From assembly GCF_030268085.1 (NCBI RefSeq), contig NZ_BSDE01000001.1, positions 806,001 to 870,000 of the forward strand: a DNA stretch of 64,000 nucleotides, given 5' to 3'. The notes under the pieces are model-generated. The model searched no databases and was not told the DNA's origin. It was given only the letters and a program-made list of their open reading frames with translations. This DNA is from Geothrix limicola. GTDB lineage: Bacteria; Acidobacteriota; Holophagae; Holophagales; Holophagaceae. The position numbers and the translations under genes are program-made. Numbering within the stretch: the stretch's first letter is position 1; every line of letters begins with the position of its first letter. Below, piece after piece: positions 1-64,000 of the stretch.

Positions 1-951
1 CTTTCACCCCTGATGTCGCTGGGCGCCAAGCTGCGGATGATGCTGGAGCCCTTCGTCTCCGTGCGCGATGGCGAACCCGAAGAAGGGCTGTCCGCCTTCA
101 TCACGCGGCGCCTGGGCAAAGGCGTGGCGACGGAACTGCTGCCGTCGATGATCGCGGGCGTGCTGGCGGCGCCGGCGGAGATCCTTTCGGTGGACGCCAT
201 CCCGAAGCTACGCCAGTGGGAAGCCACGGGCAGTCTGGTGAACGGCATCCGCAAAAGCGGCGTGAGCCACATGGTGGTGCCCGAAGGCGGCATGGGCCAG
301 CTGCCGATCCGTCTCGCCGCGAACCTTCCTTCCGTGCGCACGGGCTTGCGCGCGGAGCGCTTGGAGGCGCTGCCGGGGCGCCGTTGGCGGGTAAGCGGCG
401 GGGGCGAGGTCCGCGAGGTCAGCCGCGTGGTGCTGGCCCTCCCGGCCTATGAGGCGACGGCCCTGCTGGGTTCCGCCGCGCCGCAAAGCGCAGAGGCCCT
501 GGCGGCCATTCCGTACACGTCTGTGGATCTCTGGCACAGCCGTCACGCGCCGCTGCCGGCCCTGAAGGACAGCTTCGGCTTCCTCATCCATCCGCCGGAA
601 GGCCGGGGGTACCTGGGTTCGCTGGTGCCCTCCTGGATGGATCCTCAGAGTGCGCCGGAAGGCCTCATGCAGTTGCGGAGCTTCATCGGCGGCGCTTTTG
701 GCAAGCCGGCGGATCTGGAGAGCTGGGAAGGCGTCTACGCGCGCCTGAAGCACTGGATCCCCAGCCTCGGCGAGACGGTGGCCATGCGCCACGAACGGGC
801 CGACCGGGCCATCCCGCGCCCCGAGCTTGGCCACCGGGCGCGCGTGAAGGCCGCGGTGGAGGGGCTGCCCGCCGGGCTCGATTGGCTGAGCAACGCGCGG
901 TTCGGCCCCGGCGTGCGCGATATCCTCGAAGGGCTCGAAACCTGGAATTGA
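1..951 (+). CDS. hemY: Protoporphyrinogen oxidase (HemY/HemG-type), C-terminal part
   Basis: The 5' end lies outside the window; 316 residues are visible in an open frame from base 1. The family is an FAD-dependent oxidase of haem synthesis that converts protoporphyrinogen IX to protoporphyrin IX at the membrane. The visible part has the substrate-binding region (near GKGVATELLPSMIAGV and the following GxLVNGIRK stretch) and ends with the family's C-terminal FAD-contacting block (GHRARVKAAVEGLP, then NARFGPGVRDILEG). The N-terminal Rossmann GxGxxG is missing because it is upstream. The gene ends 85 bases before the next gene on the same strand. Assignment to the amine-oxidase/protoporphyrinogen-oxidase superfamily is firm; the exact substrate is inferred from the C-terminal pattern. 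Confidence 0.8.
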   Translation, partial: LSPLMSLGAKLRMMLEPFVSVRDGEPEEGLSAFITRRLGKGVATELLPSMIAGVLAAPAEILSVDAIPKLRQWEATGSLVNGIRKSGVSHMVVPEGGMGQLPIRLAANLPSVRTGLRAERLEALPGRRWRVSGGGEVREVSRVVLALPAYEATALLGSAAPQSAEALAAIPYTSVDLWHSRHAPLPALKDSFGFLIHPPEGRGYLGSLVPSWMDPQSAPEGLMQLRSFIGGAFGKPADLESWEGVYARLKHWIPSLGETVAMRHERADRAIPRPELGHRARVKAAVEGLPAGLDWLSNARFGPGVRDILEGLETWN

Positions 952-1036
952 TTTCAGGGAACGGTTCTTTCCTGTTGATGACAAGCGCTGGCCGACGATC
1001 CAGAATGGGGGCTCACTTCCACAGAAAGGAGTTCCC

Positions 1037-1423
1037 ATGCGTCGTCTCCTGTTCGCTGCCTTCCTCGCGCCTTCACTGCTCATGGCCCAGGCCACGCCCA
1101 TCCGGCCCCACGCCGAGCTGAAGACCGGCACCGCCGTCGAGAAGATGGAGATCGTCGGCGAAGCCTCCGAATTCAAGGTGCCTGCCGGCACCAAGATCTA
1201 CGCCTGGGCGAAGGTCATGGGTGCGGCCGATACGAACGTTACCTTCGTCTTCAGCAAGGGTGACCAGACCTCGAAGCAGGAGCTGAAGGTGCCGCGCTCG
1301 CCCTACCGGACCCACGCGTACCGGACCTTCCGCAAGGGCGACGGGGGCGAATGGACCGTGAAGCTCATGGGCGATCAGGACGCCGTCCTCGGCACGGCCA
1401 CCTTCAAGGTCGAGGTCGAATAG
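1037..1423 (+). CDS. Secreted DUF2914-like protein
   Basis: A 128-residue protein with a typical signal peptide (Arg-Arg, hydrophobic stretch, cleavage near LLMAQA at about residue 18). The mature part is a single small beta-rich domain: an N-terminal strand with the pattern YAWAKV, a central FVFSKGDQ segment, a basic YRTHAYRTFRKG segment, and a closing WTVKL followed by GTATFKVEVE. This layout matches DUF2914-type periplasmic domains, whose function is not established. The start is supported by AAGGAG about 7 bases upstream. It sits 4 bases before the DUF481 gene, so the two are probably co-transcribed and both act in the envelope. Confidence 0.7.
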   Translation: MRRLLFAAFLAPSLLMAQATPIRPHAELKTGTAVEKMEIVGEASEFKVPAGTKIYAWAKVMGAADTNVTFVFSKGDQTSKQELKVPRSPYRTHAYRTFRKGDGGEWTVKLMGDQDAVLGTATFKVEVE

Positions 1424-1427
1424 TCTG

Positions 1428-2294
1428 ATGCGGACCTCCTGCCTTTTGCTCGCCACCGCATGTGGAGTGGCGCCGTGCCTGACGGCCCAGACGCCTGAAC
1501 CGCCGAAATCCCCCTGGTCCGACAAGGCCGCCCTGAGCTACGTGGCGGTCGCCGGCAATGCGACCAGCCAGACCCTCGGCTTTTCCAACGAGTACAAATA
1601 CACATGGAGCAACGCGACCTTCGCCTTCAACCTCGGCGGCGTGCGCGCGGCCGCGACCACCGTGGATCGCGCGGCCAGCGGGCCCAGCCTGGATGCGGCC
1701 ACCATCACGGAAACGCGGACCACCAAGACCAGCACGGAGTCCTATTTCACGAACCTGCGCTACGACCACAAGCTGTCGGAGCAGCTGCAGTGGTTCGGTT
1801 CGGCGGGTTGGGAGCGGAACATTCCGGCGGGTCTGGAAGGCCGGTATGCGGTGATCGCCGGCCTGGGGCATTGGTGGATCAAGGCCGACCGGACCAAGTT
1901 CTTCACGGATGCGGGTGTGGGCTACACCAAGGAAACGCCCCTGCTGAGCCAGCCCGGCGAGGATGAATCCTTCGCCACTTTCCGCCTCGGCGCCAAGCTG
2001 GAGCAGAAGGTCTACGAGGCCTCGCTGTTCACCTCCGAACTGGCCGTCTCCGACAGCTTCAAGGACAGCCAGAACTACCTGGCGGTGTGGCGCAATGCCT
2101 TCACGACGACCCTGTCTTCGCGCCTCGCCCTGAAGGTGGGCTACGACGTGACCTACAAGAACAAGCCGGCCTTCGTGGGGGTGGACGTGGTCCAGACGCC
2201 CGTCGCCACGCCTCCGGTGGTGCTGGGTCAGGTACCCTTCCAGTTGAAGAAGACTGATACGGTGTTCACAACCTCGCTGGTGATCACCTTCTAG
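1428..2294 (+). CDS. DUF481 family outer-membrane protein
   Basis: A 288-residue protein with a signal peptide (cleavage near CLTAQT, about residue 20). The mature chain shows alternating strands rich in Tyr, Trp and Thr and ends in a beta-signal (TTSLVITF, terminal Phe), as expected for an outer-membrane beta-barrel. Features such as SYVAVAGNATSQTLGF near residue 38 and GSAGWERN in the middle fit the DUF481 (YdiY-like, salt-induced outer-membrane protein) family. No enzymatic role is known for the family. It starts 4 bases after the DUF2914-like gene and ends 13 bases before the DUF421 gene, suggesting a three-gene envelope operon. Confidence 0.8.
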   Translation: MRTSCLLLATACGVAPCLTAQTPEPPKSPWSDKAALSYVAVAGNATSQTLGFSNEYKYTWSNATFAFNLGGVRAAATTVDRAASGPSLDAATITETRTTKTSTESYFTNLRYDHKLSEQLQWFGSAGWERNIPAGLEGRYAVIAGLGHWWIKADRTKFFTDAGVGYTKETPLLSQPGEDESFATFRLGAKLEQKVYEASLFTSELAVSDSFKDSQNYLAVWRNAFTTTLSSRLALKVGYDVTYKNKPAFVGVDVVQTPVATPPVVLGQVPFQLKKTDTVFTTSLVITF

Positions 2295-2307
2295 ACCCGG
2301 AGCCTCC

Positions 2308-2832
2308 ATGACCCTGATGGCCATCCTCGACGGCGCCCTGCCGGTGGGGGTTTCCATGTGGAAGATCACCCAGCCCTGGTGGGAATTCGTGCTGCGGGGC
2401 CTGGTGGTCTACGGATTCCTGCTGATCACGCTCCGCCTCACAGGCAAGCGGCAGGTGGGCCAGCTGGCGCCCTTCGACCTGGTGCTGCTGCTGGTGCTCA
2501 GCAACGCCGTGCAGAACAGCATGAACGCGGGCGATAACACCGTGGCCGCAGGGTTCATCCTGGTGGGCACACTGCTGGCGGCCAACGGGATCATGTCCTG
2601 GATCACCTGGCGCAACAAGCGGGCGGAAATCCTGCTGGAGGGCCGTCCGCAGATCCTCGTGCATAACGGAGCCGTGGATGAGGGCGTGCTGGCCTCGGAG
2701 CGGATCACGCGACATGAGCTGATGGCCGCGGTGCGCCAGGCGGGGCTGTCGGATCTGGCGGATGTGCGCGTCGCCATCCTCGAAACCAACGGCCGGATCA
2801 ATGTGATCGCGAAATCCGTCGAGAAGGCTTGA
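2308..2832 (+). CDS. DUF421 (YetF-like) membrane protein
   Basis: A 174-residue protein with about three transmembrane segments in the first 100 residues (WWEFVLRGLVVYGFLLITL, then LAPFDLVLLLVLSNAVQNSM, then FILVGTLLAANGIMSWI). The family signature is visible: RLTGKRQVGQL followed by PFDLVLLLVLSNAVQN. The cytoplasmic C-terminal half has the small alpha/beta domain typical of DUF421, with a RITRHELMAAVRQAG segment and ILETNGRINVI. Function is unknown beyond membrane location. A GGAG sits about 7 bases before the ATG. It is the third gene of the apparent envelope operon. Confidence 0.85.
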   Translation: MTLMAILDGALPVGVSMWKITQPWWEFVLRGLVVYGFLLITLRLTGKRQVGQLAPFDLVLLLVLSNAVQNSMNAGDNTVAAGFILVGTLLAANGIMSWITWRNKRAEILLEGRPQILVHNGAVDEGVLASERITRHELMAAVRQAGLSDLADVRVAILETNGRINVIAKSVEKA

Positions 2833-2936
2833 CGAAACGAATAAAAAGCGAAAACTTGTGGCATGAGCGTGAAGCATGAACGAAATGCCACTTTGGCGAA
2901 GCCGCAGCACGAAGGCCAGCCCGCGGGAGGTGTCGC

Positions 2937-3833
2937 GTGACGCCGCTGCCCCTGCCGCTTCCCTCGGTTCCGCCCCTCCCATTCAAAGATCTGCTCGTGG
3001 AACCCGAGGAGGCACGTTCGATCCTGCGCCCCCAGAAGGATGAGCGTTACGGCTTCGGATTCGCCCTGAGTCCCTATCGCGGCTGCAGCCACGGCTGCCG
3101 TTACTGCTACGTCCGCGACTATCCCAACGCCCTCCACAAGCCTGAGGAATGGGGCGCTTGGGTGACGCCCAAGCTGAACGCGCCGGAACTGCTCTGGTCC
3201 CAGCGCCACAAGCTCCACGGCGCGCGGGTCTTCATGGCCTCGGCCACGGATCCCTACCAGCCCCTGGAGCGGCAGTACCGCCTGAGCCGCCGCTGCCTGG
3301 AAGTGCTGCTGCTATGTCCCACCACGGAGGTGATCGTCCACACCCGTTCGCCCATGGTGCTCCAGGATCTCGACCTGCTGCGGGCCTTCGGGGACCGGCT
3401 CTCCGTGGGGCTTTCCATTCCGACGGACGACGACACCGTGAGGCAGATCGTCGAACCCCATGCGCCCGCCATCCCCAGCCGCTGGGCGGCGGCCGAGCGG
3501 CTCACCGCCGCCGGGATCTCCGTCACCATCGGCGTGGCGCCCCTGATGGCGGTGCATGATGCCCAGGCCTTCGCACGCCGCGCCAAGGCCAGCGGCGCTT
3601 CCCATGCCTGGGTGGGCGGCCTGCGTCTGCTCGCGCAGGATCCCTTCTACAAGGTGCTGGCCGATCACGGCTGGCTGAAGGTGCTGGATCCAACTTACAA
3701 GGAGGGCATCCGGGCGGCCTTCCATGAAGCCTTCCCGCACCGCAAGGCGGCCCGGGAGCCGCGGACCAAGCCGGCCGCGGCCCAGGCTGGGGTTCTGGTG
3801 AGGCAGCCGGGCCTATTCGACCGGGTAGGCTAG
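2937..3833 (+). CDS. SPL-family (spore photoproduct lyase-like) radical SAM protein
   Basis: A 298-residue radical SAM protein. The 4Fe-4S motif CxxxCxxC is visible as GCSHGCRYCYVRDYPN near residue 60. The flanking block LSPYRGCSHGC and the later SATDPYQPLE and VIVHTRSP segments are typical of the bacterial SPL-like/Rv2578c group, which are not true spore lyases and have no firmly assigned reaction. The GTG start is chosen because GGGAGG lies 6 bases upstream and no better start follows. The last 21 bases overlap the end of the convergent gltB gene. A role in DNA or tRNA modification is only a guess. Confidence 0.8.
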   Translation: MTPLPLPLPSVPPLPFKDLLVEPEEARSILRPQKDERYGFGFALSPYRGCSHGCRYCYVRDYPNALHKPEEWGAWVTPKLNAPELLWSQRHKLHGARVFMASATDPYQPLERQYRLSRRCLEVLLLCPTTEVIVHTRSPMVLQDLDLLRAFGDRLSVGLSIPTDDDTVRQIVEPHAPAIPSRWAAAERLTAAGISVTIGVAPLMAVHDAQAFARRAKASGASHAWVGGLRLLAQDPFYKVLADHGWLKVLDPTYKEGIRAAFHEAFPHRKAAREPRTKPAAAQAGVLVRQPGLFDRVG

Positions 3834-6800
3834 TTTGGGCGCCAGGGCCGTGGCCACGGCCACCGGCACGTAAGGCGTGAAGGCCTTGAGGGTGCCGGCC
3901 CAATCCGCCAGCAGGGCCGCCGCGGTGGCGCTGCCGGTTTCTTCGGCATGGGCTTCCAGCAGGCGGCGGAACAGGGCTTCCTCCTCCTGGCGCCAGTGGA
4001 TGGCCGAGAGGTAATCGCCGTTCACGCGGGTGGCGCAATCCCGCCTCAGGAAGAGGCAGCCCCCCGTCATGCCCGCGCCCGCGTTGGTGAGCACCTGGCC
4101 GAGGATGGCCACGGCGCCGCGCGTCATGTATTCGCAGGCATGGTGTCCGGCGCCTTCGACGACGGCGCTGGCGCCGCTGTTGCGCACCGCGAAACGGTCG
4201 CCGGCGAGGCCGCGGGCGAAGAAGCGTCCACCTGTGGCGCCGTAGAGGGCTCCGTTGCCGAGGATGGCGTTCTCTTCGGGTGTGAAGGTGGCGGCGGGGT
4301 TGGGTCGCAGCACCAGGGTTCCGCCGGACATGGACTTGGCCACCGAATCATTGGCCTCGCCCAGCAGCTTCACGTGGAGGCCTTCGGTGAGGAAGGCGCC
4401 GAAACCCTGGCCGGCGCTGCCGGTGAAGGTGAGCCGCAGCTCGCCGGGCACGGCGGCATCGGCGCCTTCGCGGCGCCGTTCGCGGATGCGCTGGGCGATC
4501 TCGCCCGAAAGCGTGGCCAGCACACCCCGGTCCTCCGTATCGATGGGGAAGGCCAGCTCCTGGTGGCCGCCGGCTTCCAGGAAGGGGCGCGCGGCCTCGA
4601 CGATGCGCTGGTTGAGCAGACCCACACCCTCCGGCTGGAAGCTGGCGGATTCGCCGGCGACCGGCTCGGCCGGGGCTTCGAGGAAGGAGGAGAGGTCGAG
4701 CTTCCGGTCCCGCACGAAGGCCGCATGATCCGGCGAAATGGTCAGCAGGTCGGTGCGGTCCATCACCTCGGAGAGCGCGGACACGCCGAGGTCCGCCAGG
4801 TGCCGGCGCACGTCTTCGGCGATGTGGGTCAGCATGCGCTCGATGGCTTCGGGGCTACCCGTGTAGCGCGCCTTGAACTTCGGGTCGTGGGTGGCGATGC
4901 CGGCGGGGCAGGTGTTCTTTTCGCAGATGCGGGCCATGACGCAGCCCTCGGCCACCAGCAGCAGCTTGCCGAACTCGAAACCCTCGGCGCCCAGGATGGC
5001 CGCCGTGACGATGTCCTTGCCCGTCAGCAGGCCGCCGTCCACGCGAAGCTCCACCTGGTCGCGCAGGCGGTTCTCCCGCAGGGTCTGGTGGGCCTCCACG
5101 AGTCCGATCTCCCAGGGCAGGCCCGCGTGCTTCATCGATCCCAGCGTGGCGGCGCCGGTGCCGCCGTCGCCCCCGGCGATGTAGAGGATGTCCGCGCCGG
5201 CCTTGGCGACACCCACGGCGATGGTGCCGATGCCCGTGCCCGAGACGAGCTTCACGCTGATCTTGGCGGTGGGGTGCACCTGCTTCAGCTCGTAGATGAG
5301 TTCTTTCAGATCCTCGATGCTGTAGATGTCGTGCAGGGGCGGCGGCGAGATGAGGTCCACGCCGGGCAGGGAGAAGCGGGCTCTGGCGATGGTGTCGTCC
5401 ACCTTCACCTTCATGAGCTGGCCGCCCTCGCCGGGCTTGGCGCCCTGGGCCACCTTGATCTGGATCTCCTGGCCCGAGACCAGGTATTCGGCCGTGACGC
5501 CGAATCGCGCCGAGGCCACCTGCTTGGTGCTGGCCGTCAGGCCCTCGGTCCAGTAGTAGGGGTTCTCGCCGCCCTCGCCGCTGTTGCTGCGGCCACCCAG
5601 GGCCTCCATGGCGCGGATGAGGTCTCGCTGGCTCTCGGCGCTGACGGCGCCGAAGGACATGGCGCCCGCGCCGAAGCGCTTGAAGATCGCGCTCCTGGGT
5701 TCCACTTCGGTCATGGGACGCGGTGTCTCCGCTTCCCGGAAGGCCAGCAGGTGCCTGGGGTTGATAGGTTCATCCACCTTCAGGGAGGCGAGGTACTCGC
5801 GGTAGACCTCGCGGGCCTCCGGCAGATCCGGATCGAGACCCACGAGGCGGTGCACGATGCGCGAGCGCGCCGAGGTCATGCCGTGGCGCTCGCCTTCGCC
5901 GGGCTTGGTGGATTCCCGGAACTGGTGCGTGTGGAGGAGCTTGTCCTGGAAGCCGGACTGGGCCGCGTAGCCGGTCTTCAGCAGCACGTCGCCCGCCAGT
6001 TCCTCGTAGCCGATGCCGCCCAGGGGGCTCGCGTGGCCGGGGAAGAAGGTCTCCATGAGCTCGGGGCCCAGGCCCACGGCCGTGAAGAGTTTGGCGCTCA
6101 TGTAGCTCTGCACGACGGAGATGCCGCATTTCGCCATGATCTTCAGCAACCCGGATTCCAGGGCCGCCATGAGGTTCTGCTCGCGCTCGTCCGCCGAGAG
6201 CTTGGCGAAGGAGGGATGCTCGTCTCGGCGCGCGATGTCGAGGGCCAGGTAGGGGCAGACCGCCGAGGCGCCGAAACTGATGAGGGCCGCGAGATGGTGC
6301 GAGGTGCGGGCCTCGGCCGTGTGCATGACGATGGAAGCGTTGAGGCGCAGGCCGGATTCGTTGAGGGTATGCACCACGGCGCGTAGCGCGATGAGCCCCG
6401 GGATGGGCGGCTGCTCGACGCTGGCATCCTGGTCGCTGAGGATGATCACGGTGGTGCCGCTCTCCACGGCCTGGCGCACATCCGCCGCCAGCTTGTCGAT
6501 GGCCGCGTGGAAGCCGCTGATGCCGTCCGTGCGCTTGAAGAGGATGGGGAAGGTGCGCGGGATGATCTGGGATTCCGAGGGCCGCATGGACTGCATGCGC
6601 GCCAGGAAGCGCATCTGGCCCAGGTCGAGGATGGGCCGCGGCAGCTCCAACGCCTCGTTGAGCGGCACCAGATCCTTGGGGAAGAAGATGTTCGGCGCCC
6701 GGCCCAGGAACACGCGCAGGTCGGTGATGTTGCCTTCGCGGATGTAGTCCAGGGGCGGGTTCGTGACCTGGGCGAAGTGCTGGTAGAAGTAGTCGAAGAA

Positions 6801-8219
6801 GGGCCTGGGCTCGGAGGAGAAGACGTTGGGCCGGGCCGTGTCGCCCATGGAGCCGATGGCCTCTTTTCCCGTGGCGATCATGGGGTAGATCATCTTCTCC
6901 AGCTCCTCGCGGGAGCAGGTGAATAGGGTCTTGCGGAAGACGCTGACGGGGCCTTCCGGCGCGACTTCCTCCGGGATCGAGCCGATGGGCGTGGTGCGGG
7001 CGTCGAAGGCCGCATCGCGGTTCTCGCGCGACAGGCTGGCGTCACGGAAGTGGACGCGACCCGTGGGCAGGTCCACCTTCACGCCTGTGCCCGCGTAGAC
7101 GATGCCCTTGCGGCGGATGGCGGCCTCGTCGACAGGGAAGGCGCCGGCCTCGGAGGCGAGGATGAAGCGATCGTCCGTCATGGTCCAGCGGGCGGGGCGG
7201 AAGCCGTTGCGGTCCAGGCGCGCGCCGACGGTGTTGCCGTCGGAGAACATCACGATGGCGGGCCCGTCCCAGGGCTCCATGGCCCGGCTCCAGAAGGTGT
7301 AGAAGTCCGTCTGGCCCTCGGCGGGGGGCATCATGATGGCGAGGATGTCCTCCATGTGCGGGATGCTGCTGCGGTTCAGCAGGGCCTCGGCGATCTCGTT
7401 GAAGCTGCCCGAATCGCTGATGGAGCCGTGGGTGACGAGCTGGTCGGTCTTCAGGCCGATGGACAGCTCGCGGGAGATGGCGCGAGAGCGGTTGCCCGCG
7501 ATGGTGTTGATCTCGCCGTTGTGGGCGATGAGGCGGAAGGGCTGGGCCTTGTCCCAGCTCGTGCGCGTGTTGGTGCTGAAGCGGCGGTGGATCAGCGCGA
7601 AGCGCGTGGCGTAGCGGGGATCCTGCAGGTCCAGGTAGAAGCGGTGCAGGTCGGCGGCGCGGGTGAGGGCCTTGTAGACGATGGTGCGGGGCGAGAGCGA
7701 GGCGAAGAAGAATTCTCCGCGGATGCCCTGTTCGGTCTGCTTGGTGCGCAGCACCTGCTTGGCGTTGTAGAGCAGCTTGTCGAAGGAGGCGTCCGTGCGG
7801 CAGTGGGCGGGCCGCTTCAGGATGACCTGGCGCAGGGAGGGCAAGGTCTTGCGGGCATCCTCGCCCAGCACCGAGGCATCGACGGGCACCTCGCGGTTCG
7901 CCAGGATCTCGAGATCGAAGAAGCTGAAGGTGGTGGCGAAGGTGTCCAGCGCGCGCTGGAGGCGCTCCGGATCCTGGGGCATGAACAGGTTCGCCACGGC
8001 GATCTCGCCGGGCTTGTAGCCCAGCAGATCGAAGGGGATGTCGGTCATGATGCCCGCGCCGTCGCTCGAGATCTGGTCGGCCGCGCAGCCGCCGCGGTGC
8101 TCCACGCATCTCAGGGCATGAAGGGCGTCCTTCAGGATCTGGTGACAGGCCTCACCATTGCGGCTGGCGATAAAGCCAACCCCGCACGCGTCGTGCTCGT
8201 TCCGGGATGCATGTGGCAT
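3813..8219 (-). CDS. gltB: Glutamate synthase, large (alpha) subunit
   Basis: At 1468 residues this is the full GltB length. It moves the amide nitrogen of glutamine to 2-oxoglutarate to make two glutamates. The class II glutaminase nucleophile is the Cys of HDACGVGF at residue 12, just after a short propeptide. A central FMN-binding synthase domain contains GGRSNSGEGGE and the IAGGDGGTGAA loop. The 3Fe-4S cysteines are in CVMARICEKNTCPAG near residues 1090-1110, and a C-terminal Gly-rich GXGXG helix domain follows. I moved the start from the longest frame (8279) to 8219 because it places the nucleophile correctly and has AAGGGAAGAGAG upstream. No gltD small subunit is adjacent, so electrons must come from a partner encoded elsewhere or from ferredoxin. 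Confidence 0.97.
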   Translation of the reverse strand: MPHASRNEHDACGVGFIASRNGEACHQILKDALHALRCVEHRGGCAADQISSDGAGIMTDIPFDLLGYKPGEIAVANLFMPQDPERLQRALDTFATTFSFFDLEILANREVPVDASVLGEDARKTLPSLRQVILKRPAHCRTDASFDKLLYNAKQVLRTKQTEQGIRGEFFFASLSPRTIVYKALTRAADLHRFYLDLQDPRYATRFALIHRRFSTNTRTSWDKAQPFRLIAHNGEINTIAGNRSRAISRELSIGLKTDQLVTHGSISDSGSFNEIAEALLNRSSIPHMEDILAIMMPPAEGQTDFYTFWSRAMEPWDGPAIVMFSDGNTVGARLDRNGFRPARWTMTDDRFILASEAGAFPVDEAAIRRKGIVYAGTGVKVDLPTGRVHFRDASLSRENRDAAFDARTTPIGSIPEEVAPEGPVSVFRKTLFTCSREELEKMIYPMIATGKEAIGSMGDTARPNVFSSEPRPFFDYFYQHFAQVTNPPLDYIREGNITDLRVFLGRAPNIFFPKDLVPLNEALELPRPILDLGQMRFLARMQSMRPSESQIIPRTFPILFKRTDGISGFHAAIDKLAADVRQAVESGTTVIILSDQDASVEQPPIPGLIALRAVVHTLNESGLRLNASIVMHTAEARTSHHLAALISFGASAVCPYLALDIARRDEHPSFAKLSADEREQNLMAALESGLLKIMAKCGISVVQSYMSAKLFTAVGLGPELMETFFPGHASPLGGIGYEELAGDVLLKTGYAAQSGFQDKLLHTHQFRESTKPGEGERHGMTSARSRIVHRLVGLDPDLPEAREVYREYLASLKVDEPINPRHLLAFREAETPRPMTEVEPRSAIFKRFGAGAMSFGAVSAESQRDLIRAMEALGGRSNSGEGGENPYYWTEGLTASTKQVASARFGVTAEYLVSGQEIQIKVAQGAKPGEGGQLMKVKVDDTIARARFSLPGVDLISPPPLHDIYSIEDLKELIYELKQVHPTAKISVKLVSGTGIGTIAVGVAKAGADILYIAGGDGGTGAATLGSMKHAGLPWEIGLVEAHQTLRENRLRDQVELRVDGGLLTGKDIVTAAILGAEGFEFGKLLLVAEGCVMARICEKNTCPAGIATHDPKFKARYTGSPEAIERMLTHIAEDVRRHLADLGVSALSEVMDRTDLLTISPDHAAFVRDRKLDLSSFLEAPAEPVAGESASFQPEGVGLLNQRIVEAARPFLEAGGHQELAFPIDTEDRGVLATLSGEIAQRIRERRREGADAAVPGELRLTFTGSAGQGFGAFLTEGLHVKLLGEANDSVAKSMSGGTLVLRPNPAATFTPEENAILGNGALYGATGGRFFARGLAGDRFAVRNSGASAVVEGAGHHACEYMTRGAVAILGQVLTNAGAGMTGGCLFLRRDCATRVNGDYLSAIHWRQEEEALFRRLLEAHAEETGSATAAALLADWAGTLKAFTPYVPVAVATALAPKLAYPVE

Positions 8220-8373
8220 CTCTCTTCCCTTCGGGATGTGGAGCAGACTATCCGAAAGGCCCGGTCGGCGGGACCCCAAGCTTCGCTTATGGGGGTCCCC
8301 CGGATCCGCTTATAGCGGGCCTCTGCGTCCCTTTCTGAACGCTGGCCCCGACCTGTGGGAAACTGGATTCCTC
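8220..8373. promoter_or_regulatory. Divergent gltB-dnaX intergenic region with hairpins
   Basis: This 154-base spacer separates two divergent genes and must hold both promoters. It contains two inverted repeats: GGACCCC/GGGGTCC (around 8271-8299) and CCGCT-TAT-AGCGG (around 8307-8319). The heptamer CGCTTAT occurs twice, once in each hairpin region. No confident -35/-10 pair was found for either gene. Confidence 0.35.
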
Positions 8374-9996
8374 ATGACCACCCTCGCCCTCAAATACCGT
8401 CCCCGTCTGCTGTCCGACCTCGTGGGGCAGGAAGGCAGCGTGAAGGCCCTGGCCAACGCCCTGAAGCGGGCCAAGGAGAGCGGCCGGATCCATCAGGCTT
8501 ACCTCTTCGCGGGCGTGCGCGGCACGGGCAAGACGAGCACGGCGCGCATCCTGGCGCGGGCCCTGAACTGCGCCGAAGGCCCCACGGCCACGCCCTGTGG
8601 GGTCTGCGATCCCTGCCGGGCGGCTGAACAGCCCGACAGCAGCCTGGACATCGTCGAGATCGACGCCGCCAGCCGGGCCTCCGTGGCTGACGCGCGTGCG
8701 CTGCGCGAGCAGGTGCAGACGCGGCCCGCCTTCTGCCGATACCGCGTCTACATCATCGACGAAGTGCACATGCTCAGCACCGAGGCCTTCAACGCGCTGC
8801 TGAAGGTCATCGAAGAGCCACCGCCCCACGCCATCTTCGTGCTGGCCACCACCGAACTGCAGGACGTGCCCGACACCATCAAGAGCCGGGTGCAGATCTT
8901 CCCCTTCCGCCTGATCCCCGTGGGGCTCATCGAAAGCCGCCTGAAGCACGTCTGCGAGCAGGAGGGCGTCGAGGCCGAGGGCGGCAGCCTGCGCCTGGTG
9001 GCGGAAGCCGGCCAGGGCTCCATGCGCGACGCCCTCACCATCCTCGACCGCGTTATCGCCGCCGGTGACGGGAAGGTGCTGGAGGAGGCCGTCCGCGAGC
9101 AGCTGGGTATCGTCAGCGCCCACCTGGTGCAGGGCGTGATGTCGGCCCTGGCCATCGGCGATTCCGCCGCCCTGATGGAGGCCTGCCGCGAACTGACCGA
9201 TCAGGGCGCCGACTGGGCGACCTTCTGGCGGGAGCTGGTGCTGGCCTTCCGCGACCGGCTGGAGCAGGAGGCACGGGCCCAGCGGGGGCCGCAGGAGATG
9301 CTGCGCTGGGCGCGGATGCTCAATCTGCTGCTCAGCCGCGAACGCGATCTGCGCGACAGCAGCCTGCCCCGGGTGGTGGTGGAGCTGGCCCTGGTCACGG
9401 CCGCCCAGCTGCCCCATCTGGCCCCCCTGGATGCCCTGGTCTCCGGTGCCGCCAGCGCGGGCGCGCTTCCGCCCCGGCCGCCAAGTCCTCCCGCGGGCCC
9501 TCCACCGGTCCCTCATAGGGCCCCCCAGGTCGCGCCGGCGCCTGAGGGGCCTCGGAGGCCGGCTCCCGCAGCGGCTCCTGTCCCGGCTTCCTCTGCGCCC
9601 GCAGCTCGCCCGGCGATCCGCCCGGTTCCGGCCTCACCCGATCAGCTGCGCACGGCCTGCAGTGAGGCGCTGCGCCAGGCTCCGGGCCTGCGCGCCCTGG
9701 CCACGGCCCCGCAGATGGCGGCGGACCTGCGCTGGGAACCGCCCGTCCTTCGGTTCCGTTTTCCCGGCAACGTGCGCCACACGCTTCAGGATTTCGAGCG
9801 GGAGAAGGCGAGCCCGCACCTCCTGGAGGCCCTCGGCGGTGTGCTGCCGGGCCTGAAGGCCGTGGAGATCAGCTTCGACGAGCAGGGCGGGGCCGCAGCC
9901 GAGAAACCTGAGGATCGCCTCCGCCGCGAACCCGCCTTCCAGGAGCTGCTGCGCCTCAGCGGCGGCGAAGTGCTGGAGATCCGGCGCGAGGGCTGA
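8374..9996 (+). CDS. dnaX: DNA polymerase III subunit gamma/tau
   Basis: A 540-residue clamp-loader ATPase. Walker A is GVRGTGKTS near residue 45. The zinc cysteines follow in CAEG...CGVCDPC. Walker B is the DEVH box (IIDEVHML), the sensor 1 region is around residue 160, and the arginine-finger SRVQIFPF segment follows. A Pro/Ala-rich linker (about residues 365-425) separates the clamp-loader core from a C-terminal tau-like domain. The longest frame starts at 8158, but the family N-terminus (MTTLALKYRPRLLSDLVGQE) begins at 8374, which I use. I saw no A-rich slippery heptamer, so a gamma product by frameshift is not supported. The gene is divergent from gltB. Confidence 0.95.
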   Translation: MTTLALKYRPRLLSDLVGQEGSVKALANALKRAKESGRIHQAYLFAGVRGTGKTSTARILARALNCAEGPTATPCGVCDPCRAAEQPDSSLDIVEIDAASRASVADARALREQVQTRPAFCRYRVYIIDEVHMLSTEAFNALLKVIEEPPPHAIFVLATTELQDVPDTIKSRVQIFPFRLIPVGLIESRLKHVCEQEGVEAEGGSLRLVAEAGQGSMRDALTILDRVIAAGDGKVLEEAVREQLGIVSAHLVQGVMSALAIGDSAALMEACRELTDQGADWATFWRELVLAFRDRLEQEARAQRGPQEMLRWARMLNLLLSRERDLRDSSLPRVVVELALVTAAQLPHLAPLDALVSGAASAGALPPRPPSPPAGPPPVPHRAPQVAPAPEGPRRPAPAAAPVPASSAPAARPAIRPVPASPDQLRTACSEALRQAPGLRALATAPQMAADLRWEPPVLRFRFPGNVRHTLQDFEREKASPHLLEALGGVLPGLKAVEISFDEQGGAAAEKPEDRLRREPAFQELLRLSGGEVLEIRREG

Positions 9997-10023
9997 GGCC
10001 CTTTATGGATCAAAGAATGGAAT

Positions 10024-10136
10024 AAGCGGAGGTTTGCGGAGGAGCGGGGGAAAGCGGAGAAAAAAACCTTCTTGTCCTTCTCCGCTTTCCTCAGCAACTC
10101 TGCTTTCCTCCGCTTTAAAAATTCTTTTCTGTTTTT
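10024..10136 (+). terminator. Long imperfect hairpin with T-rich tail after dnaX
   Basis: Nested inverted repeats: an outer 9-bp pair AAGCGGAGG (10024-10032) with CCTCCGCTT (10107-10115), and an inner perfect 13-bp pair GGAAAGCGGAGAA (10049-10061) with TTCTCCGCTTTCC (10078-10090). A T-rich tract follows on the plus strand, so it should end dnaX transcription. The arms are built from repeated CTCCGCTTT-like words. Confidence 0.7.
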
Positions 10137-10158
10137 TGTCTCTAACGTGCCCGGCTGA

Positions 10159-10380
10159 TCACCCGCCTGACACCGGCGGCATGAGGGCCACTTCGTCGCC
10201 ATCCCGCAGGGGCGTGGCGCGGTCGGCGAAGGTCTGGTTGACGGCCAGCAGGGCGTCCTTGGGCAGCCGCTCGAACCGCGGGTCCATCAGCAGGTCCCCG
10301 AGGGTGGCCGCCGTGGCGCAGGTCTGCTCGGTGAATCCGAGCAGGTCGCGGTAGCGGGCAAAGCATTTCACCGTGAGCAT
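10159..10380 (-). CDS. moaD: MoaD/ThiS-family sulfur carrier protein
   Basis: A 73-residue beta-grasp protein ending in Gly-Gly (PVSGG), the residue that is adenylated and thiocarboxylated. The N-terminal TVKCFARYRDLLGF block and the DGDEVALMPPVSGG ending match MoaD, the small subunit of molybdopterin synthase, better than ThiS. It lies 46 bases downstream of tamB on the same strand, with GGAG about 7 bases before the ATG. The large subunit MoaE and the other moa genes are not in the window, so its partner must be elsewhere. Confidence 0.8.
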   Translation of the reverse strand: MLTVKCFARYRDLLGFTEQTCATAATLGDLLMDPRFERLPKDALLAVNQTFADRATPLRDGDEVALMPPVSGG

Positions 10381-10426
10381 GCGTGTCTCCGCTCCCAGAC
10401 TACAACGCGGTCTGGTCCCGCACGAC

Positions 10427-13400
10427 CTACTTGGGGCTCCAGGTGTGGCGGATCTCCCCGGATGGGTCGAGGCCGCCGCTGCCCTTGCTGGCGCCGAGCT
10501 GGAGGATGACGTTGCCGAAGCGCCACTCGATCTGGCCGGAGGTGATGCTCAGTTCGCCGCTCTTCTTGTGGGACATGACGAAGGCGCTGCGCTGACCCAG
10601 GAGGTTGACGCTCTTGCCCATGGTGACCTCCGTTTCGGTGCTGCCCAGGGTCGTCGTGCGCACGGCGACGTTCACGCGGTCGAGGCCCAGGGTGCGTCGC
10701 AGCTGCTCCTGGAAGGGGGCGAAGGCGAGGGTCGTGATGAGGCCGGAACCGGCGCTGGCCAGGCCCGAGGTGATGGCGCCCTGCGTGGCCCCCGAGGAGG
10801 CTCCGGCGGTGCCGACGTTGGCCACGTTGCCAGGGTTGATGAGGATGGCGACGATCTCATCCTGGCGCAGGCTGGGGATGGAGGTCGGCACGATGGTCAG
10901 GTTGCTCAGGGTGCCGCGGATGTCGAGGTTCACCGTATAGCCGGGGATGGAGCTCACGCTGCCCTGAAGGTTGATGGCGGGGTCCAGGGGCCTGGATTCG
11001 GAGAAGGCGAGGGAGCCGCGGTCCACCACCATGTCGCCGGCCGGGAAGATGTTGGTGACCCGGCCCCCGGGCTGGAAGATCATCGTGCCCTTGGGCACGG
11101 GATGGCCGAGGGTGCCGAGCACCTGGAAGGGGCCCTCGGTGCGGCCCTCCAGCTTCAGGAGGTTGGTATCGAAGCTCCAGGGCGTGCGGAGGTCCAGGTC
11201 CAGGTCCAGGCGGATCCTTTCGAGGGGATCGTCCAGATCCAACCCGGTCAGGCCCCCGCTGTCGCTGAGGGCGCTGCGCAGGATCAGGTCCGCGAGCTTC
11301 ACTTCGGACTGGTAGCTCAGGCGGTCGGCGCGCAGCTTCCCTTTGAGCACGCCGCTTTCCTCGGTGCCGTTGAGGGTGGCCTGGAGGCTGCCCTGCAGGT
11401 CCAACCCGTCGGGCACATCCCGCAGCTGGAAGTTGGAAAGGGTGGCCTTCAGGGCGTAGGCCTCCAGCCCGCCGAGCCGCCAGGTGGCCGCCCCGCTGGC
11501 TTTCAGATCCCCATGGGCCAGGGTCCCGCGCACGGGGTTCTCTTCGGAAACCGCCAGGGTCCGATCCTTCAGGATGACCGAGGCCTGGATGTCCTCGGCG
11601 CCCTGATACCCGCGCAGGCTCATCTGGCCCTTCTCCAGGGACAGGGTTCCGTCCAGCAGGGGATCGAAGTAGGTGCCGTGCATCAGCAGGTCGAAGCGGC
11701 TGGTGCCGTGGACGCTCAGTTCGGACAGCAGGCTGTAATCGTCCACCTCCATGACCCGGTCCAGGATCGATTTCATGTGGGCGAGGTCCGCCGATCCCTG
11801 GGTCCGAAGCGATAGGGGAACCGAACTCGTGAAGGGCAGGCTGCCGGAGAGGTGCAGTTGCGCGGCCTGGGACGTCTGCTGCGAGGCGGGGCCACGCCCG
11901 CCGCCCTCCAGGCTGAGATCCACCGCCACGCCCTGTGCGGTGCCCCGCAGGTTCGAGGGGCCCACCTGGTGCAGTTCGAAGGCTCCGAATTGCGCGGCCA
12001 GGTCGTCCAGGGAGCCGGTCCAGGCGAGCTCGCCTCCATGCTTCCAGCGGCCCTTGGCCTTGGCGGAAAGGCGAAGATCCTCGAGCAGGTCATCGGACAG
12101 CCCCTGGGCCAGCACGTCGGTGTGTGCGCTTTCGGGGGACACGTTGAGGCTCGCCTCGCCTGCGAGATCCTGGCCCTCCTGGCGGGCCCTGAGTTCGAGC
12201 AGGGGCCGGGTCATGCCTTCGAAACCGAGCTGGCCTTCGAGGCGGCCGCGCTCCAATTGGGCCCGGCCCTCCAGGCCTTCGACACTGCGCTCGCCGAAGA
12301 AGATCCGGCCCCGGCTCAGGGAGACCCGCCCCTCGGGGAGTTCCAGGTCCCCGAAGGCTTTGGTGATGGGACCGAGCAGCCTGGCCTGCACCTGGGATTG
12401 GATATGCGGCCCGGGCAGCGCCAGCAGCTGGGAATCCAGGCGGCCCTCCAGGTCCACCCACCAGGTCCAGTGCTTGAAATCCATGTCGGCCCGTCCGGTG
12501 AGGGCCAGCGACCCCTCAGGCGACCGGTCGCCCTGGCCCAGTCGATCAGGCCCTTCGGCAATTCGCGTGTCCGACAGCCTCATTCGGAGAGTGTCCAGAT
12601 CCATCCAGAAGTCCGAGGAGGCCGCTGGAATTTTGATTCCGTACGTTTCTCCTGATTCGACTTGGGCTGATCCAGTCATGAGGATATGGTCGTAGGGCCC
12701 CCAAAGGCGCACCCACCCGCTTCCGATTCCCGTGATGGGCAGGTCCTTTCCCGATTCGTCCTTCAGGTCCGCCGCCCGGAGTCCTTCGGCGGCGGGGAGT
12801 TTGAAGGCGGTGAAGCACATGTCCATCTGCGGCTGTCCGGGCGCCGTCCGGGCCCAGGTGAGCCAGATGTCGCCTCCGCCCCGGCCGGTCTCCTTCACCA
12901 GGTCGATGTCCTTGATCCAAAGGTCCGAACCGCGGATCTCGACCGTCTTCGCCAAGACACTGTCCGCGTGGGCGCCATGCCAGCGCGGATGGTCCACCTC
13001 AGCGGACCCATCCAATTCGAGACCGGCCTTCCGGCTCCAGCGCACCTTGGCCTGGGCCCGGGTCTGGCCTTCCATGTCCAGATCCACGACCTTCCAGGCA
13101 CGCAGCGCCTCGGCGACCTGATCGGCGCCGACTTCGGCGCTCCCTTCGGCGTCCAATTGGGTGAGACCCCGGGCGTCCAGCGTGGCCCAGCCCGTGCCGT
13201 TCACCTTCAGGGCCTCAAGGTCCAGGTTCAGGCGCTTCAAGGTGGCGCGGCCCCGTTCGAGGGTGGCCTCCAGGCCGCCGGCCTCCAGGCCCCGTTGGGA
13301 GAGGGTCGCCTGGAGCGAGGCCTGCCAGTGGTCCAGGTGCCCGGCGGTTTCGATGGCCTCCGGCCCCTTGACCTGGGCCTGTATGGCGCCCCGGACGCCC

Positions 13401-14539
13401 TTCAATTCCGGCACGCGGAGGGCGCGTCCCACGGCCTCCAGATCGAGGTTCTTGCCTTGGAGCGTGGCCTGCACCGGCGCATGGCGGGACCAGTTGCCCT
13501 GCGCCTCCAGCTCGCCCTGGGAGGAGGCCCAGCGCAGATGATCCAGGTGGACCCGGTCGAGCCCCCCGCTGCCCTTCACATCCAGATTGCCGGGAAGGAA
13601 GACGCCGGCGGCCGGGCGCAGGTCCTGGCCGTCGGCCGCGAAGGTCCATTTGGGCTGGGTCAGCGGGCCCTGGAGCGTGCCCGTGAAGTCCAGGTCGCCG
13701 GTCAGGGGAGGGCGCTGGGTTCCGCTCCAGCGCGAGACCCAGCGTGAGACTTGGGCCAGGTCCAGCACGCCCTTCAGGCGGGCGTCGATTCGGCCTGCGG
13801 ACGGCGGCGTTCCGGTTTCGATCCGGCCGTTGAGGCGGGCCTGGCTTTCACCGAGGCGGAGGTAGGCCTCCTGGATGGAAGCGGAGGGTTCGGAGACCTC
13901 GCCGTTCAGGTCCAGCCGGCCCTTCTCCCAGCCGCCCGGGCCCTTGACCGACAGGTGGGCGCCCGTCAGGTCCACCCGCACATGGTTGGGCCCGAGGCCC
14001 GTCGCCTTCACATCGAACTGGTAGTGCAGGGCCGGAATACCCCGCACGGGCTCGGGCACGTCGATCTCGCCGCCCGTGAGGCTGAAGTAGTCCAGCCGGA
14101 ACTGGGGCAGAGGGCCCTTCCGCGGGGGATGCTCCTTGAGCTTGATGGCAGCGAGCCCGGCTTCGGTCAGGCGCAGGTGGGGATGCTCCAGGCGGATCAA
14201 GTACAGGTGGTGGGTCGGACTGAGCAGGGACCAGAGATCGGCGTGGACCTCGGCCCGCTTGATGGTCAGCAGGTCCCCGCCGAGCTGGATGTCCTGGAGC
14301 ACGAGGGAGCCTCCGGCCGGGCGAAGCTCGATGTGTCCGATGGCCAGAGGCAGCCCCGTCTCATCCCGGACGATCGCGTCCAGCTGGCGCACGGTCCAGC
14401 GGAGCACCGCGGGCCGGGAGGCGATCCAGGGCAGGACGTTGAAGAGGGTGCCGCCGGCGACGAGGGCGTAGGACACCCGGCGGACCCACCTTCGCCCCCA
14501 GAGCCGTTTCACCGCGTCCTTGGTGGGATGCCACACCAT
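10427..14539 (-). CDS. tamB: TamB-like translocation/assembly (AsmA-like) protein
   Basis: A 1370-residue envelope protein. There is a single N-terminal membrane anchor at about residues 18-42 after a basic stretch. A very long chain of repetitive beta-strand segments follows (GxLxxxG patterns, LDGTLSLEKGQMSLRG), as in the AsmA-like/TamB lipid-transfer family. The C-terminal DUF490/TamB domain is recognisable (LINPGNVANVG, FQEQLRRTLGLDRVNV, then TEVTMGKSVNLLGQ and a final strand near RHTWSPK). The family spans the periplasm and works in outer-membrane protein assembly or phospholipid transport. Its start codon overlaps the stop of the upstream kinase gene (ATGA), so the two are translationally coupled. 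No TamA/Omp85 gene is next to it. Confidence 0.88.
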   Translation of the reverse strand: MVWHPTKDAVKRLWGRRWVRRVSYALVAGGTLFNVLPWIASRPAVLRWTVRQLDAIVRDETGLPLAIGHIELRPAGGSLVLQDIQLGGDLLTIKRAEVHADLWSLLSPTHHLYLIRLEHPHLRLTEAGLAAIKLKEHPPRKGPLPQFRLDYFSLTGGEIDVPEPVRGIPALHYQFDVKATGLGPNHVRVDLTGAHLSVKGPGGWEKGRLDLNGEVSEPSASIQEAYLRLGESQARLNGRIETGTPPSAGRIDARLKGVLDLAQVSRWVSRWSGTQRPPLTGDLDFTGTLQGPLTQPKWTFAADGQDLRPAAGVFLPGNLDVKGSGGLDRVHLDHLRWASSQGELEAQGNWSRHAPVQATLQGKNLDLEAVGRALRVPELKGVRGAIQAQVKGPEAIETAGHLDHWQASLQATLSQRGLEAGGLEATLERGRATLKRLNLDLEALKVNGTGWATLDARGLTQLDAEGSAEVGADQVAEALRAWKVVDLDMEGQTRAQAKVRWSRKAGLELDGSAEVDHPRWHGAHADSVLAKTVEIRGSDLWIKDIDLVKETGRGGGDIWLTWARTAPGQPQMDMCFTAFKLPAAEGLRAADLKDESGKDLPITGIGSGWVRLWGPYDHILMTGSAQVESGETYGIKIPAASSDFWMDLDTLRMRLSDTRIAEGPDRLGQGDRSPEGSLALTGRADMDFKHWTWWVDLEGRLDSQLLALPGPHIQSQVQARLLGPITKAFGDLELPEGRVSLSRGRIFFGERSVEGLEGRAQLERGRLEGQLGFEGMTRPLLELRARQEGQDLAGEASLNVSPESAHTDVLAQGLSDDLLEDLRLSAKAKGRWKHGGELAWTGSLDDLAAQFGAFELHQVGPSNLRGTAQGVAVDLSLEGGGRGPASQQTSQAAQLHLSGSLPFTSSVPLSLRTQGSADLAHMKSILDRVMEVDDYSLLSELSVHGTSRFDLLMHGTYFDPLLDGTLSLEKGQMSLRGYQGAEDIQASVILKDRTLAVSEENPVRGTLAHGDLKASGAATWRLGGLEAYALKATLSNFQLRDVPDGLDLQGSLQATLNGTEESGVLKGKLRADRLSYQSEVKLADLILRSALSDSGGLTGLDLDDPLERIRLDLDLDLRTPWSFDTNLLKLEGRTEGPFQVLGTLGHPVPKGTMIFQPGGRVTNIFPAGDMVVDRGSLAFSESRPLDPAINLQGSVSSIPGYTVNLDIRGTLSNLTIVPTSIPSLRQDEIVAILINPGNVANVGTAGASSGATQGAITSGLASAGSGLITTLAFAPFQEQLRRTLGLDRVNVAVRTTTLGSTETEVTMGKSVNLLGQRSAFVMSHKKSGELSITSGQIEWRFGNVILQLGASKGSGGLDPSGEIRHTWSPK

Positions 14540-15507
14540 CAGTTCTTTTCGCCGCAGTTCGGGCAGACCATGGCCATGCGGGGCAGCTGCCGGTAGCAGA
14601 AGCGGCAGAGCCGCGATTGGGTGGCGGCGCGAAGGGTGGGATGGGGGCCGGAAGTGGTCGTCGACAGGACCGCCGTGCCGAGGGGGCGGGTCTCGCGGGC
14701 GACGTTGTCCTTCAGGCGACGGAGAGCCTCCAGCAGGGCCTGGGCGGAGAGGAAGCGCTCACCCAGGTTGACGGCGAGGGCCTTCATCACCACCTCGGAG
14801 AAGGCCTTCGGCACGATGGGGTTGCGCAGGTGCGGCGGCACGATCTGCTGGCTGGTGAGGGCCTGGGCGATCTTCAGGGGATCGGCGTCGTAGAAGGGCA
14901 CGGTGCCGGTGAGCATTTCGTAGAGCGTGATGCCCAGGGACCAGAGGTCGGACTGGAACACCGCGCGGCCCCGGAAATGCTCGGGTGCCATGTAGGGGGG
15001 CGAGCCGATGCGCGTGGGCGCGTAGGGCACGTGCTGCATCTCCAGCACGCGGGAGGTGCCGAAATCCGTGACCTTGGCGACGCCGTCCCGGTTCACCAGG
15101 ATGTTGGCCGGGCGCAGGTCGCGGTGGAGGATCTGGTGCCCGTGGGCGAAGGCGATGGCGCTGCAAACATCGAGCCCGATTTCGAGCGCACGGGTGGGCG
15201 GCAGCGAGCGCTCGCGGCGGATGAAGCGGTCGAGCCCCTCGCCCTCCACGTATTCGAGCACCATGAAGAAGATGCCGTTCTTCCGCTCGACGGTGATGAG
15301 TTCGACGATGTTCGGATGCTTCAGGCCCGCCATGATGCGCGGCTCCTTCAGCAGGTCCACGATCTCGTCCTGCTGCTGGTGGGGCACCTTCAGCGCCACC
15401 TTGCGGTTCACCCATGTGTCCATGGCCAGGTACACGGCGCCGAATCCGCCGGAACCGAGGCGGTCCAGGATCTGGTATTTGCCCAGGGTCTGGTCCTTGG
15501 AAAGCAC
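14539..15507 (-). CDS. Ser/Thr protein kinase with C-terminal zinc ribbon
   Basis: A 322-residue soluble Hanks-type kinase. The glycine loop is GSGGFGAVY near residue 18, the VALKVP lysine follows, the catalytic loop reads HRDLRPANIL (Arg where Lys is usual), and the magnesium loop is VTDFGTSRV. The activation segment continues with GSPPYMAPEHF. The extreme C-terminus is a four-cysteine ribbon (CRFCYRQLP...CPNCGEKN) with no transmembrane helix, so the kinase is cytoplasmic. It is coupled by ATGA to tamB, which hints that it affects envelope assembly or is co-regulated with it. Its substrate cannot be read from sequence. Confidence 0.9.
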   Translation of the reverse strand: MLSKDQTLGKYQILDRLGSGGFGAVYLAMDTWVNRKVALKVPHQQQDEIVDLLKEPRIMAGLKHPNIVELITVERKNGIFFMVLEYVEGEGLDRFIRRERSLPPTRALEIGLDVCSAIAFAHGHQILHRDLRPANILVNRDGVAKVTDFGTSRVLEMQHVPYAPTRIGSPPYMAPEHFRGRAVFQSDLWSLGITLYEMLTGTVPFYDADPLKIAQALTSQQIVPPHLRNPIVPKAFSEVVMKALAVNLGERFLSAQALLEALRRLKDNVARETRPLGTAVLSTTTSGPHPTLRAATQSRLCRFCYRQLPRMAMVCPNCGEKN

Positions 15508-15582
15508 GGGGGGAGGCTCCGAAGCGATGGATTCAGCATGACCGAAACCCGCGGCACATCCTAGTGCGGCGAGGTGCGGTTC

Positions 15583-17202
15583 CTAATCGAAGATGCGGTC
15601 GAAGAGGGAATCCCGGTCCTCCCAGGCGCCGATCAGGTGGCGGATCCTGGGCGATGCCTCGACGCCCATGCTGTAGGCGCGGCGGAAGACGGCCCGATCC
15701 TCCACCGTGGCGCGGTGGTGCTGGCGCAGGTGCTCGCCCCAGCTGGAGCTGAGGAAGCTTTCGACGAAACGGATCTGGCCGGGCTCGGGCTGGGCCAGGT
15801 CGTGGAAGAGCGACCAGCGCACGGCGCCATCCCGGATGCGGATGCGGCGGACCTCTCGCATGGCCTCCTGGAAGGCCGCCTTGCGATCCTCGGGCACGAG
15901 GTACTCCAGCACCGTGAGGATCGGGCCCTCGTCGGGATGGATGGATTCGGGGGCGTGGGGCTTCTGGCGATGGGGGCTCAGATCCATGGGCTCGTCCAGG
16001 GCCTGGATCTTCAGGCGCGCCGTGGCGGCGAGCAGCAGCCACATGCCGATGCCCGCCGCGGCGAAGGCGGTGTGGATGCCGCGGTGCTCGCCCACCCAGC
16101 CCCAGAAGGCCGCGCCGCCCGCCATGGCGCCGCCCCAGACCGTGATGTAGACGCCCAGGGCCCGCGCCCTCACCCAGGAAGGCACGGAGAGCTGGACGCC
16201 CGTGTTGCAGGTACTGAGCACCGTCAGCCAGCCGCCCCCGCAGACGAGGAGGATGAGGGCCACCGGAATGGCGTGGACGACGAAGGCGAGGCCCAGCAGG
16301 CCTGTGGCGAAGGTGGCCGTGGCCAGCGCCAGCAGCTGATTGGGGCTGATGCGGGCCTTGAGGGCCGGCAGCAGGAGCGTGGCCGTGACGGCGCCCACGC
16401 CGGTGCAGCCCAGCAGCAGACCGAAGGCCGAAGATCCCAGGTGCAGGTGGTGGATGGCCAGGGTGGGCAGGAGTGAGAAGATCGGCCCCCCAAAGAAGAC
16501 GAAGCCGCCGCCCCGCAGCAGGATGATCTGGAGCACCGTGCGGTGGCGCGTGTAGCGGAGCCCGACCTTCATGGCGGCGCTGAACCGCTCGGCGGGCAGG
16601 TCGGTGGTGGTGGGCTGGCGCTTCCAGCTCTTGAAGACCGCGAGCACGCCGAGGAAGGAGACGGCGTTGAGGGCGAAGGCCCAGGTGGGCCCCAGCCAGC
16701 CCACCACCAGGCCGCCCAAGGCGGGACCCACGGCGCGGCTCACGTTGAACCCGGCGCTATTGAGTGCCACGCCGGCGGCGATCTGATCCTTCGGCACCAG
16801 GTCGGGCACCGAGGCCTGCCAGGCCGGGGCGTTGAGCGCGGCCCCCACGCCCAGCAGCAGGGACATGGAGATGAGCACGCCCGGTGTCACGAGATGCAGG
16901 GCGGAAAGGATGGCCATGGCCGTGGCTGCCGACAGCATCCAGGTCTGGGTGAGCAGGAGCATCCGCCGCCGGTCCACGATGTCGGCGATGGCGCCGGCGG
17001 GCATGGAGAGGATCAGCATGGGCAGGGTGGCCCCGGTCTCGATGAGGCTCATGAGTAGCGGGGAGCGGGTGAGCTCGGCCATGAGCCACTTCTCGCCGAC
17101 GCTCTGCACCCAGGTGCCCACGTTCGAGGCCATGGCCGCGATCCAGATGGCCAGGAAGAGGCGGTTGCGAAGGGGTGCGAAAGGGCTTCTGGCTTCGGTC
17201 AC
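15583..17202 (-). CDS. MFS_3-type exporter with soluble C-terminal domain
   Basis: A 539-residue major-facilitator protein. About 12 hydrophobic segments occupy residues 18-400, starting LRNRLFLAIWIAAMASNVGTW, with the MFS loop AGAIADIVDRRR. The closest pattern is the EntS/MFS_3 transmembrane secretion effector group. After the last helix a soluble tail of about 130 residues begins near DEGPILTVLEYLVPEDR and includes RWSLFHDLAQPEPGQIRFVESF; it looks like a ferredoxin-fold dimeric alpha-beta barrel as seen in many MFS_3 proteins. The start codon is GTG with no strong ribosome site. The exported compound is unknown. Confidence 0.85.
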   Translation of the reverse strand: MTEARSPFAPLRNRLFLAIWIAAMASNVGTWVQSVGEKWLMAELTRSPLLMSLIETGATLPMLILSMPAGAIADIVDRRRMLLLTQTWMLSAATAMAILSALHLVTPGVLISMSLLLGVGAALNAPAWQASVPDLVPKDQIAAGVALNSAGFNVSRAVGPALGGLVVGWLGPTWAFALNAVSFLGVLAVFKSWKRQPTTTDLPAERFSAAMKVGLRYTRHRTVLQIILLRGGGFVFFGGPIFSLLPTLAIHHLHLGSSAFGLLLGCTGVGAVTATLLLPALKARISPNQLLALATATFATGLLGLAFVVHAIPVALILLVCGGGWLTVLSTCNTGVQLSVPSWVRARALGVYITVWGGAMAGGAAFWGWVGEHRGIHTAFAAAGIGMWLLLAATARLKIQALDEPMDLSPHRQKPHAPESIHPDEGPILTVLEYLVPEDRKAAFQEAMREVRRIRIRDGAVRWSLFHDLAQPEPGQIRFVESFLSSSWGEHLRQHHRATVEDRAVFRRAYSMGVEASPRIRHLIGAWEDRDSLFDRIFD

Positions 17203-17253
17203 AGGTTCAGGCTATCCGGTCCGGGGAGGGAAATACACCTCATGACGAGGCAT

Positions 17254-17298
17254 GAAAAAGAAAGCGCGCAGGGAGGAGAACCTCTCGCTGCGCGCTTT
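17254..17298 (-). terminator. Rho-independent terminator of rpoD
   Basis: Perfect 11-bp stem AAAGCGCGCAG (17261-17271) with CTGCGCGCTTT (17288-17298), extended inside by GAGG/CCTC. Read on the minus strand it is followed by TTTCTTTTT, a standard intrinsic terminator 26 bases after the rpoD stop. Confidence 0.9.
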
Positions 17299-17323
17299 CG
17301 CGGTTCGGTGTGCCGGCGGCGGG

Positions 17324-19051
17324 TTAGCCCAGGAACGCCTTGAGCGTCTTGGAATACCGCGGATGACGGATCTTACGCAGCGCCTTCGACTCGATCTGGC
17401 GGATGCGCTCGCGGGTGACCGCGAACTCGCTGCCCACCTCCTCCAGCGTGTGTTCGGAGCCGTCGTCGCCCACGCCGAAGCGCATGCGGAGGACGCGCTC
17501 TTCGCGCTCGCTGAGGGTGTTGAGGACGTTGCGGACGGTCTCCTTGAGGCGCTGCTGCACGACCTGCTCCACGGGGGAGACGACGGTCTTGTCCTCGATG
17601 AAATCGCCCAGGTGGGAATCCTCCTCCTCGCCGATGGGCGTTTCGAGAGAGATGGGCTCCTGCGCGATCTTCATCACCTTGCGGACCTTGCCCACGGGCA
17701 TGTCCATGGCGTGCGCGATCTCTTCGCTGGACGGTTCGCGACCCAGCTTCTGCACCAGCTCGCGCTGGGTGCGGATGAGCTTGTTGATGGTCTCGATCAT
17801 GTGCACGGGAATGCGGATCGTGCGGGCCTGATCGGCGATGGCGCGGGTGATGGCCTGGCGGATCCACCAGGTGGCGTAGGTCGAGAACTTGAAGCCGCGG
17901 CTGTATTCGAACTTGTCCACGGCCTTCATGAGCCCGATGTTGCCCTCCTGGATGAGGTCCAGGAACTGCAGGCCACGGTTGGTGTAGCGCTTGGCGATGC
18001 TGACCACGAGGCGCAGGTTGGCTTCGATCAGCTCGGCCTTGGCACCGCGGCTGATGCTTTCGGCGGCCTTGAGGCCGTTGAAGTCCTTGTGGAACTGCTC
18101 GCTGGTGGTTTCGTACTTCTCGAAGAACTCGGCCAGCGTCTTTTCGATGTGGGCGAGCTCGTCCTTGTACTTGTCCTTCAGCTTGGCGAAGGCGGGGTTC
18201 TTCAGGCGGTCCCGCAGTTCGCGGCACTTGCGCTCGCCGGCCATCACCTGGCTGTGCTGGTGGGTGATGCGGTCGATGAGGCGCGTGACGGCCAGGCTGT
18301 TGAGGCCCAGCTTGCGGATCTGACGGGACAGGCGGCCGCGGGCCATGAGGACTTCGCGGTCGAGCTTGCGCTTCTTGGGCAGGGTCTTGGTGCCGGCATC
18401 CACCTGCAGCTTGAGGTCCAGCAGTTCCTGGAGGGCCTGATCGTAGACGAGCAGCTTCTCGAACTGGTGGTGCACGTGCTGGGTGGCCGACGTGCTCTCG
18501 GCATCCTCGTCGTCATCCACCTCGTCGGAAAGGCCCACCACCTCGCGGATCTTGCCGGGGTTCTCCTTCAGCATGCGACCGATGTCGATGAGCAGGCTGG
18601 CGGCCAGACGCGAGCGGGAAAGCGCGCGCATGACGCTGCGCACGCCGATCTCGATGCGCTTGGCGATCTCGACTTCGTCCTCGCGCTTGAGGAGGGGCAC
18701 CGTGCCCATCTCCTTGAGATACATGCGGACGGGATCGTTGAACTTGTCGCTGTCGGGGCTGTCGATCTCGACTTCGAGATCCTTGTCGGCCTTGCCGGAA
18801 CCGCCCTCGACCACGATGAATTCGGGTTCGATGGCTTCGCGGTTGGCCTGGGCTTCTTCTTCGGTGGCGCCGATGCCCACGCCCAGACGGGCGAACAGGC
18901 TCAGGACCACCTCGAGGTCCGCCGGGCTGGAGGCGGCGTCGGGGAGGAAGTCATTGAGCTGGTCAACCAGCAGGAATCCGTTTTTCCTTCCGATGGAGAT
19001 CAGGGCTTTGGTCAGGGCGTAGTAGCTGTCGCGTTGCGGCGTTGGAACCAT
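17324..19051 (-). CDS. rpoD: RNA polymerase primary sigma factor
   Basis: A 575-residue housekeeping sigma-70. It has an N-terminal region 1.1-like part, an acidic linker (DDDEDAES), and a non-conserved insertion. The core region 2 is [20 protein letters not shown] and [17 protein letters not shown], region 3 begins [12 protein letters not shown], and region 4.2 carries the helix-turn-helix [20 protein letters not shown] and ends [13 protein letters not shown] lies before the ATG. dnaG is upstream on the same strand, the classic macromolecular-synthesis pairing (rpsU is absent here). A strong promoter lies in the dnaG-rpoD gap, so rpoD can be transcribed alone. Confidence 0.97.
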
Positions 19052-19150
19052 TCGGACCTCAAAGAGCGCTGCGAACTTCGGACCGGGGGACCCGGTAACC
19101 GAGGGATGTACAGATCTCGGCCAATGTACCGACCGAGTCCGGAACTTTTC

Positions 19151-19178
19151 AGTATAGGGGATCGGCCGAATCAGGCAA
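19151..19178 (-). promoter_or_regulatory. Sigma-70 promoter of rpoD
   Basis: On the minus strand -35 TTGCCT (19178-19173) and -10 TATACT (19156-19151, five of six consensus) are separated by 16 bases. This gives an untranslated leader of roughly 95 bases before the rpoD ATG. The leader contains short inverted repeats (for example TGTACA words near 19109 and 19125). Confidence 0.7.
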
Positions 19179-19199
19179 GAGCTGAAGTCTTGGCAGAGA

Positions 19200-20927
19200 T
19201 CAGCGCAGACCCCTCCGGCGACGGGACAGCTCCTTCTGGCGGGCCAGCAGGTCGTTCTGCCGCGCCATCACCCGGTTCATGAGGGCCTGGTCCACCACGG
19301 TGCTCGGATCCTGGAGCAGGCGGTTGTTGGCCTGGAGCTCCCGGTCCACGTACCGGCCTTCAAGCTTCACGAACAGGGCCTCGGCATCGCGTCCCGCCTC
19401 ATCCTGGCGGCTGGCCTGGGCTTCCAGATGCCGCAGGCAGGCCACCACGCCTTCGGGCAGCAGGGAGGAATCCCCTTCGGCATCCAGCAGGGCCTGCAGC
19501 AATGGCGCGCCGTCCAGGCTTTCCCACCAGGCGGGGGGCGCCTCCTGCACGCGCCGCCACTGGCCCGAGGCACAGAGCAGCAGGAGGCTGCGGATCAGCT
19601 CGTCCATCTGGGGCAGGACGGGGGCCTGGGCCGGAGCCTCCTCGGTCGCCTGGATCGGCGCCTGGCGGCCCTTCACGGCCCGGTCCAGCTCCTGGATGGG
19701 CACCTGCAGCTGGTGGGCCAGGCTGGAGAAGAGGTCGCGGGTTTCCGTGGTGCGGGGCAGGTAGGGCAGGAAATCCAGCAGGTCCTTGAAGGCGCCCATG
19801 CGATCCGAGATGCGGCGCAGATCCTTGCCTTCCATGGCGCGGTCCACCATGAAGGCCGTCCAGTCCGGCGCGGCGCGCAGGAGGTCGCGGAAGGCCTCGC
19901 CGCCGAGCTTGAGGCACCAGGTGTCGGGATCCTCGCCCTGGGGCAGTTCCAGCAGGCGCACCTCGAAACCCAGGGGCAGGGCCATTCTCAGGCTCTTCTC
20001 CATGGCCCGGCGGCCCGCCGAATCGCCGTCGAAGCAGAGGATGACGCGGCGGGTGAAGCGGCCCAAGGCCTTCAGGTGATCCTCGGTGAGGGCCGTGCCC
20101 AGGGGCGCCACCGCCTGGTGGATGCCGTGCTGATGAAGCTGCAGCACGTCGAAATAGCCCTCCACCACCAGGGCTCCGTCGCGCATGGCGCCTTTGGCGC
20201 GGTGGAAGCCGAAGAGGGTGTTCCCCTTGTGGAAGAGGGGCGTGTCGCGGGTGTTGAGGTACTTGGGCTGCCCCTCGCCCATGATCCTTCCGCCGAAGGC
20301 CACGATGCGGCCGCGGGCGTCGTGGATGGGGATGGTGAGGCGGTTGCGGAGGAAGTCGATCTGGGTGCCCCGCTCGCTGCGGCTGGCCAGGCCCGTCTGC
20401 TCCAGCAGCTCACCGGAGAAGTTCAGGCCGCGGAGGTGGTTCACCAGGGCATCCCAGGCATCGAGCGCCATGCCGAAACCCGCCTCGGCGAGGAAGGCCC
20501 CTTCGTAGCCGCGGTTTCGCAGATAGGCGCGGGCGCCCTCGTGCCGGGCCAGCTGGGCCTCGAAAAAGGCCTGGGCCGCGTCCAGGGCCGAGCGCATGCG
20601 GGTTTCCAGATCCACTTCGGCGGAAGGTCGCTCCCGCCGCTGGGGCAGGTCGATGCCCGCGGCCCGCGCCAGCTGCTCGAGAGCCTCGGGGAAGCTCATG
20701 CCCTCCCGCTCCATGAGCCAGGCGAAGGCATCGCCGTGCTTGCCGCAGCCGAAGCAGTGGTAGAAGCCGCGTCCCGGCACCACCTGGAAGCTGGGGCTGC
20801 GCTCGGCGTGGAAGGGGCAGAGGCCCACGTGGGCCGAGCCCTGCTTGCGCAGCTTCACCGCCGAGCCCACCAGGGCCAGCAGGTCCGTGGCGTCCCGGAC
20901 GCGCTCGACGATTTCACGGTCACGCAT
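19200..20927 (-). CDS. dnaG: DNA primase
   Basis: A 575-residue primase that makes RNA primers for replication. The N-terminal CHC2 zinc ribbon is clear ([11 protein letters not shown], then [13 protein letters not shown]-like spacing), followed by the primase core. The TOPRIM domain contains [15 protein letters not shown] and the acidic [12 protein letters not shown] motif near residue 305. The C-terminal third is less conserved, as usual for the helicase-binding region. The longest frame begins at 20960, but the family N-terminus [15 protein letters not shown] starts at 20927 and has AGGAAG about 9 bases upstream. rpoD is downstream. Confidence 0.95.
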
Positions 20928-20940
20928 GGATTGAGACTTC

Positions 20941-21062
20941 CTGAAAAAAAGAAACCACACTCGCGGGGTCGCAGAGGTGGCCGAGGGTGCATAGCAAAGC
21001 CTTCCAACAGCATAACCTCGGCGCCCTCTGCTTTCTCGGTGCTCTCTGCGAGTGCCTTTTCT
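20941..21062. repeat. Long bidirectional hairpin between dnaG and the divergent P-loop gene
   Basis: Nested inverted repeats: CACTCGC (20958-20964) with GCGAGTG (21048-21054), GCAGAG (20971-20976) with CTCTGC (21026-21031), and CCGAGG (20981-20986) with CCTCGG (21016-21021). On the minus strand the hairpin runs into a T tract (20951-20944) ending 16 bases before the dnaG ATG. On the plus strand it runs into CCTTTTCTT. It resembles a terminator but sits at the 5' side of both flanking genes. Confidence 0.65.
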
Positions 21063-21120
21063 TCCGTGATTTACGTTTGGCTAGGGCGTGGCATGCTTGA
21101 GGATTCGTTCGGTGAATCCC

Positions 21121-22110
21121 ATGAGCCAGCTCCTCGACACCATCCTGCTCTTCAGCCTGCCCGCCTCGGGCAAGTCAGAGGTGCGCCGCTACCTCGCCAG
21201 CCTCACGCCGGACCAGTGCCGGAACGACTTCCACATGGGCCCCACGTTGCAGTTGGACGACTATCCCTACGTCCACCTCATGCACCGCATCGACGACGAG
21301 CTGAAGGCGAACGGCCTTGGTTACGCCTACTACCACGGCCCCAACCGCCCCTTCCGTGACAACTGGACCTGGGCCGTGCTCATCGAGCTGCTGAACGAGG
21401 ATTACGCCAACCTCATGGCCAGCCGCCAGACCCTGGTGGCCAGCGCCGCCCAGCACCTCTTCGACCGCCTCGACGCGGCCCACGCGAAGGTGGGCCTGTC
21501 CCAGCCCCTCGGCGAGATCCCCCACCGCATCCGCGTGCGCATGGCCGAGGCGCTCGAGGCCGAGTGCCGCGCCGAGCTGGACGCCCTCAACCGCCAGAAC
21601 GCCCAGGACAAGGCCGGGCGCACGCTGGTCATCGAAGCCGCCCGGGGCGGCGCCAACGGATCGGCCTTCCCGCTCTGCCCGCCTCACGGCTACGACACGG
21701 CCTTCCAGACGCTGTCCCCGGCCATCCTCGACAAAGCCTCCGTGCTCTACGTGTGGGTGGATCCGACGGAAAGCCGCCGCAAGAACATCGAGCGCGGCCG
21801 CCCCGACGGCCAGGGCAGCATCCTGCACCACAGCGTGCCCATGGAGGTGATGCTGGGCCAGTACGGCACCGATGACATGGCCTGGCTCATGGAGCAGAGC
21901 GACCGCCCCGGCACCATCCGAGTGGAGCGCCTCATCCAGGTCGGCGACCGGTACGAGACCCGGGTCTACCACCTGCCCGTGGCCCGCTTCGACAACCGCC
22001 GGGACCTGACCACCTTTGTTCGCGAAGACCAGAAGCAGTGGAAGCCCGAGGACGTGAAGGCCATTCACGGCGGCCTGAAGGCGGCCTTCGACCAGCTGGC
22101 GAAGCGCTAA
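21121..22110 (+). CDS. Unrecognised P-loop NTPase
   Basis: A 329-residue soluble protein I do not recognise by name. A Walker A-like motif SLPASGKSEVRRYL lies at about residues 11-24, directly after a hydrophobic strand (LDTILLFS), as in small nucleotide or nucleoside kinases. A later strand VLYVWVDPTESRRKNIERGR (around residue 215) resembles the lid/Arg region of kinases of that fold. A Trp/Tyr/His-rich YYHGPNRPFRDNWTW segment follows the P-loop by about 70 residues. ATG 21121 is used; GTG 21112 is equally likely because GAGGA is 8 bases before it. It is divergent from dnaG and ends before a strong hairpin. A phosphotransfer role is inference only. Confidence 0.75.
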   Translation: MSQLLDTILLFSLPASGKSEVRRYLASLTPDQCRNDFHMGPTLQLDDYPYVHLMHRIDDELKANGLGYAYYHGPNRPFRDNWTWAVLIELLNEDYANLMASRQTLVASAAQHLFDRLDAAHAKVGLSQPLGEIPHRIRVRMAEALEAECRAELDALNRQNAQDKAGRTLVIEAARGGANGSAFPLCPPHGYDTAFQTLSPAILDKASVLYVWVDPTESRRKNIERGRPDGQGSILHHSVPMEVMLGQYGTDDMAWLMEQSDRPGTIRVERLIQVGDRYETRVYHLPVARFDNRRDLTTFVREDQKQWKPEDVKAIHGGLKAAFDQLAKR

Positions 22111-22129
22111 CACCCGCCGGTTGATTCAC

Positions 22130-22200
22130 CGCCGAGAACGCAGAGGCCAAGATCGCCTTCCTCTGCGTTCTCGGCGTTCTCTGCGGTTGGCGTGTCTTTT
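22130..22200. terminator. Perfect 17-bp hairpin between convergent genes
   Basis: Left arm 22130-22146 and right arm 22160-22176 are perfectly complementary over 17 bases (CGCCGAGAACGCAGAGG) with a 13-base loop. The right arm continues as the related word TTCTCTGCGGTTGGCG and ends in TCTTTT on the plus strand. It lies between the plus-strand P-loop gene and the minus-strand transporter, so it can serve as a terminator for the former. Confidence 0.75.
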
Positions 22201-22202
22201 AA

Positions 22203-23546
22203 TCAGTGCGCCCCGTTGCCGGCCTTGGCGTTCCAGATGCGGGTCATGATGAAGGCGCCGATGAGGCTGAAGGGGATGATGGAGCCGACCCACACCCAGG
22301 CGTGGGCGGGCTGGTGGCCGTGCGTGGCCACGCCATCCCACCCGTAGGTCTTGAGCACCCAGCCGAGGCCGAAGCCCGTGAGGCCCGAGCCGATGTACTG
22401 GATGCCGTCCAGCGCGCCCGCCACGGAGGCCGCGGCCTTGCGCCCGCCGAAATCCATGCTGGCGGTGCCGCTGAGCATGCCGTGCACGCCGAAGATGAAC
22501 ATGGCCGTGAGGCCCAGCAGCAGCACGGCCCAGACCTGGCCACCGGGCGTGCCCTGGCCGAGCGTCATGCCCAGCAGGCCGAGCATCAGCACCTGCACCA
22601 GGTAGAAGAGGAAGGCCACGGGAGGCCGCCTCGACTGGAAGAGCTTGTCGCTCATCCAGCCGCAGAGCAGGCCGCCGAGTATGCCGCCGCCCATGAAGGC
22701 GATGCCCGTCCACCAGAAGAGGTGCTCCTTCTTGCCCAGGTGGTAGATCTCCTGCAGGTACTCGGTGAAGTAGAGCATCACGCCCTGGCGCACGAAGCCC
22801 GTGCAGAACTCCGCGAAGATGAGCGCGACGATCACGGGATTGTGGAAGACCTTGCGCATGAGGTCGCCCAGGGGCAGGGGCGCGTCCTCGGCGTGGTGGG
22901 CGTTGGAGCCGTCGCCCGTGTCGAAATCGACGTGCCCGGCATGGCTGGGGCGGTTGCGCACGAGGAACCAGTCCACGGCGAACATGAAGGCCATGGCCGC
23001 CGCCGGCACGAACCAGATGACGGTCCAGCTGCGGAAGCTGGCCAGCAACCAGGCCCCGATGGTGGTGGCCAGGAAGTAGCCCGAGCTGATCATGATGCCG
23101 AAGATGCCGCCGAAGACGCCGCGTTCGCTGACGTGGAACCAGGTGCTGTTCACCTTCACCACGGACAGCGCGCCGAAGCTCTGGAAGTACATGTTCGCGC
23201 TCCAGAGCAGGCTCATGCTCAGGAGGATCTGGGTGACGTGGTTGTTCAGGAACATGAACCCGATGGCCAGGTTCAGGAGGGCCGCGCCGAGGGATCCGAG
23301 CAGGATGGCCTTGCGCCCGCCGAAGCGGTCCGCCAGCGGGCCGTTGAAGGCCACGGCCAGGCCGTAGGTCCAGAAGCCCGCGGAGGCGATGAGTCCCATC
23401 TGCGCCTTGTCGAGGTGGTACCAGGCGCCGATGTCGTTCTTCACGATGTTGAAGTTGTAGCGGCCCATGTACATGGCCGCGTAGGTCAGCCCCAGGGGAA
23501 ACCAGTTCAGGAAGCGGCGCAAACGAAAGGCGGGGCTGTGATCCAA
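22203..23546 (-). CDS. OPA-family MFS transporter (GlpT/UhpT-like)
   Basis: A 447-residue transporter with about 12 transmembrane segments. The N-terminal pattern FLNWFPLGLTYAAMYMGRYNFNIVKNDIG and the loop NGPLADRFGGRKAIL are typical of the organophosphate:phosphate antiporter family (GlpT, UhpT, UhpC, PgtP). It probably exchanges a phosphorylated sugar or glycerol compound for phosphate at the inner membrane; the substrate is not readable. The start codon is TTG at 23546, chosen because GAGG lies 6 bases upstream and the family N-terminus follows immediately. No sensor-kinase genes for UhpABC-type control are adjacent. Confidence 0.88.
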   Translation of the reverse strand: MDHSPAFRLRRFLNWFPLGLTYAAMYMGRYNFNIVKNDIGAWYHLDKAQMGLIASAGFWTYGLAVAFNGPLADRFGGRKAILLGSLGAALLNLAIGFMFLNNHVTQILLSMSLLWSANMYFQSFGALSVVKVNSTWFHVSERGVFGGIFGIMISSGYFLATTIGAWLLASFRSWTVIWFVPAAAMAFMFAVDWFLVRNRPSHAGHVDFDTGDGSNAHHAEDAPLPLGDLMRKVFHNPVIVALIFAEFCTGFVRQGVMLYFTEYLQEIYHLGKKEHLFWWTGIAFMGGGILGGLLCGWMSDKLFQSRRPPVAFLFYLVQVLMLGLLGMTLGQGTPGGQVWAVLLLGLTAMFIFGVHGMLSGTASMDFGGRKAAASVAGALDGIQYIGSGLTGFGLGWVLKTYGWDGVATHGHQPAHAWVWVGSIIPFSLIGAFIMTRIWNAKAGNGAH

Positions 23547-23643
23547 AGGAACCTCGATGGATTCAAAGGTACCGGAGCCTCCCCGCTACCCCAAGCCACA
23601 AGGCTGTAACTCCGATCAAGTCCCGCCTGGCGTGATGAACTGC

Positions 23644-24189
23644 CTACTGCACCTTGTGGAAGACCTCGTCGGTGCCCGTGAGTTCCCAGGCGCCCTTGCG
23701 GCGCTCGAAGGTGGCGTAGCGCACCCGGGTCTGGCCGAGCTTCGCATCCTGGTGCAGGGCCTGGAAGAGGGCGAACTGGGCGGTGGGCTTCTCTAGCCGG
23801 ATCTCGTAGGCCACGCGGCAGCCTTCGCGGGTGGGCTCCATCTTGAAGGCGCGGACGAAGTTCGCCTCAGCGGCGGGCATCGCGAAGCCCTTGGGGGCGG
23901 CCTTGATGGCCTTGGGGGCATCCGGCTTCAGTCGGAAGGTGAAGCTCTCCCTGGTGCCCTCGGTCTTGGCGGTGATGTCGAACCAGCCCGTCTTCTCGAG
24001 GTTGGCCTTGAGGTCGGTGATGCGCAGGTGTTCGGGGGTGCCCTTCTCGGCCATTACCTGATCGGGCACGGTGACGGGGACCACCACGGGGTAGTCCTTG
24101 CGGATCAGATCCTCGGCCTTGGTGCGATCCAGCTTGGAGCTGCAGGCCAGGGTGAGCAGCAGGGCGGGCAAGAGCAGAAGGTGGCGCAT
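23644..24189 (-). CDS. Hypothetical lipoprotein
   Basis: A 181-residue protein with a lipoprotein signal peptide: hydrophobic LLLLPALLLTLAC with the lipobox Cys at residue 16. The mature part begins SSKLDRTKAEDLIRKDYPVVVPVTVP, has no recognised domain, and includes a Lys/Pro-rich centre and a YEIRLEKPTAQFALFQAL segment. The longest frame begins at 24252, but ATG 24189 has AAGGAAA upstream and gives a clean signal peptide. It is divergent from kbl. The pattern resembles single-domain lipoproteins conserved in Holophagae-like genomes; no function can be assigned. Confidence 0.75.
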   Translation of the reverse strand: MRHLLLLPALLLTLACSSKLDRTKAEDLIRKDYPVVVPVTVPDQVMAEKGTPEHLRITDLKANLEKTGWFDITAKTEGTRESFTFRLKPDAPKAIKAAPKGFAMPAAEANFVRAFKMEPTREGCRVAYEIRLEKPTAQFALFQALHQDAKLGQTRVRYATFERRKGAWELTGTDEVFHKVQ

Positions 24190-24298
24190 GGTCGTTTCCT
24201 TATCGATTCGCAACGTTTCGCAAGAATGGTGACACAACAACCTGTTCGCCACACAACCTCGCAGTATCCTATGAAGCTTCTGATGATAGGAGATCGTC

Positions 24299-25492
24299 GT
24301 GAATCCTGGCTACCTGGCCCACCTCAACCGCGAGATCGAGCTGCTGAAGGAGGCCGGACTCTACAAGACCGAGCGCGTCATCACCTCGCCCCAGCAGCCC
24401 CAGATGAAGGCCAACGGCAAGGATGTCGTCTGCCTTTGCGCCAACAACTACCTGGGCCTGGCCAACCACCCCGATGTCATCCAGGCCGCCAAGACGGTGA
24501 TGGATGCTCACGGCTTCGGCATGGCCTCGGTACGCTTCATCTGCGGCACCCAGGACATCCACCGGGAACTGGAACTGAAGCTGGCCGCCTTCCTCGGCTT
24601 CGAGGACACGCAGCTCTACTCCTCCTGCTTCGACGCCAACGGCGCCATCTTCGAAGGTCTGCTGGGCGAGGAGGACGCCATCATCAGCGATGCGCTGAAC
24701 CACGCCTCCATCATCGACGGCATCCGGCTCTGCAAGGCCAAGCGCTTCCGCTATGCCAACTCCGACATGGCCGACCTGGAAGCCCAGCTCAAGGCCGCCG
24801 ACGCCGCCGGTGCCCGCTTCAAGCTGGTGGTGACCGACGGCGTGTTCAGCATGGACGGCTACATCGCCAAGCTCGGCGAGATCTGCGACCTGGCCGAGAA
24901 ATACGGCGCGATGGTGATGGTGGACGACAGCCACGCCGTGGGTTTCATGGGTGTGAACGGACGTGGCACGCATGAGCACTGTGGGGTCATGGGCCGCATC
25001 GACTTCATGACGGGCACCTTCGGCAAGGCCCTGGGCGGCGCCTCCGGCGGCTACATCGCGGGCAAGAAGGAAGCCATCGACTGGCTGCGCCAGAAGGCGC
25101 GCCCCTACCTGTTCTCCAACTCCGTGGCCCCCGCCATCGTGGCCGCCACGCTGAAGGTGCTGGACCTGCTCAAGAACAGCCAGGGCCTCATCAAGCAGGT
25201 GCATGAGAATGCCCGGTACTTCCGCGCCGGCATGGAGAAGGCCGGCTTTAAGCTGCTGCCGGGCGAGCACCCCATCGTGCCCGTCATGCTCTACGAAGCG
25301 CCGCTGGCCCAGGAATTCGCCAAGCGCCTGCTGGACGAGGGCGTCTACGTCATCGGCTTCTTCTTCCCCGTCGTGCCGAAGGGCCAGGCCCGCATCCGCA
25401 CCCAGATGAGCGCGGCCCACACCCGCGCGGACCTCGACCACGCCATCCAGGCCTTCACCAAGGTGGGCCGCGAACTGGGCGTGATCAGCTAG
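24299..25492 (+). CDS. kbl: Glycine C-acetyltransferase (2-amino-3-ketobutyrate CoA ligase)
   Basis: A 397-residue PLP enzyme of the alpha-oxoamine synthase family. It cleaves 2-amino-3-oxobutyrate with CoA to glycine and acetyl-CoA, the second step of threonine breakdown. Visible blocks are [47 protein letters not shown] (PLP-contacting Asp and His) and the PLP lysine loop [14 protein letters not shown]. The GTG start has AGGAG 6 bases upstream. Its pathway partner tdh is on the same strand but 4.7 kb away, with asnB and others between. Other AOS enzymes (BioF, HemA) are less likely because the N-terminal and lysine-loop blocks are Kbl-like. Confidence 0.93.
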
Positions 25493-25564
25493 AAAAACCT
25501 TTGGCCGGGGCTTGCGCCTCGGCGGACAAGGGCGCATGGTGTCTCGGGATTCTCGGGAGGTTGC

Positions 25565-26336
25565 GTGACCTTGCCGCCGAAGCGTGAGCCCTCGCCGCAT
25601 GACACCGCCGAATACACCTTCGAGGAGATCCTCGCGAGGCTGGAACTGGGACGCCTGCAGGTGGAGGCCACGGAGGCCGGCTCTCGCCTCGTGATGACGC
25701 ACGCTGAGGCGCCACCGCGAGAGCGCAGGCAGGGCGACTCGAAGGCACCGGCCCCAGGCGAGCGACGCACCTTCAAGCCGCTGAACTTGCCCACCCTCTT
25801 CCCGGAAACGGGGGCCGATCCTGATCCTCGTGGTGGGCGGCTTCGCCACCGACGCTTCGCTGCATCGTCAGGCACCTTTCTGGGAGGATGACGCCGCCGG
25901 CGGATACCTCATCTGGCAGGCCCTGGGCCGGGCGAAGCTGCTGCACAAGAAGGATGCGGGCTACACCCTGGGGCGCGGCGGGTTCTGGGATCCGGCGCCG
26001 CCGCGCACCCTGGGGCTCGCCATGACCTACGTGGGCTTCCGTCCGGCCCAGGGGGCCGTGGACTTCGATCAGGTGGTGCACCCCTGGAACATCCACCGCC
26101 TCGAAACCCTGGCCCAGGGCTGCTGGAGCCGCTCCATGGACCGGCTCAAGATCATCACCCTGGGCGAAGCCGCGCGCTTCATGATGTGCGCCATCGCCTA
26201 CGGCATGCCGGGCATCCCCGTGCTGTCGCTGCCGGAGCCCACGCCGGACGAGCTGTCCCGCGACCTGGGCCACGATTCCACGGCCGGCCTGTGGCTGGAC
26301 TGGGCCTCAGACCTGCTGGCCGTCGGCCGGAGCTGA
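25565..26336 (+). pseudogene. Hypothetical protein broken by a single-G frameshift
   Basis: Two overlapping open frames form one gene of about 256 residues if one G is removed from the five-G run at 25810-25814. The first frame starts at GTG 25565 (GGGAGG 7 bases upstream) and encodes about 83 residues, ending ...FKPLNLPTLFPETG. The second frame then continues smoothly as PILILVVGGFATDASLHRQ, with an alpha/beta-type core (LVVGGFATD strand, GYLIWQALGR helix, PWNIHRLETLAQGCW, then IPVLSLPEPTPDEL). Without the shift the first frame ends at 25891. I do not recognise the family; the fold may be a small glycosylase-like Rossmannoid, but this is weak. It overlaps the end of the convergent MauE-like gene by 30 bases. 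A sequencing error, a true mutation and programmed slippage all remain possible. Confidence 0.7.
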
Positions 26337-26804
26337 ATTCCCGCCGTGCCGCCGCGGGGTTGTGGCCCAGAGGAGCTGAATGGCCAGGAGCAGCAGCCCG
26401 GCATCCCGCAGGATGGACCAGCGCATGTCGGTCAGGCGCTCGGCCTGAGTCTTGGGGGCCGTGGCGCCGAAGCAGCCGCAATCCACGGGATGGTGCCGCA
26501 CCAGATTGATGGACAGGGCCAGGCCGAAGGCTAGGAGCAGCGTCGCTACCCAGGTGGACGCAGCCCGCAGCCAGAAGCCCAGGCAGAGCGCCAGCCCGCA
26601 GAACAGTTCGAGCCAGGGCAGCGCGAGGGCCAGGGGGTTGAGGCTCCAGGCGGGAAAGAGCTCGTAGGCCCAGATGGACTTGGCGAAGGCGGGGGGGTCG
26701 GCGATCTTGGGCAGGGCGGCGCCGACGAAGACCAGTCCGAGCGCGATCCTCACGACCAGCGTCAGTCTCGGGTGCAGAAGGTGGCGCGACGTCGCGGGAC
26801 TCAT
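26307..26804 (-). CDS. MauE/DoxX-like membrane protein
   Basis: A 165-residue protein with four transmembrane segments. It has the DoxX/MauE pattern RIALGLVFVGAALPKIADPPAFAKSIWAY-like start, a central LELFCGLALCLGFWLR helix, and the HHPVDCGCFG motif with closely spaced cysteines that marks MauE-type proteins. MauE-family proteins help disulfide formation or maturation of periplasmic enzymes. The start ATG overlaps the stop of the upstream rhodanese gene by ATGA, so the two are coupled. Redox or sulfur chemistry at the membrane is the likely shared theme. No methylamine dehydrogenase genes are present, so the classical mau role does not apply. Confidence 0.85.
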   Translation of the reverse strand: MSPATSRHLLHPRLTLVVRIALGLVFVGAALPKIADPPAFAKSIWAYELFPAWSLNPLALALPWLELFCGLALCLGFWLRAASTWVATLLLAFGLALSINLVRHHPVDCGCFGATAPKTQAERLTDMRWSILRDAGLLLLAIQLLWATTPRRHGGNSAPADGQQV

Positions 26805-27469
26805 GGCTGCCCCTTCTCGATCGGATGCCCCTGAGACACCCAGCCCGGGTAGCCATCGTGGTAGATGAGCAGGTGGAAGTAGCCCTCGTTGAGCAGCTTC
26901 GCGGCGAGCAGGTGGGAATCCCGGCAGTCGCCGCCGCTGCAGTAGATGACGATGGGATCCTCCGCGCCGGGGTGCCGCGCGGCCTTGAACGAGATGAGGC
27001 GGTCCTCCAGATCCGATTCCCACACCGGCGTGCACCAGGCCTTGGCGATGTGGCCTTCCGCGAACTCCGCGCTGCGGCGGGCGTCGAGGAAGGGCGCGCC
27101 GGACTGGAAGGCCTTCCAGGCTTCGGCGCCGGTGATTTCACGGATGGGTGTGGAAGCCTGCGTTTCCTGCGGTTGCGGCGCTTCGGGCGGGGCGGTTCGT
27201 GGAGCTGCGGCCCTGGGAGGCGGCGTGGGCCGCTGAGGCTGGGTTTCGACGGCCGCCACGGAGGGCGCCGAGGCTGGTGCCGCAGCTGGGGCCGTGGGGG
27301 CCTGGGGCCAGGTCATCGGTGGCGGTGGCCCCAGCAGGGGGGAGACGGACCGCCTCCAGGATAGGCGCCGGGCGGGGGAAGCGAGGCCGTTGGAAACGAG
27401 TGCGGCGAGGACCGCCAGCGCCGCCAGGGCGAGGATCTGGGTGGACGGGGAGCGCAGGGAGATCGTCAT
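26801..27469 (-). CDS. Membrane-anchored rhodanese-like protein
   Basis: A 222-residue protein. An N-terminal hydrophobic segment (residues about 10-30) acts as anchor or signal. A Pro/Ala-rich linker of about 70 residues follows (PPPPMTWPQAPTAPAAAPASAP). The C-terminal rhodanese domain has FLDARRSAEFAEGHI and the catalytic loop IVIYCSGGDCRDSH with the active Cys. The domain probably faces the periplasm and handles sulfane sulfur or acts as a redox-active thiol carrier. It is coupled by ATGA to the MauE-like gene, a pairing that suggests electron or sulfur flow between the two. It starts 15 bases after the small unknown gene. Confidence 0.85.
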   Translation of the reverse strand: MTISLRSPSTQILALAALAVLAALVSNGLASPARRLSWRRSVSPLLGPPPPMTWPQAPTAPAAAPASAPSVAAVETQPQRPTPPPRAAAPRTAPPEAPQPQETQASTPIREITGAEAWKAFQSGAPFLDARRSAEFAEGHIAKAWCTPVWESDLEDRLISFKAARHPGAEDPIVIYCSGGDCRDSHLLAAKLLNEGYFHLLIYHDGYPGWVSQGHPIEKGQP

Positions 27470-27483
27470 CGACGGGCGGCGGT

Positions 27484-27732
27484 TCAAAGCACGATGTGGC
27501 GATAGCCGCCGGGGATCTGCTCTTTCAGCATCAGCTGGATGGTCCAGCGGCCGTCGGGAAAGCGTTCGAACATCGTGGCGCTCATGACGGATTCCTTCAG
27601 CCATTCGCGGATGTCTTCGTAGGTCCCGAAGACGGGCGGCTCCCAGGCTTCGCCTTCCGCCATGCGGCGGGCGGAGCCGGGCTTGATGCGGTCCATCAGG
27701 CGGGCGAGGGCTGTTTCGGGTTCCGGCATCAT
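27484..27732 (-). CDS. Small unknown protein coupled to PilZ gene
   Basis: An 82-residue (or 81, from the second ATG) soluble protein with no family I recognise. It is fairly charged, has a Trp in WEPPVFGTYEDIREWL and WTIQLMLKEQ, and ends GGYRHIVL. The first ATG overlaps the PilZ stop codon (ATGA), so it is translationally coupled to the c-di-GMP receptor gene. Because it lies between PilZ and the rhodanese/MauE genes with short gaps, all four are probably one transcript. Confidence 0.65.
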   Translation of the reverse strand: MMPEPETALARLMDRIKPGSARRMAEGEAWEPPVFGTYEDIREWLKESVMSATMFERFPDGRWTIQLMLKEQIPGGYRHIVL

Positions 27733-28112
27733 TCGCTCTGCGTCTCCGGTCCAGGTCCTGGTGAATCGAGCTCATCTTCCGCGCCGGCTTCCAGGGAGTG
27801 GATGAGCTTGCGCAGGGAGGCTTCGCTGCCCGAATCCAGGGCTTTCGAAAAGGCGATGGCCATGCCGCGCTCGTCGTTGCGCACCACGGTCCCCCGGGCC
27901 ACGACGCGCCGTCCCGCGTCGCCGTTGGCGAGCAGGATGGCAACCCCGCATTGGCATCCGACGGGCAGCTGATCGCGTCCCTTGAGCAGGATGCCGCCCA
28001 TGCTCAGGTCGATGGCCTCGGGGTAGGCGATGATCCGGTCGTCGGAGACCAGCTTCACGTGGTAGGCGATGGGAATGCGGCGGAAGCGCCGATTCCGGAT
28101 GGGCGTCGTCAT
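27729..28112 (-). CDS. PilZ-domain c-di-GMP-binding protein
   Basis: A 127-residue single-domain protein. The PilZ c-di-GMP signature is present: an N-terminal RxxxR-type motif (NRRFRRIPI) and the D/NxSxxG motif in AIDLSMGGILLKG. The strand pattern AYHVKLVSDDRIIAYPEAIDLS fits. A short acidic Glu/Pro/Gly tail follows residue 105. It is a stand-alone receptor that could act on motility, pili or exopolysaccharide elsewhere in the cell. It leads the probable operon PilZ - 82-aa protein - rhodanese - MauE. Confidence 0.88.
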   Translation of the reverse strand: MTTPIRNRRFRRIPIAYHVKLVSDDRIIAYPEAIDLSMGGILLKGRDQLPVGCQCGVAILLANGDAGRRVVARGTVVRNDERGMAIAFSKALDSGSEASLRKLIHSLEAGAEDELDSPGPGPETQSE

Positions 28113-28161
28113 GGGTTATCCGGGCCTGGCCATGATACCCCAGGGCCCGCCGGGCGGGGTC

Positions 28162-29886
28162 TCAGGGCGCGGCCTCAGGGGCGGCAGGATCCTGATAGCC
28201 CTGGTCATGCACATCCATGACGGCCCGGCCCGAGGGATCGGTCATCTTCGCGAAGGCCGCATCCCAGCGCAGGGCCGTCTCGGTGCTGCAGGCGACACTG
28301 CGCTCGAAGGGCACGCAGTTGATGGCGGTGGCGCTGGGGAAGTGGTGTTCGAAGAGCTGCCGGTACAGGTAGGCCTCCTTCGTTTCGGGCGTCTTCACGG
28401 GGAAGCGCTCCGCCGCGCCGGCCATCATGGAATCGCTGACCTCGCGCTCGGCCGTGGCCTTGAGGGCGTTGATCCAGGCGTAGCCGACGCCGTCGGAGAA
28501 CTGCTCCTTCTGACGCCAGAGCACCTCGTCGGGGATGGCGCCGTCGAAGGCCTGGCGCAGGGGGAACTTCTCGATGGGCCGCGGGCGCGGCGCGTTGCAG
28601 GGCAGCTTGACTGCCGGATCCATGCGCATGGCCACGTCGAGGAACTCGCGGTCCAGAAAGGGCACGCGGGCCTCCACTCCCCAGGCGGCGCTGGACTTGT
28701 TGGCGCGGGCGCAGTCGTAGAGGTGCAGCTTCTGGAGCTTGCGCACGGTTTCGAAGTGCAGCTCGGGGCCGTCGGGGGCCTTGTGGAAGTAGAGATAGCC
28801 GCCGAAGATCTCGTCGGCCCCCTCGCCTGAGAGCACCATCTTGATGCCCATGGCGCGGATCTTCCGCATGAGGAGGTACATGGGCGTCGAGGCCCGGATG
28901 GTGGTCACGTCGAAGGTTTCCACGTGGTAGATCACGTCCGAGAGGGCATCCAGACCCTCCTGAACGGTGAAGTGGATCTCGTGGTGGATGGCGCCGATGG
29001 CCTCGGCCACCTTGCGCGCGGGCGCCAGATCCGGCGCGCCCTCCAGCCCGATGGAAAAGGAGTGGATGCGGGGCCACCAGGCGGGCGAGGCGCCGCCCTC
29101 CTCCACGCGGCCCTCGCGGTACTTGGCCGCGATGGACGAGATGATCGAGGAGTCCACGCCCCCCGAGATGAGCACGCCGTAGGGCACGTCGCACATGAGC
29201 TGGCGCTTCACGGCGGCCTCCAGCGCGCTGCGCAATTTGGCCGGATCGTAGGGTTCCGAGGGCACGTGGCCGGGCTCGGCCCAGTCCGGCTGGTAGTAGC
29301 GCTGGAAGCCCTTGTCCGGTTCGTGGCCCAGGTAGAAGTGGCCCGGCGGCACCTCGCGGATGCGCTCGCAGTGGCCGACCAACGCTTTCATCTCCGAGGC
29401 GACGTAGAGGTGCTCGTGGCGGTCCCAGCCCACGTAGAGGGGAATGACGCCGATGGGATCCCGGGCGATGAGGTGGGTCTCGCGCTTGGGATCGTAGAGC
29501 ACGAAGGCGAAGATGCCGTTCATGCGGTTGAGGAAGTCGCGGGGCGACAGCTCGTCGTAGAGGTAGAGGATCACTTCGCAGTCCGAGAGGGTCTGGAAGT
29601 CGTGCGGCTCCGTCAATCCTCGTCGCAGATCCTGGTGGTTGTAGATCTCGCCGTTGACGGCCAGCACCGTGCCCTGGAGGGTGTCCACGAGGGGCTGGGC
29701 GCCGTGCTCCACGTCCACGATGGACAGGCGCTCGTGCACGAGGATGGCCCGGTCGTCGCTGTAGATGCCGCTCCAATCGGGGCCGCGGTGGCGGATCTTC
29801 CGGGCCATGGCCAGGGCCTGACGCCGGAGTTCGGCCCCGTTCGATTTCGCCGGGTCCAGGTTGAGGATGCTGAGGATGCCGCACAT
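28162..29886 (-). CDS. asnB: Asparagine synthetase B (glutamine-hydrolysing)
   Basis: A 574-residue enzyme that makes asparagine from aspartate, ATP and glutamine. The class II glutaminase nucleophile is Cys2 in MCGILSILN, with RHRGPDWSG and the LSIVD segment following. The C-terminal synthetase domain has the PP-loop [14 protein letters not shown] and the [15 protein letters not shown] motif. ATG 29886 is chosen over 29898 because it puts Cys at position 2. A hairpin with a T tract lies immediately upstream, suggesting transcription attenuation. tdh is divergent. Confidence 0.95.
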
Positions 29887-29899
29887 GGCTTGCTCCAAA

Positions 29900-29934
29900 A
29901 AGGAAAAACCCCGATCCGCTTTCGCGAATCGGGG
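29900..29934 (-). terminator. Attenuator-like hairpin just upstream of asnB
   Basis: Arms CCCCGAT (29909-29915) and ATCGGGG (29928-29934) form a 7-bp stem with inner CGC/GCG pairing. On the minus strand it is followed by TTTTTCCTTTTT and then, 13 bases on, the asnB ATG. A terminator placed inside the 5' leader suggests conditional read-through into asnB. Confidence 0.7.
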
Positions 29935-30057
29935 TGGTCCGGGGTGTCAGGAATCTAGGAGAGACCCTCGCCGGCCCACGCGCGATCCGCGCGAGGGAGC
30001 CGATTGGTATTGCGGTTGAACCGCTGGAAGGAGGGGGTCATGAGTTGCCTGTCATGA
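29935..30057 (-). promoter_or_regulatory. Structured leader candidate upstream of asnB
   Basis: This stretch between the promoter-like site and the asnB hairpin contains several inverted repeats: CATGA/TCATG (30038-30055), GCGGTT/AACCGC (30012-30024), and CCCTCGC/GCGAGGG (29965-29997, with inner CGCG/CGCG). It does not match a riboswitch class I can name. The same DNA is also the far upstream region of tdh on the plus strand. Confidence 0.4.
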
Positions 30058-30087
30058 ACCTTATCGGCGGCTTTCCCGGATCGTCAA
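30058..30087 (-). promoter_or_regulatory. Candidate promoter for asnB leader
   Basis: On the minus strand -35 TTGACG (30087-30082) is 18 bases before a weak -10 TAAGGT (30063-30058). It would start a leader of about 165 bases running through the hairpins to asnB. Confidence 0.35.
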
Positions 30088-30152
30088 GGATGGAATGTGA
30101 AAAGTTGGAGATGGTTGCGCTTGATGATGAAATGGTGGGGTTGGAGGCATGC

Positions 30153-31184
<1,032 letters not shown>

Positions 31185-31198
31185 CCCCTGGTTCAAGT

Positions 31199-31243
31199 CA
31201 GGCCTTCAGCCCGCGCCGCCGCGGCTGAAGGCCTGGCTTTTCA
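31199..31243 (+). terminator. Rho-independent terminator of tdh
   Basis: A perfect 13-bp stem CAGGCCTTCAGCC (31199-31211) with GGCTGAAGGCCTG (31223-31235), an 11-base loop, then GCTTTTC. It begins 15 bases after the tdh stop. Confidence 0.9.
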
Positions 31244-31280
31244 TCCCGTGAATCGATCTATCCCAGGCCCAGGAGATCCC

Positions 31281-31829
31281 ATGAACGGCCGCATTTATCT
31301 GGCGGACGCGCAGAAGCGGTTCCAGGAATCCCGCACCCAGTGCGAGCGGGCCCTGGCCCAGGTGCCCGCCGAGCTTTGGAATGTGCGCCTGGATCCCGAA
31401 TCGAACAGCCTCAACACGTTGCTGCTGCACCTGTCGGGCAACCTGCTGTCGCGCTGGAGAGGGTTCCTCACTTCGGACGGCGAAAAGCCGGACCGGGATC
31501 GGGACTCGGAATTCGAGGATCCGGAAGGTCTGACGCAGCAGGCGCTGATGGACCGGTGGACCCGGGGCTGGACCTGCCTCTTCGAGACCCTGTCGAGCCT
31601 TTCCGACGAAGACCTCGATCGCATCGTGACCATCCGCTCCCAGCCCCTGACGGTGGTGGAGGCCATCAACCGGCAGTTGGCCCACTATGCCTACCACGCG
31701 GGCCAGGTGGTCTTCCTCGCCAAGCACCTGACCGGGCACCTGGCCGGCGGACTCTGGCAGACGCTGAGCGTGGCCAGGCACGGCTCCGCCGCCTTCAACG
31801 CCGAAATGGCCAAGAAGCACGGAATCTAG
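31281..31829 (+). CDS. DinB-like (DUF1572) family protein
   Basis: A 182-residue four-helix protein. The pattern NTLLLHLSGNLLSRWRGFLTSDG, with a His in the first conserved helix, and the later RQLAHYAYHAGQVVFLAKHL with two His residues match the DinB/DUF1572 metal-binding fold. Members are metal-dependent thiol S-transferases or proteins of unknown role. ATG 31281 is chosen because AGGAG lies 5 bases upstream; an upstream in-frame start at 31248 has no such site. The stop overlaps that of the convergent lipoprotein gene. Confidence 0.85.
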   Translation: MNGRIYLADAQKRFQESRTQCERALAQVPAELWNVRLDPESNSLNTLLLHLSGNLLSRWRGFLTSDGEKPDRDRDSEFEDPEGLTQQALMDRWTRGWTCLFETLSSLSDEDLDRIVTIRSQPLTVVEAINRQLAHYAYHAGQVVFLAKHLTGHLAGGLWQTLSVARHGSAAFNAEMAKKHGI

Positions 31830-32449
31830 CGCAGCGGCTGGGGTTCGGGCACGGGCGGGAAGGTGCTTTCCGCCAATGGGGCGCCGTCCTTGATGAGGAT
31901 GTCGGCGGCGAGGCCTTCGCCGCCGGGCTGCAGGTCCGTGCCGAGGCAGATGAGGTAGTACTCGTCCAGCTTGGTGTTGAAGCGCTGCCTGGCGGGGCCG
32001 CGCTTCACGGGGACGTCCTCGATGGGTTTGCTGACGTAGGCACGGTAAAGGAAAGGGTGCCCCCAGGGCGTTTCCGGCACCTGGTCGAGGTACTCGGGCA
32101 CCAGCTCCTGGGTGGAGAAGGGGTACTCGCCGCGCTTGGTCTTGTAGCGGGTGAGGGCGTCCGTGAGGCGCTTCATGGCTGCCCTTACCTGTTTCTGCCG
32201 ATCGGCCATGTCGCGGGCGACGAAGGCTTCGATGAGGTAGAGATCGCGCTTGGCCTGCTGGGCGGCCTCGCTGTCGGGATAGCGCTGGGTCAGCTGCTTC
32301 ATCATGGCCCGTGCCTCCAGGCTGCGGCCTTCGAGGTTCAGCTTGCGGGCTTCTTCATAGAGGTTTGCCGGGAGGCGGGGATCCTCGGAGCTGCATCCAG
32401 CCATCAGGACCAGCAGGGCCAGGGCAGGGACGGTTCGGGACAGGCTCAT
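31826..32449 (-). CDS. Lipoprotein with pseudopilin-like C-terminal region
   Basis: A 207-residue lipoprotein with lipobox LVLMAGC (Cys near residue 18). A helical N-terminal half (YEEARKLNLEGRSLEARAMMKQLTQRYPDS) looks like a single TPR-type hairpin unit. The C-terminal half, with TRYKTKRGEYPFSTQELVPEYLDQVPETPWGHPF, closely resembles the mature part of type II secretion major pseudopilins (GspG-type), which normally lack a lipid anchor. ATG 32449 is preferred over 32461. It is divergent from udk. A role as a periplasmic structural or assembly factor is inference. Confidence 0.75.
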   Translation of the reverse strand: MSLSRTVPALALLVLMAGCSSEDPRLPANLYEEARKLNLEGRSLEARAMMKQLTQRYPDSEAAQQAKRDLYLIEAFVARDMADRQKQVRAAMKRLTDALTRYKTKRGEYPFSTQELVPEYLDQVPETPWGHPFLYRAYVSKPIEDVPVKRGPARQRFNTKLDEYYLICLGTDLQPGGEGLAADILIKDGAPLAESTFPPVPEPQPLR

Positions 32450-32549
32450 GGCCTGAACCATAGCAGAGCCCCGGCCCTCGTTGAAGTGGCCCGCATTGAA
32501 GTAGGCCGCGGGGCGGGCTTGCCTCTAACATGGGAGGAAGGGGGGGCTC

Positions 32550-33203
32550 ATGACGGACAGACCGATGCTGGTGGGCATCGTGGGGGGCTCCGGCAGCGGC
32601 AAGACATCGGTGGCCATGGAGCTGGTGAAACGACTTCGCAAGAAGGCCATCGCCACGATGCTGCTGGACATGGACGCCTACTACGCGCCCCTGGAGGTGG
32701 TGAAGGGCCGCTTCGACGGTCGGCCCGTGAACTGGGACCATCCCCATGCTTTCGATCTGGAGCTGATGGCCACCCACCTGTCGGCCCTGCACCGCGGCGA
32801 AAGCATCCGGAAGCCCAAGTACGACTTCACCCTCTCGGACCGCACCGGCTGGGAGGATCCGATCCCGCCCGGCCAGGTGGTGATCCTGGAGGGCCTGCTG
32901 CTCTTCGCGCTGCCCGAGCTGCGCGACCAGCTGGATGTGCGGGTCTTCGTCGACACGGACGCGGACATTCGCATCCTGCGCCGCATCCGCCGCGACACCC
33001 GCGAGCGGGGCCGCAGCCTCGAAAGCGTCATGGATCAGTACGAAAACAGTGTGCGTCCCATGCACCTCGAATTCGTCGAACCCAGCAAGCGCTGGGCCGA
33101 CCTCATCGTTCCCACCGGCGTGGAGAACCGCACCGCGCTGGATGTGATCCTCCATCACATCTGCAGCCGCGTGCTCAATCAGGAGGGCAGTGCCCGTGTT
33201 TGA
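32550..33203 (+). CDS. udk: Uridine kinase
   Basis: A 217-residue P-loop kinase that phosphorylates uridine and cytidine in pyrimidine salvage. Walker A is GGSGSGKTS at residue 12. LLDMDAYYAPL holds the catalytic Asp, NWDHPHAFD is the nucleoside-binding block, and RRIRRDTRERGR is the lid. The gene overlaps the following rhodanese gene by 14 bases, and four genes continue downstream with overlaps or very short gaps, suggesting one transcript from 32550 to 35202. Confidence 0.92.
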   Translation: MTDRPMLVGIVGGSGSGKTSVAMELVKRLRKKAIATMLLDMDAYYAPLEVVKGRFDGRPVNWDHPHAFDLELMATHLSALHRGESIRKPKYDFTLSDRTGWEDPIPPGQVVILEGLLLFALPELRDQLDVRVFVDTDADIRILRRIRRDTRERGRSLESVMDQYENSVRPMHLEFVEPSKRWADLIVPTGVENRTALDVILHHICSRVLNQEGSARV

Positions 33204-33516
33204 ATCTGGTCCCCATCTGGATGCCCAGGCCTTCCAGGCCCTCGATCCGGCCCTCGTGCAGCTGCTGGATGTCCGCGAACAGTGGGAATTCGACCGCGCC
33301 CACATCCCTGGATCCATCCTCATCCCACTGGCCCAGCTGGTGGAGCGCTGGAACGAGCTGGACCCCGCCAAGCCCGTGGCTGCCTACTGCCATCACGGGA
33401 TGCGGAGCCTCCAGGCCCTGCGCTTCCTGCAGAGCGTCGGCTTCAAGGACCTGGCGCACCTGTCCGGTGGCATCGACGCCTACAGCCGTCTCGATCCGTC
33501 CGTGCCGAGGTACTGA
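33190..33516 (+). CDS. Single-domain rhodanese-like protein
   Basis: A 108-residue cytoplasmic rhodanese domain. LLDVREQWEFDRAHIPGS is the N-terminal CH2A-like motif and AAYCHHGMRSLQA is the active loop with catalytic Cys. It probably acts as a sulfurtransferase or persulfide carrier. The GTG start at 33190 is supported by AGGAGG just before it and lies inside the end of udk. The stop overlaps the start of the Nudix gene (TGATG). Confidence 0.9.
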   Translation: MPVFESGPHLDAQAFQALDPALVQLLDVREQWEFDRAHIPGSILIPLAQLVERWNELDPAKPVAAYCHHGMRSLQALRFLQSVGFKDLAHLSGGIDAYSRLDPSVPRY

Positions 33517-34121
33517 TGCGATTGCTGCACCGGCATCCTGAGGGTTTCAACCCCACGACGCCCTGGGTGCAGGAATCCGAAAGCGTGCGCCAGGACTCGC
33601 GGCTCTTCCGCCAGATCGTCGCCCAGCGACGCAGCCCCCACACAGGGCGGAACCACGCCTTTTACCGCCTTCAGGGGCCGGACTGGGTGAACGTGGTGGC
33701 CTTCAACCGGGTCGGCGAGCTGATCGTCGTCGAGCAGTTCCGCCACGGCATCGACGAAGCCACCTTGGAGATCCCGGGCGGTGGCTGCGATCCCGGCGAG
33801 GCGCCGCTCCAGGCGGCCCAGCGCGAACTCCGCGAGGAGACCGGCTATGTATCGGAGCGCTGGATCACCCTCGGATCCTGCACGCCGAACCCCGCGACCC
33901 AGAACAACCGCTGCTACTCCTTCCTGGCCCTGGACTGCGATCCGGAAGGGGCCCTGGATCTGGATCCGGCGGAGGAACTGCAGGTCTGGGCCTGCACCTG
34001 GCCCGAGTGGCAAGCCCGCATGCGCCGCGGGGAGATCCACCACGCGCTGGTGCTCACGGCCTTCCAGCTGCTCAGCCTCTGGGAGGGCTGGCCCGATCTG
34101 TTGCGCCGTCTGGAGGCCTGA
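33516..34121 (+). CDS. Nudix hydrolase (ADP-ribose pyrophosphatase-like)
   Basis: A 201-residue Nudix protein. The box GX5EX7REUXEEXGU is present (GGGCDPGEAPLQAAQRELREETGYV). The preceding VVAFNRVGELIVVEQFRHGIDEATLEIPGG block matches ADP-ribose or ADP-sugar pyrophosphatases (NudF-like), which hydrolyse ADP-ribose to AMP and ribose 5-phosphate. The start ATG overlaps the rhodanese stop. The long upstream extension of the frame is not used because it overlaps the rhodanese gene. Confidence 0.88.
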   Translation: MRLLHRHPEGFNPTTPWVQESESVRQDSRLFRQIVAQRRSPHTGRNHAFYRLQGPDWVNVVAFNRVGELIVVEQFRHGIDEATLEIPGGGCDPGEAPLQAAQRELREETGYVSERWITLGSCTPNPATQNNRCYSFLALDCDPEGALDLDPAEELQVWACTWPEWQARMRRGEIHHALVLTAFQLLSLWEGWPDLLRRLEA

Positions 34122-34122
34122 C

Positions 34123-35202
34123 GTGAAGCGCTTCGCCCTGCTCCTGCCCTTCTGCGCGGCTCTGGTGGCCCAAGCTCAAGCCCTAGCCCCGGCTCCGGCC
34201 GTGCCGCCCTGCCAGATCGCGGGCACGCCCAACGCGCGCTTCGAGGCCGAGCTGGACGCGGCCGTGCGGTCGCTGCAGTCGGCGGATCGCAAGGCCTTCT
34301 TCAAGGCGCTGCGGGCCAAGCAGCGGGAACTGCAGTACCGCATCCTGGAGGTCGAGCGCGGTCTTCAGCAGGCCCAGTCCCTGCGAAACACATTGGAGCG
34401 CGAGCATTCCCCGAACCTGCCCCAGGGCCAGGCCCTGGTGGAAGGGCAGGCGCGGCTGTTGGCCGCCTTTCGGGAGATGGACAAGGTCATCGCGCGTACG
34501 CGCTGGACCGAGGATCCCATGAAGCTCGATGCGGACGAGCTGAAGGTGGACCTCTACGGCGGCTTCCAGTTCTCGAGCCTGTTCAGCGAACCGGATCAGA
34601 ACGGTTCCTTCTTCTCGAGATCGCGCCCCTTCGTGGCCCTGGACATCCGCCAAACCTTCCGCCGCCCGGCCCAGGACACCTGGTGGGAGGTCTTCAGCAC
34701 CCTGGCCTTCCAGTCCTCCAGTTTCGAAACCTCCGAGACCCTCAACGTGATCACCAGCAGCGGCCAGTTCCACGGCGACGTGGGGCTCTGGTGGATGACC
34801 TCGCTCACCGAGCGCGTGAGCTGGGGCGTGATGGGGACCGCCGGCGTGGTGGGCTACAGCAAACCCATCTCCCAGGCGGATCTCACCAGCAGCTCGCGCG
34901 ACGAGTTCCACAACCGCTTCAAGCTGGGCCTCACGACGCGCCAGGAGGAGGGCGCCCTCAAGGGATCCTTCGCCGAGTGCTCGTACCTCCGCGATCCGCT
35001 GTTCCGCTCCCAGGACCGGCTCTATCTGCGGGGCCGGGTGGTGCTCACCCAGTTCGGCTCCCAGGGGGCCAGCGGCGACTTCTACATGGAAGGCTCGGTG
35101 AACAAGGGGCGGCGCGGCAAGGATGAGGCCGTCATGCTCGTGGGCCTGCGGCTCAGCACCGTGGCCTTCTTCCGCAGCCTGGGCGGCGGCGCCAAACCCT
35201 GA
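34123..35202 (+). CDS. Exported protein, helical N-terminus and probable outer-membrane barrel
   Basis: A 359-residue protein of unknown family. A signal peptide (RFALLLPFCAALVAQAQA) is followed by a helical, coiled-coil-prone part (residues about 45-130: AKQRELQYRILEVERGLQQAQ, then LRNTLEREH). From residue 145 the chain alternates short aromatic strands (VDLYGGFQFSSLF, DVGLWWMTSLTERVSWGVMG, RLYLRGRVVLTQFG), as in beta-barrels. GTG 34123 follows the Nudix stop by one base and has GGAGG about 8 bases upstream. Location in the outer membrane is inference. Confidence 0.7.
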   Translation: MKRFALLLPFCAALVAQAQALAPAPAVPPCQIAGTPNARFEAELDAAVRSLQSADRKAFFKALRAKQRELQYRILEVERGLQQAQSLRNTLEREHSPNLPQGQALVEGQARLLAAFREMDKVIARTRWTEDPMKLDADELKVDLYGGFQFSSLFSEPDQNGSFFSRSRPFVALDIRQTFRRPAQDTWWEVFSTLAFQSSSFETSETLNVITSSGQFHGDVGLWWMTSLTERVSWGVMGTAGVVGYSKPISQADLTSSSRDEFHNRFKLGLTTRQEEGALKGSFAECSYLRDPLFRSQDRLYLRGRVVLTQFGSQGASGDFYMEGSVNKGRRGKDEAVMLVGLRLSTVAFFRSLGGGAKP

Positions 35203-35308
35203 GGGGCGCCGGGACTCAGCTCACCCCGGGGGCCGGGAAGACCCTGCTGCCTTTTCCTAAGGGCTGCCGGGCGCTAGTCTGGAAGGTGATTCCAGATGAG
35301 GAGTGCCC

Positions 35309-35806
35309 ATGGCCAGCGAATGCTCGTTTGATGTCGTCTGCAAGGTGGACCTGGACGAGGTGAAGAACGCCCTCTCCCAGGCCATGAAGGAGATCGGCCA
35401 GCGCTACGACTTCAAGGGCTCCGTCTCGAAGATCGAGCTGAAGGACGACAAGGTGCTGGTGCTCACCAGCGACGACGAGGTGAAGCTCAAGGCCGTCATC
35501 GACGTGCTGCAGACCAAGCTGCACAAGCGCGGCGTCAGCATCCGCAGCATGGTCTACGGCAAGATCGAGCCCGCGGCGAAGGGCAGCGTGCGCCAGGAGG
35601 TCACCATCCAGCAGGGCATCCTCGTGGAGAAGGCCAAGGGCCTCATCAAGGCCGTGAAGGACGCCAAAATCAAGGTGCAGGCCAGCATCCAGGGCGATCA
35701 GCTCCGCGTGAGCGGCAAGAGCCGGGACGATCTGCAGGAGGTGATCGCCCTCTTCAAGAAGGACGACCAGGGCCTGGACCTTCAGTTCACGAACTACCGT
35801 GGCTGA
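35309..35806 (+). CDS. yajQ: YajQ family nucleotide-binding protein
   Basis: A 165-residue DUF520/YajQ protein with two ferredoxin-like halves. The N-terminus SFDVVCKVDLDEVKNALSQAM, the RYDFKGS motif, and the C-terminal QLRVSGKSRDDLQ are signature blocks. Members bind nucleotides, c-di-GMP or tRNA; the role here is not known. ATG 35309 is chosen because GAGGAG is 5 bases before it, whereas GTG 35303 overlaps that site. The gene overlaps the polyprenyl synthase gene by 8 bases. Confidence 0.92.
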   Translation: MASECSFDVVCKVDLDEVKNALSQAMKEIGQRYDFKGSVSKIELKDDKVLVLTSDDEVKLKAVIDVLQTKLHKRGVSIRSMVYGKIEPAAKGSVRQEVTIQQGILVEKAKGLIKAVKDAKIKVQASIQGDQLRVSGKSRDDLQEVIALFKKDDQGLDLQFTNYRG

Positions 35807-36806
35807 GCCCGTGAGCCGGCTGGACCTCGCCCGCTACTTCGTGCCCATCGCCCCCAAGCTGGCGGGCGTGGAGGCGGAGCTGCAGCGCATCCTGCAGAGC
35901 GATGTGGAAGTGGTGCAGAAGCTGGCGGACCACGTGCGCGGCGGGCAGGGCAAGCGCCTGCGCCCAGCCCTCGTGATGCTGTCCTCGCGGTTCTGCGGCC
36001 TGCAGAACGACGACGACGTGCGTTTCGGCGCGGTGTTCGAGCTGATCCATACGGCCACCCTGGTGCATGACGATGTCATCGACCACGCCCAGCTGCGCCG
36101 CGGCATGCCCACGCTGAACCGGCTCTGGGGCAACACCCTCACGGTGCTCTTTGGCGACCTGCTCTACTTGGTGGCCATGGGCGAGGCCATCGCCTGTCGC
36201 AGCTGGCGGATGATGGAGATCCTGGCGGAAGTGACCACCCGCATGACCGAGGGCGAGCTCATCCAGAACGACGTGCTCTTCAAGCTCGACACCAGCCGCA
36301 AGGACTACTTCGACATCCAGGAGCGGAAGACGGCCCTGCTGTTCAGCGGCTGCACCGAAACGGGGGCCGTGCTCACGGGCCGCGGCGAAGCCGATTGCCG
36401 GGCCATGCGGGGCTACGGCCTGGAGGTGGGCCGTGCCTTCCAGCTCATCGACGACCTGCTGGACTACACCGCCACCAGTGCCCAGCTGGGCAAGCCGGCC
36501 TTCAGCGATCTGCGCGAAGGCAAGCTCACCCTGCCGATGCTCACGCTCCTCGAGAAGGCTCCGGACGAGGTGCGTCCCCTCATCCGCACCATCTGGGACC
36601 GCGGCGAGGAAGTGCCCATCCCCGAAGGGGAAGAGATCAAGCTGCGCGCCCTCATCGAGAAGCACGATGCCCTTGCCGAGACCCGCGAGCTGGCCTTGAT
36701 CGCGTCACGCAACGCCGTGGCCCACGTGGCCGGGATGTCGGGCGATGCGGCCACGGGCGACCTGCTCCAGGAGATCCCTGAAGCCCTGCTTTCGCGCAGC
36801 ATGTAG
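35799..36806 (+). CDS. ispB: Polyprenyl diphosphate synthase (IspB-like)
   Basis: A 335-residue trans-prenyltransferase that builds long isoprenoid chains for quinones. The first Asp-rich motif is LVHDDVIDHAQLRRG and the second is FQLIDDLLDYT. GGQGKRLRPALVM precedes the first motif. The GTG start at 35799 overlaps yajQ. Octaprenyl or longer product is inferred from the family; chain length cannot be read confidently from residues before the first motif. It could feed quinone synthesis. Confidence 0.9.
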   Translation: MAEPVSRLDLARYFVPIAPKLAGVEAELQRILQSDVEVVQKLADHVRGGQGKRLRPALVMLSSRFCGLQNDDDVRFGAVFELIHTATLVHDDVIDHAQLRRGMPTLNRLWGNTLTVLFGDLLYLVAMGEAIACRSWRMMEILAEVTTRMTEGELIQNDVLFKLDTSRKDYFDIQERKTALLFSGCTETGAVLTGRGEADCRAMRGYGLEVGRAFQLIDDLLDYTATSAQLGKPAFSDLREGKLTLPMLTLLEKAPDEVRPLIRTIWDRGEEVPIPEGEEIKLRALIEKHDALAETRELALIASRNAVAHVAGMSGDAATGDLLQEIPEALLSRSM

Positions 36807-36817
36807 ACGGTCAGCGC

Positions 36818-38173
36818 CTACTTCGTCAGAGCCTCGATCAGGGACTGGAACCGCGGTAGCGCTCGGAGGGCGTCCAGATCCCCGTCGTGCTGGAACCAAT
36901 CCTTCTGCGAGAGACCGCCGGCCGCGGCCTTCTCCAGGCAATCCAGGGCCTCGTCGGGATCGCCGGCCAGGGCGTGGATGCACCCGAGGTTGTAGAGCAG
37001 CATGGGGTCCTCGGGGTCCATCTCCCTGGCCATGCGGGCCCAGGCCAGGCCTTTGTCCCGCTCGCCCAGGGCCACCAGGGCGTTGGCGCCCAGGTAGCGG
37101 GCGCGCACATCGTCCGGTGCATGCTGCAGGCGAGCCTCGACGAGCGCCAGGCCCGCCTTCCTGGCCCGCTCGGCCTCATCTTCCACGCCCAGGCTGTGGT
37201 AGACCTGGGCCACGAGCAGGATGGCCTGGAAATCCTCGGGGCGCAGGGCCGCGGCCCACTCGAAATACTCGATGGCCCGCTCGGCCTTGCCCGCCGCGAA
37301 GCAGTGCCTGGCGTAGAAATAAGCCGCCTCGTACAGATTGGGATCCAGGCGGAGGGCGGTCTCGAAGGCCTCCTCGGCCTCCTCGGGAAGCCCCGCCGCC
37401 GACAGGGCCAACCCACGTGACGCGTGAGCCTCGGCCAGGTCCGGATCTAGTTCCAGGGCCTTCAGGCTGCAGGATTCCGCCAGCTGGCGCTGAGGTTCCG
37501 CGCGCTCGATGTAGATGTAGGAATAGGCGGCGCAATTGGCCAGCCCCGCCCAGGCCGAGGCGTATTCGGGGCTGACATCCAGGGCGCGGCGGAACATCTG
37601 GGCCGCGAAGCCCATGCCTTGGCGGTTGAAGCGGAAGTAGTACTGCCGGCCCCGCAGGTAGTAGTCGTAGGCCTGGGGATCCAGTGCCTGTTTTGATCGC
37701 GGGGTGAGGGTCAGGTGCAGGGCCTCGGCGATGCCCTTCGTGACATCGCCCACGGTCTCGAACAGATCCTTCGGCTGGAACGTGCAGGTCCGGGACCAGA
37801 GGACCAGCTCCGAAGGCACCTCGACCAGTTCGGTGCTCAAGGTCCGGGATCCGCCTGATTCGAGCAGCTCGCCACTCAGGACGAAGTGAACGCCCAGGCG
37901 GCGGCCGACCTCCACGGGGGAAAGGCCGGAGCCTCCGTAGAGGAAGGAGGTCGTCCTCGAGATCACGCGAAGGCCTTCCACCCGGTTCAGCGCCAGCAGC
38001 ACCTCTTCCGCGATGCCCTCGCCCACGTGCCCCTCGTCCTCCTTCTGGGGGAGGTTCCGGAAGGGAAGCACGGCCAGGCTGGGCTGGTGCAGGCGCGATT
38101 TCGGGTGGCGCAGGGCCTCTTTCGCCGTGAGGCCCGGCTTCATCGGGTGGGATTTGACCAGTCGCAAGGGCAT
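36818..38173 (-). CDS. TPR protein with TolB-like N-terminal domain
   Basis: A 451-residue protein. The N-terminal part (residues about 30-150) is the TolB/FlgO-type domain seen in bacterial adenylate cyclase and CadC-like regulators: SLAVLPFRNLP, GIAEEVLLALNRVEGLRVISRT, GVHFVLSGELLESG. Residues 165-440 are about eight TPR-like repeats (for example LDPNLYEAAYFYARHCFAAG). There is no DNA-binding winged helix and no cyclase domain. No signal peptide is seen, so it is probably cytoplasmic. ATG 38173 has GGAGG upstream. A scaffold or regulatory role is inference. Confidence 0.85.
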   Translation of the reverse strand: MPLRLVKSHPMKPGLTAKEALRHPKSRLHQPSLAVLPFRNLPQKEDEGHVGEGIAEEVLLALNRVEGLRVISRTTSFLYGGSGLSPVEVGRRLGVHFVLSGELLESGGSRTLSTELVEVPSELVLWSRTCTFQPKDLFETVGDVTKGIAEALHLTLTPRSKQALDPQAYDYYLRGRQYYFRFNRQGMGFAAQMFRRALDVSPEYASAWAGLANCAAYSYIYIERAEPQRQLAESCSLKALELDPDLAEAHASRGLALSAAGLPEEAEEAFETALRLDPNLYEAAYFYARHCFAAGKAERAIEYFEWAAALRPEDFQAILLVAQVYHSLGVEDEAERARKAGLALVEARLQHAPDDVRARYLGANALVALGERDKGLAWARMAREMDPEDPMLLYNLGCIHALAGDPDEALDCLEKAAAGGLSQKDWFQHDGDLDALRALPRFQSLIEALTK

Positions 38174-38362
38174 GTCCGACCTCCGGGAAGGATATGCATC
38201 GGAGGAGCCCCGGCGCCGGCCGTACACAGGCCGTTTCGGCTCTGTGCAGCGGCCTTTGCGGATCGCGCCCTATCACGACCATTGGGTGGATAGACTTCCA
38301 TGGCTCACCCCAAGCGTAACCAGGATGGGATAGTGGCCGCCCTGTGCAAGGGATCCGCTCGT

Positions 38363-39985
38363 CTAGCTCTCCATTTCCCCGAGTCTCAGATCGAAGGGGA
38401 TCCCCGCCCGCTTGCAGGCGGCGATGAAGCTCTCCTTGTCGGGGCACTTGAGGTAGGCCTCCATGGGCTCGACCTTGCGGGCCTGGATGAGATCCATGAG
38501 CGCGTCGTTCATGAGCCGCTGTCCGTAGCTGCGACCGGTCTGCATGGCGCTGGCGATCTGGAAGTTCTTGCCTTCGCGGATGAGGTTGGCGATGGCGGGG
38601 CTGATGAACAGGGTCTCCAGGGCGGCCACGCGGCCGCCGCCCACGCGCTTGAGCAGCACCTGGCTCACGACGCACTTCAGGGAATCGGCGAGCATCACGC
38701 GGATCTGCTGCTGCCGGTCCGCGGGGAACTGATCGACGATGCGGTCGATGGTCCCGATGGCGCTGCTGGTGTGCAGGGTGCCGAAGACGAGGTGGCCCGT
38801 GGCGGCGGTCTCCAGGGCGATGGCGATGGTCTCGAGGTCGCGCATCTCGCCCACCAGCACCACGTCGGGATCCTCGCGCAGGGCGGCGCGAAGGCCACTC
38901 TTGAAGCTGTCCGTGTGGGTGCCCACCTCGCGCTGGTTCACGAGACAGCCCTTGCGGGGGTGCACGAATTCGATGGGATCCTCGATGGTGAGGATGTGGT
39001 CCTTCCGCTTCTGGTTGGCCAGGTCGACGATGGCCGCCAGCGTCGTGGATTTGCCGCTGCCGGTGGGACCGGTGACGAGCACGAGGCCCTTGGACAGGGT
39101 CGCCAGGCGGCGCACGGGCTCGGGCAGGCCCAGGCGGTCGGGGTCCGGCAGCTGGTTGGGGATGACGCGGCAGACGAGGCCGGGGCCCACGCGGTCGTGG
39201 AAATAGTTCACGCGCAGGCGGCAGCCGCCCGCCTCGTAGGCGTAGGCGAAGTCGGCGTCGTGGTGCTCCTCGAAGCGCTGCCAGGATGCGGGCGTGGCGA
39301 GGGCCTCCATCATCTCCAGCAGGGTGGCCGGATCGAGGGCGCCGAAGCCTTCGAGTTCCTTCATGTCGCCGTGGACGCGGATGATGGGCGGCTCGTGGCT
39401 GGTGCAGTGCAGGTCCGATCCCTCCTTCTCCAGGAGTGCCGCGAGCAATCGCTCGGCCAGGGGATGGCCCTGGTTCCGGTTCGGCCGTGGCGCGGGCCTG
39501 GAAGTGGGCTGAGCTGGAGGTTTTGGGGCAGGTCGCGGCGGGGGCAGGTGAGCCTCGGCCTGGGCCAGCGCCTCCGTCGGCGGAGCTTGGGGCTTGGTGG
39601 GCGCGGGAGAGGGGATCGCCAGCTCGATGGGTGCCGGGGCCGGAGCCGCCGGGGTGGGGGGCCTGGTCGAGACGGGTGCCGGACCCTGGTGTTCGGCCTG
39701 GATTTGGGGCGTGTCCATGTAGCGGTTGAGGCGGATGTGGAACCGCTGCCCGGCCAGGTCGTAGTCGAATTCGGCCTGCCCCTCCTGCTGCCAGGCGCCC
39801 TTGAGCTCGGGGGGCACCACGTCTCCGGCGAGCACGTCCACCATCACGGCGGGCAGGGGGTTGGGCAGCAGGTCCACGGACTCCCCGGACTTCAGCTCCA
39901 GGCGGGGCTTCCGGTCGGCCTTCAGTTCCAGCCGGCTGCCAGCCTTCGAGATGACGTGGGTGAGTAGGCGATCCAGCTGGGCCAT
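38363..39985 (-). CDS. PilT-like twitching ATPase with extra N-terminal domain
   Basis: A 540-residue secretion-type ATPase. The C-terminal PilT core (from about residue 180) has the PAS-like N-domain (LLAALLEKEGSDLHCTSHEPP), Walker A LVTGPTGSGKSTT, the Asp box, Walker B VVLVGEMRDLET and the HTSSA His box. It lacks no catalytic motif. Ahead of this are about 85 residues (LLTHVISKAGSRLELKADRKP...) that look like a second, degenerate copy of the same N-domain, joined by a Pro/Ala-rich linker of about 90 residues. ATG 39985 is supported by GAGGAG. No other pil genes are adjacent. It probably retracts type IV pili or is a PilU-like modulator. Confidence 0.88.
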   Translation of the reverse strand: MAQLDRLLTHVISKAGSRLELKADRKPRLELKSGESVDLLPNPLPAVMVDVLAGDVVPPELKGAWQQEGQAEFDYDLAGQRFHIRLNRYMDTPQIQAEHQGPAPVSTRPPTPAAPAPAPIELAIPSPAPTKPQAPPTEALAQAEAHLPPPRPAPKPPAQPTSRPAPRPNRNQGHPLAERLLAALLEKEGSDLHCTSHEPPIIRVHGDMKELEGFGALDPATLLEMMEALATPASWQRFEEHHDADFAYAYEAGGCRLRVNYFHDRVGPGLVCRVIPNQLPDPDRLGLPEPVRRLATLSKGLVLVTGPTGSGKSTTLAAIVDLANQKRKDHILTIEDPIEFVHPRKGCLVNQREVGTHTDSFKSGLRAALREDPDVVLVGEMRDLETIAIALETAATGHLVFGTLHTSSAIGTIDRIVDQFPADRQQQIRVMLADSLKCVVSQVLLKRVGGGRVAALETLFISPAIANLIREGKNFQIASAMQTGRSYGQRLMNDALMDLIQARKVEPMEAYLKCPDKESFIAACKRAGIPFDLRLGEMES

Positions 39986-40230
39986 GGCCGAGAGCTCCTC
40001 ACAAAACCCCGCAAGGCCGTGCGGTGGGCCGGACGAGCGGTGCGGGGGATTGCGAGTCAAAGCGTAACAGGCGTGGGCGCGGCGGGGCTCGGCTTCGTGG
40101 CCTGCGGGCCTCCCACTAGGAGTTCTCCGGCCCTCTGTCAACGCCAAAGGATGGCAGTGATCACAGCCTTCGGGGTTCGGCCCTGGGCCTCAGGCCTGTA
40201 GACTGGAATGCACCTTTTCCTGGAGTGAGC

Positions 40231-41388
40231 ATGAACATCCACGAATACCAAGCCAAGGAACTGCTTCGGCTCTACAAAGTGGCCACGCCCGATGGGAAGG
40301 TGGCCCAGGATGCCGAAGAAGCGCGGATGATCACCAAGGAATTCGGTGGCGCCAGTGTCGTGAAGGCTCAGATCCACGCCGGGGGCCGCGGCAAGGGCGG
40401 CGGCGTCAAGTTCGCCACCGACCCCGACAAGGCCGCCGAGCTCTTCAAGGCCATGCTCGGCATGCAGCTCGTCACCAAGCAGACCGGCCATGAGGGCCGC
40501 AAGGTCCGCACGGTGTTCATCTCCAAGCCCATCGACATCGCCCGCGAGCTCTACCTGAGCTTCCTGGTGGACCGCGCCTCCAGCCGCGTGACGGTACTCG
40601 CCTCCACCGAGGGTGGCGTGGAAATCGAGGAGGTCGCTGAAAAGACCCCCGAGAAGATCGTCAAGGTGGCCGTGGATCCGGCCCTGGGCCTTTGCGGCTT
40701 CCAGGCCCGCCAGGTGGCCTTCGCGCTGGGCCTCGAGGGCGATGCCTTCAAGAAGGGCGTGGTCTTCCTCCAGAACCTCTACAAGCTCTTCGTGGAGAAG
40801 GACTGCTCCATGGTGGAGATCAACCCGCTCGTGGTCACCAAGGACGGCGATGTGACTGCCCTGGATGCCAAGATCGGCTTCGATGACAACGCCCTGTTCC
40901 GCCACCCCGACGTCCTCGCCTTCCGCGACCTCAACGAAGAGGCCGAGGAGGAAGTGGAAGCCAGCAAGTTCAACCTGAACTTCATCAAGCTGGATGGCCA
41001 GATCGGCTGCATGGTCAACGGCGCGGGCCTGGCCATGGGCACCATGGACATCATCAAGTACCACGGCGGTTCGCCGGCCAACTTCCTGGATGTCGGCGGT
41101 GGAGCCACCGAGGATGCGGTGAAGAACGCCTTCCGCATCATCCTGCAGGACAGCGCCGTGAAGGCCGTGCTGGTGAACATCTTCGGCGGCATCATGCGCT
41201 GCGACATCGTGGCCGCGGGCATTGTGAAAGCCGCGAAGGAGATCGGCATCAAGGTGCCGGTGGTGGTGCGCCTCGAGGGCACCAACGTCGAAGAGGGCAA
41301 GCAGATCCTCGCCGACAGCGGCCTGAACCTCATCGTCGCCAAGGACCTGAAGGACGCCGCCGAGAAGGTCGTCGCGTCCATCAAGTAG
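40231..41388 (+). CDS. sucC: Succinyl-CoA synthetase, beta subunit
   Basis: A 385-residue TCA-cycle enzyme subunit. [16 protein letters not shown] is the family N-terminus. The ATP-grasp domain carries [16 protein letters not shown] and [13 protein letters not shown]. The C-terminal ligase domain has [18 protein letters not shown] and [11 protein letters not shown]. With SucD it converts succinyl-CoA to succinate with formation of a nucleoside triphosphate. ATG 40231 is preferred; GTG 40225 lies within the ribosome site TGGAG. sucD follows after 123 bases that contain strong hairpins. Confidence 0.96.
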
Positions 41389-41397
41389 GGCACGCTA

Positions 41398-41470
41398 TCC
41401 GGGGGTTTCGCGCTGCGCGCACACCCCCGGAGCCCCCGATGCTCGCCCGGGCTGAGCCCGTGCTCGCATC
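41398..41470. repeat. Two inverted repeats in the sucC-sucD gap
   Basis: First, a perfect 9-bp stem TCCGGGGGT (41398-41406) with ACCCCCGGA (41423-41431), loop with CGCG/CGCG. Second, GATGC (41438-41442) with GCATC (41466-41470), enclosing the palindrome CGGGCT-G-AGCCCG. No T tract follows on either strand. The structures could protect or attenuate the message between sucC and sucD. Confidence 0.6.
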
Positions 41471-41511
41471 CTTCACCCATCCCATGAATCCCCATTTTCG
41501 AGAGGTATGAC

Positions 41512-42384
41512 ATGGCAGTTCTCGTGGGCAACCACACCAAGCTGATCGTCCAGGGCATCACGGGCCGCGAAGGCCTCTTCCACGCCAAGGGCAGCCGCGA
41601 CTACGGCACGAACGTGGTGGGCGGCGTGACCCCCGGCAAGGGCGGCACCGAAATCGAAGGCTTCCCCGTCTTCAACACCGTCAAGGAAGCCGTCGCCAAG
41701 ACGGGCGCCAACGCCACCATGATCTTCGTGCCCCCCGTGGGCGCGGCGGACGCCATCCTCGAGGCCCTGGAAGCGGGCATCGAGCTCATTGTCTGCATCA
41801 CCGAGGGCATCCCCGTCCTCGACATGGTGAAGGTCAAGCGCGTCCTTCCCGACTACCCCAAGAGCCGCCTCATCGGCCCCAACTGCCCCGGCATCATCAG
41901 CCCCGGCCTGGCCAAGATCGGCATCATGCCCGGTCGCATCCACAAGCAGGGCCACGTGGGCGTGGTCAGCCGCTCCGGCACCCTCACCTATGAGGCCGTG
42001 GGCCAGCTGACGGCGCTCGGCATCGGCCAGAGCACCTGCATCGGCATTGGCGGTGACCCCGTCAACGGCACCAGCCACATCGATGCCCTGCGCATGTTCC
42101 AGGACGACCCCGACACCCACGCCATCATCATGATCGGCGAGATCGGCGGCAGCGCCGAGGAAGAGGCCGCGGAGTTCGTGAAGCAGTACGTCACGAAGCC
42201 CGTGGTGGCCTTCATCGCCGGCCAGACGGCCCCTCCGGGGCGCCGCATGGGCCACGCAGGCGCCATCATCTCCGGCGGCAAGGGCACCGCTGCCGAGAAG
42301 ATGAAGGCCCTCCAGGCCGCGGGCATCACCGTCGTGCAGAGCCCCGCCGACATGGGCAAGGCCCTGGCCGAGCGCCTCAAGTAG
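41512..42384 (+). CDS. sucD: Succinyl-CoA synthetase, alpha subunit
   Basis: A 290-residue subunit that binds CoA and carries the phosphohistidine. The N-terminus [20 protein letters not shown] is the CoA-binding block. [14 protein letters not shown] and the phosphorylated His loop [14 protein letters not shown] are present. AGAGG sits about 8 bases before the ATG. It is the distal gene of sucCD and is followed by a hairpin. Confidence 0.96.
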
Positions 42385-42402
42385 TCCCAGTTCCGATCAA
42401 CG

Positions 42403-42441
42403 AGACACCAAGCGGCGAAGGCGACTTCGTGCTTGGTGTCT
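42403..42441. repeat. Hairpin downstream of sucD
   Basis: A perfect 10-bp outer stem AGACACCAAG (42403-42412) with CTTGGTGTCT (42432-42441), and an inner CGAAG-GCGA-CTTCG stem-loop. There is no T tract, so it may be an RNA 3' end stabiliser or a repeat rather than a strict intrinsic terminator. Confidence 0.6.
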
Positions 42442-42491
42442 TCGCGTGTGGGGCCTTCCCGAAGGCATGAGCCTCATCAGATGATGTTCGT

Positions 42492-43148
42492 ATGATGACA
42501 TTGACTGAGACTCGATCCGAACCGCGCCCCAACAGGCGCAAGGGCGCCTTCCTGCGGAACCTGCGGCGTTTCCATGCCTGGGTGGGCCTGAGCGGGGCCG
42601 CCTTCGGCCTGCTGTTCGGCCTGACGGGCTTCCTCATGAGCCACCGCTCGGTGATGAAGATCGAGGCGGGCGCGGTGGAGGAGCACAAGGTCCAGATCGA
42701 GCTGGACCGCCCGCCCGCTTCCATCGAGGAACTGGCCTCCGGTCTGGCTGCGCGGTTCCAGGTGCCCCTGTCCCGGCTGCGCTGGCGCGTGCAGGCGCCC
42801 AGACCCGCGCGCTTCGGGGGCCAGCAGGTGACGGCGGCGCCGCAGTGGATGGTGATGGTCAGCGGCCACGCCCACTTCGCCCGCGCCACCTACCTGCCGG
42901 GCAACCGCACGGTGGACCTGGAACGCAGCGACGCGAATCTCGTCGAGACCCTGGAGCGCCTGCACAAATCGGATGGCGGCCAGGCGGGCTGGATCCTGCT
43001 GGTGGACTGCTTCGCGGGAGGGCTGGTCTTCCTCACGCTGAGCGGGACCCTGCTCTGGACCCGCCTCGCCGGTCCGCGCCTGCTCTCGGTCGGCCTGGCC
43101 CTGAGCGGGGGCCTGGCGGCGGTTCTCATCGCCTCCCGGGCCTGGTGA
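42492..43148 (+). CDS. PepSY-associated transmembrane protein
   Basis: A 218-residue membrane protein. The N-terminal helix RFHAWVGLSGAAFGLLFGLTGFLMSHR is the PepSY_TM signature (HxWxG). A periplasmic loop of about 110 residues follows and two hydrophobic segments close the chain (LVDCFAGGLVFLTLSGTLLWT, then LLSVGLALSGGLAAVLIAS). PepSY_TM proteins are thought to work in iron or siderophore handling and electron transfer. Two ATGs (42492, 42495) are possible and neither has a strong ribosome site. Confidence 0.82.
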   Translation: MMTLTETRSEPRPNRRKGAFLRNLRRFHAWVGLSGAAFGLLFGLTGFLMSHRSVMKIEAGAVEEHKVQIELDRPPASIEELASGLAARFQVPLSRLRWRVQAPRPARFGGQQVTAAPQWMVMVSGHAHFARATYLPGNRTVDLERSDANLVETLERLHKSDGGQAGWILLVDCFAGGLVFLTLSGTLLWTRLAGPRLLSVGLALSGGLAAVLIASRAW

Positions 43149-43172
43149 GCCTATGCTGCAGACGGAGGCCCC

Positions 43173-43586
43173 ATGCTGATCTCCCGGGAAATGGTCCTGG
43201 ACATGGACATCGGCCTGAACGCCGCCCTCTTCGGCGGCGACATGATGGCGCGCATGGACAAGGTGGCGGGCATCGCGGCCTCGCTGCTGTCGCGCAACCG
43301 GCGCTTCCTCACCCTCAAGGTTTCGGAGCTGGTCTTCCACAGTCCCGTCCGGGCCGGGGAGATCATCGAGTTCTACGTGGGCATCAGCCGCCAGGGGCGC
43401 ACGAGCCTCACCCTGCAAATCGAGGTCCAGGTCTACGAGCCCGTCTCGGACCGGCGCCGGGACGTGACCAGCGGGGAATTCGTGATGGTGGCCGTGGATG
43501 AATCCCTGCATCCGATCCTCATCCAGTGGAAGCCGGAGATGGTTCAGGTGGCGGCCCAGGCCCATGCGGACCGACATCCGGGTTGA
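43173..43586 (+). CDS. Hotdog-fold acyl-CoA thioesterase
   Basis: A 137-residue single hotdog domain. The FGGDMMARMDKVAGIAASL segment is the catalytic helix of YciA/acyl-CoA thioesterase-type proteins with the Asp. LTLKVSELVFHSPVRAGEIIEFYV is the conserved strand/turn. It hydrolyses acyl-CoA to free acid and CoA; chain length is unknown. GGAGG is 7 bases before the ATG. It lies 24 bases after the PepSY gene. Confidence 0.87.
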   Translation: MLISREMVLDMDIGLNAALFGGDMMARMDKVAGIAASLLSRNRRFLTLKVSELVFHSPVRAGEIIEFYVGISRQGRTSLTLQIEVQVYEPVSDRRRDVTSGEFVMVAVDESLHPILIQWKPEMVQVAAQAHADRHPG

Positions 43587-43631
43587 ACCGGATTCCGGGT
43601 GGACGGGTCCTGATCCGCGTATCCTTGTGGC

Positions 43632-44510
43632 ATGACGGACCTCATCAAGGCTCACCTGGATCACCGGCGCGTATGGCGGGACTTCGACTACTGTTATCCC
43701 GTGATTTCACGGCGCAGCCACGGCCTGAGCCTGGGCGTGAACCTGAATCCCGACAAAGTCTGCAATTTCGATTGCGTCTACTGCGAGGTGGACCGCCTGA
43801 CGCCACCCAAGCGGAAGGATCTCGATCTGGAGGCCCTGGAGCGGGAGCTGGGCCTGCTGATGGACCTCGCCACCAGCGGTGAGATCTACGACATCCCTCC
43901 CTTTGATTCGGCCCGCCCCGAGCATCGCCGCCTCAATGACATCGCCTTCAGCGGCGACGGGGAACCCACCACGGTCCGCGAGTTCGCGGAAGCGGTGGCC
44001 CGCGTCGCCGAGATCAAGAAACGGCGGGGGCTGGACCTGGTGAAGCTCGTGCTCATCACGGATTCCAGCCGTCTGCAGGCGCCCGACGTGGTCAAGGGGC
44101 TCGACATCATGATGGCCCACCAGGGGGAGGTCTGGGCCAAGCTCGACGCGGGCACCGAGGCCTACTACCGCGAGATCTGCCGCAGCCAGGTCCCCTTCGA
44201 ACGCATCCTCGACAACCTGCTGGCCACGGCCCGCCGCTGGCCCATCCTCATCCAGACGCTCTTCCTCGAATGGCAGGGGCAGGGGCCTGGGGGCGCGGAG
44301 CTGGAGGCCTACTGCCAGCGCCTGGAACACATCCTGGCCCAGGGCGGACAGCTCCAGGCCATCCAGCTCTACACGGTGGCCCGGCCCACGCCCGAGCCCG
44401 AGGCGCGGCCGTTGCGTCGCCTCGAAATGGACGCCATCGCGGCGAGCCTGCGGGGCCGGCTTCCGAACCTGCCGGTGGAGGTCTACTACGGTCCGGAGGA
44501 GTGGGCCTGA
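43632..44510 (+). CDS. Radical SAM protein
   Basis: A 292-residue radical SAM enzyme. The CxxxCxxC cluster motif is CNFDCVYCEV near residue 46, preceded by SHGLSLGVNLNP. The GGEP-like block is IAFSGDGEPTT. The core ends in a TVARPTPEPEARPLRRLEMDAI segment. Similar proteins are annotated only as radical SAM; no dedicated reaction can be assigned. The stop overlaps the start of the CapA-like gene (TGATG). Confidence 0.85.
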   Translation: MTDLIKAHLDHRRVWRDFDYCYPVISRRSHGLSLGVNLNPDKVCNFDCVYCEVDRLTPPKRKDLDLEALERELGLLMDLATSGEIYDIPPFDSARPEHRRLNDIAFSGDGEPTTVREFAEAVARVAEIKKRRGLDLVKLVLITDSSRLQAPDVVKGLDIMMAHQGEVWAKLDAGTEAYYREICRSQVPFERILDNLLATARRWPILIQTLFLEWQGQGPGGAELEAYCQRLEHILAQGGQLQAIQLYTVARPTPEPEARPLRRLEMDAIAASLRGRLPNLPVEVYYGPEEWA

Positions 44511-45736
44511 TGCGCCGGAGGCACCTGGGCACGGCCCTCCTGCTGGGCCTCGCCTGCCTCGGATGTCGCAACCGGGCGGTGAAACCCGCGCCGCCGCCCC
44601 CCGTGTCGCTCAGCCTGGTGGCCGTCGGGGACATCCTCATGCACCAGGATGTGAAGCAGGCCGCCGCCCAGGCACCCGAGGGGTTCCCCGCGCTGTGGGC
44701 CGATCTGGTGCCCCTGTTCCAGGGCGCGGACCTGGCCTTCGGGAACCTGGAGACGCCCGTGGCACCAAGCACCGGCCGGCCGGGCGTCCCCTTCCAGTTC
44801 AACGCGCCGGAAGGCCTGCCGGCAGCCCTGCGTGCCAGCGGATTCACGGTGCTTTCCACGGCCAACAACCACGCCTTCGACCAGGGCCCCCGGGGCGTTC
44901 GCGAGACCCTGGAGCGCCTGAGGACGGAACGCCTGGTGGCCGTCGGCAGCGGCGAGGATCGCGCCCAGGCGGAAACCACGCGGATCGTCGAACGCCACGG
45001 CCTCCGCGTGGCCTTTCTCGGGTTCACCGACCTCTTCAACCTGGATCTGAACCGGCGCGCCACCGAGCCCTGGGTGCGGCCCATGGATCTGGAACCCGCC
45101 CTTCGGGCCGTGCGGGAGGCGAGGGCCCAGGCGGATCTCGTCGTCGTGAGCGTGCACTGGGGCAACGAGTACCAGCACACGCCCACGAAGCGGCAGCGGG
45201 ACCTCGCCCGCGCCCTGGTGGGCGCGGGCTGCGACGTGATCCTGGGTCATCACCCCCACGTGCTCCAGCCCGCGGAGCTGCTGGAGGTCGAGGGTCGCAA
45301 GGCCCTTGTGGCCTACTCCCTGGGCAACTTCATCAGCAACCAGGACCGGATGTACCGTGCGGATCTCTTTCCCGTGGCCGAAGGGGACAACCGCGACGGC
45401 GCGGCGCTGAAGGTGCGTTTCGAACAAAGGCCCGGTGGCGACGGGCGGAATCGTTTAAGCCTGGCCGGAGCCTCGGTCGAGCCGCTCTGGACCGAAAACA
45501 ACTGGGGTTCCCCTGCTCGCCGGGAGATCCGCGTGATCCGCGTGGGAGCCGCTGAGTCCCGCGTCCGTGCCGAACTCGACCGGCTGGCCGATCCCATCGA
45601 AGGGCCCAAGGCGGCGGCGGACGAGGCCCAGCGCAGGAAGGCCATCCTCGAAAAGCAGGAGTATCTGCGCACCCTCATCCTGCGGCGGAAGCGCGTGGCA
45701 GAGGTGGTCGGCGAAGCCTTTGTGATGGCGCCCTAG
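44510..45736 (+). CDS. CapA-family lipoprotein (poly-gamma-glutamate synthesis-like)
   Basis: A 408-residue lipoprotein with lipobox LACLGC (Cys at about 20). The metallophosphoesterase-like CapA fold follows: SLVAVGDILMHQDV, FGNLETPV, VLSTANNHAFDQG, VVVSVHWGNEYQ and VILGHHPHVLQP, with Asp, Asn and His metal ligands. CapA proteins take part in making or anchoring poly-gamma-glutamate capsules; some act as peptidoglycan-linked phosphatases. ATG 44510 (overlapping the radical SAM stop) is used instead of the longer upstream frame. Confidence 0.87.
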   Translation: MRRRHLGTALLLGLACLGCRNRAVKPAPPPPVSLSLVAVGDILMHQDVKQAAAQAPEGFPALWADLVPLFQGADLAFGNLETPVAPSTGRPGVPFQFNAPEGLPAALRASGFTVLSTANNHAFDQGPRGVRETLERLRTERLVAVGSGEDRAQAETTRIVERHGLRVAFLGFTDLFNLDLNRRATEPWVRPMDLEPALRAVREARAQADLVVVSVHWGNEYQHTPTKRQRDLARALVGAGCDVILGHHPHVLQPAELLEVEGRKALVAYSLGNFISNQDRMYRADLFPVAEGDNRDGAALKVRFEQRPGGDGRNRLSLAGASVEPLWTENNWGSPARREIRVIRVGAAESRVRAELDRLADPIEGPKAAADEAQRRKAILEKQEYLRTLILRRKRVAEVVGEAFVMAP

Positions 45737-45770
45737 AGAGCCTCGAACGAACGCAAGCCGCGTCCCTGCG

Positions 45771-45800
45771 TTGACTCTGGCCGGATTCCGCGCCGACAAT
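45771..45800 (+). promoter_or_regulatory. Candidate sigma-70 promoter of the hydrolase gene
   Basis: -35 TTGACT (45771-45776) and -10 GACAAT (45795-45800) with an 18-base spacer lie 24 bases before the ATG at 45824. Confidence 0.5.
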
Positions 45801-45823
45801 GGCCCATCCTCCCGGGAGCAGTC

Positions 45824-46822
45824 ATGACGGACCGTGTTCTTCGGAAAGCCGCATTGTCGTTGGTTCTTTCGCTCATGGTTGGTGGCCTCGGGGCGGCCCC
45901 GCCTCCGGCCCAGGTCTATCCGGTCCAGGAACAGTTCGTCGACAGTGGCGGCGTCTTGATCTACGTGAAGACGGTGGGGAAGGGGGATCCGCTCATCCTG
46001 CTGCACGGCGGGCCCGGCGCCACCCACGAGTATCTGCTGCCCCACCTGCTTCCCCTCGCGCGGCACAACCGCCTCGTGTTCATCGACGAGCGGGGTTCGG
46101 GCCGCTCCCAGAAGCTGGAGGATGCCACCCGCTACACCACGGAGGCCATGGCCGACGACGTGGAGGCCGTGCGGAAGGCCCTGGGCCTGGGGAAGGTCTC
46201 GGTGCTCGGCCATTCCTGCGGCGGCGTGCTGGCCCAGGCCTATGCGCTGAAGTATCCCGCCAACCTCTCCCACTTGGTTCTGTGCAGCACCTTCCATTCC
46301 GCCAGGGCCATGAACGAGGTGTTCCGGAAGATGAAGGAGAAGATGCCACCGGAGCTCCGCGCTTCCATCGACCGCATGGAGGCCGAAGGCCTCTTCGGCA
46401 AGGGCAGGCCGTACGAGCGCGGCCGCTACACGGCCGAGTATGCGGAGGCGGCCTGGGGCCAGGGCTACTTCCCCTACCTGTATGGCGCGCGTCCGGATCC
46501 GCGCTTCGAAGCCTCGAATGCGGGGCCGGACGATTGGGCCGTCTACCGGGAAATGTGGGGTTCCCACGGGGAGTTCGTCATCGATGGCAACCTCACTTCC
46601 GTGGAATATGCCGACCGGCTTCCGGGGCTCAAGATGCCCACCCTGATCACGGTCGGGGACCACGATGAATGCGATCCCTCGCTGGCCCGCGAGATGAACC
46701 GCCTGATCCCGGGCTCCCGCCTCGTCGTGCTTCCCAACAGCGGGCACATGACCTTCGTGGATCAGCCGAAGGCCTTCCTTGAGGCGGTGGACGGCTTCCT
46801 CCACCCCGCCCGGACCCGCTAG
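45824..46822 (+). CDS. Secreted alpha/beta hydrolase, proline iminopeptidase-like
   Basis: A 332-residue hydrolase with a signal peptide (cleavage near GGLGAAPPPA). The S33 family oxyanion block is LLHGGPGATHEY, DERGSGRS follows, the nucleophile elbow is LGHSCGGVLA, and the acid and His are in VGDHDECDPS and PNSGHMTF. These are the marks of prolyl iminopeptidases. The elbow has Cys next to the nucleophilic Ser (HSCGG). It acts outside the cytoplasm. The gene has its own promoter-like site and ends 9 bases before the convergent HD gene. Confidence 0.88.
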   Translation: MTDRVLRKAALSLVLSLMVGGLGAAPPPAQVYPVQEQFVDSGGVLIYVKTVGKGDPLILLHGGPGATHEYLLPHLLPLARHNRLVFIDERGSGRSQKLEDATRYTTEAMADDVEAVRKALGLGKVSVLGHSCGGVLAQAYALKYPANLSHLVLCSTFHSARAMNEVFRKMKEKMPPELRASIDRMEAEGLFGKGRPYERGRYTAEYAEAAWGQGYFPYLYGARPDPRFEASNAGPDDWAVYREMWGSHGEFVIDGNLTSVEYADRLPGLKMPTLITVGDHDECDPSLAREMNRLIPGSRLVVLPNSGHMTFVDQPKAFLEAVDGFLHPARTR

Positions 46823-46831
46823 GCCGGAGCC

Positions 46832-47389
46832 CTAATTCAGGCCCAGTTCTCCACGATGCGCGTGCAGCACGCCGATGATGCGCGCGAGGTGCTCGTCTTC
46901 GGTGCCGCCGATGGCTTCGATGAGCATCCGCAGCCCCTCGGCCACTTCGAAACGATCGACGCCCGCGGCGAAGGCCTTGTCCTTCAGCTTCTTCTTCACG
47001 CTCTTGGGCTCCAGGCCTTCGGTGCGGGTGGGGCGCACGAGGGCGCAGGCCATGACGAAGCCCGTGATTTCGTCGGAGGCGAGCAGCGCCTTGTCCAGCA
47101 GGCTCTCGTAGGGCACCTGCCAGCGTGTGTAGTGGGCGCTGATGGCGTGGGCGATGTCTTCGTCACCACGCGCCCGAAGCCAGGCCACGATGCGCCGGGG
47201 ATGTTCCTCGGGCCAGGAATCGTAGTCCGCGTCGTGCAGCAGTCCCGCCAGGCCGAAGCGCTCCACATCCTGGTCGAGTCCGGTGGCGAGGTCGCGCATG
47301 ACCAGCTCCACGGCGCGGGCGTGCACGCGCAGCTTGTCCGAGGGCGTCCAGTCGCAGAGCAGCTGCCAGGCTTCGTCGCGGGTCAGCAT
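46832..47389 (-). CDS. HD-domain protein
   Basis: A 185-residue HD-superfamily metal hydrolase fold. LRVHARAVELVM gives the first His, GLAGLLHDADYD is the HD motif, and the later AISAHYTRW carries another His. Similar proteins are annotated as HD hydrolases of unknown substrate, often nucleotide phosphatases. It is the last of a six-gene minus-strand run and begins 10 bases after truA. ATG 47389 is used instead of the much longer frame, whose upstream part overlaps truA. Confidence 0.85.
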   Translation of the reverse strand: MLTRDEAWQLLCDWTPSDKLRVHARAVELVMRDLATGLDQDVERFGLAGLLHDADYDSWPEEHPRRIVAWLRARGDEDIAHAISAHYTRWQVPYESLLDKALLASDEITGFVMACALVRPTRTEGLEPKSVKKKLKDKAFAAGVDRFEVAEGLRMLIEAIGGTEDEHLARIIGVLHAHRGELGLN

Positions 47390-47399
47390 CCGGGCACCC

Positions 47400-48230
47400 T
47401 CAGGGAATGAAGATCGTGGGCATGGGCGCGCCGGGTTCCGGATCGCCGGAGTAGCGGACGCCTTCGAGGAAGAGCCCCGAGGAGGGCGCGGCTTTCGCGC
47501 CCCAGTAGAGGTTGGCCGCCTCGGTGGGGTTCCGGAGATCCTCCTGCACCCGCCGCGGCTCTTCCTCGCCGAGGGCGCAGGCCACGGAAGCTCCGACCAT
47601 GCGGCGCACCTGGCGGCGGTAGAAGTGGGTGGCGCGGACCCGCAGCAGGACGAGCGATCCGGACTCGGACACCTCGCAGCGCAACAGGCGGGAACGGCCA
47701 TCCTCCTCGGTATCGAGGTCCGCGAAGGCCGACACGTCCTGATCGCCCTCGAAGGCACCCCAGGCGCGCTGGAGGCGATCCAGGTCCAGGTTGCGCTTCA
47801 CCCACCAGATCCAGGGCTTGCCGAAGGCGCTGCGGCGCCGGCTGATCTGGTAGAGGTAGGTGCGGTCGACGGCATCGTGGCGCGCATGGAAGCGCGGCGG
47901 GCAGGTGCGGATGTCGCGGATGGCGATGTCCTGGGGCAGGGCGCTGTCCAGAATGCGCCGCAGCTCACCGGGGCGGGGTGCGCCCTTGGCCTCCAGGTGG
48001 AGGTGGGCCACCTGGCCGAGGGCATGCACGCCGGCGTCGGTGCGGCCCGCGCCACCCAGATAGACGAGGCGCAGGCCGGCCTCGTGGATGACGTGCTCCA
48101 GGCTGCCCGCCACGGTGCGCACGCCTTCGCGGGACTGCTTGGCGCCCTGCTTCTGCCAGCCCTGGAATCGGCTTCCGTCGTATTCGATCAGCAGCCTGAA
48201 AGCGGCCAGGGGGGCGGATCTCATGGCCAT
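47400..48230 (-). CDS. truA: tRNA pseudouridine synthase A
   Basis: A 276-residue enzyme that modifies positions 38-40 of the tRNA anticodon arm. The catalytic Asp is in GGAGRTDAGVHA (around residue 60). FRLLIEYDGSRFQGWQ is the N-terminal signature, and ATHFYRRQVRRMVGA is the conserved C-terminal block. Two Mets, at 48230 and 48224, could be the start. The gap to the receiver gene is one base, consistent with an operon. Confidence 0.93.
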   Translation of the reverse strand: MAMRSAPLAAFRLLIEYDGSRFQGWQKQGAKQSREGVRTVAGSLEHVIHEAGLRLVYLGGAGRTDAGVHALGQVAHLHLEAKGAPRPGELRRILDSALPQDIAIRDIRTCPPRFHARHDAVDRTYLYQISRRRSAFGKPWIWWVKRNLDLDRLQRAWGAFEGDQDVSAFADLDTEEDGRSRLLRCEVSESGSLVLLRVRATHFYRRQVRRMVGASVACALGEEEPRRVQEDLRNPTEAANLYWGAKAAPSSGLFLEGVRYSGDPEPGAPMPTIFIP

Positions 48231-48231
48231 G

Positions 48232-48630
48232 TCAGCGTCCGATGACGGCCTTGACGGCCTCGATCAAGGTGGCGGGGTCGTGGATGGGCTTGGCGATGTA
48301 ACCCTCGGCCCCCGTCAGTTCCAGGTATTTCTCTCGGTCGCCGAACATGGCGTGGGCCGTGGCCAGCAGCACGGGGATGTGGCGCGTGGCCTCGTCCTTC
48401 TTTAGCAGCTGGGTGATGAAGATGCCATCGACCTTGGAACCTTCGTAGCTGGACCGGGAGAGGCTGACATCCATGATCACGGCGGCCAGATCCGCTTCGC
48501 GGGCGAGGCGGAGGATCTCCTCCACCTCTTCCGAGACGAGCACCTCGTACCCGCCCTTTTTGACGAGCACGGTCTGGATGAATTTCACATTGATGGGGTC
48601 GTCCTCGACGAGGAGGATCCGGTTGGACAT
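48232..48630 (-). CDS. CheY-like response regulator
   Basis: A 132-residue single receiver domain. ILLVEDDPINVKFI gives the acidic pair, VIMDVSLSRSS the phospho-Asp, LLATAHAM the Thr, and IAKPI the Lys. The loop after the Asp is long (SLSRSSYEGSKVDG), an insertion relative to CheY. It has no output domain and no histidine kinase beside it, so its partner is elsewhere. Confidence 0.9.
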   Translation of the reverse strand: MSNRILLVEDDPINVKFIQTVLVKKGGYEVLVSEEVEEILRLAREADLAAVIMDVSLSRSSYEGSKVDGIFITQLLKKDEATRHIPVLLATAHAMFGDREKYLELTGAEGYIAKPIHDPATLIEAVKAVIGR

Positions 48631-48661
48631 GAACGCCTCAGTTGTTTCAGCCTATCGACAG

Positions 48662-49513
48662 TCAGTGGTAACTGCCAAACTTTTGCTGAGTTTCCAAGCG
48701 TTCGAGGAGGTCGTCGGGCACCTGCAGCCCGCCCCGTCCGCGGCCCAGGCGCAGGCCCGGCTTGTTGGCGCCGTGGTAGTCGCTCCCGCCCGTGACGACC
48801 ATGCCGAGGCGCGCCGCCAGGGCCACGAAATACTTCTGCTCGGCGGCTCGGTACTCGCCGTAATAGCCTTCGAGGCCCTCGACGCCCCTGCGCTGCAGAT
48901 CCGCCATGGCCTCGTCCCAGCGGAAGCCCTTGCCGCCGAAGCGCCCGGGATGCGCGACCACGGGCACACCGCCGGCCTCGCGGATCCAGCGGGTGGCTTC
49001 TTCGGGACTCAGCTCCTCCCTCGGCACGAAGCCCGGGCAATCATCGCCGATGAGCCGCTCGAAGGCCTCCTGGGGGCGGCGCACGAAGCCCCGGGCGGCG
49101 AGCGCCTTGGCGAAGTGGACGCGAGAGAGCAGGGGGGTATCGGCCTGGGCCTGCACGTCCTCGCGGGTCACGGGACAGCCCAGCTCAGCCAGGCGCGTGA
49201 GCATGCGGCCGTTGCGATCGTCACGGCGTCCGCGCAGTTCTTCCAGCCGCGCCTGGAAGCGGGCGTCCGCAGGGTCGACGAGCAGGCCGAGCACATGGAG
49301 TGACTGGCCCAGGAAGCGGCAGCTCAGTTCGGTACCCACCAGCAGGCGCACCTTCACGCGGGGCTGCATGGCGAGGAAGTCGGGGATGCCGCCGAGGGTG
49401 TCGTGATCGGTGAGGCAGAGGGCCGTCAGCCGCGCCTCTTCGCCGAGCAGGGCGAGTTGCTCGGGCGTGTCCGTTCCGTCGGAATGGAAGGTGTGGCAGT
49501 GGAGGTCGATCAC
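48662..49513 (-). CDS. PHP-domain phosphoesterase
   Basis: A 283-residue PHP protein. Metal-binding motifs are DLHCHTFHSDGT at the start, LCLTDHDTL, VVAHPGRFG in the middle, and GGSDYHGAN near the end. Such proteins are usually 3',5'-nucleoside bisphosphate or 5'-3' exonuclease-type phosphatases (TrpH-like). It is 4 bases after the FlhB-C-like gene on the same strand. Confidence 0.9.
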   Translation of the reverse strand: MIDLHCHTFHSDGTDTPEQLALLGEEARLTALCLTDHDTLGGIPDFLAMQPRVKVRLLVGTELSCRFLGQSLHVLGLLVDPADARFQARLEELRGRRDDRNGRMLTRLAELGCPVTREDVQAQADTPLLSRVHFAKALAARGFVRRPQEAFERLIGDDCPGFVPREELSPEEATRWIREAGGVPVVAHPGRFGGKGFRWDEAMADLQRRGVEGLEGYYGEYRAAEQKYFVALAARLGMVVTGGSDYHGANKPGLRLGRGRGGLQVPDDLLERLETQQKFGSYH

Positions 49514-49517
49514 AGTG

Positions 49518-49832
49518 TCAGGGCTCGGATGCCGGTGGAGAGAGGTTCTTGTTGGCGCGGTAGAGCGCGGCCAGCAGCACGGCGACGGCCTGGAACAGCT
49601 CGGGGGGGATGAGCCGGTTCAGATCCAGGGGTTCGAGGGCGGAGAGCAGATCCGGATCCTTCGACACCGAGACGCCATGCTGTTTCGCCAACTCAAGAAT
49701 GCGCTCGGCCAGCAGTCCCTGGCCCTTGGCGACGAGGCGGGGCGCGGCGTCCTGGAAGGGCGCCTCCGGCCGGTACCGCAGGGCGGCGGCGCGGGGGCGG
49801 GCGGTTCCGGGACGGGCTGCTGGACGAGCCAT
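49518..49832 (-). CDS. Stand-alone FlhB C-terminal-like protein
   Basis: A 104-residue protein that matches the cytoplasmic C-terminal domain of FlhB/YscU type III export switch proteins (AALRYRPEAPFQDAAPRLVAKGQGLLAERILELAKQHG, then DLNRLIPPELFQAVAVLLAALYR). The four transmembrane helices of full FlhB are absent, and the NPTH autocleavage motif is not seen. No flagellar or type III genes are nearby. It sits between a glycosyltransferase gene (22 bases) and a PHP gene (4 bases). Similar short FlhB-related proteins exist in other bacteria; their role is unclear. Confidence 0.8.
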   Translation of the reverse strand: MARPAARPGTARPRAAALRYRPEAPFQDAAPRLVAKGQGLLAERILELAKQHGVSVSKDPDLLSALEPLDLNRLIPPELFQAVAVLLAALYRANKNLSPPASEP

Positions 49833-49854
49833 GGGCCCTTATCGGTCGATTCGG

Positions 49855-51378
49855 CTACTGGACGAAGTTGGCGGCGCTCTGGGCGTCGTCGGCGGGCTCT
49901 TCCATGGCCAGGCGGCGGAACAGCTTCACGTCGGCCAGGGAGAGGATGCTCATGTAGGAGAAGCCGCTGAAGAACAGCCAGAGGAAGGGCACGGAGGCCC
50001 ACTTGCGGATGTAGATGGCCACCAGCACCGCGCCGAAGTAGTAGATGGCGAAGCCCAGTTCGAGGAAGGTCATGAGGCTCTTGGGCACCTTGTAGGCGCG
50101 CTTGGTGACCGACTTGCCGTTGGCGTCCACGCCGTACTTGGGGGTGCGCTTGAATTCCTTGTCGTCGGTGAAGAAGCCTTCCAGCACGGCCTTGGCCTGG
50201 TTGAGCGCGAGGCCGATGCCCAGGCCCATGAGGCCGGGGATGTACTTCAGGCGGCGCAGCCAGCCCGTGTTGTCCGTCAGTTCCTTCTGGGAGAGGCCGA
50301 AGTAGAGGCCGACGCTCACGGCGTTCAACAGGAAGAAGGGGCCGTCCGTCAGCAGGAGGATGTGCACGGGGGTGCCGGCCCGGAAGATCATGGCGGGCAC
50401 CATGATGATGGAGAGCACCACCATCAGCATGTAGTTGCAGTTGGCCGTCAGGTGGAACCAGCACTCCAGCTTGGTGTGCAGGCTCTCGTTGGACTTCCAG
50501 ATGGTCTTCATCAGCTTGCGGATGACCTGGGCGTTGCCCTTGGCCCAGCGGTGCTGCTGGCTCTTGAAGGCATTGACCTCGACGGGCAGCTCGGCGGGGA
50601 CGACGAGATCCTTGAGGTAGACGCCCTTCCAGCCCTTGAGCTGGGCGCGGTAGGAGAGATCCGCATCCTCGGTGATGGTGTCGTGCTCCCAGCCGCCCGC
50701 ATCGGCGATGGCGGAAACGCGCCACATGCCGGCGGTGCCACTGAAGTTGAAGAAGGCTTTGGAGCGGTGGCGGGCCGTGTGCTCGAAGACGAAGTGGCCG
50801 TCGAGCAGGATGGCCTGCACCTGGGTCAGCAGGGAGAACTCGCGGTTGAGGTGGGCCCAGCAGCCCTGGACGAAGGCGACCTTCTCATTGGCGAAGTGGG
50901 GGACGGCCTTGCGGAGGAAGTCTTCGGTGGGGAGGAAGTCGGCGTCGAACATGGCCACCAACTCGCCTTTGGCGACCTTGAGGCCTTCGGAGAGGGCGCC
51001 GGCCTTGAAGCCCGTGCGGTCCGTCCGGTGCAGGTAGTGGATGTCGAAGCCGAGGGCCTTGTAGCGGTCGCACACGGCGCTGGCGACCTTCACGGTGTCG
51101 TCCGTGGAGTCGTCGAGCACCTGGATCTCGAGCTTCTCCTTGGGCCAGTCCATCTTCACGACGTGGTCCATGAGCCGCTCGATGACGTTCATCTCGTTGA
51201 ACACGGCCAGCTGCACCGTGACCACGGGAAGGTAGCTCTCGTCGCCCTGGGGCTGAGGCACGTCCTTCTTGTGGCGGAAGTAGAGCAGGAGCATCCAGAG
51301 GCGGTGAGCCCCGTAGACACTCAGGATGCTGAGCAGCGTGAAGTAGGTCACGAGCACGACGGTTTTGACGAATTCCAT
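49855..51378 (-). CDS. Membrane glycosyltransferase, family 2 (cellulose synthase-like)
   Basis: A 507-residue processive-type glycosyltransferase. An N-terminal helix (VVLVTYFTLLSILSVYG) is followed by the GT2 domain with DDSTDD, DADF, TEDADLS and the QQHRW motif that binds the growing chain. Three to four transmembrane segments close the protein. It may make a polysaccharide or add sugar to a lipid; no PilZ domain or CesB partner is adjacent. ATG 51378 is used; a GTG at 51450 would extend the chain by 24 residues without a helix or motif. It heads the minus-strand run 51378-46832. Confidence 0.85.
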   Translation of the reverse strand: MEFVKTVVLVTYFTLLSILSVYGAHRLWMLLLYFRHKKDVPQPQGDESYLPVVTVQLAVFNEMNVIERLMDHVVKMDWPKEKLEIQVLDDSTDDTVKVASAVCDRYKALGFDIHYLHRTDRTGFKAGALSEGLKVAKGELVAMFDADFLPTEDFLRKAVPHFANEKVAFVQGCWAHLNREFSLLTQVQAILLDGHFVFEHTARHRSKAFFNFSGTAGMWRVSAIADAGGWEHDTITEDADLSYRAQLKGWKGVYLKDLVVPAELPVEVNAFKSQQHRWAKGNAQVIRKLMKTIWKSNESLHTKLECWFHLTANCNYMLMVVLSIIMVPAMIFRAGTPVHILLLTDGPFFLLNAVSVGLYFGLSQKELTDNTGWLRRLKYIPGLMGLGIGLALNQAKAVLEGFFTDDKEFKRTPKYGVDANGKSVTKRAYKVPKSLMTFLELGFAIYYFGAVLVAIYIRKWASVPFLWLFFSGFSYMSILSLADVKLFRRLAMEEPADDAQSAANFVQ

Positions 51379-51505
51379 CACGGAATACACCCCCCACAGC
51401 CCGGGTCGGCGGGCCTGCTTTATTGTGTCAGTTGTTCTTGGAAAATCCACGAAAAACCTAACAATCTACCGTCACATCTCCGAAGCGTCCGGTAGGATGG
51501 CAAGC

Positions 51506-53407
51506 ATGGGTGATATCGACAACCTCAACTTCCCCAGATCGATCGGCCGGTACCAGGTCCTGCGGCTGCTGGGTTCGGGGGCCATGGGAAGCGTCGTCCT
51601 GGCCGAGGATCCCCGGATCAAGCGCAAGGTGGCCATCAAGCTCATGAAGCTGGACGCCGTGCGCACCGAGGCGGACCAGCATGAATATCTCGCGCGTTTT
51701 CAACGAGAAGCGGAAGTCTCCGGGCTCCTGAACCACCCGGGCATCGTGGCCATCTACGACGTGGGCGAGGTGGAGGGCCACGGGCCCTTCCTGGCCATGG
51801 AGTTCGTGCCGGGCAAGCCCCTGGACGGGCTCATGAAGAACGGCCCGGCCCTGAGCCTCAAGGAGAAGCTCCGGATCACCGTGGGTTTGGCCGAGGCCCT
51901 CGATCACGCCCATGCCAAGGGGATCGTCCATCGGGATGTGAAGCCCGGCAACGTGATGGTCAGTGAGGACGGGCGCCCCAAGCTGATGGATTTCGGCATC
52001 GCCAAGCGAGAGGATGCCAGCCTCACCCAGACGGGCACCTTCCTGGGCACGCCCAGCTACGCGAGCCCCGAACAGATCCGGGAAGGCACCGTCGACAACC
52101 GCTCCGACATCTTCAGCTTCGGCGTGCTGGTCTTCGAGCTCATGAGCGGCCAGTCTCCGTTTCCGGGCACCTCCATCAACACGATCCTCTATCGCATCGT
52201 GAACGAGCCGCCCATCGAGGTGAATCCCCCGGTGCTGGGCCTGCTTCCGGAAGGCTGGCGCCGCGTCTTCGACAAGGTGCTCGCCAAGCAGCCGAGCGAC
52301 CGCCATCCCTCCTGCCTTGCCTTCGCGCGCGACCTGCTGGACGTGGTGGTGGAACTGGGCAAGGACGATCGCCGCGAGATCATGGGACTGATGGGCATCA
52401 ACGGCGATGCCAGCATCCCCGAAATCAAGTCGACCTCCTTCGACGAAACCATGGTGGTGCCCCCGGCCGACCATCACAGGCGCAGCTGGCTCTGGATCGC
52501 ACCCCTGGCCCTGGCCTTCGTGGTGGGCACGGGCTGGTTCCTGTTCCGGGGCTCCAAGGGAACCCGGCTCCAGATCGATTCCCTGCCTGCAGGTGCCAAG
52601 GTCTTCGTGAATGACCTGCCCGTGGGCAGCACGCCCATGAATCAGCCCCTGACCGCCGGAGACAAGCTGCGCCTCGAGCTGAAGGGCTATCTGCCAGTCG
52701 TCTACGAGGTCAAGCCCAACCAGGCGCCCTCGGCCTTCCCGATGCAGCCGATCATCAACGAGGAACTGGTGGATTCCACGCCGCAGGGGGCCACCGTCGT
52801 CATCGATGAAAAGGCCCTCGAGGGCGTGACGCCCCTGAAGGTGCGCTGGAACCAGGGCCAGACCCACCGATTGACCCTCACCCTCGGGAAGCTGATCTAC
52901 GCCGCGGATTTCGGCCCCGGCGAAGTGCCCAGCGGGCGGGCCTTCGAATTGAAGGAAGCCGCCACGTCGGAGACGCGCCAGGAGCCGCCGCTGGATCCCA
53001 ACGCTCCCGGCAGCCTGAAACTGGCCGGAGGCTTCAGTGTCCGCGTGAAGGTGGATGGCAAGGACCAGGGTGAACTCGGCCCCGGTTCGAAACTGCCGCT
53101 CACTCCGGGGAGTCACCGCCTCGACCTGGCGAGCCCCAGGCACTACTACAAGGATTCCCGCACCGTCTCGATCATCGCGGGCCAGACCGCCACGTTGACG
53201 CTGCCCGGCCTCGCCACGCTGACCGTGGAAACCTTCCCGGGCACCGGCAAGGTGTTCGTGGACGATCAGGACACGGGCATCGAAAGCGACGGCAGCAGTG
53301 TCCAGGTGGCCCAGGGGCGCCACAACGTGTCCGTGCGCGGCCCGAAGGGCATCAAGCACCAGACCGTGGACCTCACCGGAGACAAGGGGCTGAAGTTCCC
53401 ACTTTGA
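51506..53407 (+). CDS. Transmembrane Ser/Thr kinase with PEGA repeats
   Basis: A 633-residue PknB-like kinase. Kinase motifs: glycine loop LLGSGAMGSVVLA, VAIKLMK lysine, catalytic HRDVKPGNVM, magnesium loop LMDFGIAK, and GTPSYASPEQ. A single transmembrane helix lies near residues 328-348. The exterior part has PEGA-type beta repeats (IDSLPAGAKVFVNDLPVGSTP is clearest, then similar at about residues 415-440 and 570-590). These sense wall-related or peptide ligands in other kinases. ATG 51506 has AGGA 8 bases upstream; 51497 is an alternative. It is divergent from the glycosyltransferase gene. Confidence 0.92.
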   Translation: MGDIDNLNFPRSIGRYQVLRLLGSGAMGSVVLAEDPRIKRKVAIKLMKLDAVRTEADQHEYLARFQREAEVSGLLNHPGIVAIYDVGEVEGHGPFLAMEFVPGKPLDGLMKNGPALSLKEKLRITVGLAEALDHAHAKGIVHRDVKPGNVMVSEDGRPKLMDFGIAKREDASLTQTGTFLGTPSYASPEQIREGTVDNRSDIFSFGVLVFELMSGQSPFPGTSINTILYRIVNEPPIEVNPPVLGLLPEGWRRVFDKVLAKQPSDRHPSCLAFARDLLDVVVELGKDDRREIMGLMGINGDASIPEIKSTSFDETMVVPPADHHRRSWLWIAPLALAFVVGTGWFLFRGSKGTRLQIDSLPAGAKVFVNDLPVGSTPMNQPLTAGDKLRLELKGYLPVVYEVKPNQAPSAFPMQPIINEELVDSTPQGATVVIDEKALEGVTPLKVRWNQGQTHRLTLTLGKLIYAADFGPGEVPSGRAFELKEAATSETRQEPPLDPNAPGSLKLAGGFSVRVKVDGKDQGELGPGSKLPLTPGSHRLDLASPRHYYKDSRTVSIIAGQTATLTLPGLATLTVETFPGTGKVFVDDQDTGIESDGSSVQVAQGRHNVSVRGPKGIKHQTVDLTGDKGLKFPL

Positions 53408-53420
53408 TCACCCGCTTTGA

Positions 53421-55229
53421 TCAAACGGGCGGGGCGGTGAAGTCCTCGCCCGGATTGATGAACTGATCCATTTCCACGCCGTGCTGACGGTCGTGGAGCT
53501 GTTTATAGCGTCCGTTCAAGGCGAGCAGTTCGCGGTGTGTGCCGCGTTCCACGATCTCGCCCTGCTCGACCACGAGGATCTGGTCCGCGCTTTCGATGGT
53601 GCTGAGCCGGTGGGCGATGACGAAGGTGGTGCGGCCGGTCCGCAGCCTCCTCAGGCCATCCCGGATCATGGCTTCGCTTTCGCTATCGAGGCTCGAGGTG
53701 GCTTCATCCAGGAGCAGGATGCGGGGATCCGCGAGGATGGCGCGCGCGATGGCCACGCGTTGACGCTGGCCGCCCGAGAGCTTCACGCCCCGTTCACCAA
53801 CGACGGTGTCGTAGCCCTGATCGAAGCGGTCGACGAATTCGTGGACATGGGCGATGCGGCCCACGGTCTCGATCTCCTCCCGGGTCGCACCGGGTTTGGC
53901 AAAGCCGATGTTGTCGGCGACGGTGCCATCGAAAAGGAAGTTGTCCTGCATGACGACGCCCAGTTTCGCCCGGTATTCCCGAAGCCTGAGGGTCTCGATG
54001 TTCTTGCCATCGACGAGAACCCGGCCTTGTTGGGGATGGTTGAAGGCCATCGCGAGCGACAGGATGGTGCTCTTGCCGCCACCACTGGAGCCCACCAGGG
54101 CGGCCGTGCTGCCCGCCGGAACCTCGAAGGAGATGCCCTTCAGCACCGGGCTTCCTTCTTCGTAGGCGAAGTGCACATCATGGAAGGCGACGGACCCCTC
54201 GACGATCGGCAGAGGTTCCCGGGCGGCATCCTCCTGATCCTCCGTGGGCATGTCCAGGACCTCCCGGACGCGGTCCAGGCCTGCGAAAGCCTCGCTGACC
54301 TGGGTCCCGATGTTGGCGATCTGGACCACCGGAGCCGCCATGAGTCCGACGAAGAAGGTGTACATGATCAAGTCACCCAGCGTCATCGCCCCGGCCAGGA
54401 TGGCTCGGCCGCCGATGATCATGATCAACACGCCGAGCGCTCCCACAATGGCCGTGCCAAAGGCGGTGATGGCGCTGGTGCCCGTCAGCGTTCCGGCGAT
54501 GTTGCGGAAGAGTCGCTCGGTGCCCTCCGCGAAGATCCGACGTTCACGGTCTTCCGCCACATAGATCTTCAGGATCCGAATGCCGCCCACGGATTCGGTG
54601 AGGCGCCCGGTGATATCGGCCGTGATCTCGCTGCGCTTCCGGAACAGCGGGCGGAGCCTGCGGAAGGCCAGGGCCATGGCTCCTCCGAAAGCCGATAAAA
54701 AGATGAGGGTCGCCAGGGTGAGCTTCCAGTTCAGCCAGAACAGCACCGCGAGCGAGATCACCGCCGTGAGAACACCGCCCACGAGCTGGATGATTCCGGT
54801 ACCCACCAGGTTGCGGACCCCTTCCGCATCGTTCATGACGCGGGAAATCACCACGCCGCTCTTCGTGTTGTCGAAGTAGCGAATGGGCAGGCGGAGGATG
54901 TGATCCTGCACCCGTTGACGCATGGCCATGATGGCTCGCTGGGCGGCCACGCTGACCACCTGGGAATTGGCGTAGCTGGTGATGGCTTGCAGCAACGTGG
55001 CCGCGCCCGCTCCAAGAGCCAAGGGCAGCAGAAGGCGCCCGTTGTGTTTTCCGATGACCTCGTCGATCAGGTATTTGGTGCTGGCGGGAAGCACGAGTCC
55101 CGCCAGACGGCTGATCAGCATGAGGAAAAGCCCCAGGCCCAGGGAGCCCCGATGCTGGCGGAGCAGGACACGCGCCTCACGCCAGGCGCGGGCGGCATCC
55201 ACTTTCGGTTTCGATGTCGATTCGGTCAT
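53421..55229 (-). CDS. ABC exporter, fused permease-ATPase (MsbA-like)
   Basis: A 602-residue half transporter. Six transmembrane segments precede an ATPase with Walker A VGSSGGGKST, signature LSGGQRQR, Walker B ILLLDEATSSLDSE and the His switch FVIAHRLST. The membrane domain matches lipid or multidrug exporters of the MsbA/LmrA type. It acts as a homodimer; substrate unknown. It lies 13 bases from the convergent kinase gene and 192 bases downstream of the encapsulin gene on the same strand, but a terminator between them makes co-transcription unlikely. Confidence 0.9.
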   Translation of the reverse strand: MTESTSKPKVDAARAWREARVLLRQHRGSLGLGLFLMLISRLAGLVLPASTKYLIDEVIGKHNGRLLLPLALGAGAATLLQAITSYANSQVVSVAAQRAIMAMRQRVQDHILRLPIRYFDNTKSGVVISRVMNDAEGVRNLVGTGIIQLVGGVLTAVISLAVLFWLNWKLTLATLIFLSAFGGAMALAFRRLRPLFRKRSEITADITGRLTESVGGIRILKIYVAEDRERRIFAEGTERLFRNIAGTLTGTSAITAFGTAIVGALGVLIMIIGGRAILAGAMTLGDLIMYTFFVGLMAAPVVQIANIGTQVSEAFAGLDRVREVLDMPTEDQEDAAREPLPIVEGSVAFHDVHFAYEEGSPVLKGISFEVPAGSTAALVGSSGGGKSTILSLAMAFNHPQQGRVLVDGKNIETLRLREYRAKLGVVMQDNFLFDGTVADNIGFAKPGATREEIETVGRIAHVHEFVDRFDQGYDTVVGERGVKLSGGQRQRVAIARAILADPRILLLDEATSSLDSESEAMIRDGLRRLRTGRTTFVIAHRLSTIESADQILVVEQGEIVERGTHRELLALNGRYKQLHDRQHGVEMDQFINPGEDFTAPPV

Positions 55230-55340
55230 GGGATCACCCGCGTGAAGGTGACCCTACCGCGGGGATCTTTTTCGGGAAAGCGGCTTCTCAGAAGAAGCGG
55301 TCCCTCACGGGGGCGAATGGAAGGTTGGGACTCAGACAAA

Positions 55341-55367
55341 GAAACCACGCCTCAAGGTGGTTTCATT
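55341..55367 (-). terminator. Rho-independent terminator of the encapsulin operon
   Basis: A perfect 8-bp stem GAAACCAC (55341-55348) with GTGGTTTC (55357-55364). On the minus strand it is followed by TTTGTCT. It sits 57 bases after the encapsulin stop and before the ABC exporter gene. Confidence 0.75.
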
Positions 55368-55421
55368 GGCAGCGAGGTCTTGGCATCGATCAACCAAGTG
55401 CTGCGATGATCATCCGTCCTC

Positions 55422-56240
55422 TCAACTGACGCGATTATGAAGTTTTAACTCAACTGCCGCAGCTGGTTCCAGGACGCGGAACGTGAAGGACTCGGTGAAG
55501 TACAGCTCGACCTCGCGTGCATCGTGGATCTTGTAGCCAATGGCGAGATCCTGACCCACCGTCATTTCGAAATCCCCGCCCCGTCGCGAAAGCACGGCAC
55601 CACCTTCAAGCACCGGACTCCAGTGGATGCCACCTGTGACCAGGGACTTGATGCGTTCGCGCAGGGGGTAGGCATTTGGTTCTCCGGCCATCAACCACTG
55701 GTAGGGATCGGTCCCCAGCACCAAGGCGAAGGGGCCACCGATCTCTGCCTTCTGGATGCAGAGCAGGGCCGATTCAACCGATTCGGTGAGACTGCCCCGA
55801 TCGGAACTGAGCACCACCGGAGGATGGCTGGAGCCCGCAAGCATGCCTTGGATGCCGGCAGCGCTGAACCCCCAATAGAGGGCCGTTTCTTCGAAAAGGG
55901 CCACCTTTCGCGCGGCAGCTTTGAGGGCATCCAGATTCGGGTTCTTCGCGCCTCGGGCGATGTCATCCAATTCCCAGATTCCCAGGTTGAAAGGCACCCG
56001 GACCTCCATGAGGGGAAGCACCTTGTGGAGGCCCCAGGCCACATCATCGGCGTCGCTCCCAGGGCCGATATCCAGGCGGCCGAGGCTCACCGCGGCAAAG
56101 GGCAAACCATGAGGGCCCGAAAAATCCACCAGCTTCCGCCCGGAAAGATTGCCCTTCAGAATGCGCGAACTCTGCAGTTCGATTTCCTTCCAAGCCTCAT
56201 CCACGATGGGCGCCACGTGGCGCCGGAGCATGTCAGTCAT
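55422..56240 (-). CDS. enc: Encapsulin shell protein (family 1)
   Basis: A 272-residue HK97-fold shell protein. The N-terminal RRHVAPIVDEAWKEIE, followed by GRKLVDFSGPHGLPFAAVSLG, and the later RVPFNLGIWELDDIARG and RGGDFEMTVGQDLAIGY closely follow the Thermotoga maritima encapsulin chain (linocin M18-like family). It should assemble a T=1 or T=3 icosahedral cage that encloses cargo carrying a C-terminal docking peptide. The EncFtn gene is 22 bases upstream with that peptide. GGGGA is 8 bases before the ATG. A terminator follows. Identification rests on these blocks and the neighbour. Confidence 0.95.
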   Translation of the reverse strand: MTDMLRRHVAPIVDEAWKEIELQSSRILKGNLSGRKLVDFSGPHGLPFAAVSLGRLDIGPGSDADDVAWGLHKVLPLMEVRVPFNLGIWELDDIARGAKNPNLDALKAAARKVALFEETALYWGFSAAGIQGMLAGSSHPPVVLSSDRGSLTESVESALLCIQKAEIGGPFALVLGTDPYQWLMAGEPNAYPLRERIKSLVTGGIHWSPVLEGGAVLSRRGGDFEMTVGQDLAIGYKIHDAREVELYFTESFTFRVLEPAAAVELKLHNRVS

Positions 56241-56262
56241 ATCTGTTTCCCCTGTAGGTGGC

Positions 56263-56601
56263 TCATGTGAGACGCCCCAATCCCAGCCCGTTTCCCGGCG
56301 CTGGGGGAGGCTCCAATCCCTTGGCCAGGGCGGTCAATTCACCGGAGGTGAAGAGGAACTTCCTCAGCTGGACGTCAAACTCGGGCCGGTTTCGTCGCAA
56401 CCATTCAAGGAGCATGGCCGCATGTTCCATCTCGTCATTGCGGTTATGGATCAGGATGGCCTTGAGCGGCTCGTCAGCGGTCGCATCCATCCGTTGGTGG
56501 TAGTAGTCGATGGCTTCCAGTTCTTCCTGCAAACTGGCCAGCGCCCTATGGAAACCGAGCGCCTCAGGCGAAAGGCCCGCTTCCAGGAGTCCGCTGCTCA
56601 T
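56263..56601 (-). CDS. Encapsulated ferritin-like protein (EncFtn) cargo
   Basis: A 112-residue two-helix ferritin-like protein that forms decamers with the di-iron site at the subunit interface. Ferroxidase ligands by comparison with Rhodospirillum EncFtn are about Glu27, Glu57 and His60 (ELEAIDYYHQRMDA, NDEMEHAAMLLEWLRR), with Tyr33 at the Trp position. The last eight residues GLGLGRLT are a typical encapsulin docking tail after a Pro/Gly-rich linker. It oxidises ferrous iron for mineral storage inside the shell. Its ATG overlaps the stop of the SOD gene (ATGA), so the two are coupled. Confidence 0.93.
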   Translation of the reverse strand: MSSGLLEAGLSPEALGFHRALASLQEELEAIDYYHQRMDATADEPLKAILIHNRNDEMEHAAMLLEWLRRNRPEFDVQLRKFLFTSGELTALAKGLEPPPAPGNGLGLGRLT

Positions 56602-57209
56602 CGCTGCCTCTTGGCCTGGTCGTGACGTGTCGCCGCACTGAATCGTCTGGACACCTCACTCCACTTGACGTTGTCGAAGAAGGCATTGATGTAGTCGGGC
56701 CGTTTGATGCCGAAATCCACCATGAAGGCATGCTCCCAGCTGTCCAGCACCAGGAGCAGATCCTGGTCGATGGGCATCCCCAGGTGGTGCTCGGCTACGA
56801 AGTAGGTGTGGAGGCGGCCGTCCCGTCGGTTGCGAGTGAGCAGGGCCCACCCCGGCCCGCCCAGGGCGGTGGCTTTGAGGTCCGCCAGAATCTTGTCCCT
56901 GCCACCCTGCGCGTCCATGGCCTTTTGGAAGTCCGGAGCGGTGGTGGCGTCGGCACCCAGGTTTTCGAAGTAGAGCTCGTGAAGGAAGGAGCCGTTGAAG
57001 GCGACCGCCTCCCGCCGCTTCAATTCGCTGTATTCATTGAAGGAGTAGTTGGGCTTGGTGTTGTTCTCCACCGTCAGCTTCTCCTCAATTTCATTGAGCT
57101 TGGCCAGGTAGCCCTTGTAGAGGGTGAAATGCAGTTCCAGCTGGCTATCGCTGAACCCTTTCAGGGCCCCACCCTTCAGGTGCTCGTAATTCATCGCTTC
57201 GTAGGTCAT
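56598..57209 (-). CDS. sod: Fe/Mn-type superoxide dismutase
   Basis: A 203-residue SOD with the family's metal ligands: His in LELHFTLYKGYLAKLN, His in FLHELYFENL, and Asp plus His in LDSWEHAF. The GxGW equivalent GGPGWALL is present. Some usual residues differ: the second His of the first helix pair is Phe, and the Gln/His gate position aligns to His in VAEHHLG, as seen in some cambialistic and archaeal SODs. It carries no encapsulin docking tail at its C-terminus (SRRFSAATRHDQAKRQR). TGGAGG is 6 bases before the ATG. It is the first gene of SOD-EncFtn-encapsulin. Confidence 0.88.
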   Translation of the reverse strand: MTYEAMNYEHLKGGALKGFSDSQLELHFTLYKGYLAKLNEIEEKLTVENNTKPNYSFNEYSELKRREAVAFNGSFLHELYFENLGADATTAPDFQKAMDAQGGRDKILADLKATALGGPGWALLTRNRRDGRLHTYFVAEHHLGMPIDQDLLLVLDSWEHAFMVDFGIKRPDYINAFFDNVKWSEVSRRFSAATRHDQAKRQR

Positions 57210-57612
57210 GAAACGCCTCCAGGATGCCGGTCGATTGAAGCAAAAGAATTCCTACGCCTGAAGGTCTGGAGCAATTTCCAATCCAATGCGAAAGTGCGTC
57301 TAAGTAAAGTGTTTATGCGCTTGCAAGGGATTCTTCCGAGAGGGCTTTCCACCAAAATGATGCCCCTGCTGCTTCAGTTTGAAGGCCCCATCAAAGTCGC
57401 TCTCGACTGTCCATTTGGGGGGAGAAGACCATGCCATTCCTGCCATGGGTGTTCCCCGGCAAGACTCCTTCGAAGTGACTTGATCGGCGTCTCAAATTGA
57501 TCGAAGGCCCGAACCTCGTCGTTTGCTCAAACGTGTATAAATGTAAACAAATAAGATATTAGTTAACGGGCTCAAGAAATGCAGAGTGATCTGAATCTTG
57601 AGGTCGACCAGC
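57210..57612. promoter_or_regulatory. Divergent control region between SOD operon and type III PKS unit
   Basis: A 403-base gene-free stretch. The central and right part is AT-rich for this genome (57535-57566, including GTATAAATGTAAAC). Both operons must be driven from here. On the minus strand TTGCAA lies at 57325-57320 with TTAGAC 17 bases on, a weak promoter-like pair for SOD. I see no convincing Fur, PerR or OxyR operator. Confidence 0.4.
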
Positions 57613-58773
57613 ATGGCGCGTGTCCCGATCCATCTACATGATTTCCAGATCCAGCCCGCGAGGTACCACTCGGATCAGGCGACCATCGTGGATTGGATCG
57701 CCGCGGCCCACGCCCAGGCGGAGATCACCCTTCAGGCACCACCGACGGATGAGGCCCGTGAAACCCTCGTCCGGAAATTCCGGAAGTTGGTTCGGCGGTT
57801 TGGCTGCAGCACGGATCGGATCGCCTTCCGGAATTCCTCACTGGAGGACTTCACCCATACGGATTGGGATCGGATGAGGATCTTCCAGCTGAACAAGTTT
57901 CCCTCGGGAAGGCCTTGCGGGGAGCGGAGCCGGTTTTTCAGTGAGATCAGCGGCGAAGCGTTCGAACAGTTCTACGCCCATGAGAGCGAGCCGCCTCCGG
58001 TCATCATCCATGTCACGTGCACGGGGTACGTGTCCCCCAGCGGCGCCCAACGGCTGGTGGCCAGCCGGGACTGGGGCCGGTCCACGGAAGTGTTTCACGC
58101 GTATCACATGGGTTGCTATGCCTCGATGCCAGCCATTCGCATGGCAGCGGGCTTTGTGGAAAGGGGTAAGGCCCGTGTGGACATCGTCCACACCGAGTTG
58201 TGCACCTTGCACATGGATCCCAGCCAGCACCTGCCCGAGCAACTGGTGGTGCAGACCCTGTTCGCGGATGGTTTGATTCGGTATTCGGTGTCTCGTGCCA
58301 GGGCCGGGAAACCCCTTTCGAATGGCCTGGAGCTGATCACCACCCGTGAGGAAATCGTGCCTGGCACCGGCGATGCCATGACCTGGATGGTCTCGGATTT
58401 CGGGATGCTGATGACGCTCTCCCGGAAGGTGCCCGATCACATTCGCGCAGGTTTGGGGGCGTTCCTCGACAGGTTGGCCGCTTCAGCGGAGCTGACGTCG
58501 GGTCAGCTGATCGAAGAGGCGATCTTCGCCATACATCCCGGCGGCCCGCGAATCATCGATGAGATCGCGGAACACCTTGGCCTGCGGCCCGAACAGGTGA
58601 GCGCCAGCAACGCCATTCTCAGCCAGTTCGGCAACATGTCATCCGCCACGTTGCCCCATGTGTGGCAGGCCGTGCTGGCGGATCCAGCCGTGAAACCCGG
58701 CACCCTCATCGTCTCCCTGGCCTTTGGGCCCGGACTGACCATCGCGGGTGCCATCCTCCGGAAAACGCCGTGA
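57613..58773 (+). CDS. Type III polyketide synthase (chalcone synthase-like)
   Basis: A 386-residue condensing enzyme. The catalytic triad is visible: Cys in YHMGCYASMPA, His in FAIHPGGPRI and Asn in FGNMSSATLPHVW. Bacterial type III PKSs extend an acyl-CoA with malonyl-CoA to resorcinols, pyrones or quinone precursors. The coupled methyltransferase suggests a methylated phenolic lipid. ATG 57613 is chosen, with GAGG about 10 bases upstream; a TTG at 57598 is an alternative. Its TGA overlaps the GTG of the next gene. Confidence 0.92.
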   Translation: MARVPIHLHDFQIQPARYHSDQATIVDWIAAAHAQAEITLQAPPTDEARETLVRKFRKLVRRFGCSTDRIAFRNSSLEDFTHTDWDRMRIFQLNKFPSGRPCGERSRFFSEISGEAFEQFYAHESEPPPVIIHVTCTGYVSPSGAQRLVASRDWGRSTEVFHAYHMGCYASMPAIRMAAGFVERGKARVDIVHTELCTLHMDPSQHLPEQLVVQTLFADGLIRYSVSRARAGKPLSNGLELITTREEIVPGTGDAMTWMVSDFGMLMTLSRKVPDHIRAGLGAFLDRLAASAELTSGQLIEEAIFAIHPGGPRIIDEIAEHLGLRPEQVSASNAILSQFGNMSSATLPHVWQAVLADPAVKPGTLIVSLAFGPGLTIAGAILRKTP

Positions 58774-60020
58774 ACGGTACCTTGTTCTGGCTCCTGCCCT
58801 TCGGATTCCAGGGCCTGGCCATGGGGTTTGACACGTTCATCTACCACCGCCGCCGGGAGGTGCCCCGCTGGGAAGGGCTGGGACACGTGCTGGACAGCCT
58901 GGTCTTCCTGGCTTGCTTGGTGCTCCCGGTGCTGGTCGCTCCCACACCTTCGAACATCCGGCTCTTCAGTGGCATGGCCGTGTGCTCATGTCTTCTGATC
59001 ACGAAGGACGAATTCATCCACCAGCGCCTCTGCTCGGGAGGGGAGCATTGGCTTCATGCCGTGTTGTTCATCCTCCATCCCATCGTGCTGTTAGCCACAG
59101 CCATGCTTTGGATCGACCTTGGATCCGCCGCCCTTTCTCAGACCTTCCCTCGACCCCTGGCCGCATGGCTGCTCCAGTTGCAGGCGGCCCTCGTCTTCGG
59201 ATTTCTGGTGTACCAGATTGCCGAGTGGTTCTGGCGGGCTCGGTGGGAAGGGAAGGGTCCGGAGATCAACAACAGCATTTACGAGGATCTGGGCGACCGT
59301 TGGTACACGACCACCGACGACCCTGTGGCGCTGCTTAGGGCCGAGTCGCGACTCCGGACTTCCTGGGTGCAGGCGGACCTTCACGCAGCCTTTGGCGAAG
59401 AAGCCTTGGCCATTCTCGATGTGGCCTGTGGAGCTGGATTTCTGAGCAACCCGCTGGCACAGGCCGGGCATGAGGTCACCGGCATCGACCTCTCGCTTAG
59501 CAGCCTCGAGGTGGCGAAACGGCACGATCACACCCGATCCGTGACGTACCTCCCCATGGATGCCCGGTGCTTGTCCTTTCCCGACGCGCGGTTCGATGTG
59601 GTCTGCATGATGGATTTCCTCGAACATCTTCCGGAAAAGGAAGAGGTGCTGCGAGAGGCCTCCAGGGTCCTCAAGCCGGGTGGGTGGTTCTTCTTCCACA
59701 CCTTCAATCGGACGCTCCTCAGTTGGCTCATCGGCATCAAGGGCGTCGAGTGGTTTGTGAAGAACACACCCGCGCACATGCATGTGTACCGGCTTTTCCT
59801 AAAGCCTTCCGAATTGAGGGATCTCTGCGCCCGCCAACACCTGGTCGTGGAAGAGGTTCGGGGGGTTCGTCCGCGGATCTTCAGCTGGGCTTTCTGGAAG
59901 CTGCTTCTCACCGGAAGGGTGAGCGATCAGTTCCAGTTCGTGTTCACGCATTCACAAAGCATCGGGTATTGCGGGCACGCCCGAAAATTGACCGCCTTAC
60001 TTGCCAGGCCTGTGCCATGA
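58770..60020 (+). CDS. Fusion of His-rich membrane domain and UbiG-like methyltransferase
   Basis: A 416-residue protein. Residues 1-155 contain four to five transmembrane helices with clustered acids and histidines (DEFIH at 80-84, E92-H93, H96, H103; also D21, H26, H39), which looks like a metal-binding membrane enzyme. Residues from about 185 form a SAM methyltransferase of the UbiG type: ILDVACGAGFLSNPL is motif I, GIDLSLSSL motif II, MDFLEHLP the acidic motif, and FFHTFNRTLLSWLIGIKG the UbiG-specific block. It probably O-methylates the phenolic product of the PKS. GTG start overlapping the PKS stop gives strict coupling. The membrane domain is not recognised. Confidence 0.82.
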   Translation: MNGTLFWLLPFGFQGLAMGFDTFIYHRRREVPRWEGLGHVLDSLVFLACLVLPVLVAPTPSNIRLFSGMAVCSCLLITKDEFIHQRLCSGGEHWLHAVLFILHPIVLLATAMLWIDLGSAALSQTFPRPLAAWLLQLQAALVFGFLVYQIAEWFWRARWEGKGPEINNSIYEDLGDRWYTTTDDPVALLRAESRLRTSWVQADLHAAFGEEALAILDVACGAGFLSNPLAQAGHEVTGIDLSLSSLEVAKRHDHTRSVTYLPMDARCLSFPDARFDVVCMMDFLEHLPEKEEVLREASRVLKPGGWFFFHTFNRTLLSWLIGIKGVEWFVKNTPAHMHVYRLFLKPSELRDLCARQHLVVEEVRGVRPRIFSWAFWKLLLTGRVSDQFQFVFTHSQSIGYCGHARKLTALLARPVP

Positions 60021-60108
60021 GCGTGCTTTCGGGCTCGACGGGGTCCTATTACCCGCCTTCGATCCCAGGCGCATCCGGGCCTTGTTTCCAATGGAGGGAT
60101 GACAAACC

Positions 60109-60930
60109 ATGAGCAGCTTCACCACCAAAGATGGAACGGAACTCTATTTCAAGGATTGGGGGTCGGGACGACCCGTCGTCTTCAGCCACGGGTGGCCCCT
60201 CACCGCGGATGCCTGGGAAGGCCAGATGCTCTTCCTTGCGGCCAAGGGATTCCGGTGCATCGCCCACGACCGACGCGGACATGGACGCTCAGCCCAGCCC
60301 TCGATCGGCAACGACATGGACACCTATGCCGACGACCTGGCAGAACTCATCGACCGGCTCGACCTCACGAACCTGTCGTTGGTGGGCCATTCGACAGGCG
60401 CGGGCGAGATCGCTCGGTTCATCGGACGCCATGGCACCAAGCGGGTCGCGAAGGTGGTCCTCGTAAGCGGCGTGCAGCCGCTGATGCTGAAGACAGACGA
60501 CCATCCCGATGGCCTGCCCATGGAGGTCTTTGATCAGATCCGAGCCGGCGTGCGGGCCGACCGCTCCCAGTTCTTCAAGGACCTGACGACCGCGTTCTAC
60601 GGCGCCAATCGACCCGGCGTCAAGATCAGCCAGGGGGTTCGGGATGCCTTCTGGTTCCAGGGCATCCAGGGCGGCCTCCTGAACGAGCTCGAGTGCATCA
60701 AAGCGTTCTCTGAAACGGATTTCACGGAGGACCTTAAAAAAATGGATGTACCCACCCTCATCATCCAGGGCGACGACGATCAGATCGTTCCGGTCCGTTC
60801 CTCGGCCTATGCCACGGCCCAATTGATCCCGAAGGCAACCCTGAAGCTGTACCCAGGGGGGTCCCATGGCCTTGCCGACACTCACAAGGACGAGCTGAAT
60901 GCCGACCTCCTGGCCTTCCTGAGTACCTGA
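60109..60930 (+). CDS. Alpha/beta hydrolase (arylesterase or non-haem chloroperoxidase-like)
   Basis: A 273-residue hydrolase close to the perhydrolase/non-haem haloperoxidase group. [13 protein letters not shown] is the oxyanion block, HDRRGHGRS the turn, VGHSTGAGE the nucleophile elbow with Ser, QGDDDQIVP the acid and GGSHGLAD the His. These enzymes hydrolyse esters and can form peracids from H2O2 in vitro. It follows the PKS/methyltransferase unit by 88 bases and precedes wrbA. GGAGGG lies 12 bases before the ATG. Confidence 0.9.
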
Positions 60931-61008
60931 GGTTGCCGCAGGCCGGCGGAACAAACGCGCGATCAAGGCTTTGAAACTGCCACCACCCCATCTCCAAGGA
61001 GCGATCCC

Positions 61009-61611
61009 ATGACCAAGATCCTGATTCTCTACTACAGCATGTATGGCCACATCGAAAGCCTGGCCAAGGCGGTGGCGGAGGGCGCCCGGGGAGTCGCAAA
61101 CACCGAGGTCACCCTCAAGCGCGTGCCCGAATTGATGTCTGAAGAGGCGGCCCGCAAAGCCGGCGCCAAGGTCGATCAGGCCGCTCCCCTTGCGAATGTC
61201 GATGAACTCTCGGGGTACGACGCCATCATCTTCGGCACCCCGACGCGGTTCGGGAACATGTGCGCCCAGATGCGGAACTTCCTCGATCAGACGGGCCGGC
61301 TGTGGCAGGAGGGCGGCCTGATCGGCAAGGTGGGCAGCGTGTTTACCAGCACTGCCACGCAGCACGGCGGGCAGGAAACCACCATCACGTCCTTCCATAC
61401 CACCCTGCTGCATCACGGCATGGTCATCGTGGGCGTCCCCTATTCCTGCGTACAGATCGGAAACATGGGTGAAATCAGCGGTGGGTCGCCCTACGGCGCC
61501 GGTACGCTGGCGGGTGGCGATGGCCACCGCCAACCCTCAGAGAACGAGTTGACGATCGCGCGATTCCAGGGCGCGCATGTGGCGGACGTGGCCAGGAAGC
61601 TTTCAGCCTGA
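61009..61611 (+). CDS. wrbA: NAD(P)H:quinone oxidoreductase WrbA
   Basis: A 200-residue flavodoxin-fold enzyme that reduces quinones by two electrons and limits superoxide formation. The FMN phosphate loop is [13 protein letters not shown], and [35 protein letters not shown] and [13 protein letters not shown] are WrbA signatures. The cofactor acts as a tetramer. It is 78 bases downstream of the hydrolase. A role next to SOD and phenolic-lipid genes fits quinone and oxygen stress. Confidence 0.95.
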
Positions 61612-62055
61612 TCAGCCGGCAGGCACGTTGGAGCGGGGCGAATGGCCGCGAAGGCGAAATCCTTCGACCTTCCCTTGCATGCCTGAATGCGTCTCATCGA
61701 TTTCCCACGTGGACGACTGCGCGTGGACGCCTTGATCAAGTCGTTCAACTTGGCGAGGTTCTCTGTCGCGAGCGGGTCGCATTCAGATCAAGGCGAGCGC
61801 GTTGCCCGGCAAGGCTGGGAGCGGAAGGTGTGTGGCGGGAAGGATGGTGGCGATCGCGGATGCCGATCGTTCAGCGAGGATGCGGCCGTGAAGGCGGGGG
61901 CTCATTCAGAATGATGGATCCATCTCGCTCGCGCCCTGATCGCAATTGTAAAGACATGAATACTAAGGAGCATTGATTGTGGCTTGAAACCTGCTCAGTT
62001 CTGTTGGCCACCATCCGGTGCGCACAACCGCAGTTTCACACGAGGAGTCAGAACC
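61612..62055. other. Gene-free spacer between wrbA and csbD
   Basis: This 444-base stretch has no convincing gene. A 75-codon frame at 61687-61914 lacks a ribosome site and known motifs. Near 61649-61666 is a short hairpin CGAAGG/CCTTCG that may end wrbA transcription weakly. The right end is AT-rich (61940-61985) and should hold the promoter of the csbD unit, but I cannot set a firm -35/-10 pair. Confidence 0.45.
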
Positions 62056-62235
62056 ATGAAATCAAGCACGAAGGATCAGGTCGCAGGTACGTTTCATGAA
62101 CTCAAAGGCAAGGTCGAGGAGACCGCGGGCAAGGTGACGAAAAATCCTCGGTTGAAGGACAAGGGTCGCGCTGAAAAAGTCAGCGGCAAAGTTCAGAAGA
62201 AGATCGGCCAGGTGGAGAAGGTGCTTGGCAAGTAA
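62056..62235 (+). CDS. CsbD-family stress protein
   Basis: A 59-residue highly charged, Lys/Glu-rich helical protein. KDQVAGTFHELKGKVEETAGKV, then GRAEKVSGKVQKKIGQVEKVLGK, is the CsbD-like pattern. The family is induced by general or envelope stress; function is unknown. ATG 62056 has GAGGAG 8 bases upstream; the longer frame from 61984 is not used. A strong terminator follows. Confidence 0.9.
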   Translation: MKSSTKDQVAGTFHELKGKVEETAGKVTKNPRLKDKGRAEKVSGKVQKKIGQVEKVLGK

Positions 62236-62251
62236 TCAACCTAGTGGGGTC

Positions 62252-62279
62252 GGGGCTTCCCGTATGGGAAGTCCCTTTT
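62252..62279 (+). terminator. Rho-independent terminator after csbD
   Basis: A 10-bp stem GGGGCTTCCC (62252-62261) with GGGAAGTCCC (62266-62275), one G-U pair, loop GTAT, then TTTT. It lies 17 bases after the csbD stop and 15 bases before the next ATG. Confidence 0.85.
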
Positions 62280-62293
62280 GAAAGGAAATCATC

Positions 62294-62443
62294 ATGTTGT
62301 GGACCATCGCTGTCGTCCTTATCGTTCTCTGGGTTCTGGGGCTCCTCAGTGCCTACACCATGGGCGGATTCATTCACATTCTGCTCGTGCTCGCCGTCAT
62401 TGCCATTCTCGTCCAGGTGATTCAGGGGAGACGGTTGATCTAG
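62294..62443 (+). CDS. Small membrane protein (lmo0937/DUF5670-like)
   Basis: A 49-residue protein that is too short for ordinary gene calls. It has two hydrophobic segments (LWTIAVVLIVLWVLGLL and IHILLVLAVIAILVQVI) separated by SAYTMGGFIH, and ends in GRRLI. This is the pattern of the lmo0937 family of tiny membrane proteins that are often found near stress genes. AAAGGAA is about 6 bases before the ATG. It sits 7 bases before the FtsH-like gene and may be co-transcribed with it. Confidence 0.85.
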   Translation: MLWTIAVVLIVLWVLGLLSAYTMGGFIHILLVLAVIAILVQVIQGRRLI

Positions 62444-62450
62444 GGGGATC

Positions 62451-64000
62451 ATGTCCAATCCACCCAAACCAGGCGGAACGGCAAGGAGCGCCACGGGCCT
62501 GCGGTTTTCCGTCAAAAAGGCCATCGACCGGATCCGGGTTTGGTTCACCATCCAGCCCCGGGTCCTCAAGGTGGCGATGCTCTCCTTGTGCGTCCTGATG
62601 GTGGCTGCCGGCCTCTACTCCTTCAGTCTGATGCTTAGGCGAGGGCCCGTGGCGGGGCAGGTCGGGGCTTTCGTCATGGAGGGCCAGACGGGCGTCGGGG
62701 TGGGGTCGCTCAACGATCAATTGCCAGTGGTTCTGGGTACCAGTTCCCTGCTGAGCTTCCTGGAATCCCATCCGATTGAGCGGGTGAATGTGATCTACAA
62801 ACCCCTCATGTGGAATGTCTCCGAGCGGATCTTCCTCATCGAATCGCACAACAGGTATTACGCCTTCTATCCCAGCGACATGGAGACGAAGATCTTCACC
62901 GACAAGGCCGTCACCGCAGCCTGGGGCGGCAAGCTTGTCTTCATCCCGCGGAGCGAACTCAGTGCCAGTCATCTCAGGTTGATCGAGCGATTGGACGAGC
63001 GCTTTTCCGGGGCCCGCCCACAATCCGAGAAATATGCCTGGACGACGATCGCGAGTGGATTGCTATCGGTTCTGGCTCTGCTTGGCGTGCTGGGATTCCT
63101 TTTTATGCAGGTTAAGGGGCAGTTCAAGGCGCTCAAGTTCATCGAGCCTTCGCAGGTGCATGGCTCCATCGACGACCTGGTGGGCATGGACGACATCAAG
63201 GCTGAAGTGGCTCAGATCAAGGATCAGTACCAGCGCCGGGCGGAGTACGCCGAATACGGCATCGCCAAGCCCTTCAATGTGATGTTCAGCGGCCCGGCGG
63301 GTACCGGCAAGACCAAGTTGGCCAGCTACCTGGCCAAGGAGCTGAGGCTGCCGATCCTGTTCCACTCTGCCGCCAACCTCGAAACCGGCCTCGTCTCCGG
63401 GGGGTCGAATACGCTCACGCGCATCCTGGCGTTGGCGAAGCGGCGCAAGCGCTGCATCGTCTTCCTGGACGAGGCCCAAGACCTGTTCATGAAACGCGGC
63501 GGTCGCAGGAAGTTCGACGACGACACCTCGAACACGTTCCTGTCTGTGCTGGACGGCGTCCGCAGCAGGAATGGGGCCGAGATCATCTGGATCGTGGCCA
63601 GCAATTTCAATAGCGAAACCATGGCGATGGATGAGGCCATGCTGCGGCGCTTCCAGATGAAGGTGGACTTCCGCCTGCCCAACCAGGAGGAGCGCTTGGC
63701 GATCATCGACCACTACCTCGGGCAACGCGCCGACAAGGTGCTACCCGATCTGGACCTTCGCCACCTGGTCGCCGTGACCGAGGGCTGCAGTCCGGCAGAC
63801 TTGGAAACCATCGTCAATCAAGCCGGCATCACGGCCGTACAAGCAAAGGGGATGATCGGGGCCGGTACCTTGATGCAAGCCGCCGAGCGGGTACTCGTGG
63901 GCAACGTCAACATCAACACCACGCAGGAACGCCAACGCGATCGCCGCATCATCGCCACCCATGAATGGGGCCACTTCCTCGTCGACCTCGATCGCGAACG
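62451..64000 (+). CDS. Divergent FtsH-like AAA+ metalloprotease (cut by window end)
   Basis: An open frame of 516 visible residues with no stop before the window ends. N-terminal helix at about 39-62, a periplasmic-type domain of about 130 residues, and a second helix at about 195-218. The AAA module has Walker A GPAGTGKTK (residue 281), Walker B CIVFLDEAQDLF (Asp-Glu, but EAQ replaces the usual EID) and the second-region block MLRRFQMKVDFRLP with Arg fingers. The protease zinc motif HEWGH is at residues 504-508. The organisation is that of FtsH but with a longer N-terminus. It probably degrades membrane proteins. The third zinc ligand lies outside the window. Confidence 0.85.
   Translation, partial: MSNPPKPGGTARSATGLRFSVKKAIDRIRVWFTIQPRVLKVAMLSLCVLMVAAGLYSFSLMLRRGPVAGQVGAFVMEGQTGVGVGSLNDQLPVVLGTSSLLSFLESHPIERVNVIYKPLMWNVSERIFLIESHNRYYAFYPSDMETKIFTDKAVTAAWGGKLVFIPRSELSASHLRLIERLDERFSGARPQSEKYAWTTIASGLLSVLALLGVLGFLFMQVKGQFKALKFIEPSQVHGSIDDLVGMDDIKAEVAQIKDQYQRRAEYAEYGIAKPFNVMFSGPAGTGKTKLASYLAKELRLPILFHSAANLETGLVSGGSNTLTRILALAKRRKRCIVFLDEAQDLFMKRGGRRKFDDDTSNTFLSVLDGVRSRNGAEIIWIVASNFNSETMAMDEAMLRRFQMKVDFRLPNQEERLAIIDHYLGQRADKVLPDLDLRHLVAVTEGCSPADLETIVNQAGITAVQAKGMIGAGTLMQAAERVLVGNVNINTTQERQRDRRIIATHEWGHFLVDLDRE

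What the first reader, a model, noticed from the sequence alone, without database searches (positions are those of the whole stretch)
55422..57209. Superoxide dismutase coupled to an encapsulated ferritin and encapsulin shell
The operon order is SOD, EncFtn, encapsulin, with the SOD stop and EncFtn start overlapping by ATGA. EncFtn has a clear docking tail (GLGLGRLT); SOD has none. EncFtn-encapsulin pairs are known iron stores, but I know of no standard description with SOD as the coupled first gene. SOD would make H2O2 outside or at the shell while EncFtn consumes ferrous iron inside, so superoxide removal and iron sequestration would be co-expressed. That function is inference; the gene order and tail are seen directly.
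Basis: partly seen in the sequence, partly recalled or inferred. Interest (0 to 1): 0.8.

Follow-up and report, generated by a model that had tools for sequence, protein, structure and literature searches.

The report
Superoxide dismutase joined to iron nanocompartment
In one family of soil and sediment bacteria, the two genes for a protein shell that stores iron are read together with a superoxide-destroying enzyme, from a switchable promoter shared with other stress genes, so iron storage and superoxide removal are probably turned on as one response.

Summary
On the minus strand: Fe/Mn superoxide dismutase (SOD, 57209-56598), encapsulated ferritin (EncFtn, 56601-56263; ATGA overlap) and family 1 encapsulin (56240-55422). 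EncFtn carries the encapsulin targeting tail; SOD does not.

SOD sits directly before EncFtn in 12 of 17 EncFtn-bearing genomes of the class, all Holophagaceae. Geothrix fuzhouensis keeps an internally deleted SOD, four genomes lack it, and none of 66 EncFtn-like loci outside the family has one. The operon SOD is a purifying-selected paralogue of a standalone SOD; its short tail is non-conserved and carries the EncFtn ribosome-binding site.

The main new result is regulatory. Upstream of SOD lie paired TCR-N3-TGA sites 22 bp apart and, about 96 bp from their start, a sigma54 (GG-N10-GC) promoter. A model trained without these promoters scores 10 of 12 operons at 49-64 (shuffled maximum -4). 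The same element precedes a BON-Dps gene cluster, a type III polyketide synthase, and a MopR/DmpR-type sigma54 activator gene found in 16 of 17 EncFtn genomes versus 10 of 76 others.

Best reading: EncFtn is encapsulated; SOD stays cytosolic; all three belong to one sigma54-controlled iron/superoxide response. New variant of a known kind.

The parts
56598..57209 (-). Fe/Mn superoxide dismutase (Aquifex-like); metal ligands H27, H77, D156, H160 by alignment; 203 aa including a non-conserved C-terminal extension of about 13 aa absent from standalone relatives
56263..56601 (-). Encapsulated ferritin EncFtn; ferroxidase-centre residues E27, E57, H60 (=E32, E62, H65 of R. rubrum) and entry-site E26, E29 present; C-terminal targeting peptide GLGLGRLT
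55422..56240 (-). Family 1 encapsulin shell protein
   Evidence: only encapsulin in the genome
56598..56601 (-). ATGA overlap of SOD stop and EncFtn start
   Evidence: conserved as ATGA in 8 of 12 relatives, longer overlap in 2, gap of 8 nt or less in 2
57270..57286 (-). Predicted sigma54 (RpoN) -24/-12 promoter TTGGATTGGAAATTGCT
   Evidence: conserved GG-N10-GC across relatives; rpoN in genome
57352..57382 (-). Predicted upstream activator site pair, TCAAACTGA and TCATTTTGG, 22 bp apart, start 96 bp before the sigma54 site
57470..57500 (+). Second activator site pair facing the divergent type III polyketide synthase gene
   Evidence: score 32.1 against shuffled maximum 0.4
57567..57583 (+). 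Sigma54-like site CGGGCTCAAGAAATGCA for the divergent gene, 97 bp after the start of its site pair
57598..58773 (+). Divergent type III polyketide synthase (chalcone/stilbene synthase family), predicted to share the regulator; the following 58662-60020 ORF is a SAM methyltransferase
   Evidence: same divergent arrangement in G244

Best explanation
A three-gene, translationally coupled operon makes (1) a cytosolic Fe/Mn SOD, (2) EncFtn, which docks inside the shell by its C-terminal peptide and oxidises Fe2+, and (3) a family 1 encapsulin shell that stores the resulting ferric iron. A sigma54 promoter upstream of SOD drives all three, activated by an enhancer-binding protein of the XylR/MopR type (gene at G000:C3:393124 onward, next to BON-domain and Dps genes). 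When its signal is present, the cell at once removes superoxide, which would otherwise release Fe2+ from iron-sulfur clusters and feed Fenton chemistry, and sequesters Fe2+ in EncFtn-encapsulin and Dps. SOD was probably added once, in Holophagaceae, to an existing EncFtn-encapsulin cassette that already carried this promoter, and can be lost again. Shown here (by sequence): gene identities, order, conservation, targeting peptide, promoter elements and their recurrence. Inferred: co-transcription, activator identity, signal, SOD location, physiological role.
For: Families and residues. SOD directly upstream in 12 of 17 genomes, deletion remnant in G. fuzhouensis, none in G347, G300, G433, G432. 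Operon SODs group together (11 of 12 at 97/84 support) apart from the standalone copies of their own genomes, median dN/dS 0.12, like encapsulin. No targeting peptide in any of 12 SOD tails, present in EncFtn tails. Composite promoter: conserved upstream block beats shuffles; model trained without operon promoters gives 48.9-63.6 for 10 of 12 operons and 60.6 for the deleted one, against a shuffled maximum of -4.3, while all standalone SODs stay in the range of the null. The same promoter sits directly before EncFtn in SOD-less G433 (score 21.1) and before an extra first gene in G424. Site pattern: 8 hits in own genome, 0 in reversed control; 17 genomes, 1 control hit in all. Site pair within about 50 bp of the activator gene start in G000, G403, G244, G190, G276, G300, G424, G427, G411, G407. 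Activator in 16 of 17 EncFtn genomes against 10 of 76 others. In G244 the activator gene lies about 5 kb from the operon. Sensor domain homologous to MopR and PoxR.
Against: No expression data. The link between the site pair and this activator rests on adjacency and co-occurrence; related genomes are not independent, so the Fisher P values overstate. SOD is missing or broken in 5 of 17 genomes. Two SOD operons (G435, and G424 in its immediate upstream) lack the composite promoter next to SOD. Pairwise distances of SOD, EncFtn and encapsulin did not correlate, nor did EncFtn with encapsulin, so that test was uninformative.
Confidence: 0.72

Rival explanations
1. SOD is a second cargo or is held at the shell, so superoxide is dismutated inside or on the compartment and the H2O2 is handed to EncFtn.
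For: Operon SODs all carry a C-terminal extension that standalone relatives lack.
Against: The extension has no common motif, scores like shuffled sequence against the targeting consensus, and holds the EncFtn ribosome-binding site, so it is better explained by moving the SOD stop codon to the EncFtn start. The N-terminus is unchanged in length against standalone SODs.
Confidence: 0.07
2. SOD is a chance neighbour that inherited the promoter by position; co-expression has no joint function and the cell's other SODs do the work.
For: Lost or deleted in 5 of 17 genomes; SOD-bearing genomes also have a close standalone SOD.
Against: Kept with the coupled junction across four genera and under purifying selection similar to the standalone SOD (dN/dS 0.12 against 0.13); ligands invariant.
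Confidence: 0.18
3. The promoter elements belong to another sigma54 activator, and the MopR-type gene near Dps is only one more target.
For: Enhancer-binding proteins can share similar half-sites; the genome could encode several activators (not surveyed).
Against: Site pair adjacent to the activator start in 10 genomes, and co-occurrence of activator with the cassette.
Confidence: 0.2

Closest known systems
EncFtn-encapsulin iron storage operon (family 1, e.g. Rhodospirillum rubrum Rru_A0973, Haliangium ochraceum)
   Same: EncFtn then encapsulin, ferroxidase residues, C-terminal targeting peptide, family 1 shell
   Different: A coupled SOD gene in front, and a sigma54/activator promoter; neither is reported in the papers searched
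Mycobacterial DyP-encapsulin, linked to oxidative stress defence (eLife 10:e74358)
   Same: Family 1 shell in an oxidative-stress role
   Different: Peroxidase cargo inside the shell; here an SOD outside and a ferritin inside
Aquifex pyrophilus Fe-SOD (1coj)
   Same: Closest solved SOD by sequence and fold
   Different: Standalone enzyme; no known link to encapsulins
MopR/DmpR/PoxR phenol-sensing sigma54 activators
   Same: XylR_N + V4R sensor, sigma54 AAA+ domain, Fis HTH; aligned zinc-site Cys/Glu and His106 kept
   Different: MopR Trp134 not kept in the alignment; predicted targets are stress and iron genes, not phenol degradation

Membership tests
EncFtn (encapsulated ferritin) | EncFtn-like family match | tested here: met
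   PF22277 9.3e-35, above cut-off; TIGR04535 116.6 bits, below its 125-bit cut-off
EncFtn (encapsulated ferritin) | Ferroxidase-centre residues E32, E62, H65 | tested here: met
   E27, E57, H60 by alignment range to 5da5
EncFtn (encapsulated ferritin) | C-terminal targeting peptide | tested here: met
   GLGLGRLT; conserved G-L-G-[LIV]-G-x-L in most relatives
EncFtn (encapsulated ferritin) | Ferroxidase activity and shell loading | not testable with these tools
   needs protein
Family 1 encapsulin | Linocin_M18/encap_f1 match over the whole protein | tested here: met
   257.7 and 266.2 bits, above cut-offs
Fe/Mn superoxide dismutase | Both SOD domains and four metal ligands | tested here: met
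   Sod_Fe_C above cut-off, Sod_Fe_N 23.5 bits just under its cut-off of 27; H27, H77, D156, H160 invariant in 15 sequences; fold match 1coj TM 0.84
Encapsulin cargo (claim for SOD) | Targeting peptide | tested here: not met
   none in 12 operon SODs
Sigma54-dependent promoter | GG-N10-GC element with upstream activator site | tested here: met
Sigma54-dependent promoter | RpoN-dependent transcription | not testable with these tools
   rpoN gene present; needs a mutant
XylR/MopR-type enhancer-binding protein | XylR_N, V4R, Sigma54_activat, HTH_8 domains | tested here: met

The most novel reading that the evidence does not exclude
A MopR-like sensor of a phenolic or quinone-type compound switches on, through sigma54, a combined programme of SOD, encapsulated ferritin, Dps and a type III polyketide synthase: an iron nanocompartment controlled by redox-active aromatic compounds and not by iron or peroxide itself.
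Probability: 0.25. Interest if true: 0.7.

Novelty: new variant of a known kind. Interest (0 to 1): 0.52.

Why it matters
How encapsulins are switched on is largely unknown. This gives a concrete promoter, a candidate activator and a gene set (Dps, SOD, EncFtn shell) to test in cultivable Geothrix strains, plus a natural comparison: G. rubra with an intact SOD and G. fuzhouensis with the SOD deleted inside the same operon. It also suggests that iron storage in a nanocompartment is wired to superoxide defence in this lineage.

Tried and rejected
A shift of the second SOD metal ligand (NG in place of NH) was suspected and rejected: alignment to 1coj puts H77 at the ligand position. A structured RNA or riboswitch in the leader: no Rfam match and no unusual folding energy (z 0.15). 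A targeting peptide in the SOD tail: rejected. Distance correlation among operon genes: uninformative. EncFtn on plasmids: 4 weak matches, not pursued. SOD coupling outside Holophagaceae: none in 66 EncFtn-like loci, of which only 13 have an encapsulin close by. Papers: no hit joining encapsulin with Geothrix or sigma54; none describing an SOD-encapsulin operon. Subscription papers and preprints were not searchable.

Full report
What is there. Three genes lie head to tail on the minus strand: Fe/Mn SOD (57209-56598), EncFtn (56601-56263) and family 1 encapsulin (56240-55422). Family models and solved structures agree. By the alignment range to R. rubrum EncFtn, the ferroxidase residues are E27, E57 and H60 and the entry-site residues E26 and E29. 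The SOD ligands H27, H77, D156 and H160 are invariant in 15 relatives, and a predicted model (pLDDT 87.7) matches Aquifex Fe-SOD 1coj best (TM 0.84).

Conservation. Of 93 genomes in the class, 17 have a close EncFtn relative, all in one family. Twelve have the SOD directly before EncFtn, with ATGA in eight, a longer overlap in two and a gap of 2-8 nt in two. G190 has two inverted copies of SOD-EncFtn without an encapsulin nearby. G166 (Geothrix fuzhouensis SG12) keeps only the two ends of the SOD, joined in frame. G347, G300, G433 and G432 have none. Outside the family, 66 EncFtn-like loci from Acidobacteriota and from the phylum of G443 (an Ilumatobacteraceae genome) gave no SOD within the fetched flanks.

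Origin of the SOD. The same genomes carry a standalone SOD about 75% identical to the operon copy. In a maximum-likelihood tree the operon copies group together (11 of 12 at 97/84), near standalone SODs of another genus. This fits one capture of a paralogue. The gene is under purifying selection (median dN/dS 0.12; standalone 0.13; encapsulin 0.12; EncFtn 0.18). Operon SODs end in roughly 8-16 extra residues with no shared sequence, whose DNA contains the Shine-Dalgarno-like sequence of EncFtn. The simplest reading is that the SOD stop moved downstream to couple translation. These tails score like shuffled sequence against the published targeting consensus, while the EncFtn tails score 18-29.

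Promoter. The region before SOD holds a conserved block (18.1 bits per sequence against 13.0-14.2 in shuffles). Alignment shows two TCR-N3-TGA sites exactly 22 bp apart and then a GG-N10-GC element typical of sigma54. Across 42 composite instances collected from many genes the start of the site pair lies 93-98 bp before the sigma54 site, mostly 95-97. A model trained on 31 instances that exclude all operon promoters scores 48.9-63.6 for ten of twelve operons and 60.6 for the deletion operon, against a maximum of -4.3 for shuffled 450-base windows; standalone SODs stay in the range of that null. In SOD-less G433 the element stands directly before EncFtn (21.1), and SOD-less G432 has a sigma54 site there with a degenerate site pair. 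In G424 it precedes one more gene before SOD, and G347 has a one-mismatch site pair in the matching place. So the promoter goes with the EncFtn-encapsulin cassette and the SOD was placed under it.

Regulon and regulator. The exact site pattern occurs at about seven places in the window's genome and never in the reversed control: before the operon, before the divergent polyketide synthase (57470-57500), before a kelch-repeat lipoprotein gene, between a sigma54 activator gene and a BON-Dps gene cluster, twice between a small lipoprotein gene and an AI-2E permease gene, and upstream of a DUF748 gene. Seventeen genomes show 2-21 hits each with a single control hit in all. The activator has XylR_N, V4R, Sigma54_activat and HTH_8 domains; its sensor is homologous to MopR and PoxR, with the zinc-site Cys/Glu pattern and His106 kept and Trp134 not kept (residue roles from memory). 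A site pair lies within about 50 bp of its start in ten genomes. Orthologues occur in 16 of 17 EncFtn genomes and 10 of 76 others (P 2e-10; within the genus 10 of 10 against 7 of 37, P 4e-6), with the caveat that related genomes are not independent. In G244 the activator lies about 5 kb from the operon, and the divergent polyketide synthase and methyltransferase genes are there as in the window. The genome has rpoN.

Interpretation. The most economical mechanism is a sigma54-driven response in which SOD lowers superoxide, and so the release of Fe2+ from iron-sulfur clusters, while EncFtn in its shell and Dps take up Fe2+. That step follows from general knowledge of superoxide and iron chemistry and is not shown here. 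The signal is unknown; a phenolic or quinone-type ligand is a guess from the sensor family and the polyketide synthase in the regulon.

Novelty. The parts are known; the SOD-EncFtn-encapsulin operon and its sigma54 control were not found in the searched open literature. I rate it a new variant of a known kind.

Noticed in passing
L084 4921-5026 and 5178-5283; L149 937-1586: The 3' end of the standalone SOD gene is repeated downstream: 106 nt at 257-nt spacing (94% identical) in the window's genome, three copies at about 261-nt spacing in G087; similar fragments appear in many relatives. Cause unknown.
   Followed up: partly
L006-L010, L012, L015, L017-L020, L050-L064: Many EncFtn-like genes in Acidobacteriota and Acidimicrobiia have no family 1 encapsulin within the fetched flanks; genomes G443 and G444 have none at all.
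   Followed up: partly
L086 (G190:C40) 5318-6258 and 12469-13409: Two inverted, near-identical copies of SOD-EncFtn without encapsulin nearby; may be a real palindromic duplication or an assembly fault.
   Followed up: no
L085 around 4454-5056: The third SOD of the genome has a twin-arginine-like N-terminal signal (RRKALELL), suggesting an exported SOD.
   Followed up: no
61009-62235: A WrbA-like flavodoxin-fold gene (61009-61611) and a CsbD stress-protein gene (61984-62235) follow; a weak composite promoter-like match at 61884 is not above chance.
   Followed up: partly
L095 and L091 (G424, G347): A small predicted secreted protein gene is inserted as an extra first gene of the cassette in genus g8.
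   Followed up: partly

Follow-up and report, generated by a model that had tools for sequence, protein, structure and literature searches.

Organisation of the locus

The locus lies in a 4.23 Mb genome (97% complete) whose host, a bacterium of soil or sediment, is a Geothrix-like acidobacterium of the Holophagaceae. The stretch of DNA analysed (64,000 nucleotides, C1:806001-870000) is referred to here as the window, and the features under study are listed by their positions within it.

57613-58773, plus strand: type III PKS gene, 386 aa, ATG start
58770-58773, plus strand: overlap GTGA of the PKS stop with the fusion start, read from the sequence
58770-60020, plus strand: Nd-methyltransferase fusion ORF, GTG start, 416 aa
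58770-59264, plus strand: Nd, an undescribed membrane domain with five predicted helices, residues 1-165
59280-60020, plus strand: UbiG-family SAM methyltransferase domain, from residue 171 (TIGR01983, Pfam Methyltransf_11)
60109-60930: alpha/beta hydrolase, downstream of the fusion
61009-61611, plus strand: WrbA-type NAD(P)H:quinone oxidoreductase (TIGR01755)

A sequence-only reading of this DNA had described a PKS stop that overlaps the GTG of a 416-residue protein, and the overlap was confirmed: the PKS stop codon TGA (58771-58773) and the GTG of the fusion (58770-58772) together form GTGA at 58770-58773. The start of the PKS gene is at the same position as in its homologues, and a GTGA or ATGA overlap is also present in eight of the nine relatives compared, the exception being locus L009. 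Searches for a promoter or a terminator at the PKS-fusion locus returned nothing above chance.

The PKS resembles ArsB at a product-determining position

The first gene matches Pfam Chal_sti_synt_C (3.6e-20, 72.9 bits, cut-off 27) and encodes the catalytic triad Cys168-His308-Asn341, which is also found at each of the 33 loci in the alignment that have these positions covered. Its closest solved relatives in the PDB are 3vs9 (5.5e-66, 226 bits) and 3vs8 (3.6e-64, 220 bits), in an alignment that spans only residues 79-384 of the 386 in the window PKS. In their aligned parts the two entries are one residue apart, Trp in 3vs9 and Gly in 3vs8. According to the available text of PMC6274091, 3VS8 is wild-type ArsC, which has Gly284 and makes pyrones, while 3VS9 is the ArsC G284W variant, which makes more resorcinol; ArsB itself has Trp281. 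The same Trp/Gly residue has been used to predict resorcinol formation in Streptomyces (PMC9927152, available text). The window PKS has Trp258 at the place of ArsB Trp281 and ArsC Gly284, aligned with the Trp of 3vs9 and not with the Gly of 3vs8, and judged from this alignment the ArsC state is excluded. Trp occupies this place in all 33 rows that cover it, including all 15 outgroup PKS loci (L072-L086); because the outgroup enzymes share the residue, Trp258 hints only weakly at a resorcinol-forming, ArsB-like PKS. The neighbours of related genes bear on the starter unit. Genes for an ACP and a ketosynthase lie beside the PKS in G255, while in G312, a second genome of the same genus, a ketosynthase gene lies beside the PKS and an ACP gene beside Nd. 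Such neighbours would suit an acyl-ACP starter, which ArsB and ArsC use (PMC6274091, available text).

Fusion of Nd to the methyltransferase is confined to one lineage

The second gene had been read as a membrane part joined to a UbiG-type methyltransferase, and this description is borne out by five predicted helices followed by a match of residues 171-367 to UbiG (TIGR01983; 134.5 bits, 3.4e-39, curated cut-off 102.95). Pfam Methyltransf_11 also matches the methyltransferase domain (3.1e-26). Where relatives sharing the fusion carry a name, it is Geothrix, Holophagaceae or 'Acidobacteria bacterium'. Nd is present in 10 of 77 genomes of the family (E<=7.1e-47), two further genomes with marginal matches (G051 and G033, E 0.004 and 0.007) being kept outside all counts. 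The Nd-methyltransferase frame is continuous in nine of these ten and, because it is kept so widely, the fusion is no chance read-through. In G055 the frame reaches the contig end inside the methyltransferase, and in G068 (locus L009) the TGA of Nd overlaps the GTG of the methyltransferase, giving two genes. In an eleventh family genome (L018), the last 200 residues of the fusion are encoded at the edge of a contig.

Across the phylum, Nd was found in 16 of 396 genomes, at 17 places, and six of the 16 genomes are members of the family. The other ten genomes hold Nd at 11 places, and at every one of them it is a free-standing gene. At 10 of these 11 places Nd is directly followed, in another frame, by a separate gene for a methyltransferase like that of the fusion (51-57% identity in the nine cases measured), and a PKS gene lies just before Nd at seven. 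No PKS adjoins Nd in G136, G312 or G390, nor does one adjoin the second Nd of G342 (L054), which has no methyltransferase beside it either. The fusion is thus specific to one branch of the Holophagaceae and, because its halves are separate genes elsewhere, is not itself the key feature of the system.

In a methyltransferase tree of 18 rows, a branch with 98/98 support sets the eight fused rows apart, the split L009 being their neighbour. A single fusion event would give this picture, but the Nd tree was too poorly resolved to bear it out. The genome searches for Nd covered the phylum of the window. Beyond it, viral contigs gave no match, and one distant Nd used as query found none in plasmid and phage collections. 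When the full fusion was searched against plasmids, the methyltransferase part was covered among the ten matches listed.

Nd co-occurs with one PKS clade

Of the 396 phylum genomes, 128 contain a match to the window PKS at E<=1e-10, and 15 form a clade at E<=6.8e-72, the next match being at 9.1e-38. These 15 genomes are 15 of the 16 that contain Nd (Fisher's test, 3e-26, with relatedness ignored). The remaining Nd genome, G136 (99% complete), has Nd and the methyltransferase and no type III PKS match to the window enzyme at E<=1e-5. A possible exception in the other direction is G255, where a PKS fragment of 142 residues (E 3.3e-30), cut off by the end of its contig, is probably of the Nd-linked type and the phylum search found no Nd. 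Within the family, a PKS at E<=8e-87 is present in 11 of 77 genomes, namely the ten Nd genomes and G057. The PKS of G057 falls into two frames and ends at residue 314; three bases after it lies a stretch weakly resembling residues 102-153 of Nd (E 0.016), and no methyltransferase was found, an arrangement that we read as a decayed copy. A distant PKS (2.4e-17) was noted in G029.

PKS, membrane domain and methyltransferase therefore constitute a conserved unit. It might be argued that Nd and the methyltransferase instead act independently, as a pair that tailors several phenolic lipids, the link to the PKS being one use among others. G136 would fit such a pair, as would G390 and G312, where the PKS is on another contig than Nd, and L054, where Nd is paired with YceI. 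However, the occurrence of exactly this PKS clade in 15 of 16 Nd genomes of the phylum sample counts against this reading, and we consider the independent pair decidedly unlikely.

Nd carries an invariant set of acidic and histidine residues

No Pfam or NCBIfam match at E<=1 was obtained for Nd of the window (residues 1-166), and a profile of the Nd family gave no sequence match at E<=1 among PDB chains. Membership of a known family was considered and rejected: across 20 Nd sequences only weak matches appeared, the best of them to PgaD (0.0021, one member) and NF038216 (0.0035, four members), and none of ten Nd sequences scanned singly was reported over a curated cut-off. Conservation was assessed in an alignment of 20 sequences (the window, nine from the family and ten others, 32-74% identical to the window), in which the lone Nd of L054 was retained. 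Twenty-one columns are invariant: F11, D21, H26, R29, E35, G38, H39, D42, C49, S73, K79, D80, H84, C88, E92, W94, H96, H103, P104, W114 and Q149. Ten of them are Asp, Glu or His (five His, three Asp, two Glu), even though these residues form the majority at only 15 of 166 Nd positions (hypergeometric, 2e-7); of the 114 positions with a small, hydrophobic or hydroxylated residue, only 5 never vary. The conserved acids and histidines are distributed over four helices as follows.

58830-58847, plus strand: helix 1, conserved D21 and H26, with near-invariant E22 replaced by Thr in the window (20-sequence alignment)
58872-58895, plus strand: helix 2, conserved E35, H39 and D42 (20-sequence alignment)
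59007-59021, plus strand: helix 3, conserved D80, E81 (95%) and H84 (20-sequence alignment)
59043-59078, plus strand: helix 4, conserved E92, H96 and H103, with H93 variable (20-sequence alignment)

Judging by this pattern, the invariant residues look like a metal-binding active site. The sequence-only reading had proposed a metal centre from the spacing DEFIH, EH, H, H. D80-H84, E92-H93, H96 and H103 are all present, and D21, H26, E35, H39 and D42 join them, but H93 is kept in only 65% of the 20 homologues, next to an invariant E92. That proposal depended on the histidines being conserved, as the five invariant ones are, and on Nd lying outside known non-metal families, none of which emerged from Pfam, NCBIfam, PDB or fold searches. 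E22 and E81 are each kept in 95% of the sequences. Histidine boxes of the HxxHH type are the motif of membrane fatty acid desaturase and hydroxylase enzymes; none occurs among the conserved columns of the 20 sequences, and Nd has no Pfam match to these families. An internal duplication (helices 1-2 against helices 3-4, both DE..H...E...H) was considered but found no support, its profile alignment score of 12.99 being reached by 14 of 150 column shuffles.

A set of Asp, His and Glu residues accompanied by invariant Ser73 and Lys79 would also suit hydrolytic chemistry. Nd could then be a membrane metal hydrolase or decarboxylase with a zinc-type site, acting on the PKS product or the acyl chain before methylation by the UbiG-type domain, for example by removing the carboxyl group of an alkylresorcylic acid or by release of an acyl-ACP, and the ACP genes beside Nd or the PKS in two genomes could be read in the same way. 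However, ArsB decarboxylates its own product (PMC6274091, available text), a type III PKS needs no acyl release, and related operons have an oxidoreductase, not a hydrolase, in the place of Nd. We therefore regard hydrolysis or decarboxylation as quite unlikely.

Predicted structure and topology of Nd

Structure prediction of the N-terminal domain, which had been suggested as a check, yielded a helical bundle. With the 20-row alignment, AlphaFold2 predicted five helices (3-28, 33-55, 60-87, 90-122 and 130-159) with a mean pLDDT of 89.4 and a pTM of 0.85, and the full fusion (28 rows; pLDDT 91.8, pTM 0.77) gave identical Nd helices. The conserved Asp, Glu and His residues are found near the helix ends adjoining loops 1-2 and 3-4, at a distance of 2-13 residues. 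Lys and Arg number 3.85 per sequence in loop 1-2 compared with 0.35 in loop 2-3; loop 3-4 has 1.1 Lys/Arg and 1.3 Asp/Glu, loop 4-5 has 1.35 Lys/Arg and the C-terminal stretch of Nd has 2.35. By the positive-inside rule, we infer that all of the conserved Asp, Glu and His residues are in the cytoplasmic half of the predicted bundle, with the N-terminus outside and the C-terminus, bearing the methyltransferase, inside the cell.

Relatives of the Nd fold were sought among solved proteins, and the searches returned common helical arrangements only. Foldseek against the PDB gave 197 matches, none at E<=0.001, and the best VIA match (bestrophin; Z 10.2, rmsd 4.0, 141 aligned) has a score of the size that helical bundles commonly give, so a hydroxylation step has no backing from a known oxygenase fold. 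This result would also suit an Nd that is a non-catalytic membrane anchor or lipid-binding platform, with neither metal nor oxidation, that keeps the methyltransferase by the membrane and presents the resorcinol head group, its polar cluster binding substrate or another protein; the product would then be a methylated alkylresorcinol. A membrane domain joined to a soluble methyltransferase whose substrate is a membrane lipid has the look of a tether, and the methyltransferase and oxidoreductase genes of G. maris gave single methylation only (PMC10896814, available text). Nevertheless, tethering alone does not require five His, three Asp and two Glu to stay strictly unchanged across sequences 32-74% identical to the window, and the free-standing Nd at all 11 places outside the family tethers nothing by fusion. 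On balance a purely anchoring role seems unlikely.

Genomic context

The WrbA-type gene downstream (TIGR01755, 312.6 bits against a cut-off of 132.5) is a possible partner of the locus. It lies within about 2.5 kb downstream in four of nine family relatives with downstream flank (L014, L015, L018, L020) and is not near in the others (L013, L016/L024, L017, L021, L022). At E<=1e-60, WrbA is present in 10 of 77 family genomes, comprising 6 of 11 locus-bearing genomes versus 4 of 66 others (Fisher, 3e-4); G027 was included among the locus-bearing genomes on the ground that its WrbA lies at the position seen in L018, and in G069 WrbA is on another contig than the locus. YceI is a lipid-binding family. 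A YceI-family gene lies beside the ketosynthase and PKS genes in L104, and in L054 another overlaps the solitary Nd at its end; two YceI genes also occur in the window genome, on a contig other than that of the locus.

The sequence-only reading had supposed that no separate hydroxylase takes part, and no SrsC/PkqC-like flavin hydroxylase or FAD oxidoreductase gene was recognised beside the locus. Genome-wide matches to FAD_binding_3 are weak, the best (7.0e-10) being a flavoprotein of the aminoacetone oxidase family. Three COX1-family genes in the window genome suggest a host able to respire oxygen or nitric oxide.

A proposed pathway to a polyketide-quinone-like lipid

We tentatively favour, at somewhat less than even confidence, an operon of two genes that produces an alkylresorcinol in hydroxylated and methylated form, a membrane lipid resembling the polyketide quinones. 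According to this model, the PKS would extend a fatty acyl starter and cyclise it to a 5-alkylresorcinol, which would enter the inner membrane. The Asp/Glu/His cluster of Nd would bind a redox metal, most likely non-heme iron and perhaps two ions, and Nd would hydroxylate the resorcinol ring with O2. The tethered UbiG-family domain would then O-methylate the new catechol-type hydroxyl, and oxidation would yield a methoxy-alkylquinone. Because known operons have an FAD oxidoreductase and none was recognised here, Nd would be the likely ring hydroxylase, metal-dependent and replacing the flavin enzyme.

The downstream WrbA quinone reductase was counted in favour of this pathway, as was YceI beside the ketosynthase-PKS pair and the lone Nd, and the three COX1-family genes make the use of O2 plausible. 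Geothrix is usually described as anaerobic, with which an O2-dependent step fits poorly. Also counted against the hydroxylase pathway were the missing PKS match in G136, the Nd of L054 without either partner, the PKS fragment of G255 without Nd found, the lack of an HxxHH box, the Thr of the window at near-invariant E22 and the Trp258 equivalent in all 15 outgroups. Geothrix's reported electron shuttle was considered as the product and set aside, since only 10 of 77 family genomes have Nd and the lipid would be hydrophobic.

A bolder proposal, which we hold to be rather doubtful, is that Nd founds a new class of membrane-integral metal oxygenases with a carboxylate-and-histidine site on helices 1-4 that hydroxylates alkylresorcinols. 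Acidobacteriota would then make their own polyketide quinones with PKS-Nd-UbiG units, and in one Holophagaceae branch the hydroxylase and methyltransferase would have merged into a bifunctional protein. What stands out is an unnamed membrane family with active-site-like conservation, tied to one PKS clade and one methyltransferase, from which a new lipid as well as a new class of enzyme could emerge. Polyketide quinones have been reported as respiratory carriers in Actinobacteria (PMC9927152, available text), and their presence in Acidobacteriota, if true, would add to the respiratory lipids now known. The locus also offers an example of a gene that, though taken for UbiG, probably does not serve ubiquinone, and its automatic annotation as a ubiquinone enzyme is probably misleading.

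Comparison with known systems

In the open literature, outside which most subscription papers lie, we found no description of the Nd family or of a PKS-Nd-methyltransferase operon in Acidobacteriota, and we rate the locus as a known operon type in a new arrangement, with an undescribed membrane family within it. Hierridins or polyketide quinones are the outcome of known operons in which a resorcinol-forming PKS is accompanied by an FAD oxidoreductase and a methyltransferase (PMC10896814, PMC9927152, PMC8086630, as far as their available text describes). The srs/pkq operons of Streptomyces and Mycobacterium combine PKS, methyltransferase and oxidoreductase, three activities in one small operon as proposed here; their PKS has the Trp at the ArsB-281 place and their first product is a long-chain alkyl resorcinol (PMC9927152, available text). 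As in srs/pkq/hid-type operons, PKS and methyltransferase are contiguous at the window locus, but no FAD oxidoreductase was recognised among the adjoining genes, and its place is taken by an undescribed membrane domain, joined in this case to the UbiG-family enzyme. The cyanobacterial hidABC genes and the planctomycete methyltransferase-oxidoreductase-PKS operon likewise are compact alkylresorcinol-synthase/methyltransferase operons (PMC10896814, PMC8086630, available text), whereas the window locus has the PKS first and the membrane domain in lieu of an oxidoreductase gene. The nearest solved relatives of the PKS, ArsB/ArsC of Azotobacter vinelandii (3vs8 and 3vs9, 220-226 bits), use acyl-ACP starters, in keeping with the ACP and ketosynthase neighbours, and the window Trp is as in ArsB and ArsC G284W; the ars genes differ in sitting with a type I FAS (ArsA). 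Finally, the methyltransferase scores above the equivalog cut-off for UbiG (TIGR01983), yet differs from UbiG in being fused to, or elsewhere encoded beside, a membrane protein and in lying near a PKS.

Genes neighbouring the PKS and the membrane domain

Genes adjoining the type III polyketide synthase (PKS) or the five-helix membrane domain (Nd), in the window and in homologous loci of relatives (L-numbers):
Window 55422-57209, - strand: Fe/Mn superoxide dismutase, encapsulin-associated ferritin-like protein and family 1 encapsulin shell, consecutive, divergent from the PKS
L106 454-1934: acyl carrier protein and ketosynthase genes, adjoining the type III PKS
L052 1532-1798: acyl carrier protein gene, adjoining Nd
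L104 8412-9197, - strand: YceI-family lipid-binding gene, adjoining ketosynthase-PKS genes
L054 8062-8706, + strand: YceI-family lipid-binding gene, overlapping an isolated Nd gene at that gene's end
L121 (G057:C185), about 6640-7726: apparent PKS-Nd locus remnant

Because acyl carrier protein and ketosynthase genes adjoin the PKS in L106 and an acyl carrier protein gene adjoins Nd in L052, the arrangement suggests a private supply of acyl-ACP starter in these two genomes, which belong to the same genus. The product may be carried by the YceI-family proteins of L104 and L054. In the window, the superoxide dismutase and ferritin genes overlap by 4 bases. One relative, L016/L024, likewise has all three genes upstream of its PKS.

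Divergence and apparent decay of the locus

Nd position 22 (58833-58835) is Thr in the window protein and Glu in 19 of the 20 Nd sequences aligned, a substitution that could alter putative metal binding in the window strain. L121 is apparently a decayed copy of the PKS-Nd locus: the PKS frame is disrupted near residue 177 and ends at 314, a weak Nd remnant follows 3 bases later, and the methyltransferase was not found at this locus.

Annotation of the methyltransferase

The methyltransferase of the window fusion protein (58770-60020) passes the NCBI UbiG equivalog cut-off and is therefore likely to carry a ubiquinone-enzyme annotation despite being part of a PKS locus.
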